Assembly: GCA_025356015.1 (NCBI GenBank)
Contig: JANXYO010000036.1
Span: 1-64,000, forward strand
Origin: Spirochaetaceae bacterium
Lineage (GTDB): Bacteria; Spirochaetota; Spirochaetia; Treponematales; Rectinemataceae
Reading direction: 5' to 3'
Length of the DNA stretch: 64,000 nt
Shown one piece after another: positions 1-64,000 of this stretch. How positions within the stretch are numbered: the first letter of the stretch is position 1; each line of letters starts with the position of its first letter. Below the pieces are notes generated by a model. The model saw only the letters and a program-made list of their open reading frames with translations, was not told the origin of the DNA and searched no databases. The position numbers and the translations under genes are program-made.

Positions 1-686
1 AGATCAACAGTATCGAAAACCGCCTGCTCCAGGGCATCATGGGCTGCCGCAGCTACGAGGCTGTCGAGGCAGCGATCACCTACGCGGCCTTCCTCAACAC
101 CGTAGGCCTCACGCCCGAGAACTACGCCGTGTTCCTGCGCATGCTCGAGATCGAGAACCACTGGGTAATCGACGCCCTCATCGGCGACACCGACCCCTTC
201 CTCCTCCTCTCCCCCGTGCAGCCCAACAAGTTCATCATTGGACGCATCTTCGCCATGATGACCAAATGGCACAAGGGCGGCATCTACCCGAAGAACCTCA
301 GTGTCATCCTCGGCGTCCTGCAGTCCAACTACAGCTCGCCCCGCGACGGCTACCGCATCTACCCGCTCTCGATCGCCGACCTCAACGGCCTCGCGAAGCA
401 CCTCGACAAGGACAAGGGCCAGGAAGACCCCCTCAACAGGACGATCCTGAACATCCTTGACCGCATCGGCCAGCTCGAGGGCGTAGGCACCGACGTCGAC
501 ATGGAAGAGACCGCGATCCACGCTTCCGGGATCCGCAACGCCTTCTTCGACGACCGCAAGCGCATGGAGGACGTCATACCACCCGTCCTCCTCGTCAAGG
601 CGAGCTACCACGAGAAGGAAGTCGCCCCCCGCAAGCGCGTCTCGCTCAAAGAGATCGAGAAGAAAGAGAAAGAGAAGGGGAAATAA
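1..686 (+). CDS. Hypothetical protein, 5' end outside the window
   Basis: The reading frame is open from the first bases of the window and ends at the TAA at 684-686. The ATG at 39 is an internal methionine unless proven otherwise, since codons before it read in frame without a stop. At least 227 residues are visible. The body is mostly helical in character (for example YAAFLNTVGLTPENYAVF near the left end) and the last 40 residues are strongly charged, ending in a run of Lys and Glu. I recognise no domain. The next gene starts at the base after this stop codon, so the two are very likely co-transcribed and translationally coupled with the two STAS genes further on. Confidence 0.7.
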   Translation, partial: INSIENRLLQGIMGCRSYEAVEAAITYAAFLNTVGLTPENYAVFLRMLEIENHWVIDALIGDTDPFLLLSPVQPNKFIIGRIFAMMTKWHKGGIYPKNLSVILGVLQSNYSSPRDGYRIYPLSIADLNGLAKHLDKDKGQEDPLNRTILNILDRIGQLEGVGTDVDMEETAIHASGIRNAFFDDRKRMEDVIPPVLLVKASYHEKEVAPRKRVSLKEIEKKEKEKGK

Positions 687-1763
687 GTGGACCGAATCGA
701 GCGCATTGCGACGGCGCTGCGCTCTCTCGACCTCGGGACGGGCGTGGCGATCGAGGGGCGCACATTCGTGGGCCCCGAGGACGCCCTCGCCCGGCTGCGG
801 GAACTCGAGGGCATCGCGGAGGGTCTCGCGTCGCGCGATCTCTTCGCCCTCTACGATCGGCGCATACTCCACGACGGGGTCTTCGAGGAGGACATCCACG
901 CCTCCGGCCGCTACTACGCCTACCTCGACTACGAGCTCAAGGGCGCCACCCCCGAGGAGCGGGAAACCCTCCTCGCCGCGGCGCTCGAGGATCTCGTGAC
1001 GCAGTACGGCAGGGACGCTGTCCTTGGCCGCATACCGCCGCGGATCAAGGGCAGGCAGGTCACCGAGGGACTCGTGGTGAGGCCCGAGGTCGAGGACTTC
1101 CCCTCGTACTACTCAAAGCTGCGCAGCGCCTACGCGGAGAAGATGATCCTCGATGAACTGCCGAAGGCCGTGCTCGCGCCCATCAGGGCCGAGCAGGAGC
1201 GCCTGCTCGACTCCTTTGGATGGACAACGGTGAGGGTCCAGGATCCCTCGGGCGAAGTCGTGGAAGTCTGCGGCGACGCCTATGTAGTGGCCGACGCGGG
1301 CCTTGCCGCGGTCGAGCCCTATAGGAAGATCTGGGACAGCATGGTCGCCAAGGGGCCTGCTTCCTTCTACGACCTCGAGGTGGCGACCGACGGCGAATAC
1401 GCCCCCGACTCAGATAGCACGATCGGGCGATACTACGCCTATGTCAGGGCGAGCCTCAAGGGCCAGAGCCAGGCCGACAGGCACGAGGCCCTCCTGGCCG
1501 CCCTGCCCGCGGAGGCAGTGGAGGCCCTCGGGGCCGACACGGCGCTTGCCCTGTTCCGCGAGCGAATCGACGGCGACCAAGTGACCGCCTCGCTCACCAT
1601 ACGCCCCGAGGCCGAGGAGTACCCCTCGTACTTCAACGCGAAGAAGATCGAGGCGGGTGAGAAACGCGTCATGAAGCAGGTTTTGTTCAATGTTCAGGCC
1701 GAGATAATCACCGCCGTCGAGCGGGCGCTCGGCGGGCCCAAGAAGTACATTATCCTCGAGTAG
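687..1763 (+). CDS. Hypothetical protein with an internal duplication
   Basis: A 358-residue protein that starts with GTG directly after the previous stop codon. No family is recognised and there is no signal peptide or membrane segment, so it is probably cytoplasmic. Two regions resemble each other: about residues 51-146 and 231-320. Both contain a GRYYAY motif followed by a Leu-Lys-Gly stretch, an acidic or polar turn, a LLAA-type helix, a G-D-A block, then a (K/D)G(R/D)QVT(E/A) strand and a (V/I)RPE(V/A)E(D/E)(F/Y)PSYF/Y block. The protein therefore looks like two copies of one roughly 95-residue module joined by a helical linker. Position next to STAS-domain genes suggests a role in the same signalling unit, but nothing in the sequence proves it. 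Confidence 0.75.
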   Translation: MDRIERIATALRSLDLGTGVAIEGRTFVGPEDALARLRELEGIAEGLASRDLFALYDRRILHDGVFEEDIHASGRYYAYLDYELKGATPEERETLLAAALEDLVTQYGRDAVLGRIPPRIKGRQVTEGLVVRPEVEDFPSYYSKLRSAYAEKMILDELPKAVLAPIRAEQERLLDSFGWTTVRVQDPSGEVVEVCGDAYVVADAGLAAVEPYRKIWDSMVAKGPASFYDLEVATDGEYAPDSDSTIGRYYAYVRASLKGQSQADRHEALLAALPAEAVEALGADTALALFRERIDGDQVTASLTIRPEAEEYPSYFNAKKIEAGEKRVMKQVLFNVQAEIITAVERALGGPKKYIILE

Positions 1764-1780
1764 AGTCTCCGGAGGAAAGC

Positions 1781-2089
1781 ATGGATATCGAACTGAAGCA
1801 GAAGGGCGAGGCCCTCTCAATCATCATCGACGGCAACATCGACACCGACGGGGGCCACAAGCTAGGCGTGGCCCTCCAGGAGGCGATGGAGATGGACGGC
1901 ATAAAAAGTATCGTGTTCGACCTGAGCACCGTCAGGACGATCACGTCCTCGGGCATAGGCAAGCTGATGAACTTCTTCAAGTTCATCGACTCGAGGAAGG
2001 GCACGATGGCGGTCAAGGGGATATCCGACTCGCTGTACAAGCAGTTCATGGAAATCCACCTCGATCGGATCTTCCCGATCGGCAAATAA
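1781..2089 (+). CDS. STAS-domain anti-sigma factor antagonist-like protein
   Basis: A 102-residue single-domain protein of the SpoIIAA/RsbV type. The STAS signature is seen as FDLSTVRTITSSGIGKL, where the serine before GIG is the usual phosphorylation position in this family. Such proteins work in partner switching: in the unphosphorylated form they bind a serine kinase/anti-sigma protein. No kinase or sigma factor is visible beside it, so its partner is encoded elsewhere or in the truncated upstream gene. It begins 17 bp after the previous gene, with GGAGG in the gap (1770-1775). A paralogue lies at 2970-3278, and both end in an HLD(R/Q)I(F/I)PIG motif. Confidence 0.88.
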   Translation: MDIELKQKGEALSIIIDGNIDTDGGHKLGVALQEAMEMDGIKSIVFDLSTVRTITSSGIGKLMNFFKFIDSRKGTMAVKGISDSLYKQFMEIHLDRIFPIGK

Positions 2090-2162
2090 CGAGGCCGGCG
2101 ACCGCTTCCGCCCCCCGCGGAGGCGGAAGCGCGGCATCCGGGACGAAAAAGGGGTCCACAGC

Positions 2163-2948
2163 GTGAATCACATGAGCTCGTTCTTCCCCGACCCGAAGGG
2201 GGCTCGCCTTCATTACCAGTACTGGGAGGATTCCTCCAAGGGCTACGAGAAGGTGGTCCTCATCCTCCACGGCATCGGCTACAGCTCCGGGTCCTACACG
2301 GCCCTGGTGCCGCTCTTTGTCGCAGACCGCTACAAGGTCTACGCCCTGGACTTCGCCGGCTTCGGCGGGAGCCCGGGCGACCGCGGCGTGGGCGGGACCC
2401 TCGCGATGGCCGACGCGGTCGAGGCCCTCGTCAGGAGGATCGAGGCCATCGAGGGCGCCAGGGAGATCAGCGTGATCGCCCACTCGATGGGCGCGATCGC
2501 CGCCCTCCTTTTCCTCAAGCGCTACCCCGCCCGCAGGACGAGGGTCGTCTTTGTTTCTCCCCTGATCTATGGCGTGCCCGTGGACGCCCTGCCCGAGGCC
2601 TTCTCGGACGACAAGACAGTCCTCGATCGCATCGCGGCAGACAAGTCCTTCGCCGCCTCGATTCCCAACGCCCTCGCCGCCGACCTCGACGCGACGGCAA
2701 AGGCCCTCCTCGCCGATCCTTCCTTCCTGGAAGGACGCAAGGCGGCCTTCGTGGTCGGCGAATCCGACCAGCTCGTGCCCTTCGAGAAGCTCAAGGAGAC
2801 CGCCGCCGCCCTCCCCCTCAAGGAGAGCCGCTTTGTCTCCTTCCCCCGCGAAAAGCACGACCCCCTAAGCGGACCTCGCGGCGAACAGGCGGTCAACGCC
2901 ATCAAGGCATGGTTCAGCGAAACCAAGTTCGAGTACCGCGCGCCCTAA
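2163..2948 (+). CDS. Alpha/beta hydrolase (monoacylglycerol lipase-like)
   Basis: A 261-residue serine hydrolase of the alpha/beta fold. An oxyanion-region HGIG motif lies near residue 38. The nucleophile elbow reads AHSMGA (Ser near residue 106). A late Asp in the GESDQLVP block and a His in the EKHDPL block complete a credible catalytic triad. The fold and the PEAF cap region resemble monoglyceride lipase or lysophospholipase proteins; the substrate is not predictable. No signal peptide is present. The GTG at 2163 or the ATG nine bases later could be the start. It is sandwiched between two STAS genes in the same orientation, which suggests one operon. Confidence 0.83.
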   Translation: MNHMSSFFPDPKGARLHYQYWEDSSKGYEKVVLILHGIGYSSGSYTALVPLFVADRYKVYALDFAGFGGSPGDRGVGGTLAMADAVEALVRRIEAIEGAREISVIAHSMGAIAALLFLKRYPARRTRVVFVSPLIYGVPVDALPEAFSDDKTVLDRIAADKSFAASIPNALAADLDATAKALLADPSFLEGRKAAFVVGESDQLVPFEKLKETAAALPLKESRFVSFPREKHDPLSGPRGEQAVNAIKAWFSETKFEYRAP

Positions 2949-2969
2949 GTGCCCTAAGGAGGATTCGGC

Positions 2970-3278
2970 ATGGACCTCGATATTTCAATCGAACAGGATC
3001 GGGTCAAGATCACGATCACGGGAGCCATCGACACGGCCGGCGGCTCCGAGCTCAGCACGAAATTCGCCGAGCTCGCCAAGGAGCCCGGATTGCGCCACGC
3101 GGAGTTCGACCTTTCCGACGTGGCATCGATCTCGAGCGCCGGCATCGGCAAGCTCCTGGCCTTCTACAAGCATTTCGACCAGTCTGGGGGCAGCATGAAG
3201 ATCGTCGCCCTCTCGCCCCAGCTCACCAAGCAATTCAAGGAAATCCACCTCGACCAGATCATCCCCATCGGCGGCTAA
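2970..3278 (+). CDS. STAS-domain anti-sigma factor antagonist-like protein (second copy)
   Basis: A 102-residue SpoIIAA-like protein, the same length as the STAS protein at 1781-2089 and clearly its paralogue. The phosphoacceptor region reads ASISSAGIGKLLAF. A GGAGGA ribosome binding site lies just before the ATG (near 2958-2963). The product should be a cytoplasmic partner-switch component. Having two antagonists in one operon may allow two inputs to one kinase, or insulation of two switches; this is inference. A strong terminator follows. Confidence 0.88.
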   Translation: MDLDISIEQDRVKITITGAIDTAGGSELSTKFAELAKEPGLRHAEFDLSDVASISSAGIGKLLAFYKHFDQSGGSMKIVALSPQLTKQFKEIHLDQIIPIGG

Positions 3279-3305
3279 GGGCCACGCGACGAGCCGCCGG
3301 AAGCG

Positions 3306-3335
3306 AAAAGGGCTGCCATCACGGCAGCCCTTTTT
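3306..3335 (+). terminator. Rho-independent terminator after the STAS operon
   Basis: The stem GGGCTGCC (3310-3317) pairs perfectly with GGCAGCCC (3323-3330) around a 5-base loop. Flanking A and T runs extend the stem and provide a U tract on either strand. It can end the rightward STAS operon and the leftward oligopeptidase operon, whose last stop codon is at 3360. Confidence 0.9.
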
Positions 3336-3359
3336 CATGCCCGAAGCGCATTCCAGCCT

Positions 3360-5102
3360 CTAGAGATCCTTTTCCAGGGCCTCGATCTTCTCCTCGATAA
3401 GGCCCACGGCCTCGCCGAGGATGGGCGCGTCGAAGGCGAAACGCGCCCCAGCCGTCCTGAACAGCTCAGACAGGCTCGCCGATCCGCCCAGCGAGAGGGC
3501 CTTGAGGTAAGCGCCGACGGCCTTCTGGCGATCGGCCATGGCATTCCTCCAGACCTGGACGGCGCCAAGCTGGGCCAGACCGTACTCGATGTAGTAGAAG
3601 GGATAGAAGAAGATGTGGAGTTTCCGCTGCCAGCCTGTTGCCTTGGCATCAGCGAGCCCGCTCCAGTCCACGCCCTTCATGAAACGGTCCCAGAGCCCCG
3701 ACCAGGCGGCATCGCATGAGCGGGGATCGCTGGCCTCGCTGTGGTGGGTATAGACCCAGTGCTGGAAGCCATCGACGACGGCCATGTAGGGCCAGAACAC
3801 GAGGAGCTGCTCGAGGTGTCCGATCATGGCCCGCGCATTCTCCTCCTCGGTGTAGAAACCGCCCTTCGATGAGGGGAGGAAGGGCGAGGCCAGGAGCTCC
3901 ATGCCCATCGAGGCGACCTCGGCGAACTCGGTCGGGTAGTCTTGAAGCTGGATCCAGGGGAGCTCGGGCGAGCGGAAGACCTCGAAGGCGTGGAAGGCGT
4001 GGCCCATCTCGTGGAGCATGGTGTCCACGTCGCCTGCGCTGCCGGCCGCGTTCATGAACACAAAGGGCCGGCGCGTGACGGGGAAGCTGGTGCAGTAGGC
4101 CCCCGGGGACTTGCCCTTGTAGTTGGCGAGATTGTAGAGGCCCTCGCGCCTTAGAGTCTCAAAGTAGTCGCCAAGGCGGGGGTCGACCTTCCCAAAAATC
4201 GCCGCCGCCTTGCTCTCGAGGAGGGCGACATCGTCGAAGGGCCTGAGCGCGGGCCGGCCATAGGGATCGACGTTGAGATCGCTCTGCCGCATGACGTCAA
4301 CGCTCAGGTCCCAGGGCCTCACATTTTCGAGGCCCATCAACCTGCCATGCCTCGCGTAGACCCGCGCCGCCGCCGGGACGACCACCTTCTCGATGGCATC
4401 GTGGAAAGTTCCACAGTCGCGGGGCGTGTATTCGAAGCGCAGCCTGGCCTTCCATGCCCAGGCGCGATAGTCGGCCTCGCCCGCGTTCCCGGCGATTTCC
4501 TTCCTTACGCCCATGAGCCTAACCCAGGTCTCATCGATCGCTCCGCGGTCGGCGAGCACCCTGTCCATGCCCGCTCTCCAGCCCCGCTCGCGGACATCCC
4601 GATCGTCCCCAGCGAGCTCGCCCACCAGCTGGGCCAGGGTGAGGTCGGCCCCCTTCCAGGTCACTGTCTCCTCGCCGAGGATCTTGCCATACTCGAGGGC
4701 CACCCTCTCGTGCTCGGTGAGGAGACTCACGTTCTCGGCCCTGAACAGGGCAGCCTCGGCCCTCATGTTTCGCAGGGGAATCTCGAAGCCCTCGGGCTCG
4801 AGGCCCGAGGCGAGGAGTTTTTGTTTGAGGGCCTGCTCGGCCTCGCTGGCCGGCTGGTTCACCTTCTCGAGGAAAGAAAGGAGGCGGGCCGTGGCTGCCT
4901 CGTCGTCGGTGTGAAGGTCGGCGGCCAGACGCAGCCTGGCGGCGACCTCTGCCAGGAGGCCCGCGACCCTGGTCCAGTCCGAGAGCCACCGCGCCACCGT
5001 GGCCTTGTCGAGCGGCCTCGCAGCCAGCTCATCATAATGGGGCCTGTACTTGTCCCAGCCCCAGGCCATGGCCTCGACGGGATCCTGCCTCAGTTCGGCC
5101 AT
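3360..5102 (-). CDS. M3 family oligoendopeptidase (zinc metalloprotease)
   Basis: A roughly 580-residue thermolysin-like M3 peptidase (PepF/oligoendopeptidase F group), normal in length. The zinc site HEMGH is near residue 364, followed by a Glu in the AEVASMGMELL helix that supplies the third ligand. Such enzymes cleave short peptides in the cytoplasm; no signal peptide is present. The ATG at 5102 overlaps the stop codon of the upstream oxidoreductase (TGATG), so translation is probably coupled; a GTG one codon earlier is also possible. It is the last gene of a three-gene minus-strand operon, perhaps because the organism uses peptides and amino acids or opine-like compounds as nutrients. Confidence 0.92.
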   Translation of the reverse strand: MAELRQDPVEAMAWGWDKYRPHYDELAARPLDKATVARWLSDWTRVAGLLAEVAARLRLAADLHTDDEAATARLLSFLEKVNQPASEAEQALKQKLLASGLEPEGFEIPLRNMRAEAALFRAENVSLLTEHERVALEYGKILGEETVTWKGADLTLAQLVGELAGDDRDVRERGWRAGMDRVLADRGAIDETWVRLMGVRKEIAGNAGEADYRAWAWKARLRFEYTPRDCGTFHDAIEKVVVPAAARVYARHGRLMGLENVRPWDLSVDVMRQSDLNVDPYGRPALRPFDDVALLESKAAAIFGKVDPRLGDYFETLRREGLYNLANYKGKSPGAYCTSFPVTRRPFVFMNAAGSAGDVDTMLHEMGHAFHAFEVFRSPELPWIQLQDYPTEFAEVASMGMELLASPFLPSSKGGFYTEEENARAMIGHLEQLLVFWPYMAVVDGFQHWVYTHHSEASDPRSCDAAWSGLWDRFMKGVDWSGLADAKATGWQRKLHIFFYPFYYIEYGLAQLGAVQVWRNAMADRQKAVGAYLKALSLGGSASLSELFRTAGARFAFDAPILGEAVGLIEEKIEALEKDL

Positions 5103-6250
5103 CACTTCAGCATCTCCATGCCCTCAAACTTGCGATAGGGCGTGAGCTCGTCAAAGATGAAGCCGTAGTCCTCTGACCTGTCGGCGATGACCCTGGCAAG
5201 GATGCGCCCAAGGCCCGGGCCGATCATGAAGCCCTGGCCGCACATGCCGACTGCGAGGAGGAGGTTCTCGGCCTCGCGGGCGTAGCCGACGATGGGAAGC
5301 CCGTCGGGCGTCATGGGATACAGGCCGCGCCAGGTGCGCCTGACCTTGAGGTTGCGCAGGCGGGGATAGAGCTCGAGCATGCGGCGCACGCAGAGGGGGA
5401 GGAAGCTCGAGGTGTTGTCGGTGTCTGTCCCCCAGATCTGGGGCTTGGGTGTGATGCAGAAGACCACCTGGCCCGTCGTGGCCTGGTAGAAATAGTAGTT
5501 CCCGGACTCGGAGTCGGCACGGATGTCGACGAGCATGGGCTCCATGAAACGGGCCACGGGCTCGGTGACCCCGCCCTCGTGGGCGTCGGGGTGCACGGGC
5601 ATCTCGGAGCCGGCCCAGGCTGCGATCTCAGCGCCCTGGGCTCCCGCCGTGTCCACGTAGAGGCCGGCCGAATAGCGGCCCTTGTCGCTGACCAGGGCCT
5701 CGATCCGCGTCCCCTTCATGTCGAGGCCGGTCACCCTCTCGCCGAAGATGAACTCGGCCCCCGCCTCTATCGCGAGCCTGTGGAAGGCCGTGTTGGTCAT
5801 TAGGGGAGAGGCGAAGCCGTCGCCGGGGCTGTAGGTGCCACCGCGCAGGCCCTCCATCGCGATGCCGGGCGAGAGCTCGGCCACGCGCTTCGCGTCGATC
5901 CAGTCAATGCCGAGACCCGCCGCGTGCTGGACCTTGAGGAGCTCGCGGAAAGCCTTCTCGCGCTGCTCATCATAGGCCACGAAGAGATAGCCGCCCTGGT
6001 GCCACTCGATGTCGATGCCGTGCTCCTCCTCGAAGGACGCGGCGATCGCGAGGGATTCCTGGCAGATCCTGATCTTTGCGGGATCGGAGTGGGTGGCGCG
6101 GATCCCGCCGATGGCCGCGCGGTTCTGGCCCCTGCCCCAGGAGGCCTCCTGGTCGATGACGCCGACCTTGAGGCCCTTTTTTGCGCAATAGTACGCGAGG
6201 GGCACGCCTATGGAGCCTGCGCCGGCGATGAGGACATCGTAGGATTTCAT
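5102..6250 (-). CDS. FAD-dependent amine/amino-acid oxidoreductase (DAO family, sarcosine oxidase beta-like)
   Basis: A 382-residue flavoprotein of the D-amino-acid oxidase fold. The N-terminal dinucleotide-binding loop GAGSIG (about residues 10-15) follows a beta strand, and the next strand ends in an acidic residue (VGVIDQE). The C-terminal part carries a GLYPMTPDGLPIVG block and a GMCGQGFMIGPGLG block typical of glycine and sarcosine oxidase-type proteins. It most resembles the small catalytic subunit of heteromeric amine or opine dehydrogenases, whose large FAD/Fe-S partner is encoded just upstream with a one-base TGATG overlap. The exact substrate (sarcosine, proline, an opine or another secondary amine) cannot be read from the sequence. 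Confidence 0.87.
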   Translation of the reverse strand: MKSYDVLIAGAGSIGVPLAYYCAKKGLKVGVIDQEASWGRGQNRAAIGGIRATHSDPAKIRICQESLAIAASFEEEHGIDIEWHQGGYLFVAYDEQREKAFRELLKVQHAAGLGIDWIDAKRVAELSPGIAMEGLRGGTYSPGDGFASPLMTNTAFHRLAIEAGAEFIFGERVTGLDMKGTRIEALVSDKGRYSAGLYVDTAGAQGAEIAAWAGSEMPVHPDAHEGGVTEPVARFMEPMLVDIRADSESGNYYFYQATTGQVVFCITPKPQIWGTDTDNTSSFLPLCVRRMLELYPRLRNLKVRRTWRGLYPMTPDGLPIVGYAREAENLLLAVGMCGQGFMIGPGLGRILARVIADRSEDYGFIFDELTPYRKFEGMEMLK

Positions 6251-8367
6251 CAGTAGCCACCTCGCTGCGCCGCGTCGGCGTCTCGTTCGGCCTGTCCGTG
6301 GTTGCGGTCCTCGTTCACGAGGTCGCCCATCGGGACCTCCACGGTCAGGGGCCTCAATGTCCCCGCTTCCACCGCCTTCGGGTCTATGCCTGCCGCCCTG
6401 AACACCGAGGGGTAAAGACTGCTGCAGGTCTTCGAGCCGCAGGCTCCCATGCCAGCGCGCAGGGTCTTTAGCTGGTTTATGTCGGTCACCCGGTTGTCCT
6501 TGACGAACTGCACGAGCTCGCCAAAGCTCACGCGCTCGCAGCGGCAGACGATGGCGTCCTCGGACGCGCAGGAGAAGCGGGGCGTGGCCAGGCTCGCCGT
6601 CGCCTCAGGCCTCTGCACCCTGATCCCGATCACTCGGGGCGCGACGGCGGCGCTCACCTTGAAGTGGAGGATCCAGGTCTTGTATTTGCTGTTGTGGACT
6701 TTCCTGAGGAGCTCGGCCTCCTCGAGGGTATTGCCGCCCAGGTCGAGGAGGGTATGCATGCTCCCCGCCTCGAAGTCGGCGAGGAACTCGTAGGGCAGGA
6801 CGACCTCTGACCAGGAGGCGTCGATCCTGCGCAGAAGGGAGACGGCGAGGCCGGGGCAGGCTGCGACGCAGGCAGTGCAGCCCCGGCAGTCGTTGCCACG
6901 GAAATAGGGCAGGTCGAGGATGTTGCCGCGGCGCGGCTCAAGCTTTATGGAGCCGGTGGGGCAGACGGTGGTGCAGGGGTTGCAGGGGATCTCCTCCTCG
7001 CAGAAGAAGACCGGCCTCCATTTCTCGTCGGCCTCGACCAGGTCGCGGCAGATCCTATCGCCTGGCTTGGATTTGAGGACCTCGCGCTTGGCCACCCAGG
7101 TCTCGTCGATCTCGACCTTCTTCCCGAGCATCTTGGCGAGGGCGAGGGCCGAGATGCGGCCGCCGAACATGGCGCTCGAGGCCTCGGCTATCTCCTCGGC
7201 GTCGCCGGCTCGCACGGCGAGGAAGCCGAACTCGACGGCCTGGCGATAGAACTCTTCGCAAGGGGAGAGTCCCGCCGCGATGAGGAGGGTGTCGACCTCA
7301 TAGGTCCGCGCCGTGTCGAGGAGGGGCTTCCAGTCCTTGTCGACCTTGGCGATGGTGACCCGCTCGAGCTTCCCATCGCCTTCGGCCGAGACGACGGTCG
7401 AGGAGAGGTGGATGGGCACGCCCATGCGGACGATCTTGTCGGCGTGGACCTTGTAGCCGTTGACCTTGTCGAGGATCTCGACGATGCCGGCGACCTCTAT
7501 CCCCGCCTGGAGGGCGTGGTAGGAGCCGATGAGGCCGACGTTTCCCGAACCCACGACGAGGACGCGCTCGGCCGCCCGCACGAGGTCGCGGTTGACGAGG
7601 GTCTGGAAGGCGCCGGCGCCATAGACCCCGAGGAGGTCGTTGCCCGGGAATATGATCGAGCGCTCCCGGGCGCCGGCAGCGACGACCAGGGCCTTGAAGT
7701 CGACGAGGAGGTAGGAGGAGTAGTCCTTGTAGATGCCGGCCTTCCTGTCCTTGAAGATGCCGACGACGGGGGAGTTTGTGAGGATGGTCGCCTTGGGATT
7801 GGCCCGGAGCTCGGCCTCGAGCTTCTTGGCGATATCGAAGCCCCTGGTGCCCGCGTGGCAGTCCTCCTCCGAGCCGAAGAACTTGTGGGTCTGGAGGACG
7901 AGCTTCCCGCCAAGGCTCTCCTTGTCGTCGGCAAGGACTACCGAGAAGCCCAGCTTGGCCAGCTCTGTCGCCGCGCCGAGGCCCGAGGGGCCCCCGCCTA
8001 TGACCAGGACATCGGTGGCGATGACGCGCTTCTCATTGGAAGCGAGGCCGGCGGCGGACTCGGGCAGGACGGGAAGACCCTCCATGGTGGCGACCTTGAG
8101 CCCGGCCGAAAGGGGGGTGATGCAGGCCTTCTTGGGCAGACCGTCGACGATGACGGTGCACTGGCTGCATTGGCCGTTGGCGCAGAAGATGCCCTGGGGT
8201 GCCCCGCCCTTGGGATGGACCGAGAAGCGCTTGATCCCGTTCGCGAAAAGGGCCGAGGAGATCATCTCCCCCTCATAGCCCCTCAAATCGGCGCCGTCAA
8301 AGCTGAAACTGACCTCTCGCCTACCCTCGCTCGGGGCGATGACAGGATGCCTGGTGATTCTTCTCAT
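6250..8367 (-). CDS. Multidomain FAD/Fe-S oxidoreductase, large subunit of an amine/opine dehydrogenase type
   Basis: A 705-residue protein using the ATG at 8367, which has GGAG about nine bases upstream; the open frame runs further but has no comparable start. Domains in order: an N-terminal [2Fe-2S] ferredoxin-like segment with Cys near 62, 67, 70 and 82 (CANGQCSQC); a pyridine-nucleotide-disulphide FAD domain with GGGPSG near 124; a second dinucleotide loop VGSGNVG; two [4Fe-4S] clusters (CNPCTTVCP and CRGCTACVAACP); and a C-terminal BFD-like motif with CRCERV. This is the layout of large subunits of proline, opine and related dehydrogenases in anaerobes. It should pass electrons from the flavin of its partner to an Fe-S chain. 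Confidence 0.88.
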   Translation of the reverse strand: MRRITRHPVIAPSEGRREVSFSFDGADLRGYEGEMISSALFANGIKRFSVHPKGGAPQGIFCANGQCSQCTVIVDGLPKKACITPLSAGLKVATMEGLPVLPESAAGLASNEKRVIATDVLVIGGGPSGLGAATELAKLGFSVVLADDKESLGGKLVLQTHKFFGSEEDCHAGTRGFDIAKKLEAELRANPKATILTNSPVVGIFKDRKAGIYKDYSSYLLVDFKALVVAAGARERSIIFPGNDLLGVYGAGAFQTLVNRDLVRAAERVLVVGSGNVGLIGSYHALQAGIEVAGIVEILDKVNGYKVHADKIVRMGVPIHLSSTVVSAEGDGKLERVTIAKVDKDWKPLLDTARTYEVDTLLIAAGLSPCEEFYRQAVEFGFLAVRAGDAEEIAEASSAMFGGRISALALAKMLGKKVEIDETWVAKREVLKSKPGDRICRDLVEADEKWRPVFFCEEEIPCNPCTTVCPTGSIKLEPRRGNILDLPYFRGNDCRGCTACVAACPGLAVSLLRRIDASWSEVVLPYEFLADFEAGSMHTLLDLGGNTLEEAELLRKVHNSKYKTWILHFKVSAAVAPRVIGIRVQRPEATASLATPRFSCASEDAIVCRCERVSFGELVQFVKDNRVTDINQLKTLRAGMGACGSKTCSSLYPSVFRAAGIDPKAVEAGTLRPLTVEVPMGDLVNEDRNHGQAERDADAAQRGGY

Positions 8368-8555
8368 CGTGGAACTCCACTGCGACCATCGAAGCTGCAA
8401 AATGCGATTTCGGTGGCGAGGATATGCGAGGATTGCACGTGCCGGGGAGCCTGTCAAGATCTGATATATCAATTGTGTATGAGCCGGGGTTTCCGCTGGA
8501 CGATGAGCCTTCGGCAAAACTTGACGCTGCTGGCACAAGGCCCAATACTCGAAGG

Positions 8556-10406
8556 ATGAGCGAGGCCAATTCTGTCGACCTTTCGAGTGGCGGCGCGGAC
8601 CTGGACGATGGCGGGTCGAGCAAGGGGCTCGGCTTCGACCTTGGCCTGACCTTTTTCTTCGTCGCCCTTGTCACCCTCCTCGACTACGCGACCGGGGTCC
8701 AGCTCTCCTTCTCCCTGTTCTACCTCCTGCCGGTCAGCCTGATCAGCTGGCGCCGGGGCATATGGTTCGGCCTTGGCTTCGCCCTGCTCTGCGTCCTCCT
8801 CCGCTTCGGCGCGGACAGGGTCGGAGGCCGCGCATACGCACATCTGTATATCGCGTACTGGAACACCGGGGTGAGGCTCGGAGTCCTTCTCGTGACCGCT
8901 GTCCTTGTGTCCAAGCTGCGCAAGGCCCTAAGGCTCGCCGATGGAGCGAGGGATGCCGCCCTCGCCGCATCCAGAGCGAAATCCGAGTTCCTCTCGAGCA
9001 TGAGCCACGAGATCCGCACTCCCTTGAGCGCCATCCTCGCCATGGCCGATGCCCTCGCAGAGACGAGGCTGGACCAGAGCCAGACAGAGTACGTCCAGCT
9101 CTTCAGACAGGAGGGCAAACGCCTGCTAGCCCTGATCAGCGACCTCCTCGATGGGGCAAAGATCGAGGCTGGGCGCTTCGCCGCCGAGAGGAGCGCATTC
9201 TCGCTCACAAGCCTCCTCGCGGAGCTGGGCTCTATCGTCGCGTCCCAGTCCAGGGCCAAGGACCTGGCTTTCTCACTCGAGCCATCTCCTGATCTTCCTG
9301 CCCGGATCATCGGCGACCCCCTGCTACTGCGGCGGACCCTCCTCAATCTCACGGCAAACGCCGTCAAGTTCACTCCAAGCGGAGGGATCACCCTCAGGGC
9401 CGAGCGCGATCCTGATGATCCCGAGGGCAGCCTGAGCTTCAGCGTCACCGACACCGGCATCGGAATTCCCGAGGAAGCCCTCGGCCGCCTCTTCCTGCCC
9501 TTCTCCCAGGCCGACGCCTCCATCGCCCGCGACTATGGCGGGACCGGGCTCGGCCTGAGCCTGTGCAAGAGCTTTGTCGAGTTGATGGGAGGGAAGATCG
9601 GGGCGAAGAGCCTCGTCGGGAAGGGGAGCGTGTTTTCCTTCACGGTCCCCTTGGTGTCAGTGTCCTCCGAGCCCGGCCCGGCCCTTGAGGAGATACGGGA
9701 GGTCCCTGTCGTCCTTGATCGCCCCATCAGGATACTCGTGGTGGAGGACTATGACGCGAACCGGGCCATTGTGAGGACTTTTCTCAAGAACACCCCCTAC
9801 CTGATCGACGAAGCCTTGAATGGCAAGGAAGGAATCGAGAAATTCCGGAGCTCAAGCTATGACCTGGTGCTGATGGACGTCCAGATGCCGGTCATGGACG
9901 GCTACGAGGCGACCAAGGCGATCAGGCAGCTCGAGCGTGAAGGCGGCGGACCACGCACACCCATCATCGCCTTGACTGCCCATGCCTCGGCGACCGAGAT
10001 CCACAGGACCACGATCGCCGGCTTCGATGCCCACCTCACCAAGCCCTACACGAGGGCGAGCCTGCTTGCGGCGATTGCCGCCGGAGCCGGGGACGGGGAT
10101 CGATTCCAGCGGTGGGACCTGGCACATGATCCGGACATCGCCGAACTCGTACCCGCCTTTCTCAAGGACCTTCGTGCGATGCTCGTCCAGGCCCGCTTCG
10201 AGCTGGGCAGGGAGGGTTATGACGAGCTGGCCCGCATCGGCCACAGGCTCAAGGGCTCGGGAGGGATGTTCGGCTTCGACGCGGTATCACAGCTGGGTGC
10301 GGAGCTCGAGCGCTGCTCGGGAAAGGCCGAGCCTGCCCGGCTGGGGCATATCCTGGCAGAACTGGAAAGCCTCGAAGAAAAGGAGACGAGCCGTGTCAAG
10401 CCATAG
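8556..10406 (+). CDS. Hybrid sensor histidine kinase with receiver and HPt domains
   Basis: A 616-residue protein from the ATG at 8556; the frame is open upstream to 8424 and the true start is uncertain. Four or so membrane segments (about residues 30-120) form an N-terminal sensor. A HisKA domain has SHEIRTP with the phosphoacceptor His near 151. A HATPase domain shows NLTANAVKF, DTGIGI and GGTGLGL. A receiver domain has its phosphorylatable Asp near 441 (LMDVQMPVMDG). A C-terminal HPt domain has IGHRLKGSGG with His near 563. It is therefore a complete phosphorelay in one polypeptide. The next gene, a receiver/metallo-beta-lactamase fusion, overlaps its 3' end by 14 bases and is the likely final acceptor. 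It is divergent from the oxidoreductase operon. Confidence 0.9.
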   Translation: MSEANSVDLSSGGADLDDGGSSKGLGFDLGLTFFFVALVTLLDYATGVQLSFSLFYLLPVSLISWRRGIWFGLGFALLCVLLRFGADRVGGRAYAHLYIAYWNTGVRLGVLLVTAVLVSKLRKALRLADGARDAALAASRAKSEFLSSMSHEIRTPLSAILAMADALAETRLDQSQTEYVQLFRQEGKRLLALISDLLDGAKIEAGRFAAERSAFSLTSLLAELGSIVASQSRAKDLAFSLEPSPDLPARIIGDPLLLRRTLLNLTANAVKFTPSGGITLRAERDPDDPEGSLSFSVTDTGIGIPEEALGRLFLPFSQADASIARDYGGTGLGLSLCKSFVELMGGKIGAKSLVGKGSVFSFTVPLVSVSSEPGPALEEIREVPVVLDRPIRILVVEDYDANRAIVRTFLKNTPYLIDEALNGKEGIEKFRSSSYDLVLMDVQMPVMDGYEATKAIRQLEREGGGPRTPIIALTAHASATEIHRTTIAGFDAHLTKPYTRASLLAAIAAGAGDGDRFQRWDLAHDPDIAELVPAFLKDLRAMLVQARFELGREGYDELARIGHRLKGSGGMFGFDAVSQLGAELERCSGKAEPARLGHILAELESLEEKETSRVKP

Positions 10407-11733
10407 CTCCCCACCCAGGCGTGTCCTGGTCGCCGATGACGTCGAATCCATGGCCCTTCTCATGAAACGGGTGCTGGAGCGCGAAGGCTATTCCGTGGAG
10501 ACGGCGGCCGACGGCAAGGACTGCCTCGAGAAGACGGCATCCTTCGGGCCCGAGCTCGTGATCGTCGATATCATGATGCCAAGACTCCACGGCCTTGATG
10601 TGCTCAAGCGGATAAAGGCCGATCCCGCCCTCTCCACGACCGGAGTGATCGTCTGCACGGCGAAGAGCTACAAGCCCGACGAGGAGCTCGCCCTGGCCGA
10701 AGGCGCCTTCGCTGTCATCGAGAAACCATTCAGGCCCGAGCTGCTCGCGGCCAGGGCGCGCGAGTTCTTCTCCGGCATGAGGGCAGGAGCCACCGAGGGA
10801 GCTCTCCCCTCGGCTGGAGCCGGAAGCGGCCTGTACAGCCCCTCCTTCGATGAGAATCGGGCGAAGATCAGGCTCTGGGGAACGCGGGGATCCATTCCCG
10901 TCTCGGGGAGCCGATACGCCCGATATGGAGGGAACACCTCCTGCATGTCGGTCGAGCGCGGGAAGGACATGGTCATCATCGACGCGGGCTCGGGGATCAG
11001 GGATCTTGGCATCGAGGTCGCGAAACGGGGGCCGGCCAGGATACACCTCTTCATCGGACATACGCACTGGGACCACATCCAGGGCTTCCCCTTCTTCCTC
11101 CCGGCCTACATCCCCGGCTTCGAGATCTTCGTCTACGGAGCCTCGGGTTTCGGGAAAGACCTCGAGTCGGTTTTCCACGGCCAGCTCGACAGCGACTACT
11201 TCCCGGTCCAGATGGAGGACATGAGGGCCGGCCTGGAGTTCAGGCGGCTCGAGGAGAACCCCGTCACGATCGGAGACATGAAGGTCAGCTGGGAGTTCAC
11301 CCACCACCCGGGAGCGACCCTCTGCTACAAGGTCGAAACAGGGGGCAAATCGGCCTGCTACATGACCGACAACGAGTTCCTGAAGGGCTACCTCGGCGAT
11401 CCGCGGGCAGCCGAGACCGACGCGGAGCTGCTGGCCCCCTACCGAAAGATCATGGACTTCGTTGCGGACTCGGACATCCTCATCGCCGAGGCACAGTATA
11501 CGAACGAGGAATACCGGACCAAAATCGGCTGGGGCCACTCTTCTGTCTCGAGCGCCTGCCTCCTGGCCAAGCTCGGCCGCATCAGGGACTGGGTGGTCGT
11601 CCACCACGACCCCCAGCACGACGACTTCTTCGTCGAGGAGAAGCTTGGCCTCATGAAGCAGGTGTGCCGCCACCTCGGCTTCGCCTGCGAGATACGAGGC
11701 GGCTTCGACGGGATGGTCGAGTACCTCGACTAG
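10393..11733 (+). CDS. Response regulator with metallo-beta-lactamase-fold output domain
   Basis: A 446-residue protein starting at GTG 10393, with AGGAG six to ten bases upstream inside the kinase gene. The N-terminal receiver domain has the acidic pair ADD, the phosphoacceptor Asp near 59 (VIVDIMMP) and a late Lys in EKPF. After a roughly 30-residue linker, a metallo-beta-lactamase fold starts near residue 157 (RLWGTRGSIP). It carries the metal motif HTHWDH (His 223, His 225, Asp 227, His 228), then THHPG, TDNEF and HHDPQHDD. This suggests a phosphorylation-controlled hydrolase. Known relatives of the GTRGSIP subgroup include phosphodiesterase-like and RNase Z-like proteins. The substrate is unknown. 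Overlap with the hybrid kinase gene indicates a cognate pair. Confidence 0.9.
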   Translation: MSSHSSPPRRVLVADDVESMALLMKRVLEREGYSVETAADGKDCLEKTASFGPELVIVDIMMPRLHGLDVLKRIKADPALSTTGVIVCTAKSYKPDEELALAEGAFAVIEKPFRPELLAARAREFFSGMRAGATEGALPSAGAGSGLYSPSFDENRAKIRLWGTRGSIPVSGSRYARYGGNTSCMSVERGKDMVIIDAGSGIRDLGIEVAKRGPARIHLFIGHTHWDHIQGFPFFLPAYIPGFEIFVYGASGFGKDLESVFHGQLDSDYFPVQMEDMRAGLEFRRLEENPVTIGDMKVSWEFTHHPGATLCYKVETGGKSACYMTDNEFLKGYLGDPRAAETDAELLAPYRKIMDFVADSDILIAEAQYTNEEYRTKIGWGHSSVSSACLLAKLGRIRDWVVVHHDPQHDDFFVEEKLGLMKQVCRHLGFACEIRGGFDGMVEYLD

Positions 11734-11757
11734 GGGCCGTGGCGCCCTCGCGGAAGG

Positions 11758-11877
11758 GGCAAGAAAAAAGTTTTCGGGTGCCTGAATCTTCCTTCCATCC
11801 TTTCGGTTTGCGGTATAGAATGCGGCACAGAGGCGCGGAAAGCCATCGAGATCGTTTTGGCAGGGAGGGCGTGGCCC
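11758..11877 (+). repeat. Copied uxaE leader fragment (89 bp plus 30 bp)
   Basis: Positions 11758-11846 are identical over 89 bp to 33715-33803, the region just before the uxaE gene. Positions 11848-11877 are identical over 30 bp to 33867-33896, inside codons of uxaE. The 63 bases that separate these two blocks at uxaE, including its start codon, are replaced here by one C. The copied piece includes a TATAGAAT box (11814-11821). The copy ends abruptly where an unrelated, oppositely oriented gene fragment begins. No insertion-sequence ends or target duplication were seen. This is a partial duplicate or recombination scar, not a gene. Confidence 0.93.
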
Positions 11878-12052
11878 CGCCTAGGCCCAGCCCGAGCATC
11901 GCCGCCGACACGATGGCGAAGACGAAGTGATGGCTGAGCATCACGGAGAATATCCGTGTCAGGGTCACCTCGAAGACGAACACGGAGAGGCTCACGAAGA
12001 AGATCGCGGGGAGCATCGGCCAGAAGCGGTGCGTTGCCACAGTATCGCTCAT
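11878..12052 (-). pseudogene. N-terminal remnant of a membrane protein, probably spermidine synthase-like
   Basis: An ATG at 12052 with a good GGAG site upstream opens a frame of about 58 sensible residues: a short polar start and then two hydrophobic segments with FFVSLSVFVFEVTLTRIFSV and AAMLGLGLGG. The pattern (E-x-x-x-T-R after the first segment, a Gly-rich second segment) matches the N-terminal membrane part of polyamine aminopropyltransferase-like proteins. It then runs into the copied uxaE leader at 11877, where meaning is lost. It follows the cupredoxin gene in the same direction with a 41-base gap, so it was probably the last gene of the copper operon before truncation. The family call is moderate; the truncation is clear. 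Confidence 0.7.
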
Positions 12053-12093
12053 TGGTATCTCCTCGGTTTCCTGCATTTTCCCTGCGTGTCACG

Positions 12094-12467
12094 CTATTCG
12101 ACGATGAGCTTCCCGCGAAGCATCCCCATGCCGCAGCGGAAGTCGTAGACCCCGGCCTTGTCGGGCTTCGCGTCGATGACGACCTCGACGCCCTCGGGGA
12201 GGTCTGCGGCGAGCCCCAAATCGGGAAACACGACCTTCTCCGAGCAGGCAGAGCTTTCGCGCCGAGTGAAGCGAAGCCGTATGGGCCGGCCGAGCTTGGC
12301 GACGATGACGTCGGGAGTGTAGCCGCCCTTGACCGCGATGGAGATCTCTTGGATCTCGCCGCTCGCGGCGGCGGCCTTCATCCCGGTCCGCGGCTTCCCC
12401 CAGAAGAACCAGGCGATGAGGGCGATGAGGGCCAGGCCCACGGCGTTGACGAGGATCAGATCGAGGC

Positions 12468-12471
<4 letters not shown>
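12094..12471 (-). CDS. Membrane-anchored cupredoxin-domain protein
   Basis: A 125-residue protein with one N-terminal membrane helix (about residues 5-24) and then a single cupredoxin-like beta sandwich. Potential copper ligands are the Cys in ESSACSEKV and the Cys and Met residues in [10 protein letters not shown] at the C-terminal end. The domain should sit outside the cytoplasmic membrane. Its start codon overlaps the stop codon of the copper ATPase gene by four bases, so it is co-translated with that exporter. It probably receives or buffers copper ions delivered by the ATPase. The two cupredoxin domains in the protein at 17186-19189 have the same general Cys and C-x-MGM pattern. Confidence 0.87.
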
Positions 12472-14998
<2,527 letters not shown>

Positions 14999-15002
<4 letters not shown>

Positions 15003-15190
15003 GTTTTCTTGTGCGCGTAGCCGTGGGGGTCTTTGTCGAAGTCCTTCACGCAGGAGGTCGAGCAGAAGTAGAAGGTCATGCCCTCGTGCATCCTCGTCGC
15101 CGCCGCCTCCGAAGCCGCGATTTCCATCCCGCATACGGGATCCCGGACCTTCGCTCCGGTCGACAGACTGCCATGCTTGCCGTGTTCCAT
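14999..15190 (-). CDS. Small YHS-domain metal-binding protein
   Basis: A 63-residue protein consisting almost only of a YHS domain: DPVCGMEI near the start, then [12 protein letters not shown]. These two Cys blocks bind metal in related proteins linked to copper ATPases and heavy-metal resistance. A strong AAGGAGG site lies just before the ATG at 15190. The stop overlaps the ATPase start codon, so it may be a free-standing version of the N-terminal YHS domains that are fused to the ATPase in other bacteria. Confidence 0.9.
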
Positions 15191-15272
15191 ACCTTCCTCC
15201 TTGTCCCGCCTCGTCGCGGGGACATGTATCAGGTTTCGCGAAACTCACAGACATCGAATGGCGAATGCGCTG

Positions 15273-15941
15273 CTAGGGCCTTCCCCCTCCTTCCGCATGG
15301 ATCCTCGCCTCGAAAAGGGAGACCTCTCCGAAGAGCGTGGCATAGCGTCCATGGCGCCTGACCTCTCCAAAACCCGCATCGTGGAGCATCGATGGAATGA
15401 GCCCGAGGGCGTTGGCGCGGGTCCGGTCCCGCCCATCCAGAGTCCGGGGAAGCTCGAAGGCCAGCCTAAGAAGGATATTGCTCGAGCGATCGAAGTCCGC
15501 CAGATAGAGGCTTCCGCCGCGGCGGAGGACACGTCTGATTTCCCTGAGGGCCGCAATCTTCTCGTCATCCAGGAGGTGGTGGAACACGAAGCTTGACAGG
15601 ATGGCGTCGTAACTCCCGTCGGCGTAGGGGAAGCCGCCGCCGTCATAGCCCTGAAAATCGATGCCGGCGGCGCGTTTGGCTGCCTTCGACTTGGCGATCT
15701 CAAGCACCGCCGGGTCGACGTCCAAGCCGGAGACCTCGATGTCGGGTCGGGACTGCTTCACGATGAGCGCAAGCGTCCCCGTCCCGCAGCCGAAGTCGAG
15801 GAGCTTCTTGATGTCCGAGGCCAGCGCCCATTCGGCGAGATCCCGCTTGATCCTGTGCTCGGGCATGAAGGCCCGCATGAAAGGATCGAAGAAGGGGGTC
15901 AGGAAGGGGACGCGGAGGGCGGGAACGAATGATCTCTCCAT
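15273..15941 (-). CDS. Class I SAM-dependent methyltransferase
   Basis: A roughly 222-residue methyltransferase of the UbiE/type 11 group. Motif I is LLDFGCGTGTLAL (near residue 50), followed by an acidic residue in GLDVDP and a post-motif SFVFHHLLDD block. The ATG at 15941 has AGGAG at the right distance. The substrate is not evident. It lies at the head of the copper operon on the minus strand, 82 bases before the YHS gene, and could share a promoter. Methyltransferases of this type are common next to metal resistance genes but a direct role in metal detoxification is not shown here. Confidence 0.85.
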   Translation of the reverse strand: MERSFVPALRVPFLTPFFDPFMRAFMPEHRIKRDLAEWALASDIKKLLDFGCGTGTLALIVKQSRPDIEVSGLDVDPAVLEIAKSKAAKRAAGIDFQGYDGGGFPYADGSYDAILSSFVFHHLLDDEKIAALREIRRVLRRGGSLYLADFDRSSNILLRLAFELPRTLDGRDRTRANALGLIPSMLHDAGFGEVRRHGRYATLFGEVSLFEARIHAEGGGRP

Positions 15942-16064
15942 CAAGCACTCCTGCTAGCTAGGCGCCATCGGATACGACATGCTTCCGTGTTCGCCTAATA
16001 TACTCAGCAAATGGGAAGCCGATTGCTCCGGAGCCCATCCGGTCCTTTCGAGCTGCCGGCGCGC

Positions 16065-16370
16065 TCAGCCGGCGCCGTGCTGGTGCTCGACCGCCTCATC
16101 CTCGCGAGGCTGCCTGCGCTTCGTCCTAGCCTTGTTGCCCATCATGAACATCATGGGGATCATCATAATCGGGCAGAGGAGGAAGCTGTACTTGGCCAGG
16201 CGGTCGATTCCGGGTATGCCGCGCAGCAGGGGCAGCAGGGCGACGATGAGGATGGGCAGCCCGCAGCAGAGCAGCATCATGAGCATGTGGCCGATCCCGC
16301 TGTTGTGATCGCCGTGGCCGTTCTTGTCTTGAGCGGCGTCTTCCTGGTCGTGGTTACCGTGGCAGTTCAT
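16065..16370 (-). CDS. Small His- and Met-rich membrane protein of the copper region
   Basis: A 101-residue protein from the ATG at 16370, preceded by GGAAGGAG. The N-terminal 28 residues are full of His, Asp and Asn (for example NCHGNHDQED and GHGDHNSGIGH), a likely metal-binding tail. Two hydrophobic segments follow, the first containing Cys-Cys (MLLCCGLPILIV) and the second rich in Met (PIMMIPMMFMM). The C-terminal tail ends in EHQHGAG. No family is recognised with confidence. Composition and position between copper genes suggest a small copper-binding or chaperone-like membrane protein. A TTCATC-type repeat lies 30-58 bases upstream of its start. Confidence 0.75.
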   Translation of the reverse strand: MNCHGNHDQEDAAQDKNGHGDHNSGIGHMLMMLLCCGLPILIVALLPLLRGIPGIDRLAKYSFLLCPIMMIPMMFMMGNKARTKRRQPREDEAVEHQHGAG

Positions 16371-16399
16371 AGTGTGGTTTCTCCTTCCGGACCTCAACT

Positions 16400-16428
16400 C
16401 TACTTCATCATCATGAAGGGAAGATGAA
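16400..16428 (-). promoter_or_regulatory. Candidate OmpR-type operator, copy 1
   Basis: On the minus strand this reads TTCATC-TTCCC-TTCATG: two hexamers whose centres are 11 bp apart, the spacing used by OmpR/PhoB-type regulators. The plus-strand blocks CTACTTCATC (16400-16409) and ATGAAGGGAAGATGAA (16413-16428) both recur at 16937-16979. It is just upstream of the His/Met-rich membrane protein gene. The regulator is unknown. Confidence 0.45.
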
Positions 16429-16485
16429 CCAAGGATGTCGTTTGCGATATTGCGCCGAGCGGCCCCGGGCCAGCCGGCAGTCGGC

Positions 16486-16869
16486 CTATCTTCCCGCCCG
16501 CGGCTCGTTGTTCAGGTATCCGTCCACCTTCTCCATGACAAGCTCCCGGATTGCGGTCTCAAGCTCGCCGGCCGCCGAGAGGACTGCGTTTCTCAGATCG
16601 CCGAGCCGGGAGACGGATGGATGCGTGAAGGTGGGGCTCATCTTCATGCCAAGGACATCTTCGCCCGAATCCACGCTGAAGAATGAGGCGGCATGGCGCC
16701 TGGTCCACATGAAGGCATGCTCGTCCCGCCCTCTATCGAAGCAGAACTGGAATCCCTCGACATCGCCATCATCGTCGTACCAGACTATCAGGTCGACAGA
16801 CGCGTCGCGGAACCAGCGCCTCCTTCCCTCTCCCTTTACTTGGTACACCCCGAGCACTTCTGACAACAC
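16486..16869 (-). CDS. Hypothetical protein
   Basis: A 127-residue cytoplasmic-type protein without a signal peptide or membrane segment. The chosen start is GTG 16869, with GGGGAGG five bases upstream. The N-terminal half has alternating strands with many aromatic residues (RRRWFRDASVDLIVWYDDD, EGFQFCFDRG, AFMWTR); the C-terminal half is helical. I do not recognise a family. It lies between two copies of the same TTCATC-type regulatory repeat and in the same direction as the copper genes to its left, so it may belong to that regulon. Confidence 0.7.
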   Translation of the reverse strand: MLSEVLGVYQVKGEGRRRWFRDASVDLIVWYDDDGDVEGFQFCFDRGRDEHAFMWTRRHAASFFSVDSGEDVLGMKMSPTFTHPSVSRLGDLRNAVLSAAGELETAIRELVMEKVDGYLNNEPRAGR

Positions 16870-16936
16870 GAGGACCTCCCCGGCATGGCCCGCCTCGAGA
16901 CTGATAAGAATGACTGAAAATGAGAAGTGCCTACCC

Positions 16937-16980
16937 CTACTTCATCCAATCTATCCCTGCCGGATGAAGGGAAGATGAAG
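16937..16980. promoter_or_regulatory. Candidate OmpR-type operator, copy 2, between divergent copper genes
   Basis: On the minus strand the core reads CTTCATC-TTCC-CTTCATC, a direct repeat with 11-bp period (16963-16980). A third CTTCATC block sits on the plus strand at 16940-16946. The element lies 68-111 bases upstream of the hypothetical gene on the left and about 200 bases before the fusion gene at 17186. A weaker TTCACA/TTCATG pair, also 11 bp apart, is at 17101-17117, closer to the rightward gene. The rest of 16981-17185 shows no gene I can support. Confidence 0.45.
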
Positions 16981-17185
16981 CCTTGATGTCAATTGTCGGA
17001 TCATCGAAGCTCCAGACACAAAGGGGCAAGCTGGGGGCTGCGGATGCCGCGTGCCCGATCGCACCTAATTCCCTTAACCTACACAAGAAACAGGCCGCGT
17101 TCACACTCCGTTCATGCGGGGCTGCTAGATTCTCCGGGTCTTTGCTGCGCTGGAAAAGGTTCATGAAAGCCGAGGAGGCCATGCG

Positions 17186-19189
17186 ATGGGGAATAGGACG
17201 CTGACGCTGCATGTCGAGGGGATGACCTGCTCGTCCTGCGAGGCCCGGATAGAGAAGGCGCTGCTCGCCGTCCCCGGAATTTCGCGCGCCACGGCCAGGG
17301 CCCAGGGTGGGCAGGTCGTCCTCGAGTACGAGGACGGCCTGGCCTCCCCTGCCGCCGCCAGGGCGGCGATCGAGAAGGCCGGCTACACGGTGCGGGACAA
17401 GGGGAACGCGAGCACCCTCATCGCCCTCGGCATAGGCCTCGTGCTGGCCTCGGCCTACATGATCGCGAGCTCAGCGGGACTCTTCAACGCCCTGCCCAAG
17501 ATCGACGCCACGATCGGCTACGGCATGCTCTTCGTGGTCGGCCTCCTCACCTCGGTCCACTGCGTGGCCATGTGCGGCGGCATAGCCCTGTCGCAGAGCA
17601 TCAAGGCCCTGCCCGCGGGCGCGGTCGATGACAAGACGCCCTCCCGCCCCCTCGGCGGCAATCTCAGCAGGCTCGTCCCTGGCCTCCTGTACAACGGCGG
17701 CCGGATCATCTCCTACACGATCGTGGGCGGCATCGTCGGCGCCCTTGGATCGGCCTTCGATTTCTCTCCCACCATCAAGGGCATGATCGCCGGCGCGGCC
17801 GGACTCTTCATGCTCTACCTCGGCCTCAAGATGCTCGGCCTGGTTCCCGCCATGCCGAAGCTTACGCGTCTCCTGCCGGCCGCCGCGGCCGAGAGGATCG
17901 AGGCGATGCGGCAGACCGCCGCCGGCCGCGGCCCCTTTGCGATCGGCCTCCTCAACGGCCTCATGCCCTGCGGCCCCCTGCAGACCATGCAGCTCTACGC
18001 CCTCGGAACGGGGAGTCTCATGGCGGGCGCCCTCTCCATGTTCATCTTCTCGGTGGGGACGGTGCCCCTCATGCTCGCCTTCGGCCTCGCGGCGACCCTC
18101 CTGCCCCGGCGTTTCCTCCCCGTCATGGTCAAGGCCAGCGCCATCCTCGTCATGTTCCTCGGCGTCGTCACCTTCTCGCGGGCGGCCTCGCTCGCGGGCA
18201 TCGCCCTCCCCTCCTTCGGACCGGGCAGCGGCCTCTCCCTTGCCGCGGCAGGCGCCGTGGCCGGCTCCGGCGAGGGCCCCACGGCAGGAGCCGGCGATGG
18301 CCTGGTGGCGACGACGGTCTCGGGCACGACGAACGCGGGCATCGTGGCCAAGCTCGAGAACGGCGTCCAGACGGTGACCACCGAGTTCAAGGACGGCTAC
18401 TACGTCCCCTTCACCGTCCAGGCCGGGGTCCCGGTCAAATGGACGATCCGCGTCACCGAGGACGAGCTCAACGGCTGCAACAACCCCGTGACGATCCCAG
18501 CCTACGGCATCAGAAAGGTCCTCGTCCCCGGGGACAACCTCGTCGAGTTCACGCCCAAGAAGACGGGCACCATCGTCTACACCTGCTGGATGGGCATGAT
18601 CACGAGCCGGATCAGGGTAGTGGCTGACCTCTCCAGCGCCCCGGCGGCCGGCGATGCCGCCGACGGATCGGTAGCCGCCGCCGATGGCTCGGCCCCTGAC
18701 GGCTCCCAGGCCTCGAGGCTCCAGGGCCTCCTCGGCGGTGGCGCCGGCTGCTGCTCGGGCACGAACAACCCGGCCTTCGCAGGCGGCCGCGTCCCGACCG
18801 ACACCATCGGCATGCCGGTCGTCAAGGACGGCGTGCAGGAGATCACGATCACCGTCGACAACCGGGGCTACACGCCCGCCGCGATCTTGCTCCAGAAGGG
18901 GATGAAGGCCGTCATCAAGTTCAAGGCCGCCCAGCTGAGCTCCTGCAACAACGTCGTGATGTTCCCCGAGTACAACGGCGGTCTCGACCTCTCCAAGGGC
19001 CAGCTCGAGACCCCGCCCATCCCGATCACCAACGACTTCACCTTCCAGTGCTGGATGGGGATGCTCCACGGCTACGTCAAGACGGTGGACGACCTCGCGA
19101 AGGTCGACGTCGCCAAGGTCAGGGCCGAGCTGTCCAAGTACCGCGCCACCAAGAAGGGCGGGGGAGCGGGCGGCTGCTGCGGCCAGTGA
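17186..19189 (+). CDS. HMA / DsbD-like (urease accessory UreH-type) / double cupredoxin fusion protein
   Basis: A 667-residue membrane protein that joins four metal-related modules. Residues 1-70 are an HMA domain with CSSC at 15-18. Residues about 75-350 are a multi-helix DsbD_2/UreH-type domain with conserved blocks [12 protein letters not shown] and [15 protein letters not shown]. Two cupredoxin domains follow (about 370-490 and 550-645), each with a C-N-N motif and a C-W-MGM motif near its end. The C-terminus is GGCCGQ, a further Cys pair. DsbD_2-type proteins with HMA domains take part in copper delivery and oxidase assembly. This version probably moves copper or electrons across the membrane to its own extracytoplasmic cupredoxins. 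GAGGAGG precedes the ATG. It starts a rightward copper operon. Confidence 0.88.
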
Positions 19190-19233
19190 AGCCACACCAT
19201 AGCGAATCAACATCGAGACAAGGAGAGCCAACG

Positions 19234-21691
19234 ATGATAAGGACCGAGAGTCTTAGGATAAACGGGATGACCTGCGCCGCCTGCGCAAGCGCCTCGGAGC
19301 GGGCCGTGAAGCGTCTGGCCGGCGTCGAGGAAGCGGCCGTCAACTTCGCCACGGAGAAGATGTCCATCAGGTTCGAGGACCTTGACCTCGGCCTCGACGA
19401 CATCAAGGCGGCCGTGGCCAAGGCGGGCTACGAGGCCGTGGAGGAGCGGAAGGACAAGGAGATCACCATCCCCGTGGGGGGCATGACCTGCGCCGCCTGC
19501 ACGAAGGCCATCGAGCGCGCCGTCGGCAAGGTCGCGGGCGTCTCGTCGGTCGCGGTGAACTTCGCCACCGAGAGGGCGGCGATCAGCTACGACGCCTCGG
19601 CGACGAGGCTCTCCGAGATCAAGCAGGCCATCGTGAAGGCCGGCTATACCCCCCTCGCCCTCGAGGGTTCGAAGGGCGTCGACGAGCACAAGGCCGCCAA
19701 GGAGCGCGAGATCCGGGTCCTCTGGACGAAGTTCGCGGTCTCGGCTACCTTCGCCCTCCCCCTCCTCTACATCGCGATGGGCGCGATGCTCGGCTGGCCC
19801 CTGCCGGCCTCGATCAACGCCATGAACTATCCCCTGCGCTACGCCCTCCTCGAGATCGCCCTCGTCATCCCCGTCATCGCCGCGGGCTACCGCTTCTACC
19901 TCGTCGGCTTCTCGGCGATATGGCGGCGGGCCCCGAACATGGACAGCCTCATCGCGATGGGCACGAGCGCGGCCATCCTCTACAGCCTCTACTCTGTCCT
20001 CGGGATAGCGAACGGTGACTTCAAGGCCGTGAACAGCCTCTACTTCGAGACGGCCGGGGTGATCATCACCCTCATCCTCCTGGGGAAGTCCCTCGAGGCC
20101 GTGTCGAAGGGCAGGACCTCGGAGTCGATCAAGAAGCTCATGGGGCTCCAGCCCAAGACCGCGACCGTTATCCAGAAGGGCGCGGGCAACGCCACCGCCG
20201 AGATCGAGCTGCCCATAGAGGAGGTCGAGGAGGGCGACCTCATCCTCGTCAGGCCCGGCGAGCGCATCCCGGTGGACGGGGAGATCGTCGAGGGCCGCAC
20301 TTCCGTTGACGAGTCGATGCTGACCGGCGAGAGCATCCCGGTTGAGAAAAGCGTCGGAGCCAAGGTCATCGGCGCAAGCGTCAACAAGAACGGCGCGATA
20401 CGGTTCAGGGCCACCAAGGTCGGGGCGGACACCGTCCTCGCCCATATTATCAAGCTGGTCGAGGACGCCCAGGGATCGAAGGCGCCCATCGCGCAGATGG
20501 CGGACATCGTCTCCGGCTACTTCGTGCCGGTGGTCTTCCTCATCGCCCTAGCGGCGGCGGGCACCTGGCTCCTCCTGGGCCACGGCGCGGTGTTCGCCCT
20601 CACGGTCTTCGTCGCGATCCTCACCATCGCCTGCCCCTGCGCCCTCGGCCTCGCGACGCCCACGGCGATCATGGTCGGCACGGGGCGCGGGGCCGAGAAC
20701 GGTGTCCTCATCAAGTCGGGCGTGGCCCTCGAGACCACGCACAAGGTCGACACGATAGTCTTCGACAAGACCGGGACCCTCACCAAGGGCCGCCCCGAGA
20801 CCACCGACATCGTGGTGGCGCCGGGCTTCAGCGAGGCCGAGCTCCTCTCGCTCACCGCCTCGGCCGAGAAGGCCTCGGAGCACCCCCTGGGCGAGGCCAT
20901 CGTCCGCGCCGCCCTGGAGCGCGGCGCCCCCATCCTCCCCGTCGCCGACTTCGAGGCTGTGCCCGGCTTCGGCATCAAGGCCCTCATCGCCGGCAAGAGG
21001 ATCCTGGCCGGCAACGCCAAGCTGCTCAAGGCCGAGGGCATCGGCTTCGGGCCTGCACTCGACACCGCCGGCGAGGGCAAGACCCCCATGTTCGTCGCCA
21101 TCGACGGCCGCTACGCGGGCATCATCGCCGTCGCCGACGTCGTGAAGGACTCGAGCGCCAAAGCCATCGCTGCCCTCCATGGCATGGGGGTCAGGGTCGC
21201 CATGATCACCGGCGACTCGCGGAGGACGGCCGAGGCCATCGCCAGGAAGGTCGGCATCGACACGGTCCTCGCCGAGGTCCTGCCCCAGGACAAGGCCGCG
21301 GAGGTGAAGAAGCTTCAGGCCGAGGGTCGTGGCGATGGTGGGAGATGGCATCAACGACGCCCCCGCCCTCGCCCAGGCCGACATCGGCATCGCGATCGGC
21401 TCGGGCACCGACGTGGCGATGGAGAGCGCCGACATCGTCCTCATGCGCTCCGACCTCATGGACGTCCCGACGGCCATCAAGCTCTCGAAGAAGGTGATCC
21501 GCAACATCAAGCAGAACCTCTTCTGGGCCTTCGGCTACAACGTCCTCGGCATCCCCGTGGCGGCCGGCCTCCTCTACGCCTTCGGGGGCCCCCTGCTCAA
21601 CCCGATCCTCGCGGCGGCCGCCATGTCGCTCAGCTCGGTATCCGTGCTCACGAACGCCTTGAGGCTTCGAAGATTCAAACCATACATGTGA
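19234..21691 (+). pseudogene. copA: Copper-translocating P1B-type ATPase, frameshifted
   Basis: The frame from ATG 19234 encodes two HMA domains (CAAC at 14-17 and 86-89), membrane segments, CPC metal site, DKTGT phosphorylation site and SEHPLGEA block. Near 21325, after KKLQAEG, the frame is lost. The remaining essential part, [15 protein letters not shown] through the last two membrane helices, continues in another frame and ends at 21691. The change equals +1 or, judged by the sister ATPase at 12468 ([12 protein letters not shown]), a five-base loss. Left in the first frame, the protein would end in an Arg/Pro-rich tail at 21711 and lack the GDGIND hinge, so it would be inactive. A sequencing or assembly error is the main alternative. 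Confidence 0.85.
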
Positions 21692-21707
21692 ACGAGGAGG
21701 TAGTTGC

Positions 21708-21914
21708 ATGAAGAAGGTTCTGTCGATCGAGGGAATGTCCTGCGGACACTGCGTCGGCCACGTCAAGACCGCACTCGAATCGCTGACCGGCGTCGCGAAG
21801 GCTGAGGTGAGCCTCGAGAGGAAGCAAGCCGTGGTTGAGGGCAGCTCTCTGGACGACACTGCCATGAGAGCCGCCGTCGAAGACGCAGGCTATAAAGCGA
21901 CAGCTATCGTATGA
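21708..21914 (+). CDS. copZ: CopZ-like copper chaperone (single HMA domain)
   Basis: A 68-residue free HMA domain. The metal-binding motif is MSCGHC with Cys at 12 and 15; the rest follows the family pattern to the AVEDAGYKA end. GAGGAGG lies about eight bases before the ATG. It should carry Cu(I) in the cytoplasm to the ATPases. It follows the ATPase directly, so it stays translatable even if the upstream gene is broken. Confidence 0.92.
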
Positions 21915-21928
21915 AAAGGAGCAATGGC

Positions 21929-22648
21929 ATGAAGAAATCATCGTTTGGGATTCTGGTTCTGACCCTCTCTGCCCTCGCGGCCCTCGGCCTGGCTGGCTGC
22001 TCGAGCACCGACGTCGTCGCCAAGGTGGCGAACAGCTCCTTCAAGGCGGTGGCCGACGCGTCGGCGGGCCGCGTCGCCTGGTCGGACGAGGACCAGGCCT
22101 GGAGCCTCTCCTCCCCCGCCGGGGACAAGGTCTCCTTCGCGGCCGACTTCTCCCGGAACAACTCCTCGAGCGGAGTCGACTTCGACAAGCCCGACGTGGA
22201 GTTCTCCTTCGACGCCGCGCCTTTCATCGCCGCCGGCCTCGACATCAAGAAGCTCCCCGCGGTGGACGGCATCAAGTACGAGCTGGAGGACGGAAGGTTC
22301 ATGTACCACTTCGAGCTCGGGGCCGACAAGTTGGCTGCCGCTGCCAAGGCCTCCCTCGAGGCGAGCTTCGCCGAGCTCGTGCGGACCCAGCGAGCAAGGA
22401 TAGGCTACCACGAGAAGCTCGACCACTACGGGATCAAGCTCGGCGGCGGCAACATGCTCGAGTGGGCCAAGGACATGTCGAAGAACGACAAGGACCTCGT
22501 CTTCGTCCTCGACCCCGCCCCCTTCATCGCGGCGGGCGTGGATCCGGCCAAGATCCAGGGCTGGGCCTACGCCAAGGTGGAGACCAAGGACGATGCCGGA
22601 AAGGCGATCCAGGTGGACAAGCTGCTCCGGCCCTTTAACCTGAAATAG
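21929..22648 (+). CDS. Putative lipoprotein of the copper operon
   Basis: A 239-residue protein from ATG 21929, chosen because AAAGGAG lies about eight bases upstream; a longer frame starts at 21911 inside copZ. A lipoprotein signal peptide ends in the lipobox LAGC, giving a lipid-anchored Cys near residue 23. The mature part contains two similar blocks, FDAAPFIAAGLD and LDPAPFIAAGVD, each followed by a short basic or polar stretch and a strand, so it may be two copies of one module. No family is recognised. It ends the rightward copper operon and may bind or sense copper at the cell surface. This is inference from context only. Confidence 0.75.
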   Translation: MKKSSFGILVLTLSALAALGLAGCSSTDVVAKVANSSFKAVADASAGRVAWSDEDQAWSLSSPAGDKVSFAADFSRNNSSSGVDFDKPDVEFSFDAAPFIAAGLDIKKLPAVDGIKYELEDGRFMYHFELGADKLAAAAKASLEASFAELVRTQRARIGYHEKLDHYGIKLGGGNMLEWAKDMSKNDKDLVFVLDPAPFIAAGVDPAKIQGWAYAKVETKDDAGKAIQVDKLLRPFNLK

Positions 22649-22667
22649 CCTCCGCTCGCCACACGGG

Positions 22668-22701
22668 GGCCGGCTTCGCGTTGCGCGGAGCCGGCCTTTT
22701 T
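22668..22701 (+). terminator. Rho-independent terminator after the copper operon
   Basis: The stem GGCCGGCT (22668-22675) pairs with AGCCGGCC (22689-22696); inner bases CGCG further pair. A run of five T follows. It ends the rightward copper operon 20 bases after the lipoprotein stop codon. Confidence 0.88.
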
Positions 22702-22713
22702 ATTCGGCTGGAG

Positions 22714-23913
22714 CTATGCGATGACGCGGTTGCGTCCCGATCGTTTTGCCTCGTAGAGCCTTTCGTCGGCGAGCTTCAACAGGCCCGGGTAGCTCTGGTG
22801 GGAGTCATCGGGGAATGAGGCGATCCCGAAACTGGCTGTCATGCCGATGGACTGATCGCCGTCCAGAGGGATCCTCAGCGAGGCGATACCAGCCCTGAGC
22901 CCTTCGATGGTGCCCACGACGGAGGCCTTTCCCGTGCCGGGGAGGATGATGAGGAACTCCTCTCCCCCGAACCTGATGACGATGTCGTTGTTCCTCAACC
23001 CATCGATCATGGTCTTCGCGATCGAAACGAGGGCGAGGTCCCCGGCCTGATGGCCATGGCGGTCGTTGAGGGCCTTGAAATGGTCGATGTCGCAGAGGGC
23101 CAGGGAGAAGGGCATGGATGCGTCGATCATCGCCTTTACCATCTGAATGGCCGGCCCTTCCAGATACCTGCGGTTCTTCGCGCCCGTGAGGCCGTCAACC
23201 GTCGCCCCCTCCTCGGCCATGCGGAAGTCCCTGGCCAGGACCTTGTGCGAGAAGATGACGGCGATGAGGACGGACAGGAGTATGATGCCCACCGGTACGT
23301 AGAAGATCCGGTCTGCCCTATTTGACATCGAATGGGCTGTGGCCTTGATCGAGGCCAGGCGGGTCTCATGTCGCTCGTGGACGATCTCCAGCTGACACGA
23401 GAAGATCGTGTCGAAGACCTCCCTTGCCCTTCGGTAGTGGTCGGCCGAGGAGATCCCCCCTTCGCGGGCCCCGTCGGCTTCCTTCAGGAAGGCCGCCAGC
23501 GATTCGGTCATCCCGGGCAGAAGGCCGGAATCCGAGCCAGCCTCGACGTGGTGATCCAGATCGATGCCGGAGCCGAGCGCCTTCTGGAGGGTCTCGAATG
23601 CGGTGACGGCGTCACGCCGAGCCTGCACGTAGTCCGGGGCCTTGCTCCGTTTGACGTCCTGGTCCTTGGTGTTCGCCGCCACAAGCAGGAAGTGCAGTCG
23701 GGAGTGGAAGTTCTCGGAGGCATGCACTACCTCAAGGGTATCCACGGCGGAGTACAGGGCCGTATGCAGCGAGGCGACGATGGACCTGAGCATCAAGAGC
23801 GAAGCCACCGAGGAGAGCGCGACGATCGCGAACACTAGGGACAGTCTCGCGCCGAAGCTGTTTCTCCAGTCCGCGAGCCGGGTCGGCGGGATGATGGATT
23901 CACGGGAGCTCAC
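22714..23913 (-). CDS. Membrane diguanylate cyclase (GGDEF domain)
   Basis: A 399-residue protein from GTG 23913, overlapping the 3' end of the HD-GYP gene by 14 bases. Two membrane segments (about residues 22-42 and 200-220) enclose a mostly helical periplasmic sensor of about 150 residues. The C-terminal GGDEF domain has DGLTGAKNRR, CDIDHFKALND and the active-site RFGGEEF. No clear inhibitory RxxD site was seen at the usual position (five residues before the active site). It should make cyclic di-GMP in response to an external signal. It is the last gene of an operon with a chemoreceptor and a cyclic di-GMP phosphodiesterase. Confidence 0.9.
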   Translation of the reverse strand: MSSRESIIPPTRLADWRNSFGARLSLVFAIVALSSVASLLMLRSIVASLHTALYSAVDTLEVVHASENFHSRLHFLLVAANTKDQDVKRSKAPDYVQARRDAVTAFETLQKALGSGIDLDHHVEAGSDSGLLPGMTESLAAFLKEADGAREGGISSADHYRRAREVFDTIFSCQLEIVHERHETRLASIKATAHSMSNRADRIFYVPVGIILLSVLIAVIFSHKVLARDFRMAEEGATVDGLTGAKNRRYLEGPAIQMVKAMIDASMPFSLALCDIDHFKALNDRHGHQAGDLALVSIAKTMIDGLRNNDIVIRFGGEEFLIILPGTGKASVVGTIEGLRAGIASLRIPLDGDQSIGMTASFGIASFPDDSHQSYPGLLKLADERLYEAKRSGRNRVIA

Positions 23914-25183
23914 CGAATATCCTCTCCAGCTTCGCTCCGCAGTCCGTCGCGATGGCGACCAGCCGCGGATCGAACTGCGATCCCGAGCCTTCGGCGATGA
24001 TCCTGAGGGCTTCCTCATGACTGTAGGCCTTCTTGTAGTAGCGCTCCGACCGCAGGGCATCGTACACATCGGCGATGGCCATGATCCGGGCCGAAAGCGG
24101 GATGGCTTCTCCCGCCAGTCCGTCGGGATAGCCCTTTCCGTCCCAGCGCTCATGGTGATGCCGGGTAAGCTCTATCGCGAGGTCGAGATCCGATTCCAGT
24201 GGCAGCCGCTCCCTCGCGGTCTCCAGGATGGAGGCCCCGAGCGAGGAGTGGGTCTTCATCACCTCGTACTCCTGTGGCGTAAGCCTGTCTGGCTTGCGCA
24301 GGATCGCGTCATCGATGCCGACCTTTCCTATGTCGTGCAGCGGCGCGATGGCGGCCACGGCCTCGACATAGTCCGCGTCGACATAGCGGCGGAACTGACG
24401 GCTCGCGTGCAGCCCGAGGGCCAGGACGCGGACGTATTCCCTGCAGCGTTCGAGGTGGCCCCCGGTCTCCTGATCTCGGAGGCTGGAGAGGCTCGACATC
24501 GCGAATATGATGCTGTCCTTGCTTTTCTCGAGCCTCATCGAATAGCCAGCCTGGCGGCGGTAGGATGAGAAATACAGCATGAACAGCGCAGCATAGATCG
24601 CGACACCCGCCAGGGATACCGAGAGCGCGATCGCCCGTGCCGCAAGGGCAAGATCGTCGGCGAGGCCCTCATCGGATTCGATGATGCCTACGGCGCCAAC
24701 CACGAGTCTCCAGTGATCCCTGACGGGGAGGTAGAAGACGAGATCGCCGCGCGGGGGATCGGTCCCGCCCCGCACCTTGGCATTCACATAGGCGAAACGA
24801 AGCCTTCCCGCGAGCGCGTCATTGAGCAGGGTCCTCTGTTCGGTTCCCAGAAATGCCGGAGAGTCGTCTATGAGCAGGGCTCCCGACGGGCTCCAGATCG
24901 ACATGGCCTTGACGTGGAGAAGAAGACCGTCCCTGCCCAGGACATCCTTCGCCCGAGCCAGCTCCTCCTTCGATTCCCGTGGCAGGGCGGCGCTGAACGC
25001 CGTGGTCAGGCTATCGGCATACAGGGAGGCATGCATCCGGATGAGATGACCCCGAACGATGCTGGTCAGGACGAGGCCAAGCACCGCAGCCGCGAGGGCG
25101 ACAACCAAGAGCATGAGGATGGAGTAGCTCAGAAGGAGATTCTTCCCCCTCTTTCCTGCTCCGGCTTTCGCGGCCAGGCTCAT
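23900..25183 (-). CDS. HD-GYP cyclic di-GMP phosphodiesterase with membrane sensor
   Basis: A 427-residue protein. An N-terminal membrane helix (about residues 20-42), a periplasmic sensor domain with a YVNAKVRGG and [20 protein letters not shown] pattern, and a second helix (about 180-205) precede an HD-GYP domain. HD-GYP motifs seen: [18 protein letters not shown], a [12 protein letters not shown] block and DVYDAL. The metal-binding HD and the GYP signature are intact, so it is expected to be active and to degrade cyclic di-GMP. It overlaps the chemoreceptor gene by four bases upstream and the GGDEF gene downstream. Confidence 0.92.
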
Positions 25184-27372
25184 GCTATCTTGAAAGTGCC
25201 GGCCACCTCGGCGACCTTGGCGATGTTGTCGCTGTTCCTTCCTGCCAGACTGGCCACAAGGACTATCGAAGCGTCGATGTCGGCGGCGCCCTTGGCTATC
25301 TCACCCACGCCATCCATGAACTCCTGGCTCGCCATGGCGACTGATCTCATCTCGCCGGCCAAGTTCGAGCAGGCCTCCCTCATGTGGGTCGTTGACGTGC
25401 CGACCTCGGCCGTGGCCTCCCTGATCGAGGCCAAGGCCTCCATGGTGGATGCCGATCCGCCCCGCTGTTCCACGAGGGCCTGCTTCTGCTCCTCCTGCAG
25501 GGTGTAGAGGCTGGTGATCATCCCCCTGATGTCGGCGAAAGCCGCCTCTGCCCTCGTGGAGGCGGCCACGACCCTGTTTATGGAGCTCTGGATGGTCTTG
25601 AGGTTGTCGCCGATGCTCCGCGACTGGTCAGCCGAGTTCTCCGCGAGGTTGCGGATCTCGTCGGCAACCACGGCGAAACCCTTGCCGTAGTCACCCGCAT
25701 GGGCGGCCTCAATCGCCGCGTTCATGGCCAGCAGATTCGTCTTTGAGGCGATCTCGGCGATGATGGTGTTCGCCTCCTGCAGGGCGGCGGACTGGGTCTC
25801 GATTTCATGAGCCGTCTGGCTCACCTCGGAGATGACGGAGGTCCCGCCGTCCGATGCCGCGACCAGATTCGCGTACTGGTCGCCGGCCACCTCGGCGTTG
25901 TGGGCCATTGACCCGATGTTGGCCAGGATCTCCTCGACGGCGGCTGAGGACTGGGAGACGCTCACCGATTGGCGGGCCACCAGGCCCTCGAGCTTCTCGA
26001 TCCTCTCGAGGATGAGCGAGGTCGAGCCCGAGGAGCGCTGGATGCTGGCGGATTGTCGGTTTGCGCCTTCCTTCATCTCCTGTACGTTGGCCACGATCTC
26101 GGTGACCGCGCTCGCGACCGTCGTCATGCTCGTCTTCAGCTCCTCGCCCGTCCGCGACAATGATTCGGCCGAGGCCACGATCGCGCCGATGCGGTGGGCG
26201 AGGGATTCGCTGAACCTGTTGAAGTGCTCGGCGAGGAGGCCGAGTTCATCCCGCCGATCGGTCCGTATCCGCCGCGTCAGGTCGCCTCCGGCCTCCGAGA
26301 TCTCCTTGAGAGCCCCAACAGTGGCCGTCAGGGGGAGGATCATCCTCGATATCATGGCTCCGATGGCGATCGTCGCCACGATGAACGAGATGAAGCCGAT
26401 CGCGAGGGTCATGGAGACCAGCTTCACGACCTTGGCCATGACCTCGGCGTAGGGGATCACGATCAGATAGCTCCACGATTTGCCCGGTACGCCGGTATCC
26501 ACAGGCGTCAGGTACTTGAAGGCGCTGGCTCCATGTTCATCGCCCTTGGACACAAGGCCCATCGGCTTGCCATCGGCTATCGCCGCCTTTATCGCCGCGC
26601 CGGAATCATCCTCTAGCTCGTGGGCCATGGCTCCGATGCGTTTATCGTCCTTCGCGGTCACGATCATGGCCCCATTCGACAACAGCTCCCCAAACCCGTT
26701 GTCGAAAAAGCCCGCCTTCCCGATCCGGTCCTGCAGCCCGGCGAGATTGAAGTCGGCGCCGACGACGCCCACGACCTTGCCGCCAGTGTCAACGATGGGA
26801 GCCGCGATGCTTGTCGCAAGCTCTCCGCTCGTGCCCTTCATGCTCATGGAGTCGGTGAGCTCCGAGACGTCATACGGCTCGGAGACCCAGACCGCTTTTG
26901 TTTCGCTCACCATGCCGAGGATTGCGTCGCTCTTTTCCGAGGGGTAGTCCTTCGCGATCAGTTGGTCTCCCATCCTGTGCCACGCGAACCGGGACGCCGC
27001 CCTTGCGTCGATGCTGCCCGCTGCGAAGACCGCCCAGGCATTGATGAACTTGGGTTCCTTCTCCACCGTCGACTTCAGCATGCCATCTATGAGCTGATGA
27101 ATGGTCGCGCGGGGGAGCATTTCATACATGGAGACAATATGGGCGAGTTCGCCTATCGTCGCCCTGACGTTCACGAATTCCACCGAGGCTGCTGCCGCCT
27201 GGGCCGCAGCGAGGCCCTGGGCTTCCCGAAAGGCCGCCTCGCTTGAGGAGCCCCGTATGCTCACGCCGATATATGCGAGCGCAAACGCGTATGCAAGCAG
27301 GGTTCCGGCTGCGGCAAATGCCGCGATTCGAAACCCTAGCTTGTTCCGGAATCTACCGAGACGAGAATGCAT
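25180..27372 (-). CDS. Methyl-accepting chemotaxis protein
   Basis: A 730-residue transmembrane chemoreceptor from ATG 27372, which has AAGGAG six bases upstream; an earlier in-frame ATG is seven codons back. An N-terminal membrane helix, a large periplasmic Cache-type ligand domain (about residues 40-310; it has the [11 protein letters not shown] block typical of Cache domains), a second membrane helix, a HAMP domain with [12 protein letters not shown], and a cytoplasmic signalling domain whose hairpin tip reads [31 protein letters not shown] (split here for length: [14 protein letters not shown], then [15 protein letters not shown]). The ligand is unknown. Its operon with HD-GYP and GGDEF genes links taxis-type sensing to cyclic di-GMP. 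Confidence 0.93.
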
Positions 27373-27602
27373 GAGGGACTCCTTGGGGCGCATTTGACAT
27401 GCGTAAGTCTATAGAAGGCTCGGAAGACCGACAAGGTCGTAGGTACTTCGAATACTCCGATTCTCGGCAAAGACAGCTGCTGTTCATGGTAACTGCACAA
27501 TGCCGCTTGTGCCGCGACGGAAAAACAGAGGGCATTCATGTCGCCTTCACACTACCATGCTATTCCATACTCAGAAGTGTCTCATGATCGGGAGGCGGGG
27601 AA

Positions 27603-28016
27603 ATGAGCGGAGTTAGGATCCGGGTGGCGACCTTGCTGGTGGTCGGTCTCATCGCAGTGGCGGCCCTGGAGCAGGCGGGCGCGAGCCCCCCGGCCGAAGT
27701 GCGCAGGATAGGGCCCCAGACCCTGCAGGGCATGCTCAAGGCCAAGGACTTCTATCTCGTGAACGTCCACATCCCCTACGAAGGGGAGATCGCCCAGACC
27801 GACGCCTTCATCCCCTATGACAAGACCGCGCAGCTCCTCCCGAGATATCCCGTCGACAAACACGCGAAGATCGTGGTGTACTGCAGAAGCGGACGCACGT
27901 CAGCCATCGCGGCCAAGGAGCTCGTGCGTCTGGGATACACGGACGTCCTCGATCTCGAGGGAGGCATGATCGCCTGGGAGGAGGACGGCCTCGGGATCAT
28001 CAGGACCGCCCGCTGA
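27603..28016 (+). CDS. Exported rhodanese-domain protein
   Basis: A 137-residue protein with an N-terminal signal peptide (hydrophobic residues about 8-22, then an AGAS region) and one rhodanese domain. The active-site loop is CRSGRTS with the catalytic Cys at about 94. The GGMIAWEEDGL end is typical. It should bind sulfur as a persulfide in the periplasm. It starts a plus-strand group with a thioredoxin-like gene seven bases downstream and a two-component system. Confidence 0.9.
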   Translation: MSGVRIRVATLLVVGLIAVAALEQAGASPPAEVRRIGPQTLQGMLKAKDFYLVNVHIPYEGEIAQTDAFIPYDKTAQLLPRYPVDKHAKIVVYCRSGRTSAIAAKELVRLGYTDVLDLEGGMIAWEEDGLGIIRTAR

Positions 28017-28022
28017 GCAGGC

Positions 28023-28346
28023 ATGAAGATGATCGAGTTCCAGTATTTCGAGGGCTGCCCCAATTCGCTAGTGACCCTGGAGAACCTGAGACGCCTTGTC
28101 GACGAGGATGTCTTCAGCGAGGACGAGCTTGCGGTAGTCGAGGTGCCGACACCCGAGCAGGCCGAGGCCCTGCGCTTCCAGGGTTCGCCGAGCATCCTGG
28201 TCGATGGGCTTGACCTCGTGACAGGTCGCCCGCCCGCGACGACGAGCTGGTCCTGCCGTGTCTACACGATAGACGGGAAGAGGAGCGGTGCCCTCGAGAC
28301 GGAGTACATGAGGCGGAGGATGGAGGAGCTGCGGCGCCCACGCTAG
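28023..28346 (+). CDS. Thioredoxin-fold small protein (FEGCPNS motif)
   Basis: A 107-residue protein starting with an FQYFEGCPNS motif, where a single Cys replaces the CxxC of thioredoxin. A GSPSILVDGLDL block (the cis-proline region) and a CRVY block follow. Proteins of this pattern often occur beside arsenic, mercury or copper genes. No signal peptide. It follows the rhodanese gene by six bases and is probably co-expressed. Function in sulfur or metal handling is inferred from context. Confidence 0.8.
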   Translation: MKMIEFQYFEGCPNSLVTLENLRRLVDEDVFSEDELAVVEVPTPEQAEALRFQGSPSILVDGLDLVTGRPPATTSWSCRVYTIDGKRSGALETEYMRRRMEELRRPR

Positions 28347-28410
28347 GCTTGCATCGCCTACTCCCACCGGAGCCCATTTGCGGGCTATCATGAGCACATG
28401 GGAGGATCCT

Positions 28411-29118
28411 GTGCAGCCTAGAGTGCTTGTTGTCGACGATGAGGAGAAGATCGCGAAGCTGGTGGGCAGCTATCTCGCGGCCTCGGGCTACGAGCCCGTC
28501 CTCGCCTACAGCGGGGACGAGGCGCTCTCGGCCTTCGCCTCCAGGACCCCAGCCTGCGTCATCCTCGACATCAACATGCCGGGCAAAGACGGGCTCGAGG
28601 TCGCGCGCGAGATCCGCAGGACCTCGAACGCGCCCATCATCTTCCTGAGCGCCAGGGCCGAGGAGATCGACAAGATCCTCGGGCTCGAGCTCGGCGGCGA
28701 CGACTACGTCACCAAGCCCTTCAGCCCGAGGGAGCTCATGTCGCGAGTGAAGGCCGTCATGCGGAGGGCCACTGCCCTCCTGGCCCAGACCGAGGGCCCG
28801 GACAAGGGCCAGGTCATGAGCCACGGCGACCTGGAGGTCGACACGGCGAAGCGCTCGGTGTGCAGGGCCGGCCGAAAGATCGAGCTCACGGCCATCCAGT
28901 TCAACATCCTCGCCTTCCTCATGCGACAGCCCGGGAGGGTCTACTCCCGAATCGAGATCCTCGAGGGCGCCGCCGGCATTGACTACGAGGGCTACGAGCG
29001 GACCCTCGACGTGCACATCAAGAACCTCCGCAAGGCCCTGGGCGACGACACCGAGATGCCCCAGTACATCGGGACGGTGCGCGGCATCGGCTACAAGTTC
29101 ATCGAGCGCATCGCGTGA
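28411..29118 (+). CDS. OmpR-family DNA-binding response regulator
   Basis: A 235-residue regulator from GTG 28411, which has GGAGGA four bases upstream; an ATG at 28390 in the same frame is possible but has no such site. The receiver domain has the acidic pair VDDEE, the phosphoacceptor Asp near 53 (VILDINMPG) and a late Lys in TKPF. The C-terminal winged helix shows LTAIQFNILAFLM and YIGTVRGIGYKF. It is paired with the sensor kinase gene that overlaps its end by four bases; that kinase is broken in this sequence, so this regulator may lack its usual input. Confidence 0.92.
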   Translation: MQPRVLVVDDEEKIAKLVGSYLAASGYEPVLAYSGDEALSAFASRTPACVILDINMPGKDGLEVAREIRRTSNAPIIFLSARAEEIDKILGLELGGDDYVTKPFSPRELMSRVKAVMRRATALLAQTEGPDKGQVMSHGDLEVDTAKRSVCRAGRKIELTAIQFNILAFLMRQPGRVYSRIEILEGAAGIDYEGYERTLDVHIKNLRKALGDDTEMPQYIGTVRGIGYKFIERIA

Positions 29119-30551
29119 GCATCAGGTGGCGCCTCCTCGTGTTCTTCGCCCTCGTCATCGGCGCGGGGGGCCTCATGACCTTCATGCTAGTCAGGCGGGC
29201 CGCCGAGACCCAGCTGCGCAGCTATGCATTTACGGGCGACGCGGAGAAGGCCAAGGTCTACGCCGGGATCCTCGCCGAGTACTACGCCGAGCATATGGCC
29301 GGATGGGTGGTGCCGAGGAGCTTGCCCGAGGTGTCGGCCACGATGTGGCCCTCGCCGTCGGCGACGGCGATCCGGTCCGACAGGAGGGCGCTGATCGTGG
29401 AGAAGGTGTGGGCCGCGGCGGGGGAGAAGCTCGCCTCGCCCTTGATCTTCTCGTCGAGCTTGGCGAAGACGTAGGACGGCATCTCGGAGAGGAAGGTCTG
29501 CAGGCCCCCCCAGCCCCTGAAGGTCGAGTCGACCATGGAGCCGACGAGGACTGTGCCGATGCGTCTGAAGTCGGCCATGATCGGGACGCCCTGGGCGAGG
29601 TGCATCCCCGGGGCCAACGAGCTCTTCCTCGCCAAGCTCATGAAGACCCTGTCGATCGCGATCCTCGTCTCGGCCGCCCTGGCCGCCCTCCTCGGCCTCG
29701 GCCTGTCCATCCAGATCACGAGGCCCCTGGCCCTCCTCGACGGGGCTGCGCGGAGGATAGCCGCGGGCGAGCTCGCGGTGATGGTGCCGGTCAGCGGGAG
29801 GGACGAGGTGGCGAGCCTCTCAGCCTCCTTCAACGCGATGACGGAGGAGCTGAAGCGGCTCGACGAGGCCAAGCGGAGGATCATCGCCGACTCGGCCCAC
29901 GAGCGGCGGACCCGGGTCACCCTCATCCGTGGCCTCCTCGAGGGCGTGATCGACGGGGTCCACCCCCTCGACATGGACATGATCAAGAGCGTCCACGACG
30001 AGACCCTGCGGCTCTCGCGGCTCATCGACATGCTCCACGAGCTCGAGCTCATCGACTCGGGCGAGCTGAAGCTGTCCCTCGACGAGGTCGAGCTCATCCC
30101 CGCCCTCGAGAAGGCGGCGAGCCTCTTCGGCCCCTCGGCGGGGGAGAAGGGGATCTGCATCGAGGTCGGGCGCCCGGATACTGATGGGGCCCGAGCGCGG
30201 GTCGATGTCCTGCGCTTCGACGAGGTCCTCTATAACCTGATCGGGAACGCCATCAAGTACAGCCCCAAGGGGGGCAAGGTGCTCTGCACAGCCCGCCGCG
30301 CTGGCCCTTCGGTCCGAGTCGCCATCGAGGACTCGGGCCCGGGCATCCCCGAGCCCGAGAGGGAAAAGGTCTTCGAGCGCTTCTACCGCATGGACAAGTC
30401 CCGGGCCCAAGACTCGGGAGGCAGGGGCCTTGGCCTCTCGATAGGCTTCGAGATCGTCAAGGCCCACGGCGGGAGCATCGGGATCGAGGACTCGCCGCTC
30501 GGCGGCTCCTCCTTCGTCGTGACCCTCCCTGCCATCCCCACCCCAGCCTAG
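29115..30551 (+). pseudogene. Sensor histidine kinase with inverted sensor segment
   Basis: The gene should encode a 478-residue kinase: first membrane helix (about residues 7-27), periplasmic sensor, second helix (about 175-200), HAMP domain, HisKA, and HATPase (NLIGNAIKYSP, DSGPGIPEPE, GGRGLGLSIG). The frame from ATG 29115 makes sense for 60 residues, then turns into nonsense and meets a stop at 29472. The original frame resumes at about 29607 and continues to 30551. The missing sensor is present on the opposite strand between 29297 and 29605 (see next entry). In addition, the histidine box reads HERRTR where HELRTP is expected, with the key Leu and Pro changed to Arg. As written the gene cannot give a full kinase. 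Confidence 0.88.
29297..29605 (-). other. Two adjacent blocks inverted in place inside the kinase gene
   Basis: Block A (29297-29515, 219 bp) reads on the minus strand as a kinase sensor domain from GWGGLQTFLSEMP to LLGTTHPA, including RIAVADGEGHIVADTSG. Block B (29516-29605, 90 bp) reads on the minus strand from MHLAQGVPIM to GSMVDSTF. The natural order is A then B, yet each is reversed in its own place. Turning each block around gives kinase residues AEH, A, B, then PGANELFLAKL without a frame change, since both lengths and the whole interval are multiples of three. The ends of A carry an imperfect inverted repeat (GGCCGGATGGG at 29297 against GGCTGGGGGGG read backwards from 29515). A palindrome GGTCGAGTCGACC lies at 29522-29534. 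Confidence 0.85.
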
Positions 30552-31063
30552 CCCCTCTTCTTCCAGTACGCGAAGTAGGGCGCGACGCCCTCGAGATAGG
30601 CCTTCGAGATCCCGATCGTCTCGCCGAGATCGGTCTTGTCCCCCTCGAGGACGGGCACCGGATTGCATCCGCCCTTGATCTTCTCGACCTGATCAATCCT
30701 GAAGCGGTTGCCGCAGTTCTGGCATACGAATACGTCGCCGACCTGTTTGTAGTAGCCCCTGCCCGACTGGTAGCAGACCTGGCAGGTGTTCAGTGCAGTC
30801 CTGATGGTCCCGTCTGATGCCCTGACCGCGATGATCTCCATGTCGCGGCCCTGGACCTTGTAGGGGATGAAGCTCGCGACGGAAGTGATGGCGTTCTTCT
30901 TGATCACGATGCCGATATCCGAGGCGGGCTTGGTTCCGCTGGCTTGGGCCGAGGCGCTGCCGCTTTGTGCCGAGGCGCCGCCTTGGGCGGAGACGCCGCC
31001 GGGCACCAATAGTATCAGGCCGGCCAGGGTGAGGAGGGAAAGAGTTCTGGATCCGAGTTTCAT
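30548..31063 (-). CDS. DUF2318-type exported metal or Fe-S binding protein
   Basis: A 171-residue protein with a signal peptide (about residues 1-26, ending VSAQ) and a low-complexity Gln/Ala/Ser linker. The conserved part has CQVC and CQNCG spaced by about 18 residues, with GGCNPVPV following, the pattern of the DUF2318 family of putative Fe-S or metal-binding proteins. It should act in the periplasm. It converges with the kinase gene, and their stop codons share bases at 30548-30551. Confidence 0.85.
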   Translation of the reverse strand: MKLGSRTLSLLTLAGLILLVPGGVSAQGGASAQSGSASAQASGTKPASDIGIVIKKNAITSVASFIPYKVQGRDMEIIAVRASDGTIRTALNTCQVCYQSGRGYYKQVGDVFVCQNCGNRFRIDQVEKIKGGCNPVPVLEGDKTDLGETIGISKAYLEGVAPYFAYWKKRG

Positions 31064-31168
31064 GCGCTACCCCCGTTGCGAGCTGGGGGTCATGCTAACC
31101 GGCTTGTGTGAACCTAGGATGAAGGGGGGCTGTGGATGGTGAGAATTCGGAGGGGGGCGACCGCGGCC

Positions 31169-32379
31169 TCAGGCCGCATTCCCGCCAATGAGCCACAACC
31201 CCACTCCTATCGCGCCTGCGAGGAGGACGAGCAGCGGCTCGGGCAGCTTGGTGAACCAAAGGATCGCGAGGCTCGAGAGGGCGATCGCGGCCGTGGGTAT
31301 GTCCGAGATAGCCTTCTCCCCGAGGATGACCACGGCCCCCGCTATCGCGCCCGTCGCGGCGGCGGTCACGCCCTGGACGAAGGCCTTCAGGTGCGGGTCA
31401 TCGCGATGCCTCCTGAACCAGGCCGCGGGGAAGATCGTGAAAAGGCAGACGGGCAGGAAGATGCCGACAGCGGAGACGAGGGCGCCCGGGAGCTGGGCCA
31501 CGATGTAGCCAATGAAGACCACGGTGATGACGACCGGCCCCGGCGTAATCATCGCCACGGCGACGGCGTCGAGGAACTGCTTTCGCTGAGCCAATGGTAC
31601 TGCTCGACGACGCCCTGATGCAGGAAGGGAACGATGGCCAGGCCGCTGCCGAAGACGAAGGCTCCGGCCTTGATAAAGAAAAGGAAGAGGGTCAGGAGGC
31701 TCGACCCGGCGACGAGGGGGGTGGCAAGGGCCGTCACCCCGATCGCTGCAGAGACCGGCGATACCGCGAGCGGGCGTGGCTGTCCGCGGAGCCAGGGCGG
31801 TGGGGCCCTGACCAGGAGGACCACGAGCCCTGCGACGATGAAGACCCAGGCGAGCTCGGTCCTCGTGAAGTAGGTCGTGGCCATGAGGACGGCGAAGATC
31901 CCCCAGGAGAGGGGATCGCGCCTGTTCGTCGACCTCGAGAGCTTGAGCGCGGCGATGGCCACTATCGCGATGATCGCGGCGCCGATCCCGTAGAACAGCG
32001 ACTGCATCCACCACGAGCCGCCGAAGGCCACGTAGAGGACCGAGATCGCCACGACTATGAAGAACGAAGGCAGGACGAAGGCTATGCCCCCGAGGTTCGC
32101 GCCGGCCAGACCCGAGTCGAAGTAGCAGACGCCGATGGCCGTCTGGGCAGCCAGTGGGCCGGGCATGATCTGGGCGAGGGCAAGCCGATACTCGTCCTCG
32201 GCTATCCACTTGCGGCCCTCGACGAGGTCGCGGTGCATGTGGCCGACAAGGGCGACAGGGCCGCCGAATCCGATAGTCCCAAGCTTGAGGAAATACCCGA
32301 TGAGCCGCAGGAGCCGTGTATGGCTCCGGACCCGGCCCTCGTCCGCCTTGGGCGCGGCCGGCCGCGACTCATCGCCCAT
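31169..32379 (-). pseudogene. chrA: Chromate transporter (CHR family), frameshifted
   Basis: The ATG at 32379 opens a two-domain CHR transporter. The first domain has GTIGFGGPVALVGHMHRDLV and QIMPGPLAAQTAIG blocks. The second has GAFVFGSGLAIVPFLH. Near 31585, after EQYHWLSE, the frame changes; the rest (QFLDAVAVAMITPGPVVIT through LIGGNAA) continues in another frame to 31169. One missing G in an AAGG run would explain it. Both halves are otherwise intact, so this is a recent lesion or a sequencing error. If intact it would export chromate or a related anion. It overlaps the beta-propeller gene upstream by 11 bases. Confidence 0.87.
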
Positions 32380-33379
32380 CTCGTCCTCCCAGGTCGAACA
32401 CCAGTATCCGCGCGTCCCTGCCTTCCCTTGCGGGGACAGCGACGAAGAGCCGCGCGAGGGCCGGCACGAAGAGGCCGGTCCGCGCGCCCGGACCGGTGGC
32501 CGCGGTATCGACCCTTTCCATCGCGCCCGCCGCGCCGATCCGCCACAGCTCGACCCTGCCCGCGCCCGCGATGAGTATGAGCTCGTCGGGCCTGGGACCG
32601 AAGTAGAGATCGTCGACATCGGCCGGGGCGGCCTTGCGGGAAATCGCCTTGCCGGCCTCGGTGTCGAAGAGAGTGATCTCGGACGGGACATGGCTGTAGT
32701 AGGCGATCCGGTGTCGCTCCTCATCGAGGGCGAGGGGGAAGCTCGAATAAAGGCCGCTCATCGGCCATGAACGCAGGACCGCGGCATCGAGCCTCGAGAG
32801 CTCGAAGAGGCGGTTCGCGGTGGGGACGTTCACGAACACCCGTGTGCCCTCCTCCTCGCCCTGAAGCCCCTCGGGATGGCCAGGGAGCCTGGTGTTCGAA
32901 ACGACCTTGCCCACCACGGGGTCGATGACGGCGAGGCCCCCGCTGCCGTAGCCAAGGACGAGGAGCCCGGGCAGCCTGAGATAGTGTAGGTTGTCGGCCT
33001 CGTCGCCGAAGGGGAATCGCCTCACCACGCGGAATCCGCTGTCCTCGAGCTCGATGAGCTCGCCTGTGTCGCGGCATGCGACGAACAGGGCATGGACGGC
33101 GGGGACAAAGGCGAGGCCCTGGGGTCCGCCAAGGGAGCCGAGGCTCCTCTGCACCCTGCCCGCCGCGAGGTCGATCACCTCGAGCGAATCGTTCTCGAGT
33201 GCCCCGACGAAGAGCCTGTGGCCATCGATGTCGATGTCCACGTGGTCGATCCTGCCCCGCACGCCGGGCAGCTCGATCGTCTGGACGAGGGCTAGCCTGG
33301 ACGGCGGATCCCCGACGAGCCACGTCCCAGCGAGGGAAAAAAGGAGGAGGGGCAAGACAGCTGCGAAAGGTCGGCTCAT
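32369..33379 (-). CDS. Exported YncE-like beta-propeller protein
   Basis: A 336-residue protein from ATG 33379 with a signal peptide (about residues 1-23). The rest is a series of strand repeats with blocks such as HVDIDIDGHRLFVGALEND, GPQGLAFVPAVHALFVACRD and DDLYFGPRPDELILIAG, as in seven-bladed YncE/40-residue YVTN-type propellers. No enzymatic motif. It is located in the periplasm or at the surface. The chromate transporter gene overlaps its 3' end, so both were probably one operon. Confidence 0.83.
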   Translation of the reverse strand: MSRPFAAVLPLLLFSLAGTWLVGDPPSRLALVQTIELPGVRGRIDHVDIDIDGHRLFVGALENDSLEVIDLAAGRVQRSLGSLGGPQGLAFVPAVHALFVACRDTGELIELEDSGFRVVRRFPFGDEADNLHYLRLPGLLVLGYGSGGLAVIDPVVGKVVSNTRLPGHPEGLQGEEEGTRVFVNVPTANRLFELSRLDAAVLRSWPMSGLYSSFPLALDEERHRIAYYSHVPSEITLFDTEAGKAISRKAAPADVDDLYFGPRPDELILIAGAGRVELWRIGAAGAMERVDTAATGPGARTGLFVPALARLFVAVPAREGRDARILVFDLGGRDGR

Positions 33380-33421
33380 AGCATTAACATACTGACGAAG
33401 GCCGCCCCGTATTGGCGCGCC

Positions 33422-33670
33422 CTCAGCCCTTGGCCGCGACCTTGTACTCCTGGTAGACCACGCCCGAGGACAAGGGGGTACACGTGGAGCTTGAACTCGT
33501 CGACGAGGAACGTCGTGTCGAAGAGCCTGCGCTTGGCCGCGGCTTGGCGCAACTCGGTCCTCATCGGCGGTGACGTAATCACCGAGGTGAGGAGGCTCAA
33601 GGCCGAGGCGGGGAAGGACATCCTCATCGACGGCAGCAGCGTGCTCCTCCACAGCCTCATCGCTGCCGGC
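33422..33670. pseudogene. Scrambled remnant of a dihydrofolate reductase-family (RibD-like) gene
   Basis: Pieces of one protein family lie in wrong order and orientation. The minus strand carries KRRLFDTTF, then LVDEFKLHVYPLVLG, then, in a shifted frame, SSGVVYQEYKVAAKG and a stop at 33422. The plus strand carries VLIGGDVITEVRRLKAEAG and DILIDGSSVLLHSLIAAG (about 33555-33665). In intact members the order is GGDV..LIAAG, then VDEFKLHVYPLVLGRG, then KRLFDTT, then SGVVYQEY. So one block is inverted and two are swapped. The junction at TCCTCGGGCGTGG fits both VLGRG and SSGVV, a microhomology. The N-terminal half is missing. The stretch 33671-33714 shows nothing I can name. Confidence 0.75.
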
Positions 33671-33714
33671 GAGCCAGGCCCAAAGGGACCGGGGGACAGG
33701 ACGGCCTGGGCCGC

Positions 33715-33896
33715 GGCAAGAAAAAAGTTTTCGGGTGCCTGAATCTTCCTTCCATCCTTTCGGTTTGCGGTATAGAATGCGGCACAGAGGCGCGGAAAGC
33801 CATGGATGGCAGGCGCGAAAGGACGGAAAACCATGAAGTTGATCGAACGCTTCTCGATCGGTACGGGAGATCGTTTTGGCAGGGAGGGCGTGGCCC
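33715..33896 (+). repeat. uxaE leader, source copy of the repeat at 11758
   Basis: 33715-33803 (89 bp) and 33867-33896 (30 bp) match 11758-11846 and 11848-11877 exactly. Here they are continuous with the uxaE gene, so this is the original copy. A TATAGAAT box at 33771-33778 may be the uxaE promoter -10 element; no good -35 box was found. Confidence 0.9.
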
Positions 33897-35068
33897 AGAT
33901 CGCCGCCTTCGCCAGGGCCCGCGAGGCGGGAGTCTCGGCTGCCATCGTGTGGAACAAGAGCAACCGGGAGCACCTGATCATCGGCACGGGACCTGCCGAC
34001 CAACGCGCCGCCGCCGACGCGGCGGTCAAGGCCTCGAACTGGAAGGGCGCCTACTACGTCGACGCCGACCACATCGGCCTCGGCTCGGTGGACCGCTACG
34101 CCCCGCACTGCGACTTCTTCACGATCGACGTCGCCGATTTCATCGGCAAGAGCGCCGCTCCGGAAGCCGTGAGGGCCTTCGCCTCGAGACACAGGGGCCT
34201 GGTATCGGCGAAGGACCTCCCCACGAAGCTCGACGAGGCGGGCTTGAAGGCCGCGGCGAGCCGTTACCTCGGGGCCGTGGCAGAGGCCGCCAAGGTCTAC
34301 CGCCGCATCGTGGAGCTAAAGAAGGGAGCCGCCTTTGTCGCCGAGGTCTCGATGGACGAGACCGAGACGCCCCAGAGCCCCGCCGAGCTCCTGGTGATCC
34401 TCGCCGCCCTGGCCGACGAGGGGGTGAGCGTCCAGACCATCGCCCCCAAATTCTCAGGCCGCTTCAACAAGGGCGTCGACTACGTGGGCGACACGAAGGC
34501 CTTCCTCGCCGAGTTCGAGGCCGACGTACGCGTCGCGACCTGGTCGGCCAAGGCCTTCGGCCTGCCCCCGAGCCTCAAGCTCTCGGTCCACTCGGGCAGC
34601 GACAAGTTCAGCATCTACGGCGGCATCGCCGAGATAGTGAGGCGTCTCGGGGCCGGCCTCCATCTCAAGACCGCTGGCACGACCTGGCTCGAGGAGCTCG
34701 TCGGCCTCGCCGAAGGCGGCGGAGAGGGACTCGCCATAGCCAAGGAGGTCTACGACTCCGCCTACGCCCGCTACGACGAGCTCGCCGCGCCCTACGCCTC
34801 AGTGATCGACATCGACCGCTCCCGCCTGCCCTCCCCCGCCGAGGTCAAAGCCTGGGACGGCGCCGCCTACGCGGCGGCCCTGCGCCATGTCCAGAGCGAG
34901 AAGCGCTTCAACAAGCACCTGCGCCAGCTCCTCCATGTCGGCTACAAGGTCGCCGCCGAGATGGGTCCGCGCTACCTCGAGGCCCTCGAGGCGCACCGCG
35001 ATTCGGTGTCGCGCAACGTGACCGCCAACCTCTGGGAGCGCCACCTCAGGCCGCTGTTCGTGGAATGA
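33833..35068 (+). CDS. uxaE: Tagaturonate epimerase-type protein
   Basis: A 411-residue protein from ATG 33833, preceded by AGGACGG; an ATG at 33806 is in frame too. It matches the UxaE family by several blocks: IGTGDRFGREG near the start, NKSNREHLIIGTGP, GAYYVDADHIGLGSVDRY, CDFFTIDVADFIGK and SVHSGSDKFSIYG, then HLKTAGTTWLEEL. UxaE interconverts D-tagaturonate and D-fructuronate, an early step in galacturonate use. The ketodeoxygluconate-type kinase and sugar importer 4-9 kb away would fit the same pathway. The family call rests on remembered motifs and should be checked by profile search. Confidence 0.78.
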   Translation: MKLIERFSIGTGDRFGREGVAQIAAFARAREAGVSAAIVWNKSNREHLIIGTGPADQRAAADAAVKASNWKGAYYVDADHIGLGSVDRYAPHCDFFTIDVADFIGKSAAPEAVRAFASRHRGLVSAKDLPTKLDEAGLKAAASRYLGAVAEAAKVYRRIVELKKGAAFVAEVSMDETETPQSPAELLVILAALADEGVSVQTIAPKFSGRFNKGVDYVGDTKAFLAEFEADVRVATWSAKAFGLPPSLKLSVHSGSDKFSIYGGIAEIVRRLGAGLHLKTAGTTWLEELVGLAEGGGEGLAIAKEVYDSAYARYDELAAPYASVIDIDRSRLPSPAEVKAWDGAAYAAALRHVQSEKRFNKHLRQLLHVGYKVAAEMGPRYLEALEAHRDSVSRNVTANLWERHLRPLFVE

Positions 35069-35129
35069 AATCGGAAGCCTGGGCGTCTCTGCGGTTTGTT
35101 TTTCTTGCCCGCTGGCGCCCTGAGCGCGA

Positions 35130-36941
35130 CTACCGTCGCGAAGCCTCGATGTACTCGATGCTCTGGTGCCTGAAATAGGTGTCGTAGAGGGTGGCGTACT
35201 CCCCTCCCCTTGAGAGGAGGACCTGGTGGGCCCCCTCCTCGACTATCCTCCCCTTCTCGATGACCACGATCCTATCGGCGAAACGGACGGTGGAGAGGCG
35301 GTGGGCAATGACGATGGCCGTCCTGGAGGACATCACCGACTCAAGGCCCTCCTGGATCTGGGCCTCGGTGAAGGGGTCGACGCTCGAGGTGGCCTCGTCA
35401 AGGACGAAGATCCGCGGGTCCTTAAGCAGGACCCGGGCAAGGACGACCAGCTGGCGCTGGCCCATGGAAAGCGATGAGCCTCGGTGCCCGGTTACTGTCG
35501 CGAGGCCCGCGGGGAGGTCGTCTACCCAGTCCCCCCGGCCAAGGGAGCGGGCAGCCGCCTCGACTTCGGCGTCGCTGGCCCCGGGATTCGCGTAGCGTAT
35601 GTTGTCAGCGACCGTGCCTGGGAAGAGGAAGGGATCCTGGGACACGAGGCCCACCGCGCCCCGCAGGGAGTCCAGGGAGTAGCCGCGGATGTCGCGGCCG
35701 TCGACGAGGAGCTCCCCTGTCTGGAACTCGTAGAAGCGCATGAGAAGCTTCACGATCGAGGATTTGCCCGCCCCCGTCCTTCCCACGATGGCGAGCTTCT
35801 CCCCCGCGGCTATTCGCAGGGAGAAGTCCTCGAAGACGGACTCCTTGCTCGAATACGAAAAGCCCAGGTGAGCGAACTCGACCTCGCCCTCGATCCTCGC
35901 CGGGCTGTAGGAGTCCGTCTGCCTCACCTTGGGCTCGCGGTCTATGAGGGAGAATACCCGCTCGGCGGCCGAGAGCCCGTCCTGGAGCTGGCTCCAAAAG
36001 GAGGCGATGTTGAGCAGGGGCCACCAGAAGAAGCCCACGGCCTGCATGAAGAGGAACCACTCTCCCATGGTGAGGGTGCCCGAGCGGGCCAGCAGGCCGC
36101 CCGAGTAGGCGACGATGCCGTTGCCCAGGCCCGATGCGAGGGCTATCGCCGGAAAGATCAGCTGGAGGACTATGCCCCTTCTCAGGCCGAAGCGGTAGGC
36201 GAGGCGGTTGTTGTCCTTGAAGCTCTTCCACAGGGCCTTCTCCCGGCGGAAGCCCTTGGCGACGCCGATGCCAGCGACCGATTCCTGGATCTGGGAGTTC
36301 ACCTCAGCGGTCACGCGTTTCGCGTTCAGGGTGACGAAGCGGGCGATCCTCCTGAAGGACAGGGCGATGGCGACGGCCAGCGGAGCCATGGCCAGGAGGA
36401 TTAGGGTGAGCAGGGGGCTCAGGTGGAAGAGGTAGACCAGGAATACCGAGACGAGGATGAGCTGGGAGAAGAAGTCGACGACGAGGCCCACGACATTCGC
36501 GAAGTCCTCGCTGTCGGTCGTGACCCTGCTCACCACCTTGCCCGAGGAGAACTCGTCGTAGAAGGAGAGGTCGTGCTCGACCGCCCGCGCGAAGGCGTCG
36601 CTGCGAAGGCGGAAGATAGTGTCGCCGACGATCTTCCCCGAGAGGAAGTAGCGAAGGTAGTTGAAGAGCCACTCGGCCGCGCCAAAGGCCACGACGGCGG
36701 CGGCGATGAGGCCGAAGACCCAGACCTCGGGCCGCTTCGCCGCGGTGTCGAGGGACTTCGCGACGACGACCTGGGCCGCGAACTCCGAAAGGGACGCGGC
36801 CGCGAGGACGCAGCCCACCAGGGCGATCCGCCGCCGGAAGGGGCGGAAGTATGACCCGATCCGGGTCAAGAGCTGTCGGTCCGAGTATTTCCTGTCGTAG
36901 GCCTCTGACTCGAGGCCGTCCATCACAAAGCCCATTGTCAT
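35130..36941 (-). CDS. ABC exporter half-transporter (canonical nucleotide site)
   Basis: A 603-residue half-transporter from ATG 36941, whose ATGA overlaps the stop of the upstream partner. Six membrane helices lead to an ATPase domain with Walker A GRTGAGKSS, signature LSMGQRQ, Walker B FVLDEATSSVD and switch His in IAHRLST. The catalytic Glu after Walker B is present. With its partner it should form a heterodimeric multidrug/lipid-type exporter in the inner membrane. The substrate is unknown. Confidence 0.92.
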   Translation of the reverse strand: MTMGFVMDGLESEAYDRKYSDRQLLTRIGSYFRPFRRRIALVGCVLAAASLSEFAAQVVVAKSLDTAAKRPEVWVFGLIAAAVVAFGAAEWLFNYLRYFLSGKIVGDTIFRLRSDAFARAVEHDLSFYDEFSSGKVVSRVTTDSEDFANVVGLVVDFFSQLILVSVFLVYLFHLSPLLTLILLAMAPLAVAIALSFRRIARFVTLNAKRVTAEVNSQIQESVAGIGVAKGFRREKALWKSFKDNNRLAYRFGLRRGIVLQLIFPAIALASGLGNGIVAYSGGLLARSGTLTMGEWFLFMQAVGFFWWPLLNIASFWSQLQDGLSAAERVFSLIDREPKVRQTDSYSPARIEGEVEFAHLGFSYSSKESVFEDFSLRIAAGEKLAIVGRTGAGKSSIVKLLMRFYEFQTGELLVDGRDIRGYSLDSLRGAVGLVSQDPFLFPGTVADNIRYANPGASDAEVEAAARSLGRGDWVDDLPAGLATVTGHRGSSLSMGQRQLVVLARVLLKDPRIFVLDEATSSVDPFTEAQIQEGLESVMSSRTAIVIAHRLSTVRFADRIVVIEKGRIVEEGAHQVLLSRGGEYATLYDTYFRHQSIEYIEASRR

Positions 36942-38734
36942 GTCCTCGCGAAGAGCCTGCGGTAGTCCTCGCTGCGTTCGAGGAGCTGCGCGTGCGTGCC
37001 CTGGTCGGAGATTCCCCCGCGCTCGAGGAGGAGGATCTTGTCGGCCCAGCGGATCTGGGACAGGCGGTGGGTGATGAGGAAGGTCGTCCGCCCGGCGCTC
37101 GCCCGGCGCATGGCCTTCTGTATCTCGTCCTCGGTGCGGGAATCGACCGCCGAGGTCGAATCGTCCAGGATGAGGATCCTGGGATCGACGAGGAAAGCCC
37201 GCGCTATCGCGAGCCTCTGTTTCTGCCCGCCGGAGAGGGTGACACCCCGCTCGCCCACCTCGGTGTCGTAGCCCTTCTCGAAGCCCGAGACGAACTCGTG
37301 GGCCTGGGCCTCCCGGGCGGCCGTCTCGATGTCGGCCGCTTCCGCGCCTTCGGCCCCGAAGGCGATGTTCTCCCGTATGCTGCGGGAGAACAGGAAGACG
37401 TCCTGCTCGATGATGGCGATCTGGGCGCGCAGGCTCTCGAGGTTCCACTCCCTTACGTCTGCCCCGTCGACAAGGACCGACCCTGAGTCGACGTCGAAGA
37501 TCCTGTTCACGAGCCGCACGAGGCTTGTCTTCCCCGAGCCCGTCCTGCCCACGATGGCGACCGTCTCCCCCGGTTCCGCGACGAAGGAGACTCCCTTGAG
37601 CACGGCTGCCGAGCCGGCCCCGCCCTCGCAGCCCCTCGAGCCGCAGAAGGAGAAGGAGACGTCGCGGAACTCGACCCTGCCCTCGATGCGCCTCGAGAGC
37701 CCTTTCGGGTTCTCGTCGAGGTCTGTGTGGGCGAGTATGGTCTCAAGCACGCGTTGGGCGCTCGAGAGACCCATCTGGAAGAGGTTGAAGGACCAGATGG
37801 AGATGAAGGTCGCGAAGCGGAAGGCGTTGTAAAGGAGCATGTAGCCGACGACCTGGCCCAGGCTGATCGCCCCGGAGCGCCACAAGAGGAGGGCGTGGAA
37901 GAAACCAAGGCCCCAGGCGACGGCGAAGACGAGGAGCGGCCAGTAGCGCCCCTCGATCCTGGTGATGCGGATGTACAGGTCGCGGAGCTTCGCCGCCCCT
38001 CTCACGAAGGAGGCCCGCTCACGGCCCTCCCCGAGGTTGGCCTTCACCGTCTCTATCCCCTCGAGGGCGTCGGCCAGGGTCCCGTTGAGCTCCCCGAACT
38101 TCGAGCGCTGCTCGTCGGTCGCGGGATTGAGGCGGTAGTTGTAGTTCCAGACCGTCAGGACAAGGGCCACGACGAAGAGCGAGGGCACGAGGAGGAGGCG
38201 GGGGTCGATGAAGGCCACCATCACCATGGGTACCGCCACCGTGAGCACGGAGTCGAGGATGAGCATGACCCCCGGGGAGAACATGAGGTTGAGCCAGTGC
38301 ACGTCGTTGGTGGCCCTCGCCATGATGTCTCCCACCTTCTGCCGCGAGTGGAAGGTCTGGCTCTTGCCCAGGAGGCTCGAGTAGAGCTCGGCCCTGGCGT
38401 CGCGCTCGATGCGCTGGGCCAGGAACTCGAAGCTCAGGTTCCTGCCGACATTGGTGAAGGCCTGGAGCGCCGCGGCGGCGGAGATGAGGACGGCCACGCC
38501 CAGGAGCTGGGACAGGACCCAATTGGTCTTCGTGAGGATGTCGAAGCCCCGCCCAATGAGAACCTGGATGCCCGAGTAGCCGAAGTTGCTTCCTATCGAG
38601 CAAAGGAAGGCGAACAGTGGCAGGTGGGGGTAGCGCATGAGGTGGGAGAAGATCCAGTGGCCCGGGCTGCGCAGGTCGTAGGAGACTTCCTCGCCCGAGC
38701 GGAACTCGGTGGACTTTGCGGTATGGCGTGGCAT
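36938..38734 (-). CDS. ABC exporter half-transporter (degenerate nucleotide site)
   Basis: A 598-residue half-transporter with an N-terminal six-helix domain and an ATPase domain: Walker A GRTGSGKTS, signature LSGGQKQR, Walker B LILDDSTSAVD. The residue after Walker B Asp is Asp, not Glu, which marks the non-catalytic site common in heterodimeric exporters. A Gly/Cys-rich insertion (FCGSRGCEGG) precedes the ATPase domain. It is the first gene of a two-gene unit with the canonical half encoded downstream. Confidence 0.92.
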   Translation of the reverse strand: MPRHTAKSTEFRSGEEVSYDLRSPGHWIFSHLMRYPHLPLFAFLCSIGSNFGYSGIQVLIGRGFDILTKTNWVLSQLLGVAVLISAAAALQAFTNVGRNLSFEFLAQRIERDARAELYSSLLGKSQTFHSRQKVGDIMARATNDVHWLNLMFSPGVMLILDSVLTVAVPMVMVAFIDPRLLLVPSLFVVALVLTVWNYNYRLNPATDEQRSKFGELNGTLADALEGIETVKANLGEGRERASFVRGAAKLRDLYIRITRIEGRYWPLLVFAVAWGLGFFHALLLWRSGAISLGQVVGYMLLYNAFRFATFISIWSFNLFQMGLSSAQRVLETILAHTDLDENPKGLSRRIEGRVEFRDVSFSFCGSRGCEGGAGSAAVLKGVSFVAEPGETVAIVGRTGSGKTSLVRLVNRIFDVDSGSVLVDGADVREWNLESLRAQIAIIEQDVFLFSRSIRENIAFGAEGAEAADIETAAREAQAHEFVSGFEKGYDTEVGERGVTLSGGQKQRLAIARAFLVDPRILILDDSTSAVDSRTEDEIQKAMRRASAGRTTFLITHRLSQIRWADKILLLERGGISDQGTHAQLLERSEDYRRLFART

Positions 38735-38832
38735 GAGAACCTAAATGTACTCAATGCCGCGGCGGCGATCCAGTGGCCGCCGCCCTCGGGACAGCCCAAC
38801 GCGGGACAGAGCTCCACAGGGCGGCCCCCTGC

Positions 38833-39648
38833 CTAGCCCTTCACCGCACCCATGGTCAGGCCTTTCACCACATAACGCTGGAAGATCATCGTGATGATGA
38901 TCGCCGGCATCATGATCGACACCGCGACTGCCATGACCGCGCCCCAGTCGACCTCGGCATAGGAGACGAAGTTGTAGATGGCGATCGGCAGGGTCTTGGT
39001 CTTCTGCATGCTCAGGACCTGGGAGAACATAAAGTTGTTCCAGGAGAAGATGAAGGACAGGGTCGTCGCTGTCACGATGCCCGGGCCCGAGAGGGGGAGG
39101 ATGATGGACAGAAAGGCCCTCTGGCGCGTGGCCCCGTCCACCATCGCAGACTCCTCCATCTCCTGCGGGACGGTCTCGAAGTAGCTGGACATGATCCAGA
39201 CCACGAGGGGCAGGGCGATGAGGATGTGCGAGAGGATGAGGGCGACGTAGCTGTCCATGAGGTGGAGGCGTGAGAAGATGATGTACCAGGGCATGAGGAA
39301 GGAGATGCCTGGCATTAGCCGGGCCACGAGGATGAAGACCGAGAGGCGCTTCTGGCCGAAGCGGGCGATGGAGTAGGCCGCCGGCAGCCCCAGGAGGAGT
39401 CCCACGGCGACGGCGGAGACTCCGACCACGGCCGAGTTGTAGAAGTAGCGGAGGAAGTCCTGCTCCCCGAAGACCCGCTCGTAGTTGGCCATGGTGGGGT
39501 TAAAGAGGATCTTGGGCGGCCAGGAGATGATGTCGACCTGGGTCTTGAAGGACGAGGCGAGCATCCAGAAGAAGGGGAACAGGAGTACCAGGGAGACTCC
39601 GAGAATGAGGATGTAGAAGAGGACGCTGAAGGCGGCTTTTTTTCTCAT
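38833..39648 (-). CDS. Carbohydrate ABC importer permease (MalG type)
   Basis: A 271-residue inner-membrane permease with six hydrophobic segments. The EAA loop is seen as EMEESAMVDGATRQRAFLSIILPL, a little degenerate, and SWNNFMFS follows, as in MalG/UgpE-type proteins. It pairs with the MalF-type permease encoded ten bases upstream. There is no ATPase gene in the cluster, so a shared MsmK-like ATPase elsewhere probably drives it. Confidence 0.92.
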   Translation of the reverse strand: MRKKAAFSVLFYILILGVSLVLLFPFFWMLASSFKTQVDIISWPPKILFNPTMANYERVFGEQDFLRYFYNSAVVGVSAVAVGLLLGLPAAYSIARFGQKRLSVFILVARLMPGISFLMPWYIIFSRLHLMDSYVALILSHILIALPLVVWIMSSYFETVPQEMEESAMVDGATRQRAFLSIILPLSGPGIVTATTLSFIFSWNNFMFSQVLSMQKTKTLPIAIYNFVSYAEVDWGAVMAVAVSIMMPAIIITMIFQRYVVKGLTMGAVKG

Positions 39649-39658
39649 GGCGTCCTCC

Positions 39659-40537
39659 TTATGCCTCGGCCCGGCCGCGCAGCTTCATGATGCCGAGGCT
39701 GCAGGCGAGGACGACCGCGAACAGGGCGACCAGTATCACCGAGGACTGGCCCATCCTGAAATATTCAAAGCTGTACTTGTAACCGAGTATGTTGAGGGTC
39801 TCTGAGGAGTAGCCCGGACCGCCGCCCGTCATCGCGAAGATGATGTCGAAGGTCTTGAGGGCGTCGATCGTGCGCAGGATCATCGCCGTGAAGATGGTGG
39901 GCATCACCATCGGAAGCGTTATGCGCCACAGGATCTGGAGCTCGGAGGCCCCGTCCACGCGGGCTGACTCGTAGGGCTCGCTCGAAAGGCCCGCGAGGCC
40001 GGCGAGGACGATGAGTGCGATCATCGGCGTCCACTGCCAGACATCGACGAGGACCAGAGAAGGCAGGACGGTCGCGGTGTTCGAGACCCAGCCGCTCCTG
40101 GGAAAACCGGCCAGGCTCAGGGCGTAGTTGGCGAGGCCGATCGTGGGATCGTAGAAGAGGTTGAAGACGATGCCCACCGCGACGGGGGTCGCAACCAGGG
40201 GAAGGAGGAGGAAGAGCTTCACCAGGCCCTTGCCCAGGAATTCCCGGTTGAGGATGAGGGCCACGGCGATGCCGAGGATGGTCTCGGTGACGACGGCCGC
40301 GCCGGTGAAGGCGAAGGTCCGCCCGAAAGCAGCCAGGAAGCGGGGTTCGGTGAAGATGCGGTAGTAGCTCTGCAGGCCCACGATGCGCAGGGGCATGCCC
40401 GAGGTGAGGTTCCAGTTGGTGAAGCTCAGGAAGAGCGTGTAGATAACCGGGAAGAGCATCATCACGACGACGAAGATCAGCGCCGGAAGCGGGAACAGGA
40501 GGCGGAGGTTCCGCTCGACGAAGCCTGTCTTGATCAT
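39659..40537 (-). CDS. Carbohydrate ABC importer permease (MalF type)
   Basis: A 292-residue permease of the MalF/UgpA family with about six membrane helices. The EAA motif reads EPYESARVDGASELQILWRITLP. A NWNLTSG block follows the first helix, a common feature of these sugar permeases. It belongs to a three-gene importer with the substrate-binding protein upstream and the MalG-type permease downstream. Confidence 0.92.
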   Translation of the reverse strand: MIKTGFVERNLRLLFPLPALIFVVVMMLFPVIYTLFLSFTNWNLTSGMPLRIVGLQSYYRIFTEPRFLAAFGRTFAFTGAAVVTETILGIAVALILNREFLGKGLVKLFLLLPLVATPVAVGIVFNLFYDPTIGLANYALSLAGFPRSGWVSNTATVLPSLVLVDVWQWTPMIALIVLAGLAGLSSEPYESARVDGASELQILWRITLPMVMPTIFTAMILRTIDALKTFDIIFAMTGGGPGYSSETLNILGYKYSFEYFRMGQSSVILVALFAVVLACSLGIMKLRGRAEA

Positions 40538-40552
40538 CCTCTCTCCTCGAAA

Positions 40553-40575
40553 GGGCCCGGCTCATCGCCGGGCCC
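40553..40575 (-). other. Intercistronic hairpin between binding protein and permease genes
   Basis: GGGCCCGGC (40553-40561) pairs perfectly with GCCGGGCCC (40567-40575) around five bases. On the transcribed (minus) strand it is followed by a short TTTC. Such hairpins between a binding-protein gene and permease genes commonly stabilise the upstream message or reduce downstream transcription, giving more binding protein than permease. Confidence 0.7.
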
Positions 40576-40609
40576 CTGTCAGTTCTGCTGCCCCGTAGGG
40601 CCTTCTTCG

Positions 40610-41857
40610 TTACTGGACGCCGTACTCGCCGGTGTCCTCGAGCAGCTCGTTGACCTTCTGGACCATGTCGGCGGCCTTCTTGTCGAGGTTGGCAGACGCG
40701 CCCTTGGTGTTGATGGACTCGATGATGACCTCGCCGATGCGGTCGCGGGCCTCGCCGACGGCGCTCATGTAGGGCCTATCATAGGGCATGCCGTTCTTCG
40801 CGGCCTGGGCCCTGGTCTCGACGAGGGAGGGCAGGACCTTGGAGAGGACTTCCTTGTCGGCCCAGGCGGAGTCGCGGGCCATGGGGATCTGGGCCGCGAG
40901 ACCGCGCTTGGCCATTTCCTTGCTGGTCGCCCAGGCGAGGAACTTCTGAGCCGAGTCCTGGTCCTTGCTCTTCTTGGAGACGCCGATGCTCCAGGAGACG
41001 ACGAAGTAGGGCTTGCTGCCCGCGGGACCCGCGGGGAGGCTGGCCATGCCGACGTTCTCGGCGGGGACCTGGGACTTGGCGGGATCGACGATCTGGCCGT
41101 AGAAGACCGAGGCGTCTGTCCACATGGCTACCTTGCCGGCCTGGAAGAGGGGCATGATGTTGTCCCAGGACATGGCGGTCACGCCCGTGGGGCCGTAGTT
41201 GCCGAGCATCTTGCCATAGAAGCGGATGGCGTCGAGGGCCTTCTTGGAGTTAAAGGCGGCCTTGCCCTTCTCGAGATAGTTGCCGCCGTAGCTATAGATG
41301 TAGGCGGAGAGCTGGGTGACGGCAGGGTTGCCCTTGCCGCGCGAGGCGAAGCCGGCGACGTCGGCGCTGTTGAGCTTCTTGGCAGCGGCTTCGAGCTCGG
41401 CGAAGGTCTTGGGAACGGCGAGACCGGCCTTCTTGAGGAGGTCGGCACGGTAGTAGAGGACCTGCCACTCGGTGACGATGGGCACGGCGTAGACCTTGGA
41501 GCCGAAGGTCACAAGGCCGAGGGCGCTCTTCGGGAAGTCCGAGAAGTCATAGCTCGACAGGGGCTGGAACCAGCCGTTCTTGTAGAACATCTTGGCTTCC
41601 TGGAGCGGGCGGGACATGAAGACGTCGACCGTCGAGGAACCGGAGGCGAACTCGGTTGCGAGCTTGGTGGAGAGCTGGCCTTCCTGATACTGCTCCACGT
41701 TGACCTTGATTCCCGAGGCCTGCTCGAACTCGGGGATGGCGCTCTTGAGGAGGTCGCCGTAGGGGTGGTTCGCGAGGAGAACACGGATCTCCTTGGTCTG
41801 CGCGCTGGCGACTGAAAGGACCATGACAGCGAGAAGGATCGCTAGAATCTTTCGCAT
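40610..41857 (-). CDS. Carbohydrate ABC importer substrate-binding protein
   Basis: A 415-residue family 1 extracellular solute-binding protein from ATG 41857 (AAGGAG upstream). A signal peptide covers about residues 1-19 (ending SVASAQ). The mature part has the FEQASGIKVNVEQYQEG block and a SWSIGVSKKSKDQDSAQKF block near the C-terminal hinge, as in sugar-binding proteins. It should bind a sugar, oligosaccharide or sugar acid in the periplasm. It is divergent from the RpiR regulator, which probably controls it. Confidence 0.92.
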   Translation of the reverse strand: MRKILAILLAVMVLSVASAQTKEIRVLLANHPYGDLLKSAIPEFEQASGIKVNVEQYQEGQLSTKLATEFASGSSTVDVFMSRPLQEAKMFYKNGWFQPLSSYDFSDFPKSALGLVTFGSKVYAVPIVTEWQVLYYRADLLKKAGLAVPKTFAELEAAAKKLNSADVAGFASRGKGNPAVTQLSAYIYSYGGNYLEKGKAAFNSKKALDAIRFYGKMLGNYGPTGVTAMSWDNIMPLFQAGKVAMWTDASVFYGQIVDPAKSQVPAENVGMASLPAGPAGSKPYFVVSWSIGVSKKSKDQDSAQKFLAWATSKEMAKRGLAAQIPMARDSAWADKEVLSKVLPSLVETRAQAAKNGMPYDRPYMSAVGEARDRIGEVIIESINTKGASANLDKKAADMVQKVNELLEDTGEYGVQ

Positions 41858-41980
41858 AGACTCTCCTTGGGGGATTTGAGGATCGACGGGGCAATTATCA
41901 CACTCAATCCGCAACTGGTCAAGAATGTTTTGAAATAAGTTTTTATTGAAAGATTTTTTTTTTCATACTACACTCAGGGC
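41858..41980. promoter_or_regulatory. Divergent control region between importer and RpiR regulator
   Basis: An AT-rich island in otherwise GC-rich DNA. It holds a poly-T run within a dyad TGAAA-N9-TTTCA (41947-41965) and a CATACT box (41964-41969) near the regulator gene. It probably contains promoters for both directions and an operator for the RpiR protein. Confidence 0.5.
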
Positions 41981-42829
41981 GTGGAACCCATAAACGGAGG
42001 CTCATGCCTCTTCGAGATTCATGCCCGCCTCGGCAGTCTAAGCGAAAAGGAAAGGCTCGTCGCGGACTGGATCCTCGCCTCCCCCAGCGAGGCGGTGCGC
42101 CCGAGCATCGAGGAGCTGGCCGAGCGCATCGGCGTCTCCGAGTCGACCCTCTTCCGCTTTGTCAGGAAGCTGGGCTACGAAGGCTACCAGGCCTTCCGCA
42201 TAGCCCTGGCGACAGAGACAGTCGACCCACGCTCGCGCATCTACGAGGCCCCGGTGGGCGGGGACGGCGCAGTCCAGGTGGTCTTCAAGACGGCGATCGC
42301 AGCCCTCGAGCTCACGATGGAGAAGCTCGACCGGGCGGCCCTCGACAAGGCGGCCGACCTCGTCGTCGGCTCGAGGAGCCTTCTCTTCCTCGGGCTCGGA
42401 GGATCGGGACTCGTCGCCCGCGATGCCTACCACAAGCTCGTCCGAGCGGGGATACGCGGCTCGGCCCCCGAGGATTTCCACCTCCAGCTCATGGCCGCCT
42501 CCCAGGCGGGCAAGGAAGACGCGGCGATCGTCGTCTCGCACACGGGGGTCAACAAGGACAGCCTCGCCGTAGCGGATTCCCTCAAGAAGGCCGAGGTGCC
42601 CATCATCGGCATCTGCACCTACCCGCGGTCGCCCCTCTCGAAGCTCTGCGACATCATGCTCTACTCGGCCGCCCCCTCCTCGACCCATGTGAGCGAGGCC
42701 TTCTCGGCCCGGATCGCCCAGCTCGCGATCATCGACTGCCTCTATGTAGAGGTGATGGAGAGGCGTGGGGAGGAGGGTGCGAGGAGCCTTGAGGCCATGC
42801 GCGCCGCGATCGCGAGGAGGAGGACATGA
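41981..42829 (+). CDS. RpiR-family transcriptional regulator
   Basis: A 282-residue regulator starting at GTG 41981. The N-terminal HTH_6 domain has PSIEELAERIGVSESTLFRFVRK (split: PSIEELAERIG, VSESTLFRFVRK). The C-terminal SIS domain (about residues 120-260) has LFLGLGGSGLVARDAYHKL and VVSHTGVNKDS, which bind phosphosugars. It should respond to a sugar phosphate, perhaps a ketodeoxygluconate phosphate or 6-phosphogluconate given the neighbours, and control the importer and the catabolic genes. Confidence 0.92.
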   Translation: MEPINGGSCLFEIHARLGSLSEKERLVADWILASPSEAVRPSIEELAERIGVSESTLFRFVRKLGYEGYQAFRIALATETVDPRSRIYEAPVGGDGAVQVVFKTAIAALELTMEKLDRAALDKAADLVVGSRSLLFLGLGGSGLVARDAYHKLVRAGIRGSAPEDFHLQLMAASQAGKEDAAIVVSHTGVNKDSLAVADSLKKAEVPIIGICTYPRSPLSKLCDIMLYSAAPSSTHVSEAFSARIAQLAIIDCLYVEVMERRGEEGARSLEAMRAAIARRRT

Positions 42830-42890
42830 GGAATGGAAGCCTGGGGCAAGGGCCCCGGACCACATACAATCAAGCCATCAGGAGTCGATC

Positions 42891-43982
42891 ATGCCGAAGC
42901 TGAGCCTAAGGCCCTCCACCGGAGAGCGCCACGATTTCCTGGCCCTCGGGGCCCTTGTCACCCGTCTCGATCCGGGCGTCGTGCCGATCGAGGCTGCCGG
43001 CAGCTACGAGCTCCACGTGTCGGGTGGCGAGTACAACGTCGCCGCCAACCTCTCGAACTGTTTCGGCATGAAGGCCGCGGTCGCGAGCGCCCTCGTGGAC
43101 TATCCCATAGGCCGGAAGATCGCCAGCGTGGTTCGCGCGAACGGGGTGGAATCCTACTACGCCCGCTTCGCCCACGACGGGGTCAGGGGGCCGAACATGG
43201 CCCAGGTCTGGAGCGACCGCGGCCAGGGCGTGCGCGCCCCTGTCGTTTTCTACAACCGCGCCAACGAGGCAGCCGCCCTCCTCAAGCCGGGAAGCTTCGA
43301 CTGGGACGCGATCTTCGCCCAGGGAATCCGGTGGTTCCACTCCGGGGGCATCTTCGCGGCCTTGTCGGAAACCACGAGCGAGCTCATCATCGAGGCGATG
43401 CAGGCCGCGAAGAAGGCTGGTGCCGTCGTCTCATTCGACCTCAACTACCGCGCCAAGCTCTGGAACTCGATACCCGGGGGCGGCACGAAGAGGGCCCAGG
43501 AGGTCCTGGGAAGGATCGTGGAGAACGTCGACGTCCTGGTCGGCAACGAGGAGGACCTCCAGCTCGGCCTCGGCCTCCACGGCCCGGCGGTCGAGGCGAA
43601 GTCCAAGCTCGACCCCTCGGCCTTCCTGTCGACGATCGAGGCTGTCTCGAAGGGTTTCCCGAGGATCGCCGCCGTGGCGACGACCCTGCGCGAGGTCCAC
43701 TCCACGAACCGCCACTCATGGAGCGCGGTGCTCTGGCTCGACGGCAAGAGCTACATGGCGCCCCAGTGCGAGCTCGACGTCTACGACCGGGTGGGCGGGG
43801 GCGACGGCTTCGCCGCTGGCCTGATCTACGGCCTGCTTTCGGGAAGGAGTCCCGATGAGTCGCTCAAGCTCGGCTGGGCCCATGGAGCCCTGCTCACCAC
43901 CTACCCCGGAGACACAAGCCTCGCGACCCTCGAGCAGGTCGAGGCCTTCGCCAGGGGGGGCTCCGCTCGCATACAGCGGTAG
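42891..43982 (+). CDS. PfkB-family sugar kinase, 2-keto-3-deoxygluconate kinase-like
   Basis: A 363-residue ribokinase-fold protein from ATG 42891 (GGAG ten bases upstream). Family features: SGGEYNVAANLSNCFG near residue 45, VSFDLNYRAKLWN (the DxNxR motif), a VLVGNEEDL block, and VGGGDGFAAGLIYGLL at the catalytic site, where GGGD replaces the usual GAGD but keeps the catalytic Asp. The DLNYR and GNEEDL blocks point to ketodeoxygluconate kinase. The last codons lie inside a 50-bp tandem repeat. The next gene is a 6-phosphogluconate dehydrogenase. Confidence 0.85.
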   Translation: MPKLSLRPSTGERHDFLALGALVTRLDPGVVPIEAAGSYELHVSGGEYNVAANLSNCFGMKAAVASALVDYPIGRKIASVVRANGVESYYARFAHDGVRGPNMAQVWSDRGQGVRAPVVFYNRANEAAALLKPGSFDWDAIFAQGIRWFHSGGIFAALSETTSELIIEAMQAAKKAGAVVSFDLNYRAKLWNSIPGGGTKRAQEVLGRIVENVDVLVGNEEDLQLGLGLHGPAVEAKSKLDPSAFLSTIEAVSKGFPRIAAVATTLREVHSTNRHSWSAVLWLDGKSYMAPQCELDVYDRVGGGDGFAAGLIYGLLSGRSPDESLKLGWAHGALLTTYPGDTSLATLEQVEAFARGGSARIQR

Positions 43983-44053
43983 AGCGAGCGCCCGGATACA
44001 ACGGTAAGTCGGGCGCTCGCATACAGCGGTAGCGCGAGCGCCCGGATATGACG
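43965..44053 (+). repeat. Two-copy 50-bp tandem repeat at the kinase 3' end
   Basis: GCTCGCATACAGCGGTAG begins at 43965 and again at 44015, each followed by (A/C)GCGAGCGCCCGGATA. The units are 50 bp apart with few differences. Within each unit GCTCGC and GCGAGC can form a hairpin around the stop codon region. The first copy includes the last codons and stop of the kinase gene. A third, weaker partial copy may start near 44062. Confidence 0.8.
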
Positions 44054-44114
44054 CTGAGGCTGGCGCGCCCGCCCGCATCGGGCAGACGCTCGAATTATGG
44101 AAAAGGAGCGAATC

Positions 44115-45566
44115 ATGGAAGCTGACATCGGACTCATCGGCCTCGCGGTGATGGGGCAGAACCTCGTCCTCAACATGAACGACCACGGCTACTCGGTCGC
44201 GGTCTACAACCGCTCGCCGGGGCCCTTGAACGAATTCCTCTCCGGCCCCGCGGCAGGCCGCAAGGACATTGTCGGGGCCCACTCCCTCGAGTCCTTCATC
44301 GGGAACCTGGCGCGGCCCCGCAAGGTCATGCTCCTCATAAAGGCGGGGGCGCCAGTGGACGAGATGATCGGCCACCTCGTCCCCCTCCTCGAGCCGGGGG
44401 ACCTCATCATCGACGGCGGCAATTCCTTTTTCGAGGACACGGTGCGCAGGTCGAAAGCCCTGAGCGACCAGGGCATACGCTTTGTCGGAACGGGAGTCTC
44501 GGGCGGCGAGGAGGGCGCCCGTCACGGCCCCTCCCTCATGCCGGGCGGCGATGCCTCGGCCTGGCCACTCCTGCGCTCGATCTTCACCGACATCGCCGCC
44601 AAGACGGCCAAGGGCGAGGCCTGCTGCGCCTGGATCGGACCGGAAGGGGCCGGCCACTTCGTCAAGATGGTCCACAACGGGATCGAGTACGGGGACATGG
44701 AGCTTATCGCCGAGACCTACCAGCTCATGCGCGACGCATACGGCATGAAGCACGCCGAGATGGCGGCGGCCTTCAAGCACTGGAACAAGGGCGAGCTCGA
44801 CTCCTACCTCGTCGAGATCACCGCCGCCATCCTCGAGCACAAGGACTCTGACGGCTCGCCCCTGGTCGAGCACATCCTCGACGCCGCCGGCCAGAAGGGC
44901 ACCGGAAAATGGGCGAGCGTCTCGGCCCTCGACGAGGGCATCCCCCTCACCCTGATCTCCGAGGCCGTCTTCGCCCGCTGTCTCTCGGCCCTGGTCGACG
45001 ACAGGAGGGACGCCTCCACCCTGCTCTCCGGCCCGGCCGCCGTGACAAGGACGGCAACGCCGGCCATCCTCGAGGACCTTGGCAAGGCCCTCCTCGCCGC
45101 AAAGATCGTCTCCTATGCCCAGGGCTACATGCTCATGCGCGAGGTCGGGGACAACCGCGGCTGGGACCTCGACTACGGCACGATCGCCCAGGTGTGGAGG
45201 GAAGGCTGCATCATCCGCTCCGTCCTCCTCGACAGGATCAAGATCGCCTTCGACGCCGACCCCTCCCTCCCCTGCCTCCTCGTCGCCCCCGCCTTCGCCG
45301 ACATCATGGACGAATGCCATGGCTCCCTGAGAAAGGTCGTCGCCCTCGCCGCCGAGTCAGGTGTGCCGGCCCCTGCCCTCTCGACGGCCCTGGCCTTCTA
45401 CGACGGCTACCGCTGCGCCCGCCTGCCGGCGAACATGCTCCAGGCCCAGAGGGACTACTTCGGCGCCCACACCTACGAGAGGACGGACCGCCCCCGCGGG
45501 GAGTTCCACCACACCGACTGGACTGGCTCGGGCGGCAAGGCGACGTCCAACGCATACAACGCTTAA
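44115..45566 (+). CDS. gnd: 6-phosphogluconate dehydrogenase, decarboxylating
   Basis: A 483-residue enzyme of normal length from ATG 44115, with AAGGAG seven bases upstream (an ATG 18 bases earlier is less likely). The N-terminal Rossmann motif is GLAVMGQNLVLNM. The catalytic signature includes DGGNSFFEDT, GTGVSGGEEGARHGPS and GHFVKMVHNGIEYGDM (with the catalytic Lys and Glu). The C-terminal block GTGKW is present. It oxidises 6-phosphogluconate to ribulose 5-phosphate and CO2. Its place after a sugar-acid kinase suggests use of gluconate-type substrates. Confidence 0.95.
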   Translation: MEADIGLIGLAVMGQNLVLNMNDHGYSVAVYNRSPGPLNEFLSGPAAGRKDIVGAHSLESFIGNLARPRKVMLLIKAGAPVDEMIGHLVPLLEPGDLIIDGGNSFFEDTVRRSKALSDQGIRFVGTGVSGGEEGARHGPSLMPGGDASAWPLLRSIFTDIAAKTAKGEACCAWIGPEGAGHFVKMVHNGIEYGDMELIAETYQLMRDAYGMKHAEMAAAFKHWNKGELDSYLVEITAAILEHKDSDGSPLVEHILDAAGQKGTGKWASVSALDEGIPLTLISEAVFARCLSALVDDRRDASTLLSGPAAVTRTATPAILEDLGKALLAAKIVSYAQGYMLMREVGDNRGWDLDYGTIAQVWREGCIIRSVLLDRIKIAFDADPSLPCLLVAPAFADIMDECHGSLRKVVALAAESGVPAPALSTALAFYDGYRCARLPANMLQAQRDYFGAHTYERTDRPRGEFHHTDWTGSGGKATSNAYNA

Positions 45567-45575
45567 GGGAGCAGC

Positions 45576-46610
45576 ATGAAAGCACTCGTCCTCGAGGATT
45601 ACAAGAGATTCGCCTTCAGGGACGTCGCCGCCCCTTTCCTGCGGGGGCCGCGCGATGTCATCGTCAGCGTGCGGGCAGCAGCGATATGCGGCTCGGACGT
45701 CCACGGCATGGATGGCTCCACGGGCCGCCGCAGGCCGCCCGTCATCATGGGCCACGAGGCCTCGGGCGTGATCGTCGAGGCGGGGGCCGAGGTCACTCGC
45801 TTCGCGGTGGGCGACAGGGTCACCTTCGACTCGACCGAGTACTGCGGGGAGTGCTGGCACTGCCGCCGCGGCGAGGTGAACCTCTGCGACGACCGCCGGG
45901 TCCTTGGCGTGTCCTGCGAGGAGTACCGCCGCGACGGGGCCTTCGCCGAGCTCGTCGTCGTGCCCGAGCGGATCCTCTACCGCCTGCCCGAGGGACTGGA
46001 CTTCGTCTCGGCCTCCCTCACCGAGCCCCTCGCCGTGGCCGCCCACGCGGCCGCCCTCTCCCGGCCCGAACTCGGCGACTCGATCGCCGTGGTTGGCACG
46101 GGCCTGATCGGCCTCCTCCTTGTCCAGATACTCAGGGCCTCGAGCTCGGGCCTCATCTTCGCCCTCGACACAGACAAGGGGCGAAGGGAGACCGCGCTCA
46201 AGTTCGGCGCCGACCAGGCCCTCGACCCGAGCGAGGGCGGTGCCCTCGAGGAGCTGCGCCGCCTAACGTCTGGCCGCGGAGTGGACAGGGCCTTCGAGGC
46301 GGTGGGTGCCACCGCCCCCATCGCTACTGCCATCTCTTGCCTGCGCAAGGGGGGCGACCTCACCCTCATCGGCAACGCGAGCCCCAAGGTGGAACTGCCC
46401 CTCCAGGCCATCGTCACCCGGCAGATCACCATGCGCGGCAGCTGCGCGATCGCCGGCGAGTATGAGCTCGCCCTCGACCTCATGGGACGAGGCAAGGTCG
46501 ACGTCAGGGCCCTTGTGAGCGCCGTCGCCCCCCTGGCCGACGGGGCCACCTGGTTCGAGCGGCTCTACGCCCGCGAGGCCGGGCTCCTCAAAGTGGTGCT
46601 TGAGCCATGA
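45576..46610 (+). CDS. Zinc-dependent alcohol dehydrogenase (sorbitol/threonine dehydrogenase-like)
   Basis: A 344-residue medium-chain dehydrogenase. Catalytic zinc ligands appear in CGSDVHG and GHEASG; the structural zinc loop has four Cys in CGECWHCRRGEVNLC. The nucleotide loop is VGTGLIG. It probably oxidises a polyol, a sugar acid or a similar alcohol with NAD(P). It lies nine bases after gnd and overlaps the next gene by four bases, so it belongs to the sugar-acid operon. The substrate is unknown. Confidence 0.9.
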   Translation: MKALVLEDYKRFAFRDVAAPFLRGPRDVIVSVRAAAICGSDVHGMDGSTGRRRPPVIMGHEASGVIVEAGAEVTRFAVGDRVTFDSTEYCGECWHCRRGEVNLCDDRRVLGVSCEEYRRDGAFAELVVVPERILYRLPEGLDFVSASLTEPLAVAAHAAALSRPELGDSIAVVGTGLIGLLLVQILRASSSGLIFALDTDKGRRETALKFGADQALDPSEGGALEELRRLTSGRGVDRAFEAVGATAPIATAISCLRKGGDLTLIGNASPKVELPLQAIVTRQITMRGSCAIAGEYELALDLMGRGKVDVRALVSAVAPLADGATWFERLYAREAGLLKVVLEP

Positions 46611-47686
46611 ACGGGAAGCTGCGTTTCGGGCTCTATGGCTACGGCAAGGTCGCCGAGCTCCACGTGAAGGCCCTCGCTGCGGCGGGGGTCTCCCTCGTCT
46701 CGGTCTGCGGCCGCGATCCCGCCAAGGCGGCCGCCTTCGCCACGCGCCACGGCATCAAGGCTCGCACCTCGGCGGCCGAGATGGCCGACAAGGACAAGGT
46801 GGAGGCCGTCCTCATCACGACCCCCCACCCCTTCCACGCCCGGCACGCGATCGAGTGCTCCCAGGCGGGCTTGCACGTCCTCGTGGAGAAGCCAATGGCC
46901 CTCAAGGTGGCCGACTGCGACGCCATGATCGCCGCGGCGGCCGCGGCCGGCAAGCAGCTCGGGGTCATAAGCCAGAGGCGCTGGTACCCCGCTGTCCGCC
47001 GGGTGAGGGAGGCCATCGACTCAGGCGCCATCGGCTCCCCCGCCCTGGGCAACGTCGTCATGCTCGGCTGGAGGGACGAGGCCTACTACACAAGCGACCC
47101 CTGGCGCGGATCCTGGGCGGGCGAGGGCGGAGGGGTCCTCGTGAACCAGGCCCCCCACCAACTCGACCTGATCTCCTGGTTCATGGGCCCCGTCGTCGAG
47201 GTCTCGGCCTATTGGGCCAACCTCAACCACCCCTACATCGAGGTCGAGGACACGGCCGTCGCCGTCCTCCGCTTCCCCGGGAACGCCCTGGGCTCGATCA
47301 TGGTGTCCAATTCCCAGAAGCCCGGCATCTACGCCAAGGTCCACGTCCACGGCTCGAACGGTTCCTCGGCCGGGGTCCAGACCGACGGGGGGGCCATGTT
47401 CATCGCAGGCCGCTCGGGCGTCCTCGAGCCCCCGGTCAACGACCTGTGGACGGTTCCCGGCCAGGAAACGAAGCTGTCTGAGTGGAAGGCCGAGGACGAG
47501 GCCTTCTTCAAGACGATCGACGCCACCTGGTACTTCTTCTCCCTCCAGATCGCCGAGTTCGCCGAGTCGGCCCGCGTGGGCCGGGCCCCCATCGTGGACG
47601 GCCACCAGGGTAGGCAGGCGGTCAGACTCATGGAGGGGATCTACGCCTCGGGAAGGCTCGGCGTGCCGGTGAGGCCGGCGCCCTAG
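46607..47686 (+). CDS. Gfo/Idh/MocA-family oxidoreductase
   Basis: A 359-residue NAD(P)-dependent dehydrogenase. N-terminal Rossmann motif GLYGYGKVAELH, the family EKPMAL motif near residue 90, and a C-terminal alpha/beta domain with GGGVLVNQAPHQLDL (catalytic His block). Related enzymes act on inositols, glucose-fructose and other sugars. The four-base overlap with the alcohol dehydrogenase gene suggests the two act on the same compound in sequence. Confidence 0.92.
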   Translation: MNGKLRFGLYGYGKVAELHVKALAAAGVSLVSVCGRDPAKAAAFATRHGIKARTSAAEMADKDKVEAVLITTPHPFHARHAIECSQAGLHVLVEKPMALKVADCDAMIAAAAAAGKQLGVISQRRWYPAVRRVREAIDSGAIGSPALGNVVMLGWRDEAYYTSDPWRGSWAGEGGGVLVNQAPHQLDLISWFMGPVVEVSAYWANLNHPYIEVEDTAVAVLRFPGNALGSIMVSNSQKPGIYAKVHVHGSNGSSAGVQTDGGAMFIAGRSGVLEPPVNDLWTVPGQETKLSEWKAEDEAFFKTIDATWYFFSLQIAEFAESARVGRAPIVDGHQGRQAVRLMEGIYASGRLGVPVRPAP

Positions 47687-47712
47687 GCCACTGGGGGCGC
47701 CAAGCCAGCCAT

Positions 47713-47742
47713 GAACCGCCGGTCTGACCGGCGGTTCGTTTG
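47713..47742 (+). terminator. Terminator after the sugar-acid operon
   Basis: GAACCGCCGGTC (47713-47724) pairs perfectly with GACCGGCGGTTC (47726-47737) across a single T; realistically a 3-7 base loop forms. GTTTGTT follows. It lies 26 bases after the last stop codon. Confidence 0.8.
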
Positions 47743-47785
47743 TTAACCATCCCATCTTGATGCTTGACGCCAGACCTCGGGTCTG

Positions 47786-47799
47786 TATTATGGATAATA
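47786..47799. promoter_or_regulatory. Dyad upstream of the Rrf2/norZ pair
   Basis: TATTATGGATAATA is a perfect 6-2-6 inverted repeat, 20 bases before the regulator start codon. Its AT-rich halves stand out in GC-rich DNA. It may be the autoregulatory operator, and also overlaps a plausible -10 region (TATTAT). Confidence 0.5.
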
Positions 47800-47818
47800 A
47801 CATGCGAATATCCGGCAA

Positions 47819-48235
47819 ATGGAGGATCCCATACTAAGCGTCACCGGTACCCGGACACTCAAGGCCCTCTCCTACCTCGCGAGCCTTGGCGAGGGGGAAT
47901 TCGCGGACAGCGCCGCCATCGCTACCAGGATCAACGCGCCTCCCAACTACCTCGGCAAGCTTCTGGGGAAGCTCGGCCGGGCAGGGATCCTGGCGAGCAG
48001 GAAGGGAATCCAGGGCGGCTTCCGCCTGGCCAGGCCAAGTGCCGACATAAGCCTCTACGAGCTCCTCGAACCGGTGGAACGAGTTGTCCGCGAGGATGAC
48101 TGCATACTCGGCAACTCGAAGTGCGGGGGCAAGGCTGCCTGCCCCCTCCACGCGGAGTGGGCGGTGATTCGTGCCCAGATGATCCTCTTCCTGCGCGGCA
48201 CCAGTCTCGCGAGTCTCGGCGGGAGGCTTCTCTAG
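47819..48235 (+). CDS. Rrf2-family regulator with three conserved Cys (NsrR-like)
   Basis: A 138-residue winged-helix protein. The recognition region is PPNYLGKLLGKLGRAGIL and RKGIQGGFRLARP, typical of Rrf2. Three Cys at about 95, 102 and 108 (CILGNSKCGGKAACP) match the Fe-S ligand cluster of NsrR/IscR/RsrR-type members. Its neighbour is a nitric oxide reductase, so a nitric-oxide-sensing repressor is the simplest reading. There is no obvious ribosome binding site before the ATG at 47819; a leader of 20 bases or less is likely. Confidence 0.88.
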   Translation: MEDPILSVTGTRTLKALSYLASLGEGEFADSAAIATRINAPPNYLGKLLGKLGRAGILASRKGIQGGFRLARPSADISLYELLEPVERVVREDDCILGNSKCGGKAACPLHAEWAVIRAQMILFLRGTSLASLGGRLL

Positions 48236-48272
48236 ATTCTGATCCAGCCACGCAAAACCATAGGAGGTTCCC

Positions 48273-50522
48273 TTGAAGAAAAATGGAATGAAGGCCGTGC
48301 TTCTCTTCGTCCTCGGCATCATGTTCGGCGTCCTGCTGTTTGGAGGCTATCTGATCAACAGGGGAAAGCCCCCCGTCCCCGCGGTCGCGAAGACGGAGGA
48401 CGGGAGGATCATCTTCACCAGGGCCGAGCTCAAGGAGGGGCAGAGCCTTTACTTTAGCAGGGGCGGCCAGGACATGGGCACGATCTGGGGTCACGGCTCC
48501 TATCTGGCGCCCGACTGGTCGGCCGACTACCTCCACCGCGAAGGCCTCTACCTAGCCTCAAGGCTCGGTGGCGCAAGCCCCGAAGCCTCGGCCAGCTTCG
48601 GCCAGAAGGACTTCGACGCCCTCGACGCCGTGAGGTCAGCCGAGCTCTCGGCCCTGGCCACCAGGGAGATCAAGACCAACCGCTACGATGCCTCGAGTGG
48701 GACCCTTCTGCTCTCGGCGCCCGAGGCCGAGGCCTTCGAGCTCATGGTCGCGCACTACAGCGGGCTCTTCGGGAAGGGCAATGACAGGATCGGCCTCGAG
48801 CCCGGAATCGTCCGAAGCGCGGCAGAGGGCAGGAACCTGACCGCCTTCTTCTCCTGGCTTGCCTGGGCGGCGGGGACGAAGAGGCTTGAAGGGCCCCTCA
48901 CCTATACCTCGAACTGGCCCTACGATCCCCTGGTTGGCAACACCCCCGCGCCCGACTCCCTCATCTGGTCGATCGTGAGCGTGGTTCTCCTCATCCTGGC
49001 CCTAAGCCTGGCCATCTACTACTACGCGCGCTACCTGCGCCAGGAGGACTACGGGGCCACCCTTGTCCTCAGCCTGGCCGAACCCAAGCCAAGCCCGAGC
49101 CAGAGGGCCTCTGTCCCCTACTTCATCGCGGCCATGGCCCTCTTCGTCCTGCAGATCCCCCTCGGCGCTCTCGCTGGCCACTACCAGATCGAGGGGGGCA
49201 GCTTCTTCGGTCTCGGGATCGAGAAGCTCCTTCCCTTCGCGGCTGTCCGCACCTGGCACCTCCAGCTGGCCATCTTCTGGATCGCCACCTGCTTCCTCGC
49301 GACGGGGCTCTTCATCGGACCTTTCGTGGGCAAGGAGCCGAAGGGCCAGAAGCCCCTGGTCATCGTCCTCCTCGTGGCCGTCGTGGCCGTGGTCCTCGGA
49401 TCGCTCTCGGGCACCTGGCTCTCGGTCCAGGGCTTCATGGGCGACAAGGGCTTCCTCTTCGGCCACCAGGGCTACGAGTACATCGAGCTCGGCCGCTTCT
49501 GGCAGATCCTACTGATCCTGGGCATGCTGATCTGGCTTGTCCTCGTCGTCAGGGCCCTCCTCCCCGCCCTCAGGGGAGAGAAGGACTCGGCTGGCCTCAC
49601 CCACGTCCTCCTGTACAGCGCGGTCACGATCCCCCTGTTCTACATGGCCGGCCTCTTCTACGGCCCGGCGAGCGACGTTTCCGACGCAGAATACTGGCGC
49701 TGGTGGGTCGTACATCTCTGGGTCGAGGGCTTCTTCGAGGTCTTCGCCACGGTGGTCCTCTCCTTCATCCTCGTCAGGATCGGAGCCATCGCCGACAGGT
49801 TCGCCCTGAAGATCGTGTACCTCAGCATCTTCCTCTACCTCGGGGCGGGGGTGCTCGGGACCTTCCACCACCTCTACTGGACGGGCACACCCTCACCGAT
49901 CATCGCCATCGGAGCCGTCTTCTCGGCCCTCGAGATCGTGCCCCTCGCCCTTCTCGGCTTCGAGACTGCCCAGAACATGAGGTCCCTGAAGGAGGCCGGG
50001 CCAGCCTGGCCCTACCGCTGGCCCCTCTACTTCTTCATCGCCGTGGCCTTCTGGAACGTCCTCGGAGCCGGGGTCTTCGGCTTCCTCATCAACCCCCCGA
50101 TTGTCCTGTACTTCATTCAGGGCCTCAACACGACCGCCCTGCACGCCCACGCGGCCCTCTTTGGCGTCTATGGCTTCTTCGCCATCGCCCTAATGCTCTT
50201 CTCCCTCAGACACATAGTCAGCCTCGCCTCCTGGTCCGACAGGATGCTCAAGTGGGCCTTCTGGCTCCTCAACGGGGGTCTGCTCGGGATGGTCGTCGTC
50301 TTCCTGGCCCCCTCGGGCTTCTACCAGATGTATTACGCAGTGTCGAAGGGGCTCTGGTACGCGCGCAGCCCCGAGATCACGACGGGACCAGTGATCAGGA
50401 CCCTCAATTACCTCAGGATCCTGCCCGACCTGGTGTTCAGCGCCGGGGCCGTCCTCATCTTCGCCTTCGTCGTCAGGGCGGCCTGGATCAGCTTCGTGTC
50501 GAGGAGGAAGGTGGCGAAATAG
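48273..50522 (+). CDS. norZ: Quinol-dependent nitric oxide reductase
   Basis: A 749-residue single-subunit reductase (qNOR), normal length. The start is TTG 48273, preceded by GGAGG with five-base spacing. After one membrane helix comes the cytochrome-c-like extracytoplasmic domain without a haem c motif but with GGQDMGTIWGHGSYLAPDW. The NorB-like core has about 12 helices. It shows haem and FeB ligand histidines in TWHLQLAIFW, VVHLWVEGFFEVF, FHHLYWTG and HAHAALFGVYG, and the Glu in WVEGFFE. It reduces two NO to N2O with quinol in the membrane, most likely for NO detoxification, since no other denitrification gene is seen. The Rrf2 gene 37 bases upstream should control it. Confidence 0.94.
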   Translation: MKKNGMKAVLLFVLGIMFGVLLFGGYLINRGKPPVPAVAKTEDGRIIFTRAELKEGQSLYFSRGGQDMGTIWGHGSYLAPDWSADYLHREGLYLASRLGGASPEASASFGQKDFDALDAVRSAELSALATREIKTNRYDASSGTLLLSAPEAEAFELMVAHYSGLFGKGNDRIGLEPGIVRSAAEGRNLTAFFSWLAWAAGTKRLEGPLTYTSNWPYDPLVGNTPAPDSLIWSIVSVVLLILALSLAIYYYARYLRQEDYGATLVLSLAEPKPSPSQRASVPYFIAAMALFVLQIPLGALAGHYQIEGGSFFGLGIEKLLPFAAVRTWHLQLAIFWIATCFLATGLFIGPFVGKEPKGQKPLVIVLLVAVVAVVLGSLSGTWLSVQGFMGDKGFLFGHQGYEYIELGRFWQILLILGMLIWLVLVVRALLPALRGEKDSAGLTHVLLYSAVTIPLFYMAGLFYGPASDVSDAEYWRWWVVHLWVEGFFEVFATVVLSFILVRIGAIADRFALKIVYLSIFLYLGAGVLGTFHHLYWTGTPSPIIAIGAVFSALEIVPLALLGFETAQNMRSLKEAGPAWPYRWPLYFFIAVAFWNVLGAGVFGFLINPPIVLYFIQGLNTTALHAHAALFGVYGFFAIALMLFSLRHIVSLASWSDRMLKWAFWLLNGGLLGMVVVFLAPSGFYQMYYAVSKGLWYARSPEITTGPVIRTLNYLRILPDLVFSAGAVLIFAFVVRAAWISFVSRRKVAK

Positions 50523-50542
50523 GACAAGCCAGCCGCCAGCAC

Positions 50543-50572
50543 GGGGGCCCGCGGAACGACACGCGGGCCCCC
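50543..50572 (+). terminator. Hairpin after norZ, possible terminator
   Basis: GGGGGCCCGCG (50543-50553) pairs with CGCGGGCCCCC (50562-50572) over an 8-base loop. There is no T tract, so it is either a Rho-assisted terminator or an RNA-stabilising structure. Confidence 0.6.
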
Positions 50573-50590
50573 GGCAGCATCCAGCCTGTG

Positions 50591-50619
50591 TTGACGAGCC
50601 TGGCGGTTATTGATTACAT
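50591..50619 (+). promoter_or_regulatory. Candidate rpsD promoter
   Basis: TTGACG (50591-50596) and TTACAT (50614-50619) are separated by exactly 17 bases. They lie 67-95 bases before the rpsD start codon and after the hairpin that ends norZ. Confidence 0.5.
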
Positions 50620-50685
50620 CTTCAGTAAGACATTCGCCCCGCGCGTACGACTCGCGGCACGAGACGCTTCGGGGCGGAGGCACAG

Positions 50686-51297
50686 ATGGGATCGAACCGT
50701 TCGCCGAGGGGAAAGGTGGTCCGCCGCCTCGGCACCAACATTTTCGGGAACAGGAAATACGACAGGATCCGCGAGCGCAAGCCACACGGCCCGGGCAAGG
50801 CACCCAAGGCAAGGACCAAGAAGGTCTCGGACTACGCGGTGCAGCTGGTGGAGAAGCAGCGCTACCGCATCGCCTACGGACTCGGTGAGAGGCAGATGCG
50901 CACCCTCTTCCAGAAGGCGCGCAGGGCCCCGGGCTCGACCGGCGAGGGCATGCTGTCCCGCCTCGAGTCGAGGCTCTCCAATGTCATCTACCGCATGGGA
51001 TGGACGGCCTCGAGGCCCCAGGCACGGCAGCTCGCCAACCACGGCCACGTACTCGTCAACGGGAAGCGGGTGAACATACCCTCGTACCGGCTCAAACCCG
51101 GCGACCAGATCCAGCTCAAGACGACCAAGGCAGTCGGGGAGGCCGCGAGGTCCTGGATGACGGTCTCCGGCAAGCCGCCCTCATGGCTCGAGCGCGACGA
51201 GGATGGCCTTTCCGGCCGCATACTCGCGGCGCCGAACGCCCAGGAGGCCTCGGTCCCGGGGAAGATCCACCTGGTCGTCGAATACTACACGCGTTAG
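50686..51297 (+). CDS. rpsD: 30S ribosomal protein S4
   Basis: A 203-residue S4 protein. It has the S4 RNA-binding domain with SRLSNVIYRMGWTASRPQARQLANHGHVLVNG (split: SRLSNVIYRMGWTASR, QARQLANHGHVLVNG) and the usual HLVVEYYTR-type end. The N-terminus lacks the four-Cys zinc motif, so it is the zinc-free form. It is placed alone, outside any ribosomal protein operon, with its own promoter. It nucleates 30S assembly. Confidence 0.97.
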   Translation: MGSNRSPRGKVVRRLGTNIFGNRKYDRIRERKPHGPGKAPKARTKKVSDYAVQLVEKQRYRIAYGLGERQMRTLFQKARRAPGSTGEGMLSRLESRLSNVIYRMGWTASRPQARQLANHGHVLVNGKRVNIPSYRLKPGDQIQLKTTKAVGEAARSWMTVSGKPPSWLERDEDGLSGRILAAPNAQEASVPGKIHLVVEYYTR

Positions 51298-52697
51298 GCG
51301 ATATTAGACTCAGCCGGTATCCTTGCGCCCTTCACCGAGAAGGTGGAGAGCTCCTGCCCCTTGCCCTTCACCCTGAGGGGGCCGAGCTCCTCGAGGACGA
51401 AGCGCGAAAGCACCTCCTGGTCGGCTGCGACCTCGGCGGAGACTATGATCTGGGCGGCGGCGGCGGCGGCCTGGAGCCGCGCCGCCGTGTTCACAGTGTC
51501 CCCGATCACCGTGTGGTCCATGCGAGCGGGCGAGCCTATGTCGCCCTGGACAAGCTCGCCCTCGTGGATCCCGTAGCCGAGGGCGAGGCCGTCGATCTCG
51601 TTCGCCATCCTCGCGATCTTTGAGCGGATGACGAGGGCGGCGGCCACGGCGAGGGCCGGCCGCTCGAAGACGGCCATGACCTCGTCGCCGACGAACTTGT
51701 CGACCTCGCCACCCGCCTTGGCGATGATCTCCTCCTGGGCACCGAGGATCAGGTTGAGGACCGAGACGACCCGGGCCGGATCGGCGCTTTCGGAGTAGGC
51801 TGTGAAGCCCCGCACGTCGGAGAAGAGGACGGTCATGCGTTTGCGCACGACGGCCGACATACCGCCCCCCGCGCGGTCCCGGGCGGCGCCCACGGTGGAG
51901 CGCGACACGTAGCGCTCGAGCTCGAAGCGCTCGCGCAGGCCGGCCACCATCTCGTCGAATCTGTCTCCCATGAGGCCTATCTCGTCCTTCGAATGGACCT
52001 TTGCCTCGGCCCTGAGGTCGCCCTTTCCTACCTTCTCCATCGCCGATGAGATGCGCAGAAGGGGCCGTATGACGGTGCCGCGGAGCATATAGGCAAGGGC
52101 CATCGTCACCGCGAGGAGGCCCACGGCGATGAGGCCGAGGGCGGCGGTCTGCAGGCGGGCATACTGCCGCGCGAGCATGGCGAGGGTGCCGGTGAAATCG
52201 AGCTTGATCTCGAGGACCCTGGCGTCACCATCGGCGAGCCTGAGCTTGGTCAGGATATCGGCGTCGGTCACGGGCCCGCCGGGCACAGCGGACTCAAGGG
52301 CGATGCGCGGGGTCCCGCCCGCTCCGGCCATGGCCTCGCGGACATCGGCGTGGGCCGAATAGTCGGCGCCGATGACGGAATTGGGGTGACCCACCTCGAC
52401 CTTGTAGTCGGGCCCGATGAGGGCGACGCTCCGCACCCGGTAGTCGCCTGAGCTCTCGCCGAGGCGCTGGGCGAATTCGAAGCGGAGGTCGAGGGCCTTC
52501 TCGAAGGACGCCGGGGCCCCGCCATAGGCCTGGGTCTCGAGGTCGTGGACCACATAGGCCCCCAGGGTCCGCGCGAGGGAGAAGAGCTGGGCCTGCGAGA
52601 CCCGTGAGACGAGGCTCGGAAACCCCAGGACTGCGAAGCCGAGCATGAGGGCAAGGGCCGCGGCGAAGAGCGAGATCACCTTGGGCTGGAGCCTCAT
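51294..52697 (-). CDS. Class III adenylate cyclase with membrane sensor and HAMP domain
   Basis: A 467-residue protein. Membrane helix near residues 10-30, periplasmic sensor, second helix near 185-210, HAMP domain with RISSAMEKVGKGDL, then a class III cyclase domain. Metal-binding Asp residues are in FSDVRGFT and FVGDEVMAV; the adenine-selecting Lys is in VDKFVGD; the GDTVNTAARL block holds the transition-state Asn and Arg. It should make cyclic AMP in response to an external signal. Its start overlaps the stop of the TonB-like gene, so it sits in an operon with exbB, exbD and that gene. Confidence 0.9.
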   Translation of the reverse strand: MRLQPKVISLFAAALALMLGFAVLGFPSLVSRVSQAQLFSLARTLGAYVVHDLETQAYGGAPASFEKALDLRFEFAQRLGESSGDYRVRSVALIGPDYKVEVGHPNSVIGADYSAHADVREAMAGAGGTPRIALESAVPGGPVTDADILTKLRLADGDARVLEIKLDFTGTLAMLARQYARLQTAALGLIAVGLLAVTMALAYMLRGTVIRPLLRISSAMEKVGKGDLRAEAKVHSKDEIGLMGDRFDEMVAGLRERFELERYVSRSTVGAARDRAGGGMSAVVRKRMTVLFSDVRGFTAYSESADPARVVSVLNLILGAQEEIIAKAGGEVDKFVGDEVMAVFERPALAVAAALVIRSKIARMANEIDGLALGYGIHEGELVQGDIGSPARMDHTVIGDTVNTAARLQAAAAAAQIIVSAEVAADQEVLSRFVLEELGPLRVKGKGQELSTFSVKGARIPAESNIA

Positions 52698-53755
52698 TAC
52701 TTGCCCTCGTCAAAGCGGTAGGCGAACCTGCCCGAGATGGCGTTGCCTGTGTTGTTGAAGTAGGACGAATGGCGGAAGCCATAGATCACGGCTTCGTCAA
52801 TATCGGCGTATCCGGATGAGGAGACGAGCTGGAGGTCAACGAGCTCAGGCTGCTTCGTGTCGGGGGCAGGGCCGATTACAAAGTCGAAAACGACCGGACT
52901 GAGGTGTCTGCCGATCTTAAAATCGGCATTTGAGGGATCGTATCCGGCGTCCTGGAGAATCTCCCAGATAGGATTCCTCTGGCTGACGGGTACTATTTTT
53001 CTTAGCCTCCATGTGTCGTCCGTCCGCGCGTAGTAATCCCTGAAGGCCTTCTTACGCTCCTCCGCCGAGTAGCCGGGCGACTGCGCGGGTATATTATTGT
53101 ACATCTCGCCGCTGATCGCCTGGGGCAGTGGCATGAACATGAAGATCGGGGCATAGAGGTTCCTGCCCACCTTGCCCGAAGCCCCGCCGAAGGTCGTGTC
53201 GATGGCATTGCCCATCTCGGTGCCGTGATAGGTGACGCTGCCCGTGCCCCCGCGCACGCCGGCCCCGGTCGAGCCAGCGGCTCCGGGAAGTCCGGAGGAC
53301 CCGCCCGAGCTGGAGAAAGTCCTTGACGTAGCGGGAGCCGTAGCCTGGGGGGTCGGGTTGGCTGCCGCGGCCGCCTTCTCGGGAGGAAGGGCGCCGGGGT
53401 TTGTCGATGCCGGGGCCGAGACGGCGGGCGCCGCGGCAGGTGGGGCGGGAACTGCGACCTTGGCCCCGGCTGCCGCCTTCGCGGGCGAGGGGGTGGCTGG
53501 CGCGGCAGGGGGGGCTGGCGGGCTTGGCGCCTGGCCCTCGGGGCGGGGAGGGGCGCTGGGCGAGCCGAGGGCAAGGCCACCCTCGGGTCCGGCCAGGTCG
53601 ATCATGACAGGGCCCGGGGACCGGGCGAGGTCGAAGGGGGAGATGAGGCTCACGATCCACAGCCCCAGGATGGCGAGGCCGTACAGCCCGACGGTGAAGA
53701 GCACCGCGAGCGAGCGGCGGCGGTGGTCCTGGGCGCGAACCCAGTCCGATCTCAC
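52697..53755 (-). CDS. TonB-like energy transducer protein with Ala/Pro-rich linker
   Basis: A 352-residue protein with one N-terminal membrane helix (about residues 16-40), then a long Ala/Pro/Gly/Ser-rich linker (about 65-175), and a folded C-terminal domain. The end (GYADIDEAVIYGFRHSSYF, GRFAYRF) resembles TonB C-terminal domains with their D-E-A helix and final strand. Gene order ExbB, ExbD, TonB-like with four-base overlaps supports an energy-transduction complex at the inner membrane. No TonB-dependent receptor is seen in the window. Confidence 0.8.
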   Translation of the reverse strand: MRSDWVRAQDHRRRSLAVLFTVGLYGLAILGLWIVSLISPFDLARSPGPVMIDLAGPEGGLALGSPSAPPRPEGQAPSPPAPPAAPATPSPAKAAAGAKVAVPAPPAAAPAVSAPASTNPGALPPEKAAAAANPTPQATAPATSRTFSSSGGSSGLPGAAGSTGAGVRGGTGSVTYHGTEMGNAIDTTFGGASGKVGRNLYAPIFMFMPLPQAISGEMYNNIPAQSPGYSAEERKKAFRDYYARTDDTWRLRKIVPVSQRNPIWEILQDAGYDPSNADFKIGRHLSPVVFDFVIGPAPDTKQPELVDLQLVSSSGYADIDEAVIYGFRHSSYFNNTGNAISGRFAYRFDEGK

Positions 53756-54171
53756 GGCGACCCCTTCTCCACCCTGGTGCGCAGACCGACTGACTCGATC
53801 CCGTTGCGCCGCAGGGCGTCGAGCACGGAGACCATGAGCTGGTAGGAGGAGTTCTTGTCGCCCTCGAGCATCGCCTTCAATGCCGCGGGATCACCTGCCC
53901 CGGCCCGCTTCTTGATGACCGCGGGCAGGCCCTTCAGGTCTGTCTTCGTCCGGTCGACGTAGATCTCGCCCTCGGACACCGCCGTCACCCTGATCACCGA
54001 GGACTGGACGCTCTGGGCCGTGGACGAGCTCGGCAGGGTGAGGGAGATGCCGGGCGTGAGCTTGAAGGTCGTCGTGATCATGAAAAAGATGATGAGCAGG
54101 AGGAGGACGTCGATGAGGGGCACGAGATTGATGTTGACAGCGTGCTCGAGCCTTCGCCGAGCGAACCTCAT
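53752..54171 (-). CDS. exbD: ExbD/TolR-family proton channel subunit
   Basis: A 139-residue protein with one membrane helix near residues 15-35. The key Asp is in NLVPLIDVLLLLIIFFM, which carries protons in this family. The C-terminal periplasmic domain has PSSSTAQSV and VLDALRRNGIESVGLRT. It acts with the ExbB-type protein encoded upstream (four-base overlap). Confidence 0.93.
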   Translation of the reverse strand: MRFARRRLEHAVNINLVPLIDVLLLLIIFFMITTTFKLTPGISLTLPSSSTAQSVQSSVIRVTAVSEGEIYVDRTKTDLKGLPAVIKKRAGAGDPAALKAMLEGDKNSSYQLMVSVLDALRRNGIESVGLRTRVEKGSP

Positions 54172-54803
54172 GGCCGCGCCTCATGTGAGGCCTTCGCGGG
54201 ACCAGAGTTGATCATGAGGACGAGGGTGCTCACCTGCCCCTCGAGCTTGAGTATCGTGAGGTTCACCCTGCTCACCAGATAGTTGTAGAAGATCACCGAG
54301 AACACGGCGACGATGATGCCGCCCACCGTGTTGATGAGGGCCTCGGATACTCCGCTCGCGAGGATCGAGGGGTCGGCCACGGCGCCGAAGCTGCCAAGGA
54401 CCCCAAGGGCGCGCATCGTTCCGGTGACCGTGCCCAAGAGGCCGATGAGGGGGGCGATGTTGGCTATGGTCCCGAGGGCCGCGACATATTTCTCGAGGCG
54501 GGGCACCTCCTGCGCGGCCGCGTCCTTGAGGACCTCCTTCTGCACCTGCTCAGGATAGGCCCGGTTCTCGATGCCGACGCGCATGAGGGCCGAAAAGGGG
54601 GAGAGATTCTGGTCGCAGATGGCCATAGCCTCATCGTAATGCCCCTTTTCCAGGCTCGACCTCACCCTCGAGTAGAGCTTGGCCTCGTCGGTCGAGATGC
54701 GCCGGAAATAAAGGAGTCGCTCTATGATGATGGCAACCGCGAGGCCCGACAGGATCACCAGAATATAGAGGACGGTGCCGCCCTTCGCGAACAACTCCAG
54801 CAT
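54168..54803 (-). CDS. exbB: ExbB/TolQ-family proton channel subunit
   Basis: A 211-residue protein from ATG 54803, preceded by AGGAGG. Three membrane helices: one near residues 8-28 and two near 110-135 and 155-180, with the conserved LGTIANIAPLIGLLGTVTGTM block. It forms the channel with the ExbD-type protein to energise the TonB-like protein. The longer open frame upstream of 54803 is not supported by a ribosome binding site. Confidence 0.93.
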   Translation of the reverse strand: MLELFAKGGTVLYILVILSGLAVAIIIERLLYFRRISTDEAKLYSRVRSSLEKGHYDEAMAICDQNLSPFSALMRVGIENRAYPEQVQKEVLKDAAAQEVPRLEKYVAALGTIANIAPLIGLLGTVTGTMRALGVLGSFGAVADPSILASGVSEALINTVGGIIVAVFSVIFYNYLVSRVNLTILKLEGQVSTLVLMINSGPAKASHEARP

Positions 54804-54939
54804 GATTCCTCCTGAGAACAGAACGGCGCGGCTTTGAGGCAGCGGCCGCCTGGGGACATGGTAGCGCAGGAATCGAGGCTCGACAACAGCCAGGGGCAGC
54901 CTTACCCGCGCCTGGCCTTCGGGGTTATACTCGGGCGCG

Positions 54940-56862
54940 ATGCAGCGAAGCCCGCGCCAGATACTAAAAGCCGTCTTCGGTTTCGATGAATTCAGGCCCC
55001 TCCAGGAGGAGATCATCGCTGCCGTGCTCGCGCGGCGCGACGTCCTCGCCGTCATGCCCACGGGGGGCGGGAAGTCCCTCTGCTACCAGGTCCCGGCCCT
55101 CGTCGACGACGCAGGCGGAGGCCTCGTCCTCGTGGTCTCCCCCCTCATCGCCCTCATGCGCGACCAGGTGGCCTACATGCGCGAGTTCGGCGTCGAGGCC
55201 CGGGTCCTCAACTCGACCCTCACTCCCGACGAATGGAGGGCCAATGCCGAGGCCGCGCGCCGTGGGGAGCTCCGCCTCCTCTACCTCGCGCCCGAGACCC
55301 TGACCTCGGCCCGGGTCCGCGACCTCCTCGACACCCTGGTGACCGAGTCCCGGCTGCGCCTCTTCGCAGTGGACGAGGCCCACTGCATCTCGGAGTGGGG
55401 CCACGACTTCAGGCCCGACTACCGCGCCCTCGGCGCGCTCCGGCAGAGCCTTCGCGGGGTCCCTTGCCTCGCCCTCACGGCGACTGCAACCGAGCGGGTC
55501 CGCGAGGACATAAGGCAGGAGCTCCGCCTCGAGTCGCCCCTCGAGCTGGTCGCCGGCTTCGACAGGCCGAACATCCTCCTCGAGGTGAGAAGGCGGGCCA
55601 AGGTCGTGGACCAGCTCGCCGCCCTCGCAAAGGAATACCCCGGCCGATCTGGCATCGTGTACTGCTTCTCCCGCGCCCGGGCCGAGGAGGTGGCCCGGGC
55701 CCTGAGCGCGATGGGCGTGAAAGCCCTACCCTACCACGCCGGCTTGGGGCCCGACACGAGGTCGCGCAACCAGGACCTCTTCATCGATGACGAGGTCCAG
55801 GTGATCGCCGCCACCACCGCCTTCGGGATGGGCATAGACAAGCCCGACGTCCGCTTCGTGGCCCACGCCGACCTTCCAAAGAGCCTCGAGCAGTATTACC
55901 AGGAGGTCGGCCGCGCGGGCCGTGACGGCCTGCCGGCGCGCGCCGTCCTCTTCTTCGGCTTTGGCGACGTCATGAAGATCAGGGCCCTCCTCGCGCTCGG
56001 GGATCGCGGAGCCTGGGAGGAGTACGGCGAAGGCGACGAGGATCCCGATGCCGAGGCCGCCCGGGCGGCAAGGACGGCGAACGCCGAGGCCTCGCTGCGC
56101 TCGATGCTGCGCTACGCCGAGGGATCTGCCTGCAGACGTGCAACCCTCCTCGCCCACTTCGGGGACAGCTATCCCTCGGGCTCCTGCGCCTCCTGCGACA
56201 TCTGCCTCGGCCTTGGGGAAAAACTCGAGGAGGTCGACCTCACCCTCCAGGCGCATAAGTTCCTCTCCTGCGTGAAGAGGACCGAGGAGCGTTTCGGTGC
56301 CGGCTATGTCGTCGACGTCCTCCTCGGCTCCAAGAACGAGCGCGTGCTCGGCCTTGGGCACTCCAAGCTATCCACCTGGGGCATCGGCAAGGAGTGGACC
56401 AGGAGCCAGTGGCTCGACCTCTCCCGCCAGCTGATCAAGAAGGGCTACCTCGGCAAGGACGAGGAGTACGGAGTGCTCTCCCTCACCTCGAAGGCCTACG
56501 AGGCCTTCCGTGACAAGAATGCGATCCTCGCAGTCCTGCCCCCGCGCGGAAAGAAGACAGCGGCCGAGGCTCAGCAGGTCCGGGCCCAGAAAGGGGAGGC
56601 CCTCCCCTTCGGCCCCGCCGCGGCCGGTTCCGGATCGGGGGAGAAGCTCGAACAGGCCTTGCGCGCCCTGCGCAAGCGCCTCGCCGAGGAGGGAAGGGTC
56701 CCGCCCTACGTCATCTTCTCGGACCGGACCCTCGGGGAGCTCGTTGCCCTGCGTCCCGCCTCGGGCGATGCCCTCCTCGAGGTCTTCGGCCTCGGGCCCA
56801 TCAAGGTCGAGCGCTACGGTGCCTCGATCCTCGCCGCCGTCGCCTCGGCCCGGGCTGGCTAG
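54940..56862 (+). CDS. recQ: ATP-dependent DNA helicase RecQ
   Basis: A 640-residue superfamily 2 helicase. Motif 0 FGFDEFRPLQEEII, motif I MPTGGGKSLCYQ, motif II DEAH, motif III TATA, motif VI QEVGRAGRDG. The RecQ zinc site has Cys in ACRRATLLAHFG and SCASCDICLG, then a winged-helix RQC region and a C-terminal HRDC domain (about 565-640). It unwinds recombination and replication intermediates. It is divergent from exbB and convergent with the sensor kinase gene; the two stop codons abut. Confidence 0.95.
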   Translation: MQRSPRQILKAVFGFDEFRPLQEEIIAAVLARRDVLAVMPTGGGKSLCYQVPALVDDAGGGLVLVVSPLIALMRDQVAYMREFGVEARVLNSTLTPDEWRANAEAARRGELRLLYLAPETLTSARVRDLLDTLVTESRLRLFAVDEAHCISEWGHDFRPDYRALGALRQSLRGVPCLALTATATERVREDIRQELRLESPLELVAGFDRPNILLEVRRRAKVVDQLAALAKEYPGRSGIVYCFSRARAEEVARALSAMGVKALPYHAGLGPDTRSRNQDLFIDDEVQVIAATTAFGMGIDKPDVRFVAHADLPKSLEQYYQEVGRAGRDGLPARAVLFFGFGDVMKIRALLALGDRGAWEEYGEGDEDPDAEAARAARTANAEASLRSMLRYAEGSACRRATLLAHFGDSYPSGSCASCDICLGLGEKLEEVDLTLQAHKFLSCVKRTEERFGAGYVVDVLLGSKNERVLGLGHSKLSTWGIGKEWTRSQWLDLSRQLIKKGYLGKDEEYGVLSLTSKAYEAFRDKNAILAVLPPRGKKTAAEAQQVRAQKGEALPFGPAAAGSGSGEKLEQALRALRKRLAEEGRVPPYVIFSDRTLGELVALRPASGDALLEVFGLGPIKVERYGASILAAVASARAG

Positions 56863-59148
56863 CTAGGCCTCGCCGCCGCCGTGGCGGGCAGGCGGTATCT
56901 CGACCTCCACCACCACGCCTCCCTCGGAGCTGACGTTCAGCCTGCCGTCCACCTGTTCCGTCAGGATCCTCATGATCTTGAAGCCAAGACCTCCGACCGC
57001 CGTCCAGGAAAGGCCCGCGGGCAGGCCCACACCGCGGTCGCTTATGATAATGCGTATATTTCCGGCGCGGTTGAGCTCAAGGCCGAGCGAGACCAACCGC
57101 TCACCCTTCCAATCCACGGGGTAGGCGTATTTGAGGAGGTTGCTGATCGCCTCGTTGACGATGAGGCCGCAGGGGATGGCCAGCTCGAGGGGCATCCTCG
57201 CCTCCCCGAGCTCGAGCCGGAGGGACAGGGACTGCGTCGGCGAGCCGTCCACGAGGTTCCTCGCGATCGATTCCATGTAGGCGCCGAACTCGATGCCACT
57301 GAAGTCCTTCGAGAGATAGACGAGCTCGTGGACGTCGGCCATCGCGCCCACACGGCCCGAGGCCTCGAGGAGGGCATCCCGGATCGCATCGCCCGTTGGC
57401 CCGCCGGGGAGGCTGGCGCCCTGCAGGGAAAGCAGGCTCGTGATGAGCTGGAGGTTGTTCTTGACCCTGTGGTGGATCTCCCTGAGGAGGGCCTCCTTCT
57501 CGCCGAGCGAGTGTCTCAGGAGGTCCTCATGGGCCCGGCGGCTCGTGATGTCCTCCACCATGCCGATGATCGAGCAGGGCGCCGAAGGGATGCAGAGGAC
57601 CGAGGCTGTCAGCCGGGCCCAGATGACCCGGCCGTCCTTCCTGAGATAGCGTTTCTCGACCTGGTAGGAATCGCCTGATCCGGCCATGAGGCTGAGGTAA
57701 AGATCCCAGCCCGGCTCCCGGTCATCTGGATGGGTGATCTCCATGAAGCTCAGACCCATGAGCTCGGCCTTGGTGTAGTCGAGCATGGTGGTGAGAGAGG
57801 TGTTCACCTTCAGGAAGCGCCCGCCCTCGTCGACGAGGGCCATCCCGATGCCGGCGTTCTCGAATATGGTCCGGAATCGTTCCTCGCTCTCGGTAAGGGA
57901 AGCCTCGGCCAGCTTGCGCTCGGATATGTCGCGCACCACGGAACAGGTCCCCACGCCCCTGCCCAACTCGTCCCTGATGAGGAAGATGTGCAGCTCGACG
58001 GGGACCATGCTCCCGTCCTTGCGCCTGTATTCCTTCTCGAAGATCTCCGAGTAGCCGCGTGAGAAGACCTGTTCCTCCATGATCCTCATCTGGGGAGCGC
58101 GCCACTTCTCCACGGTGAGGTCGAAGACGCTCATCGCGGCCAGCTCCTCGGACGAATAACCCACCAGTTCCCGGAAGGCGGGGTTGCTCGCAAGATACCG
58201 GCCATCAAGGTCGGCGATCGTATAGCCATCCCTGATGCTGTCATGGAGCCTTCGGAACATGAGCTCCGATTGCCGCTTCTCCTCGTCTACGCGCCTCAGC
58301 TCGGCCTCGACTTCCCCGGCCCTGCGGAAAATGCGCTGCGAGGCCCTGAGGACGACAAGCACGGTCAGGGCCAGGAACAGGAGGGTGATCGCCGCCGAGA
58401 CCAGGGCTACATTGTAGCTCCCCCTGGCCGCCCTCTCCTGGACCACGCCGGCCGCGAGGGTGGAGAGGGCGACCACGGGCACTACGCTCCGCATGAGCCT
58501 CGCGTCCGTCGACCAGCCCCAGAAGCGGCGCGTGAGAGGCGCAGCCGGGCCGGCCGAAACGAGGATGGCCAGGCCCCAGGACAGGAAACCGAGCGAGGTT
58601 GGCGCGGCGAGGGGGATGGTGGTTCCGCCATACAGGAGGGGCGCCTCGAACAGGTAGCCGAGGAGGGCGACGAGGCCAGCCATGGTCATGAGGATGCCAA
58701 TGACCCCGCCCGCAGTCTTGGCCCAACTTTTGTCTCCCCTAACCAGGTCCAGGTGGAGACCTGTCGCGCCCGAGCCCGCGAGGAAGAGGGCGCCGGTGTA
58801 GGGAGACATGCGCCCGAGCGGAAATGGCCCGAGCCATTCGGAGACGGGTAAGAGGAGGCCGCTGAGGCTGAGGTCAAGGCCGAAGAGGCTGCCGATGACC
58901 TTGAGGCTGCCATAGAGACCGATGAGGGCCAAAGCCAGGCCGAAAACGATGCGGAGCCGCGGGCGGTCCCTCCTAAGCCGGCTGCCAGCGAGGACGGTTC
59001 CGACAATGATGAAGCACAGGGCCGTATCGGGGGCGGCGGGGAGGAATGAGCCGCCGAAGCTCGCGAGGGCCCGCAAGCCAAGCCCCCAGCCAAGAAGAGC
59101 CAGAAGACCGATCGCCGATACGAACAGGCCAATAGAGATGACTGCCAT
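56863..59148 (-). CDS. PAS-domain sensor histidine kinase (HisKA_2 type)
   Basis: About 761 residues from ATG 59148. The frame is open to a TTG at 59226, which adds 26 residues, and no start has a good ribosome binding site. About eight membrane helices (residues 1-290) form the sensor. Two PAS domains follow (RLHDSIRDGYTIADLDGRY, then IFENAGIGMALVDEGGRF), then a HisKA_2 block EIHHRVKNNLQLITSLLSLQ and a HATPase domain with NEAISNLLKYA and GLGFKIM. Kinases of this family often signal to a stand-alone receiver. No partner is adjacent. Confidence 0.88.
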   Translation of the reverse strand: MAVISIGLFVSAIGLLALLGWGLGLRALASFGGSFLPAAPDTALCFIIVGTVLAGSRLRRDRPRLRIVFGLALALIGLYGSLKVIGSLFGLDLSLSGLLLPVSEWLGPFPLGRMSPYTGALFLAGSGATGLHLDLVRGDKSWAKTAGGVIGILMTMAGLVALLGYLFEAPLLYGGTTIPLAAPTSLGFLSWGLAILVSAGPAAPLTRRFWGWSTDARLMRSVVPVVALSTLAAGVVQERAARGSYNVALVSAAITLLFLALTVLVVLRASQRIFRRAGEVEAELRRVDEEKRQSELMFRRLHDSIRDGYTIADLDGRYLASNPAFRELVGYSSEELAAMSVFDLTVEKWRAPQMRIMEEQVFSRGYSEIFEKEYRRKDGSMVPVELHIFLIRDELGRGVGTCSVVRDISERKLAEASLTESEERFRTIFENAGIGMALVDEGGRFLKVNTSLTTMLDYTKAELMGLSFMEITHPDDREPGWDLYLSLMAGSGDSYQVEKRYLRKDGRVIWARLTASVLCIPSAPCSIIGMVEDITSRRAHEDLLRHSLGEKEALLREIHHRVKNNLQLITSLLSLQGASLPGGPTGDAIRDALLEASGRVGAMADVHELVYLSKDFSGIEFGAYMESIARNLVDGSPTQSLSLRLELGEARMPLELAIPCGLIVNEAISNLLKYAYPVDWKGERLVSLGLELNRAGNIRIIISDRGVGLPAGLSWTAVGGLGFKIMRILTEQVDGRLNVSSEGGVVVEVEIPPARHGGGEA

Positions 59149-59226
59149 GTCCGCGCGTCGGAACCGGGGCGATCGACTCGATCCGGTCCCCGGAGCAGTC
59201 ACCCCCGATCCATCGGGCCCAATCAA

Positions 59227-59556
59227 GGCTTTGCCAAGGCCTCTCCGCGCCTGGTTGTGATCGAGCCGTCTATCAGAAACCCCGGATCAGGCACAGGCCA
59301 GGACCCGGAAGGCAATGGGCATTTCATGTTCTCCCCCTACGCCTCGGTGGCGCACCGCTCCCCGGCGTGTCGCCGGGGGCAAAAGTAGCGGGAGGCTTGG
59401 ATCTCCCAGTCTTAAAGATACGACCAAATTAACAATTAGCATTATCATTTCAGCGTATTGATCCGCGAATGCTCCCCGGAGCGGGCCGCGATCACTCCCG
59501 CCCCGGAATCCACAAACTTCCCACGGCTCCCCCACTCTCGCGCTATAATTGGCCGG
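59227..59556. other. Intergenic region between divergent genes
   Basis: About 330 bp with no gene I can support. It has an AT-rich stretch near 59415-59455 with AATTAACAATTAGC. A GC-rich hairpin CCCCGGCG-N4-CGCCGGGG lies at 59360-59379. It probably carries the promoter of the sensor kinase and, at its right end, that of the lipoprotein gene. Confidence 0.55.
59544..59549 (+). promoter_or_regulatory. Consensus -10 box just before the lipoprotein start codon
   Basis: TATAAT lies only seven bases before the ATG at 59557. A transcript starting at the usual distance would begin at or next to the ATG, so the message may be leaderless. There is no Shine-Dalgarno sequence before the ATG, in line with that. 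No good -35 box is visible. Confidence 0.45.
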
Positions 59557-61170
59557 ATGAGAATCAACTCCGTCAGTGCTGGCATCGCCGCCGCCACGAT
59601 AGTGTCACTCTCCTTCGTCCTCTCCTGCGCCAGTTCTGGGGGCTCGAGCTACGCCGATACGCGTTCTTCCGAGTCCTCGGCGGCCTCAAGGGCAAGGGCC
59701 GCCCAGGCCTCCAAGAGCGAGCCTCCCCCCAGCTCGGCGCCCCCTAGCTCGGCTCCCTCGGATTCGCGAAACCAGGGCGGGGATTCAGGAGGCGGCCTCT
59801 TCGCATTCCTATTTGGCTCCCCTTCCCGGGAGGCCGCGCCTCCAGTGCCAAGCGGTACCCTCGCCATCCTTGGCCTGCCCTCCGGTGCTATCCTCTTTGT
59901 CGATGGCAGCATCCAGCTCCTTTCCACCCTATCCCTCCCTGTCGGCGAGCACGAGGTGCGGGTGAGCCGCTTCGGCTACGAGGACTACCTCGGGAGCTCC
60001 ACTATCATCGAGGGCGCCCGGGCCGAGCTGAAAGTGGAGCTCGCGCCCGCCCCCTTCTCGGTGCGTGGTGTTGAGCCCGGGACCGAGGCTTTCGACCCGG
60101 GCGATCCCGGCTTTCTCGGTGGCTGCGAAATCCTGCTCGAGGCCACGGCGGCGGGCTCGGCCCAGGTCGCCATCACCGACGCCCAAGATCGGCTCGTCCG
60201 CAGGCTTCCTGCCGCGACGATCAGACAGGAGAGGACCCTCCTGCGCTGGGACGGGCGCGACGAACAGGGGCACCGCGTCGCTCCGGGTGACTACAGGATC
60301 CTGGTCGAGGCCCTTGGCGAAGACGGAGTCTCCTCACGGGCCGAGGCCGGCGTAAGCGTCGAACGGGGGCTCTTCGTGCGTTCCACGAGCCTGTACTCGG
60401 GGGTCTCTGGCGCCATGTTCGCCCCCGATGCGCGGGTCCTCCCTTCGGGGGGAGCCGAGTTCGAGGTCGGCGCCCTCGGCCACCTCGTGCCAAGCCAGTC
60501 TGGCATAACGGGCCGGGCCACCGCCCAGGCCGGCCTCAGACTGGGCCTAGGTGGTGGGCCATCAGGCACTGGCTATGAGCTTGACCTTTCGACCATGGGT
60601 ATCTTCCATCCCGGCGATCCCGAGGCCAACCAGATAGACGCTTTTGAGGTGACCGGGGCGCTGAAATACGCCTTTATCACAGGACCAGAATCAGCGGCCA
60701 TCTACGCCAAGGCCACCTGGTCCTCATTCTACGACCCCGCGGCAGGGGGCTGGCCCAGCGACTGGGACGGGCCGACCCGCTTCGGCGGACTATCGGTCGG
60801 TCTGCCGATCGAGGAGGCCTCGGACAATCTGCGGCTCTTCGTGGCGCCCGAGCTCCAGAGCTCGACCTTCTTCCCCGGCTACGGGACAGACCTCAGCTGG
60901 AATGTCCCTGGCTTCTTCGTCTGGGCCTACCTCCGAGGAGGCTTCGAGGTCACGATCGAGAACCTGTCCTTCGCCGTATCGGGGGCCCTGCGGAGCCAGC
61001 CCTTTACCGGAGCAGCGCTCGCGCTCCGCCAACCGGCCTCGGTCGGGGCCGAGATACGCTGGCACTCGCCCTCCTCACCCCTTATCATTTCCTTCCTCAT
61101 GACGGGAGAAATCAGGAACAGTTACGATTATTACCTGAGCAGCGGGATCGGCGTGGGACTCAGGCTATGA
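59557..61170 (+). CDS. PEGA-domain lipoprotein with FlgD-like and C-terminal barrel-like regions
   Basis: A 537-residue protein. The signal peptide ends in a lipobox LSC (Cys near 24). A Ser/Gly/Pro-rich linker follows, then a PEGA domain (GTLAILGLPSGAILFVDG to the ELAPAPF end, about residues 100-170). Next is a FlgD-like Ig fold (AITDAQDRLVRRL, RWDGRDEQGHRVAPGDYRI). The last 280 residues have many alternating strands (for example GYELDLSTMG, EFEVGALGHL, NSYDYYLSSGIGVGLRL), like an outer-membrane barrel. It may bind the cell wall and span or line the outer membrane. It overlaps the next gene by four bases. Confidence 0.8.
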   Translation: MRINSVSAGIAAATIVSLSFVLSCASSGGSSYADTRSSESSAASRARAAQASKSEPPPSSAPPSSAPSDSRNQGGDSGGGLFAFLFGSPSREAAPPVPSGTLAILGLPSGAILFVDGSIQLLSTLSLPVGEHEVRVSRFGYEDYLGSSTIIEGARAELKVELAPAPFSVRGVEPGTEAFDPGDPGFLGGCEILLEATAAGSAQVAITDAQDRLVRRLPAATIRQERTLLRWDGRDEQGHRVAPGDYRILVEALGEDGVSSRAEAGVSVERGLFVRSTSLYSGVSGAMFAPDARVLPSGGAEFEVGALGHLVPSQSGITGRATAQAGLRLGLGGGPSGTGYELDLSTMGIFHPGDPEANQIDAFEVTGALKYAFITGPESAAIYAKATWSSFYDPAAGGWPSDWDGPTRFGGLSVGLPIEEASDNLRLFVAPELQSSTFFPGYGTDLSWNVPGFFVWAYLRGGFEVTIENLSFAVSGALRSQPFTGAALALRQPASVGAEIRWHSPSSPLIISFLMTGEIRNSYDYYLSSGIGVGLRL

Positions 61171-61733
61171 CCAAATATGCCGCCTTCCTGCGAGGGATCA
61201 ACGTCTCGGGGCAGAAGAGCATAAAGATGGCCGAGCTCCGCAAGTCTTGCATGGCCGAGGGCCTCCTTGAGGTGGAGACCTACATACAGAGCGGGAACAT
61301 CGTCTTCTCCTGCGAGCCCCTCGCGGACGGCGGGCCCGCAAAGCGGATATCGGCACTGATACTTGATGCATACGGTTTCGAGGTCGCCGTCATCGCGAAA
61401 AGCGCTAAGGAGCTGGCGGGCATTGTGGCCGCGAACCCCCTCGCGCGACCCGGAGCGTGCGAGCCCAAGGGACTCTACGCAACCCTCCTCGAGCGGCCTC
61501 CCATTCCGGCCGACATGAAGGTCCTCGCGGCGAGGGCGAGCGAGCGCTACGAACTCGTGGGAGATGTCATCTACACCTGCTATGCGAGGGGATATGGGAA
61601 GTCAGAGTTCTCGAACAACTTCATCGAGCGCGTCCTCAAGCTGTCGGCGACGACGCGCAACTGGAACACAATGCTAAAGGTCAGCGAAATGGCGGGATCC
61701 TTTAGGTCCCCCGGGACCCGTTTCGCATCTTGA
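61167..61733 (+). CDS. DUF1697-family protein
   Basis: A 188-residue cytoplasmic protein. The family start YAAFLRGINVSGQ is clear, followed by YIQSGNIVFSC and the TTRNWNTMLKVSEMA C-terminal block. The function of DUF1697 is not known. Its ATG overlaps the lipoprotein stop codon. Confidence 0.92.
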   Translation: MTKYAAFLRGINVSGQKSIKMAELRKSCMAEGLLEVETYIQSGNIVFSCEPLADGGPAKRISALILDAYGFEVAVIAKSAKELAGIVAANPLARPGACEPKGLYATLLERPPIPADMKVLAARASERYELVGDVIYTCYARGYGKSEFSNNFIERVLKLSATTRNWNTMLKVSEMAGSFRSPGTRFAS

Positions 61734-61779
61734 ACCCTTGGGGCACCGGCTGGATCTGGGCGAAAAAGTTAGCTTTGAG

Positions 61780-61808
61780 TTGCGCCAAAAAACAAAAGGC
61801 ACTAGAGT
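61780..61808 (+). promoter_or_regulatory. Candidate promoter of the outer-membrane protein gene
   Basis: TTGCGC (61780-61785) and TAGAGT (61803-61808) are 17 bases apart with an A-rich spacer. They lie 39-67 bases before the ATG at 61847. Confidence 0.5.
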
Positions 61809-61846
61809 GTCAGCAGTCGCATTCAACATCTTCACAGGGAGGAATC

Positions 61847-62854
61847 ATGAAGAAAGCTCTTATCCTGGTGCTATTGATCGCCATGGTGGCGCCAATCTTT
61901 GCAGACGATGCCTTGGTCATGCCCGCGGGAGTGATCCGGGTTTACGCCACCGGGGCCTATGCCACAATAAACAAGGCCTATGACTCCGATAGCAAGGCCC
62001 AGGACACCAACAAGGTCACGATTGGGAATATTGGCGCCGCGGCGGAATTCGGCATCAACGATTGGATCACGGCGGCGGCCCAATGGGCGCCCGGCTACAA
62101 TGTCAGTTCGTCGATCGATAAAGCTCCCAAGGCTACCCTCGCCGACAGTGCCGACGTCTTCCTTGGTGCGAAGGTGCAGATCATCGGACCCAAGGCACCG
62201 GTGCAGAACGACATGATGCGTTTCGCCGTCGCCGCCGGTATCAAGGTTCCAACGAGCAAGCCCGACTGGAAGACCGAATTCACGAACCAGCAGGCAGGCA
62301 AGGACTTCCTCGCCGCCCCGGCAGACAACCAGGTCCTGGGTCTGGGCGGCCGCGGCTACTTCGATTACATCATCAGCGACAAGATCTTCCTCAACATCTA
62401 CAGCGAATTCATCGCCTATCCCGCCGCGGTTGATGTGAAGGACACCTCGACGACTGGCTTCGGCACAGTCGCAGGAACCCAGCTGGCGACCAGCGATCCA
62501 ACCTACAACCCCAGCCTCAAGTACGGCTATGATCTCACCCTGGAGTTCGAGCCCCATTTCACGACCATGATCGCCGATGGCCTTGAATTCGGAGCTGGCC
62601 TGCCTTTCACCTACAAATTGAACCCAGGCCTCACGGTCAGCGGTGACAAGTACAATGCCATCACCGCGGCCAACAACTTCGCGGTCGATGCTTCGAACAG
62701 CCTCACCGTTGGACCGAACGTCTCCCTGTTCTTCCAGAAGACCTTCCTCCCCATCGAGGCAAAGCTCGGCTATACCCTGCCCCTGGCAGGCAAGAACAGC
62801 CAGGCCACCAGCATCATCACCCTGCAGGTGAAGTTCTACGCCAAGTTCTACTGA
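61847..62854 (+). CDS. Outer-membrane beta-barrel protein, probable channel
   Basis: A 335-residue protein from ATG 61847 with GGGAGG upstream. A signal peptide (about residues 1-20, ending PIFA) is followed by alternating amphipathic strands ending in LQVKFYAKFY, a terminal aromatic residue as in outer-membrane barrels. Blocks such as WITAAAQWAPGYNV, FFQKTFLPIEAKLGYTLP and RGYFDYIISDKIFLNIYSE are typical strands. It probably forms a channel or pore; no family is named with confidence. A-T content of this gene is higher than that of its neighbours, and a promoter and strong terminator flank it, as for an abundant protein. Confidence 0.8.
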   Translation: MKKALILVLLIAMVAPIFADDALVMPAGVIRVYATGAYATINKAYDSDSKAQDTNKVTIGNIGAAAEFGINDWITAAAQWAPGYNVSSSIDKAPKATLADSADVFLGAKVQIIGPKAPVQNDMMRFAVAAGIKVPTSKPDWKTEFTNQQAGKDFLAAPADNQVLGLGGRGYFDYIISDKIFLNIYSEFIAYPAAVDVKDTSTTGFGTVAGTQLATSDPTYNPSLKYGYDLTLEFEPHFTTMIADGLEFGAGLPFTYKLNPGLTVSGDKYNAITAANNFAVDASNSLTVGPNVSLFFQKTFLPIEAKLGYTLPLAGKNSQATSIITLQVKFYAKFY

Positions 62855-62870
62855 GCCCATCCGTCCATGA

Positions 62871-62904
62871 GAAAAGCCCCGGCGTTCTGCCGGGGCTTTT
62901 CTTT
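62871..62904 (+). terminator. Strong Rho-independent terminator
   Basis: GAAAAGCCCCGGC (62871-62883) pairs perfectly with GCCGGGGCTTTTC (62889-62901) around a GTTCT loop, followed by TTT. It ends the outer-membrane protein gene and can also serve the leftward gene. Confidence 0.93.
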
Positions 62905-62966
62905 GATCTTGGGCCGCCAAGCCTCGAAGGCTGGCGTCCGCTTTCGCAACTATAGGTGCAAAGGCC

Positions 62967-64000
62967 CTAGGCCTTTGGTCCATCCGGCGCATTCTCATAC
63001 TCGGTCTCAAGCGAATCGACGAGTTCCTGGACGCGCACGATCTTCTGTACGCGGTAGGCGTTGGCCCCGGCGAAGGCAAAGCCCTTGTCGAGCCTGCCCT
63101 TCTGGGCGTTCAGGAGGGCCAGGGAGATGCAGTAGGGTGCCTTGGCGACGTCGCAGGTCACGATGCAGTGGTAGGGGCAGGAATAGGGCTTGCGCTCGCC
63201 TTTGGAGACGTCGGCGAGGAAGGTGTTGTGGATGGCTCGGCCAGGCATGCCCACGGGGCTCGAGATGATCTCGAGGTCGCTTTCCTTGGCAGAGACGTAG
63301 CTGTTCTTGAAATCGGCCGAGGCGTCGCATTCGTCGGTCGCGACAAAGCGGGTCGCCATCTGCACGCCTGCCGCTCCCATCTCGATGAATTTCTTGATGT
63401 CGGCGCCCGTGTAGACTCCGCCGCCGGCGATGACGGGGATCCTCCTGCCTGTGCGCTCCTCGAAGGGCTTCACCGCCTCGATGACCTCGGGAACGATGAT
63501 CTCGAGGGCGTGGCCCGGGTCGCCCAGGTCGTCCTTCTTGAAGCCGAGGTGGCCTCCGGCACGGGGACCCTCGACGACAAAGGCGTCGGGGAGGTAGTTG
63601 TACTTGTCGAGCCAGCGCTTGGCTATGAGGGCGGCCGCCCTGCCCGAGGATACGATGGGCACGAGCTTGGTCGCGCACTTGTCATGCAGGTATTCGGGAA
63701 GGTTCAAGGGGAGGCCGGCTCCGGCGAAGATCACGTCGATCTTCTCCTCGATGGCCGTCCTGACCATGTCGGCGAAATTGGTGAGGGCGACCATGATGTT
63801 CACACCCAGGATGCCCTTGGTCTGCTCCCGGGCCTTGCGGATCTCGCGCCTGAGGGCCCTGATGTTCGCGCCCAGGAAATCGGTGAAACCGTCGGGCTCG
63901 AGGAGGCCGATTCCTGCAGCCGCGATGACGCCGACGCCGCCTGCGTTCGCCGTGGCCGCGGCCAGGCCGGACAGGGAGATGCCAACACCCATGCCACCCT
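62967..64000 (-). CDS. Nitronate monooxygenase / 2-nitropropane dioxygenase-like flavoprotein, 5' end outside the window
   Basis: At least 343 residues are visible; the frame reads GGMGVGIS at the right edge of the window, so the N-terminal residues are cut off. It is a TIM-barrel FMN protein: GGMGVGISLSGLAAATANAGG-type phosphate-binding start (split: GGMGVGISLSGLAAA, TANAGGVGVIAAAG), DVIFAGAGLPLNLP, GGHLGF, PVIAGGGVYTG and GVQMATRFVATDEC. A Cys-rich stretch CPYHCIVTCDVAKAPYC near the C-terminus is not usual in the basic family and may bind a metal or Fe-S cluster; it occurs in some anaerobe members. Related to FabK enoyl-reductases; substrate is unknown. Confidence 0.87.
   Translation of the reverse strand, partial: GGMGVGISLSGLAAATANAGGVGVIAAAGIGLLEPDGFTDFLGANIRALRREIRKAREQTKGILGVNIMVALTNFADMVRTAIEEKIDVIFAGAGLPLNLPEYLHDKCATKLVPIVSSGRAAALIAKRWLDKYNYLPDAFVVEGPRAGGHLGFKKDDLGDPGHALEIIVPEVIEAVKPFEERTGRRIPVIAGGGVYTGADIKKFIEMGAAGVQMATRFVATDECDASADFKNSYVSAKESDLEIISSPVGMPGRAIHNTFLADVSKGERKPYSCPYHCIVTCDVAKAPYCISLALLNAQKGRLDKGFAFAGANAYRVQKIVRVQELVDSLETEYENAPDGPKA

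Follow-up and report, generated by a model that had tools for sequence, protein, structure and literature searches.

The open reading frame at positions 17186 to 19189 (+) of the window, by which I mean the whole analysed stretch of 64,000 nucleotides from a Spirochaetaceae genome, encodes a protein of 667 amino acids in which an HMA domain, a DsbD_2 membrane core and two cupredoxins follow each other in a single chain, and which is very probably a copper-tolerance protein with outward-facing sites of the CupA type. Most likely, it serves in copper tolerance as a Cu(I) relay or as an extracytoplasmic Cu(I) acceptor. The architecture is common and apparently unstudied, and it is well supported as that of a copper protein.

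The reading frame is intact from ATG to stop, and the layout proposed in a first-pass annotation, namely HMA, DsbD_2, two cupredoxins and a Cys-Cys tail, is confirmed by the frame itself, by Pfam and phmmer, and by an AlphaFold2 model. The HMA domain occupies aa 7-68 (17204 to 17389, +; Pfam, E 4.5e-13), with the MxCxxC motif at aa 13-18 conserved throughout the family (about 90 alignment rows), and the six-helix DsbD_2 core occupies aa 115-328 (17528 to 18169, +; Pfam, E 5e-48). The Pfam family Cupredoxin_1 is found in two stretches with a whole-protein score of 38.8 bits (cut-off 27), corresponding to cupredoxin 1 at about aa 385-480 (18338 to 18625, +) and cupredoxin 2 at about aa 545-634 (18818 to 19087, +). 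Scored alone, cupredoxin 2 reaches 19.5 bits and stays under the cut-off; I nevertheless regard it as real, because phmmer matches it to CupA (4.8e-9), the AlphaFold2 model folds it into a confident beta-domain, and in a 65%-identical paralog the best Pfam cupredoxin stretch is the second domain. This paralog, located on contig C36, is a second full-length four-module copy in the same genome (4.17 Mb, 150 contigs). In addition to the Cys-Cys pair in the C-terminal tail GGCCGQ (aa 664-665; 19175 to 19180, +), the linker between the cupredoxins carries a further pair (aa 522-523; 18749 to 18754, +) that the first-pass annotation had not recorded. A tandem-repeat artefact in the frame was looked for and not found.

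Among solved structures, the cupredoxins are closest to CupA of Streptococcus pneumoniae and to the cupredoxin domain of its CopA. Both cupredoxins match these two by sequence, the first (1.7e-5 against CupA, 4F2E) also by structure, with a Z-score of 15.0 over 95-98 residues and an rmsd of 2.3 at 95 residues, so that structure prediction, proposed earlier as a check on the copper sites, supports a cupredoxin fold in the first domain and a beta-domain in the second. CupA binds two Cu(I) via C74, C111, M113 and M115 (PMC5646241), and these residues align with C431, C467, M469 and M471 in cupredoxin 1 and with C587, C622, M624 and M626 in cupredoxin 2. Judged by this Cys-Cys-Met-Met ligand set, both cupredoxins are of the CupA kind and should bind copper, as Cu(I). 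The concern that the ligand residues might be misplaced for metal is dispelled at the sequence level, as the full set is present in both domains. A classical type-1 (blue) electron-transfer cupredoxin, with two His and one Cys together with Met, is ruled out by the ligands: none of the rows has His at any of the four ligand positions in cupredoxin 1, where Cys/Cys/Met/Met stands instead.

The two sites differ in their conservation. Site 1 is intact in all 89 rows having letters there, while site 2 keeps C/C/M/M in 32 rows, is stripped of all or most of its ligands in 38, and is missing together with its domain in 18. Site 2 is thus degenerate in about half of the two-cupredoxin relatives, though intact in the window protein, and since its ligands or the entire domain are lacking in so many relatives, the second cupredoxin is optional and the mechanism does not depend on it. 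Cys-Cys pairs and intact sites vary together in number, with two pairs in 23 of the 32 proteins with an intact site 2 and one pair in 31 of the 38 with a degenerate one; on the tree, this link comes down to only 5 independent pairs (p = 0.125), and a rule of one Cys-Cys pair per working cupredoxin, however suggestive the counts, was not retained on that number.

The AlphaFold2 model of the whole protein (mean pLDDT 80.6, pTM 0.67, 69 sequences) shows seven TM helices, at 76-96, 112-138, 164-190, 195-217, 250-275 (broken at PCG), 278-305 and 308-336. The loops after TM2, TM4 and TM6 are net positive (+0.9, +6.3 and +1.6, respectively), and those after TM1, TM3, TM5 and TM7 have a charge of about zero or below. 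Given seven helices and this positive-inside pattern, the HMA domain is predicted to be cytosolic, placed inside by the extra helix at aa 76-96 (17411 to 17473, +), and both cupredoxins are predicted to be extracytoplasmic, in agreement with the inner HMA and outer cupredoxins of the first-pass annotation.

The membrane core has the hallmark of DsbD and CcdA, a six-helix DsbD_2 core with Cys in each of two core helices (C126/C130 and C262, all conserved). The residues H125-C126-x2-M129-C130 and C262 are common to the fused proteins and to the stand-alone DsbD_2 proteins of the phylum, whereas 86-91 of 91 fused proteins, as against 0-4 of 22 stand-alone ones, have M209, M216, M260 and M268. Such clade-restricted membrane methionines in a thiol core would point to an added path for a soft metal; as the contrast separates clades, it is not independent evidence, and the methionines may have been gained in a single evolutionary event. 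In a second subtype, found on plasmids of Tsukamurella and Deinococcus and in two spirochaete loci, the first core helix carries just one Cys. The plasmid proteins keep C/C/M/M, and their HMA protein is encoded by a separate gene adjoining the DsbD_2-cupredoxin gene, a split version which supports the idea that HMA and core act together. A solved DsbD or CcdA structure matching the core by sequence was not found, and the fold search with the whole model was filled by HMA and cupredoxin matches and barely probed the core.

A comparison of genome context, also suggested in the first-pass annotation, shows that the four-module gene comes first in a conserved operon that also holds copA, copZ and a lipoprotein gene and is often accompanied by a two-component system. 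In the window, it is followed by a gene for a CopA-type P1B ATPase with two HMA domains (19234 to 21691, +; Pfam, NCBIfam), a CopZ-like small HMA chaperone of 68 aa (21708 to 21914, +), with an HMA match, and a conserved lipoprotein of a family without a name (21911 to 22648, +). The copA gene is broken by a 5-bp deletion near 21328 (21325-21335) relative to the intact paralog on contig C36, which could be either real decay or an assembly error. Further downstream, beyond a gap filled by signalling genes, lie an OmpR-family response regulator (28378 to 29118, +), the nearest relatives of which adjoin the copper operon of related genomes, and a sensor histidine kinase (29116 to 30551, +) broken by an in-frame stop in its sensor part, with the H-box HERRTR where relatives have HELRTP. 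Among related loci, copA follows in the same orientation in 47 of the 67 with enough sequence, copZ and the lipoprotein gene recur beside the four-module gene, and an OmpR-family response regulator is encoded nearby in 35 of the 57 having 5 kb downstream. The two operon copies of the genome look damaged in different ways: the window copy has a broken copA and kinase with an intact lipoprotein and regulator, whereas in the contig C36 copy CopA and the kinase are intact, the lipoprotein is shortened, and no regulator lies in between. The kinase of the latter copy (locus L108, 1779-3560) is 56% identical to that of the window.

Across Spirochaetota and Clostridia, the lipoprotein accompanies the copper operon as a conserved partner. 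Its family has no sequence match in Pfam, NCBIfam or the PDB, and a fold search with its confident AlphaFold model (pLDDT 87.7) gave no clear match (best Z 3.6). Its relatives share the invariant motifs YH..D-H and EWAKD...DKD, and an internal duplication of PFIAAG(L/V)D.

Upstream of the four-module gene, at 17099 to 17131 (+), a pattern search detects the promoter element GTTCAC-N5-GTTCAT-N10-TAGATT, a direct repeat with an 11-bp period next to a -10-like TAGATT, with one match in the window and none in 100 shuffles. In the 4.17 Mb genome, GTTCAY-N5-GTTCAY occurs exactly twice, each time within the 100 bp that precede a four-module gene. About two matches is also what I take to be the chance expectation for a genome of such size and even base composition, hence the number alone means little and it is the positions that are informative. 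The repeat is found upstream of about a dozen distinct orthologous genes, as against 0.01 expected per shuffled set; in related genomes it mostly precedes the orthologues and elsewhere often copper-linked genes, and it is also present before the lipoprotein gene (as a promoter repeat of its own in one relative), before a DUF302 gene and a YtkA-like gene, and before a relative of the methyltransferase gene at 15273-15944. At clostridial loci, the repeat was not found. An 11-bp direct repeat beside a -10 element is the usual form of an activation site of the OmpR/PhoB family. The repeat is therefore likely, going by its pattern, to be a response-regulator site of this type, which the regulator at 28378-29118 would bind. 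No sign of CsoR-like control was seen in a rough pattern search upstream of the four-module gene; the only CsoR gene of the genome is located on another contig, adjoining another CopA, and the upstream region holds a different repeat.

The first-pass annotation had implied that the combination of modules was rare, and this did not hold. A genome scan with one genome per species yields at least 579 relatives among at least 594 stretches listed; the 80 that were retained belong to Spirochaetota, to Bacillota (mostly Clostridia) and, in one case, to Chloroflexota. With profiles built in this analysis, 78 open reading frames of the form HMA-DsbD-cupredoxin-cupredoxin and 23 of the form HMA-DsbD-cupredoxin were counted among the loci recovered, some of which duplicate each other. 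Rarity is thus ruled out, and exactly this architecture occurs widely among Spirochaetota and Clostridia. The possibility that it was already common and characterised holds for its first part only: the proteins are common and annotated, the shorter relatives as 'sulfite exporter TauE/SafE family protein' by NCBI, but a functional study of HMA-DsbD_2-cupredoxin proteins was not found in open-licence papers. Spread of the four-module form by plasmids is unsupported, as no plasmid record covers 80% of it and only partial forms are found on such records.

The soft-metal residues all indicate Cu(I) as the metal. In the reading that I favour, the cytosolic HMA domain would take Cu(I), or dock CopZ carrying it, Cu(I) would cross the DsbD_2 core along C126, M129, C130 and C262 together with M209, M216, M260 and M268, and the outer cupredoxins with the two Cys-Cys pairs would hold Cu(I) and hand it on, beside export by CopA; the direction is presumably outward. 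Support for such a path comes from the conserved MxCxxC and C/C/M/M motifs, the match to CupA, the topology, the copA neighbourhood and the split HMA genes, and it is the membrane methionines that make it preferable to an electron path. I would put its chance at just under even. I know of no DsbD-fold protein that transports metal, the core keeps the thiols by which DsbD carries electrons, and a second route needs a reason where CopA already exports Cu(I). The same thiols allow for the alternative that the DsbD-like core sends electrons outward to the cupredoxin Cys and the Cys-Cys pairs, which would make the protein a membrane-fed cupric reductase and copper acceptor, with the CupA sites either reducing Cu(II) to Cu(I) or becoming re-reduced afterwards. 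Taken with these variants, the electron path is a possibility to be reckoned with, though a rather doubtful one, and both paths could be true. The electron path agrees with the presence of C126/C130 and C262 as in stand-alone DsbD_2 proteins, with the subtype in which C/C/M/M goes together with a single Cys per helix in the two core helices, with the tracking of Cys-Cys pairs and intact sites, which the 5 independent pairs weaken, and with the reduction of Cu(II) by CupA through C74/C111, for which a reductant is needed and the electron donor is unknown (PMC5646241). It sits less well with an inner domain of copper chaperone fold, with the lack of a thioredoxin-like domain (no thioredoxin family is matched in Pfam or NCBIfam), and with four extra membrane methionines that are superfluous for thiol exchange.

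Two further explanations dispense with a path through the core. The protein could bind copper on both sides as a sensor or scaffold, regulating or docking either CopA or the two-component system, as its copper-binding domains on both faces and the conserved neighbourhood with an OmpR-type regulator and a kinase may suggest; I consider this improbable, as the kinases own a sensor part and the core residues are conserved beyond the need of a mere anchor. Alternatively, the outer cupredoxins could supply secreted or membrane copper enzymes instead of serving tolerance, in line with the loose annotation of COG2836-type HMA and DsbD_2 proteins as transport or biogenesis factors and with a multicopper oxidase near the split version in Tsukamurella. 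This is more improbable still: the recurring partners are copA, copZ, the lipoprotein and the two-component system, a copper enzyme beside the operon was seen only in that Tsukamurella version in a partial survey of neighbours, and most carriers belong to largely anaerobic lineages, which disfavours such a role. Returning to the core, it is a tentative conclusion, leaning to the doubtful side, that the outward CupA sites are fed by a DsbD-type core converted either to a Cu(I) path independent of ATP or to a cupric reductase supplied by thiols. If true, spirochaetes and clostridia would handle copper by a further principle in addition to P1B ATPases and CusABC, one often equipped with a two-component system of its own. 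Mutation of the invariant thiols and of the methionines specific to the clade could allow Cu(I) transfer to be separated from electron transfer.

Among known systems, CupA (4F2E, 2MRY) and the CopA cupredoxin domain (4F2F) of S. pneumoniae share the fold, the Cys / Cys-x-Met-x-Met ligands and the tie to a CopA ATPase. CupA, however, is a single cytosol-facing domain with one TM helix, whereas the four-module protein has two copies predicted outside and fused to HMA and DsbD_2. CupA-type sites are thereby placed on the outer face of a membrane protein that is very common in spirochaetes and clostridia but apparently unstudied, and the fusion to a DsbD-type core makes the electron-donor question of CupA directly testable. 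The COG2836 or 'sulfite exporter TauE/SafE family' proteins likewise combine HMA and DsbD_2 in one chain with a link to copper, and those in gut Firmicutes are predicted CsoR targets (PMC4938975). The group described there has HMA, DsbD_2 and DUF2318 domains and no cupredoxin, while the four-module protein adds CupA-type cupredoxins, Cys-Cys pairs and a promoter repeat of the response-regulator type. In the Chloroflexi genome SURF MAG 71, DsbD_2 and a cupredoxin are joined in one protein between CopZ and a copper P-type ATPase, with HMA and CsoR-like genes alongside; in the part of the source consulted, it is an appendix-table entry with no functional statement (PMC8756737). The thiol reductases DsbD, CcdA and ScsB, the last of which is also tied to copper (PMC7785015), have the same six-helix core with Cys in each of two core helices, but in the four-module protein HMA and cupredoxins replace the thioredoxin-like partner, and the core has extra Met.

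The window also encodes a free-standing CupA homologue (12094 to 12471, -; 4.4e-25 against CupA), in which an N-terminal TM helix precedes the CupA cupredoxin. With KPRTGMK after the only TM helix, the positive-inside rule predicts that this protein faces the cytosol. The complete CupA layout, one N-terminal TM helix and a single cytosolic cupredoxin, is thus seen in this protein and not in the four-module one. The first-pass annotation had observed that the two share Cys and MGM features and that the domain may be shared across the locus. They do belong to the same family, and the likeness was understated, as the whole Cys / Cys-x-Met-x-Met set is common to both; yet with its predicted cytosolic orientation and its separate operon, the free CupA is not simply the same part. 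This operon is headed by a methyltransferase (15273 to 15944, -), a relative of which carries the GTTCAY promoter repeat in genome G006, and continues with a YHS-domain protein of 63 aa (14999 to 15190, -) and a second CopA-type ATPase (12468 to 15254, -; Pfam, NCBIfam) that overlaps the CupA gene. As the YHS frame overlaps, in another frame, the over-long 5' end of this CopA, the true start of the latter is probably further downstream, nearer 15000. A stand-alone CupA match was found in none of the 58 related genomes (59 searched including that of the window), and the methyltransferase-YHS-CopA-CupA operon was probably acquired. In the literature, CupA is restricted to a few streptococci (PMC7558416); the free copy extends it beyond these, here paired with a CopA of the HMA type and not of the cupredoxin type. 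Between this operon and the four-module gene, at 16065 to 16397 (-), lies a gene for a small membrane protein with a weak DUF2933-like match, relatives of which are located near the four-module gene in several other loci.
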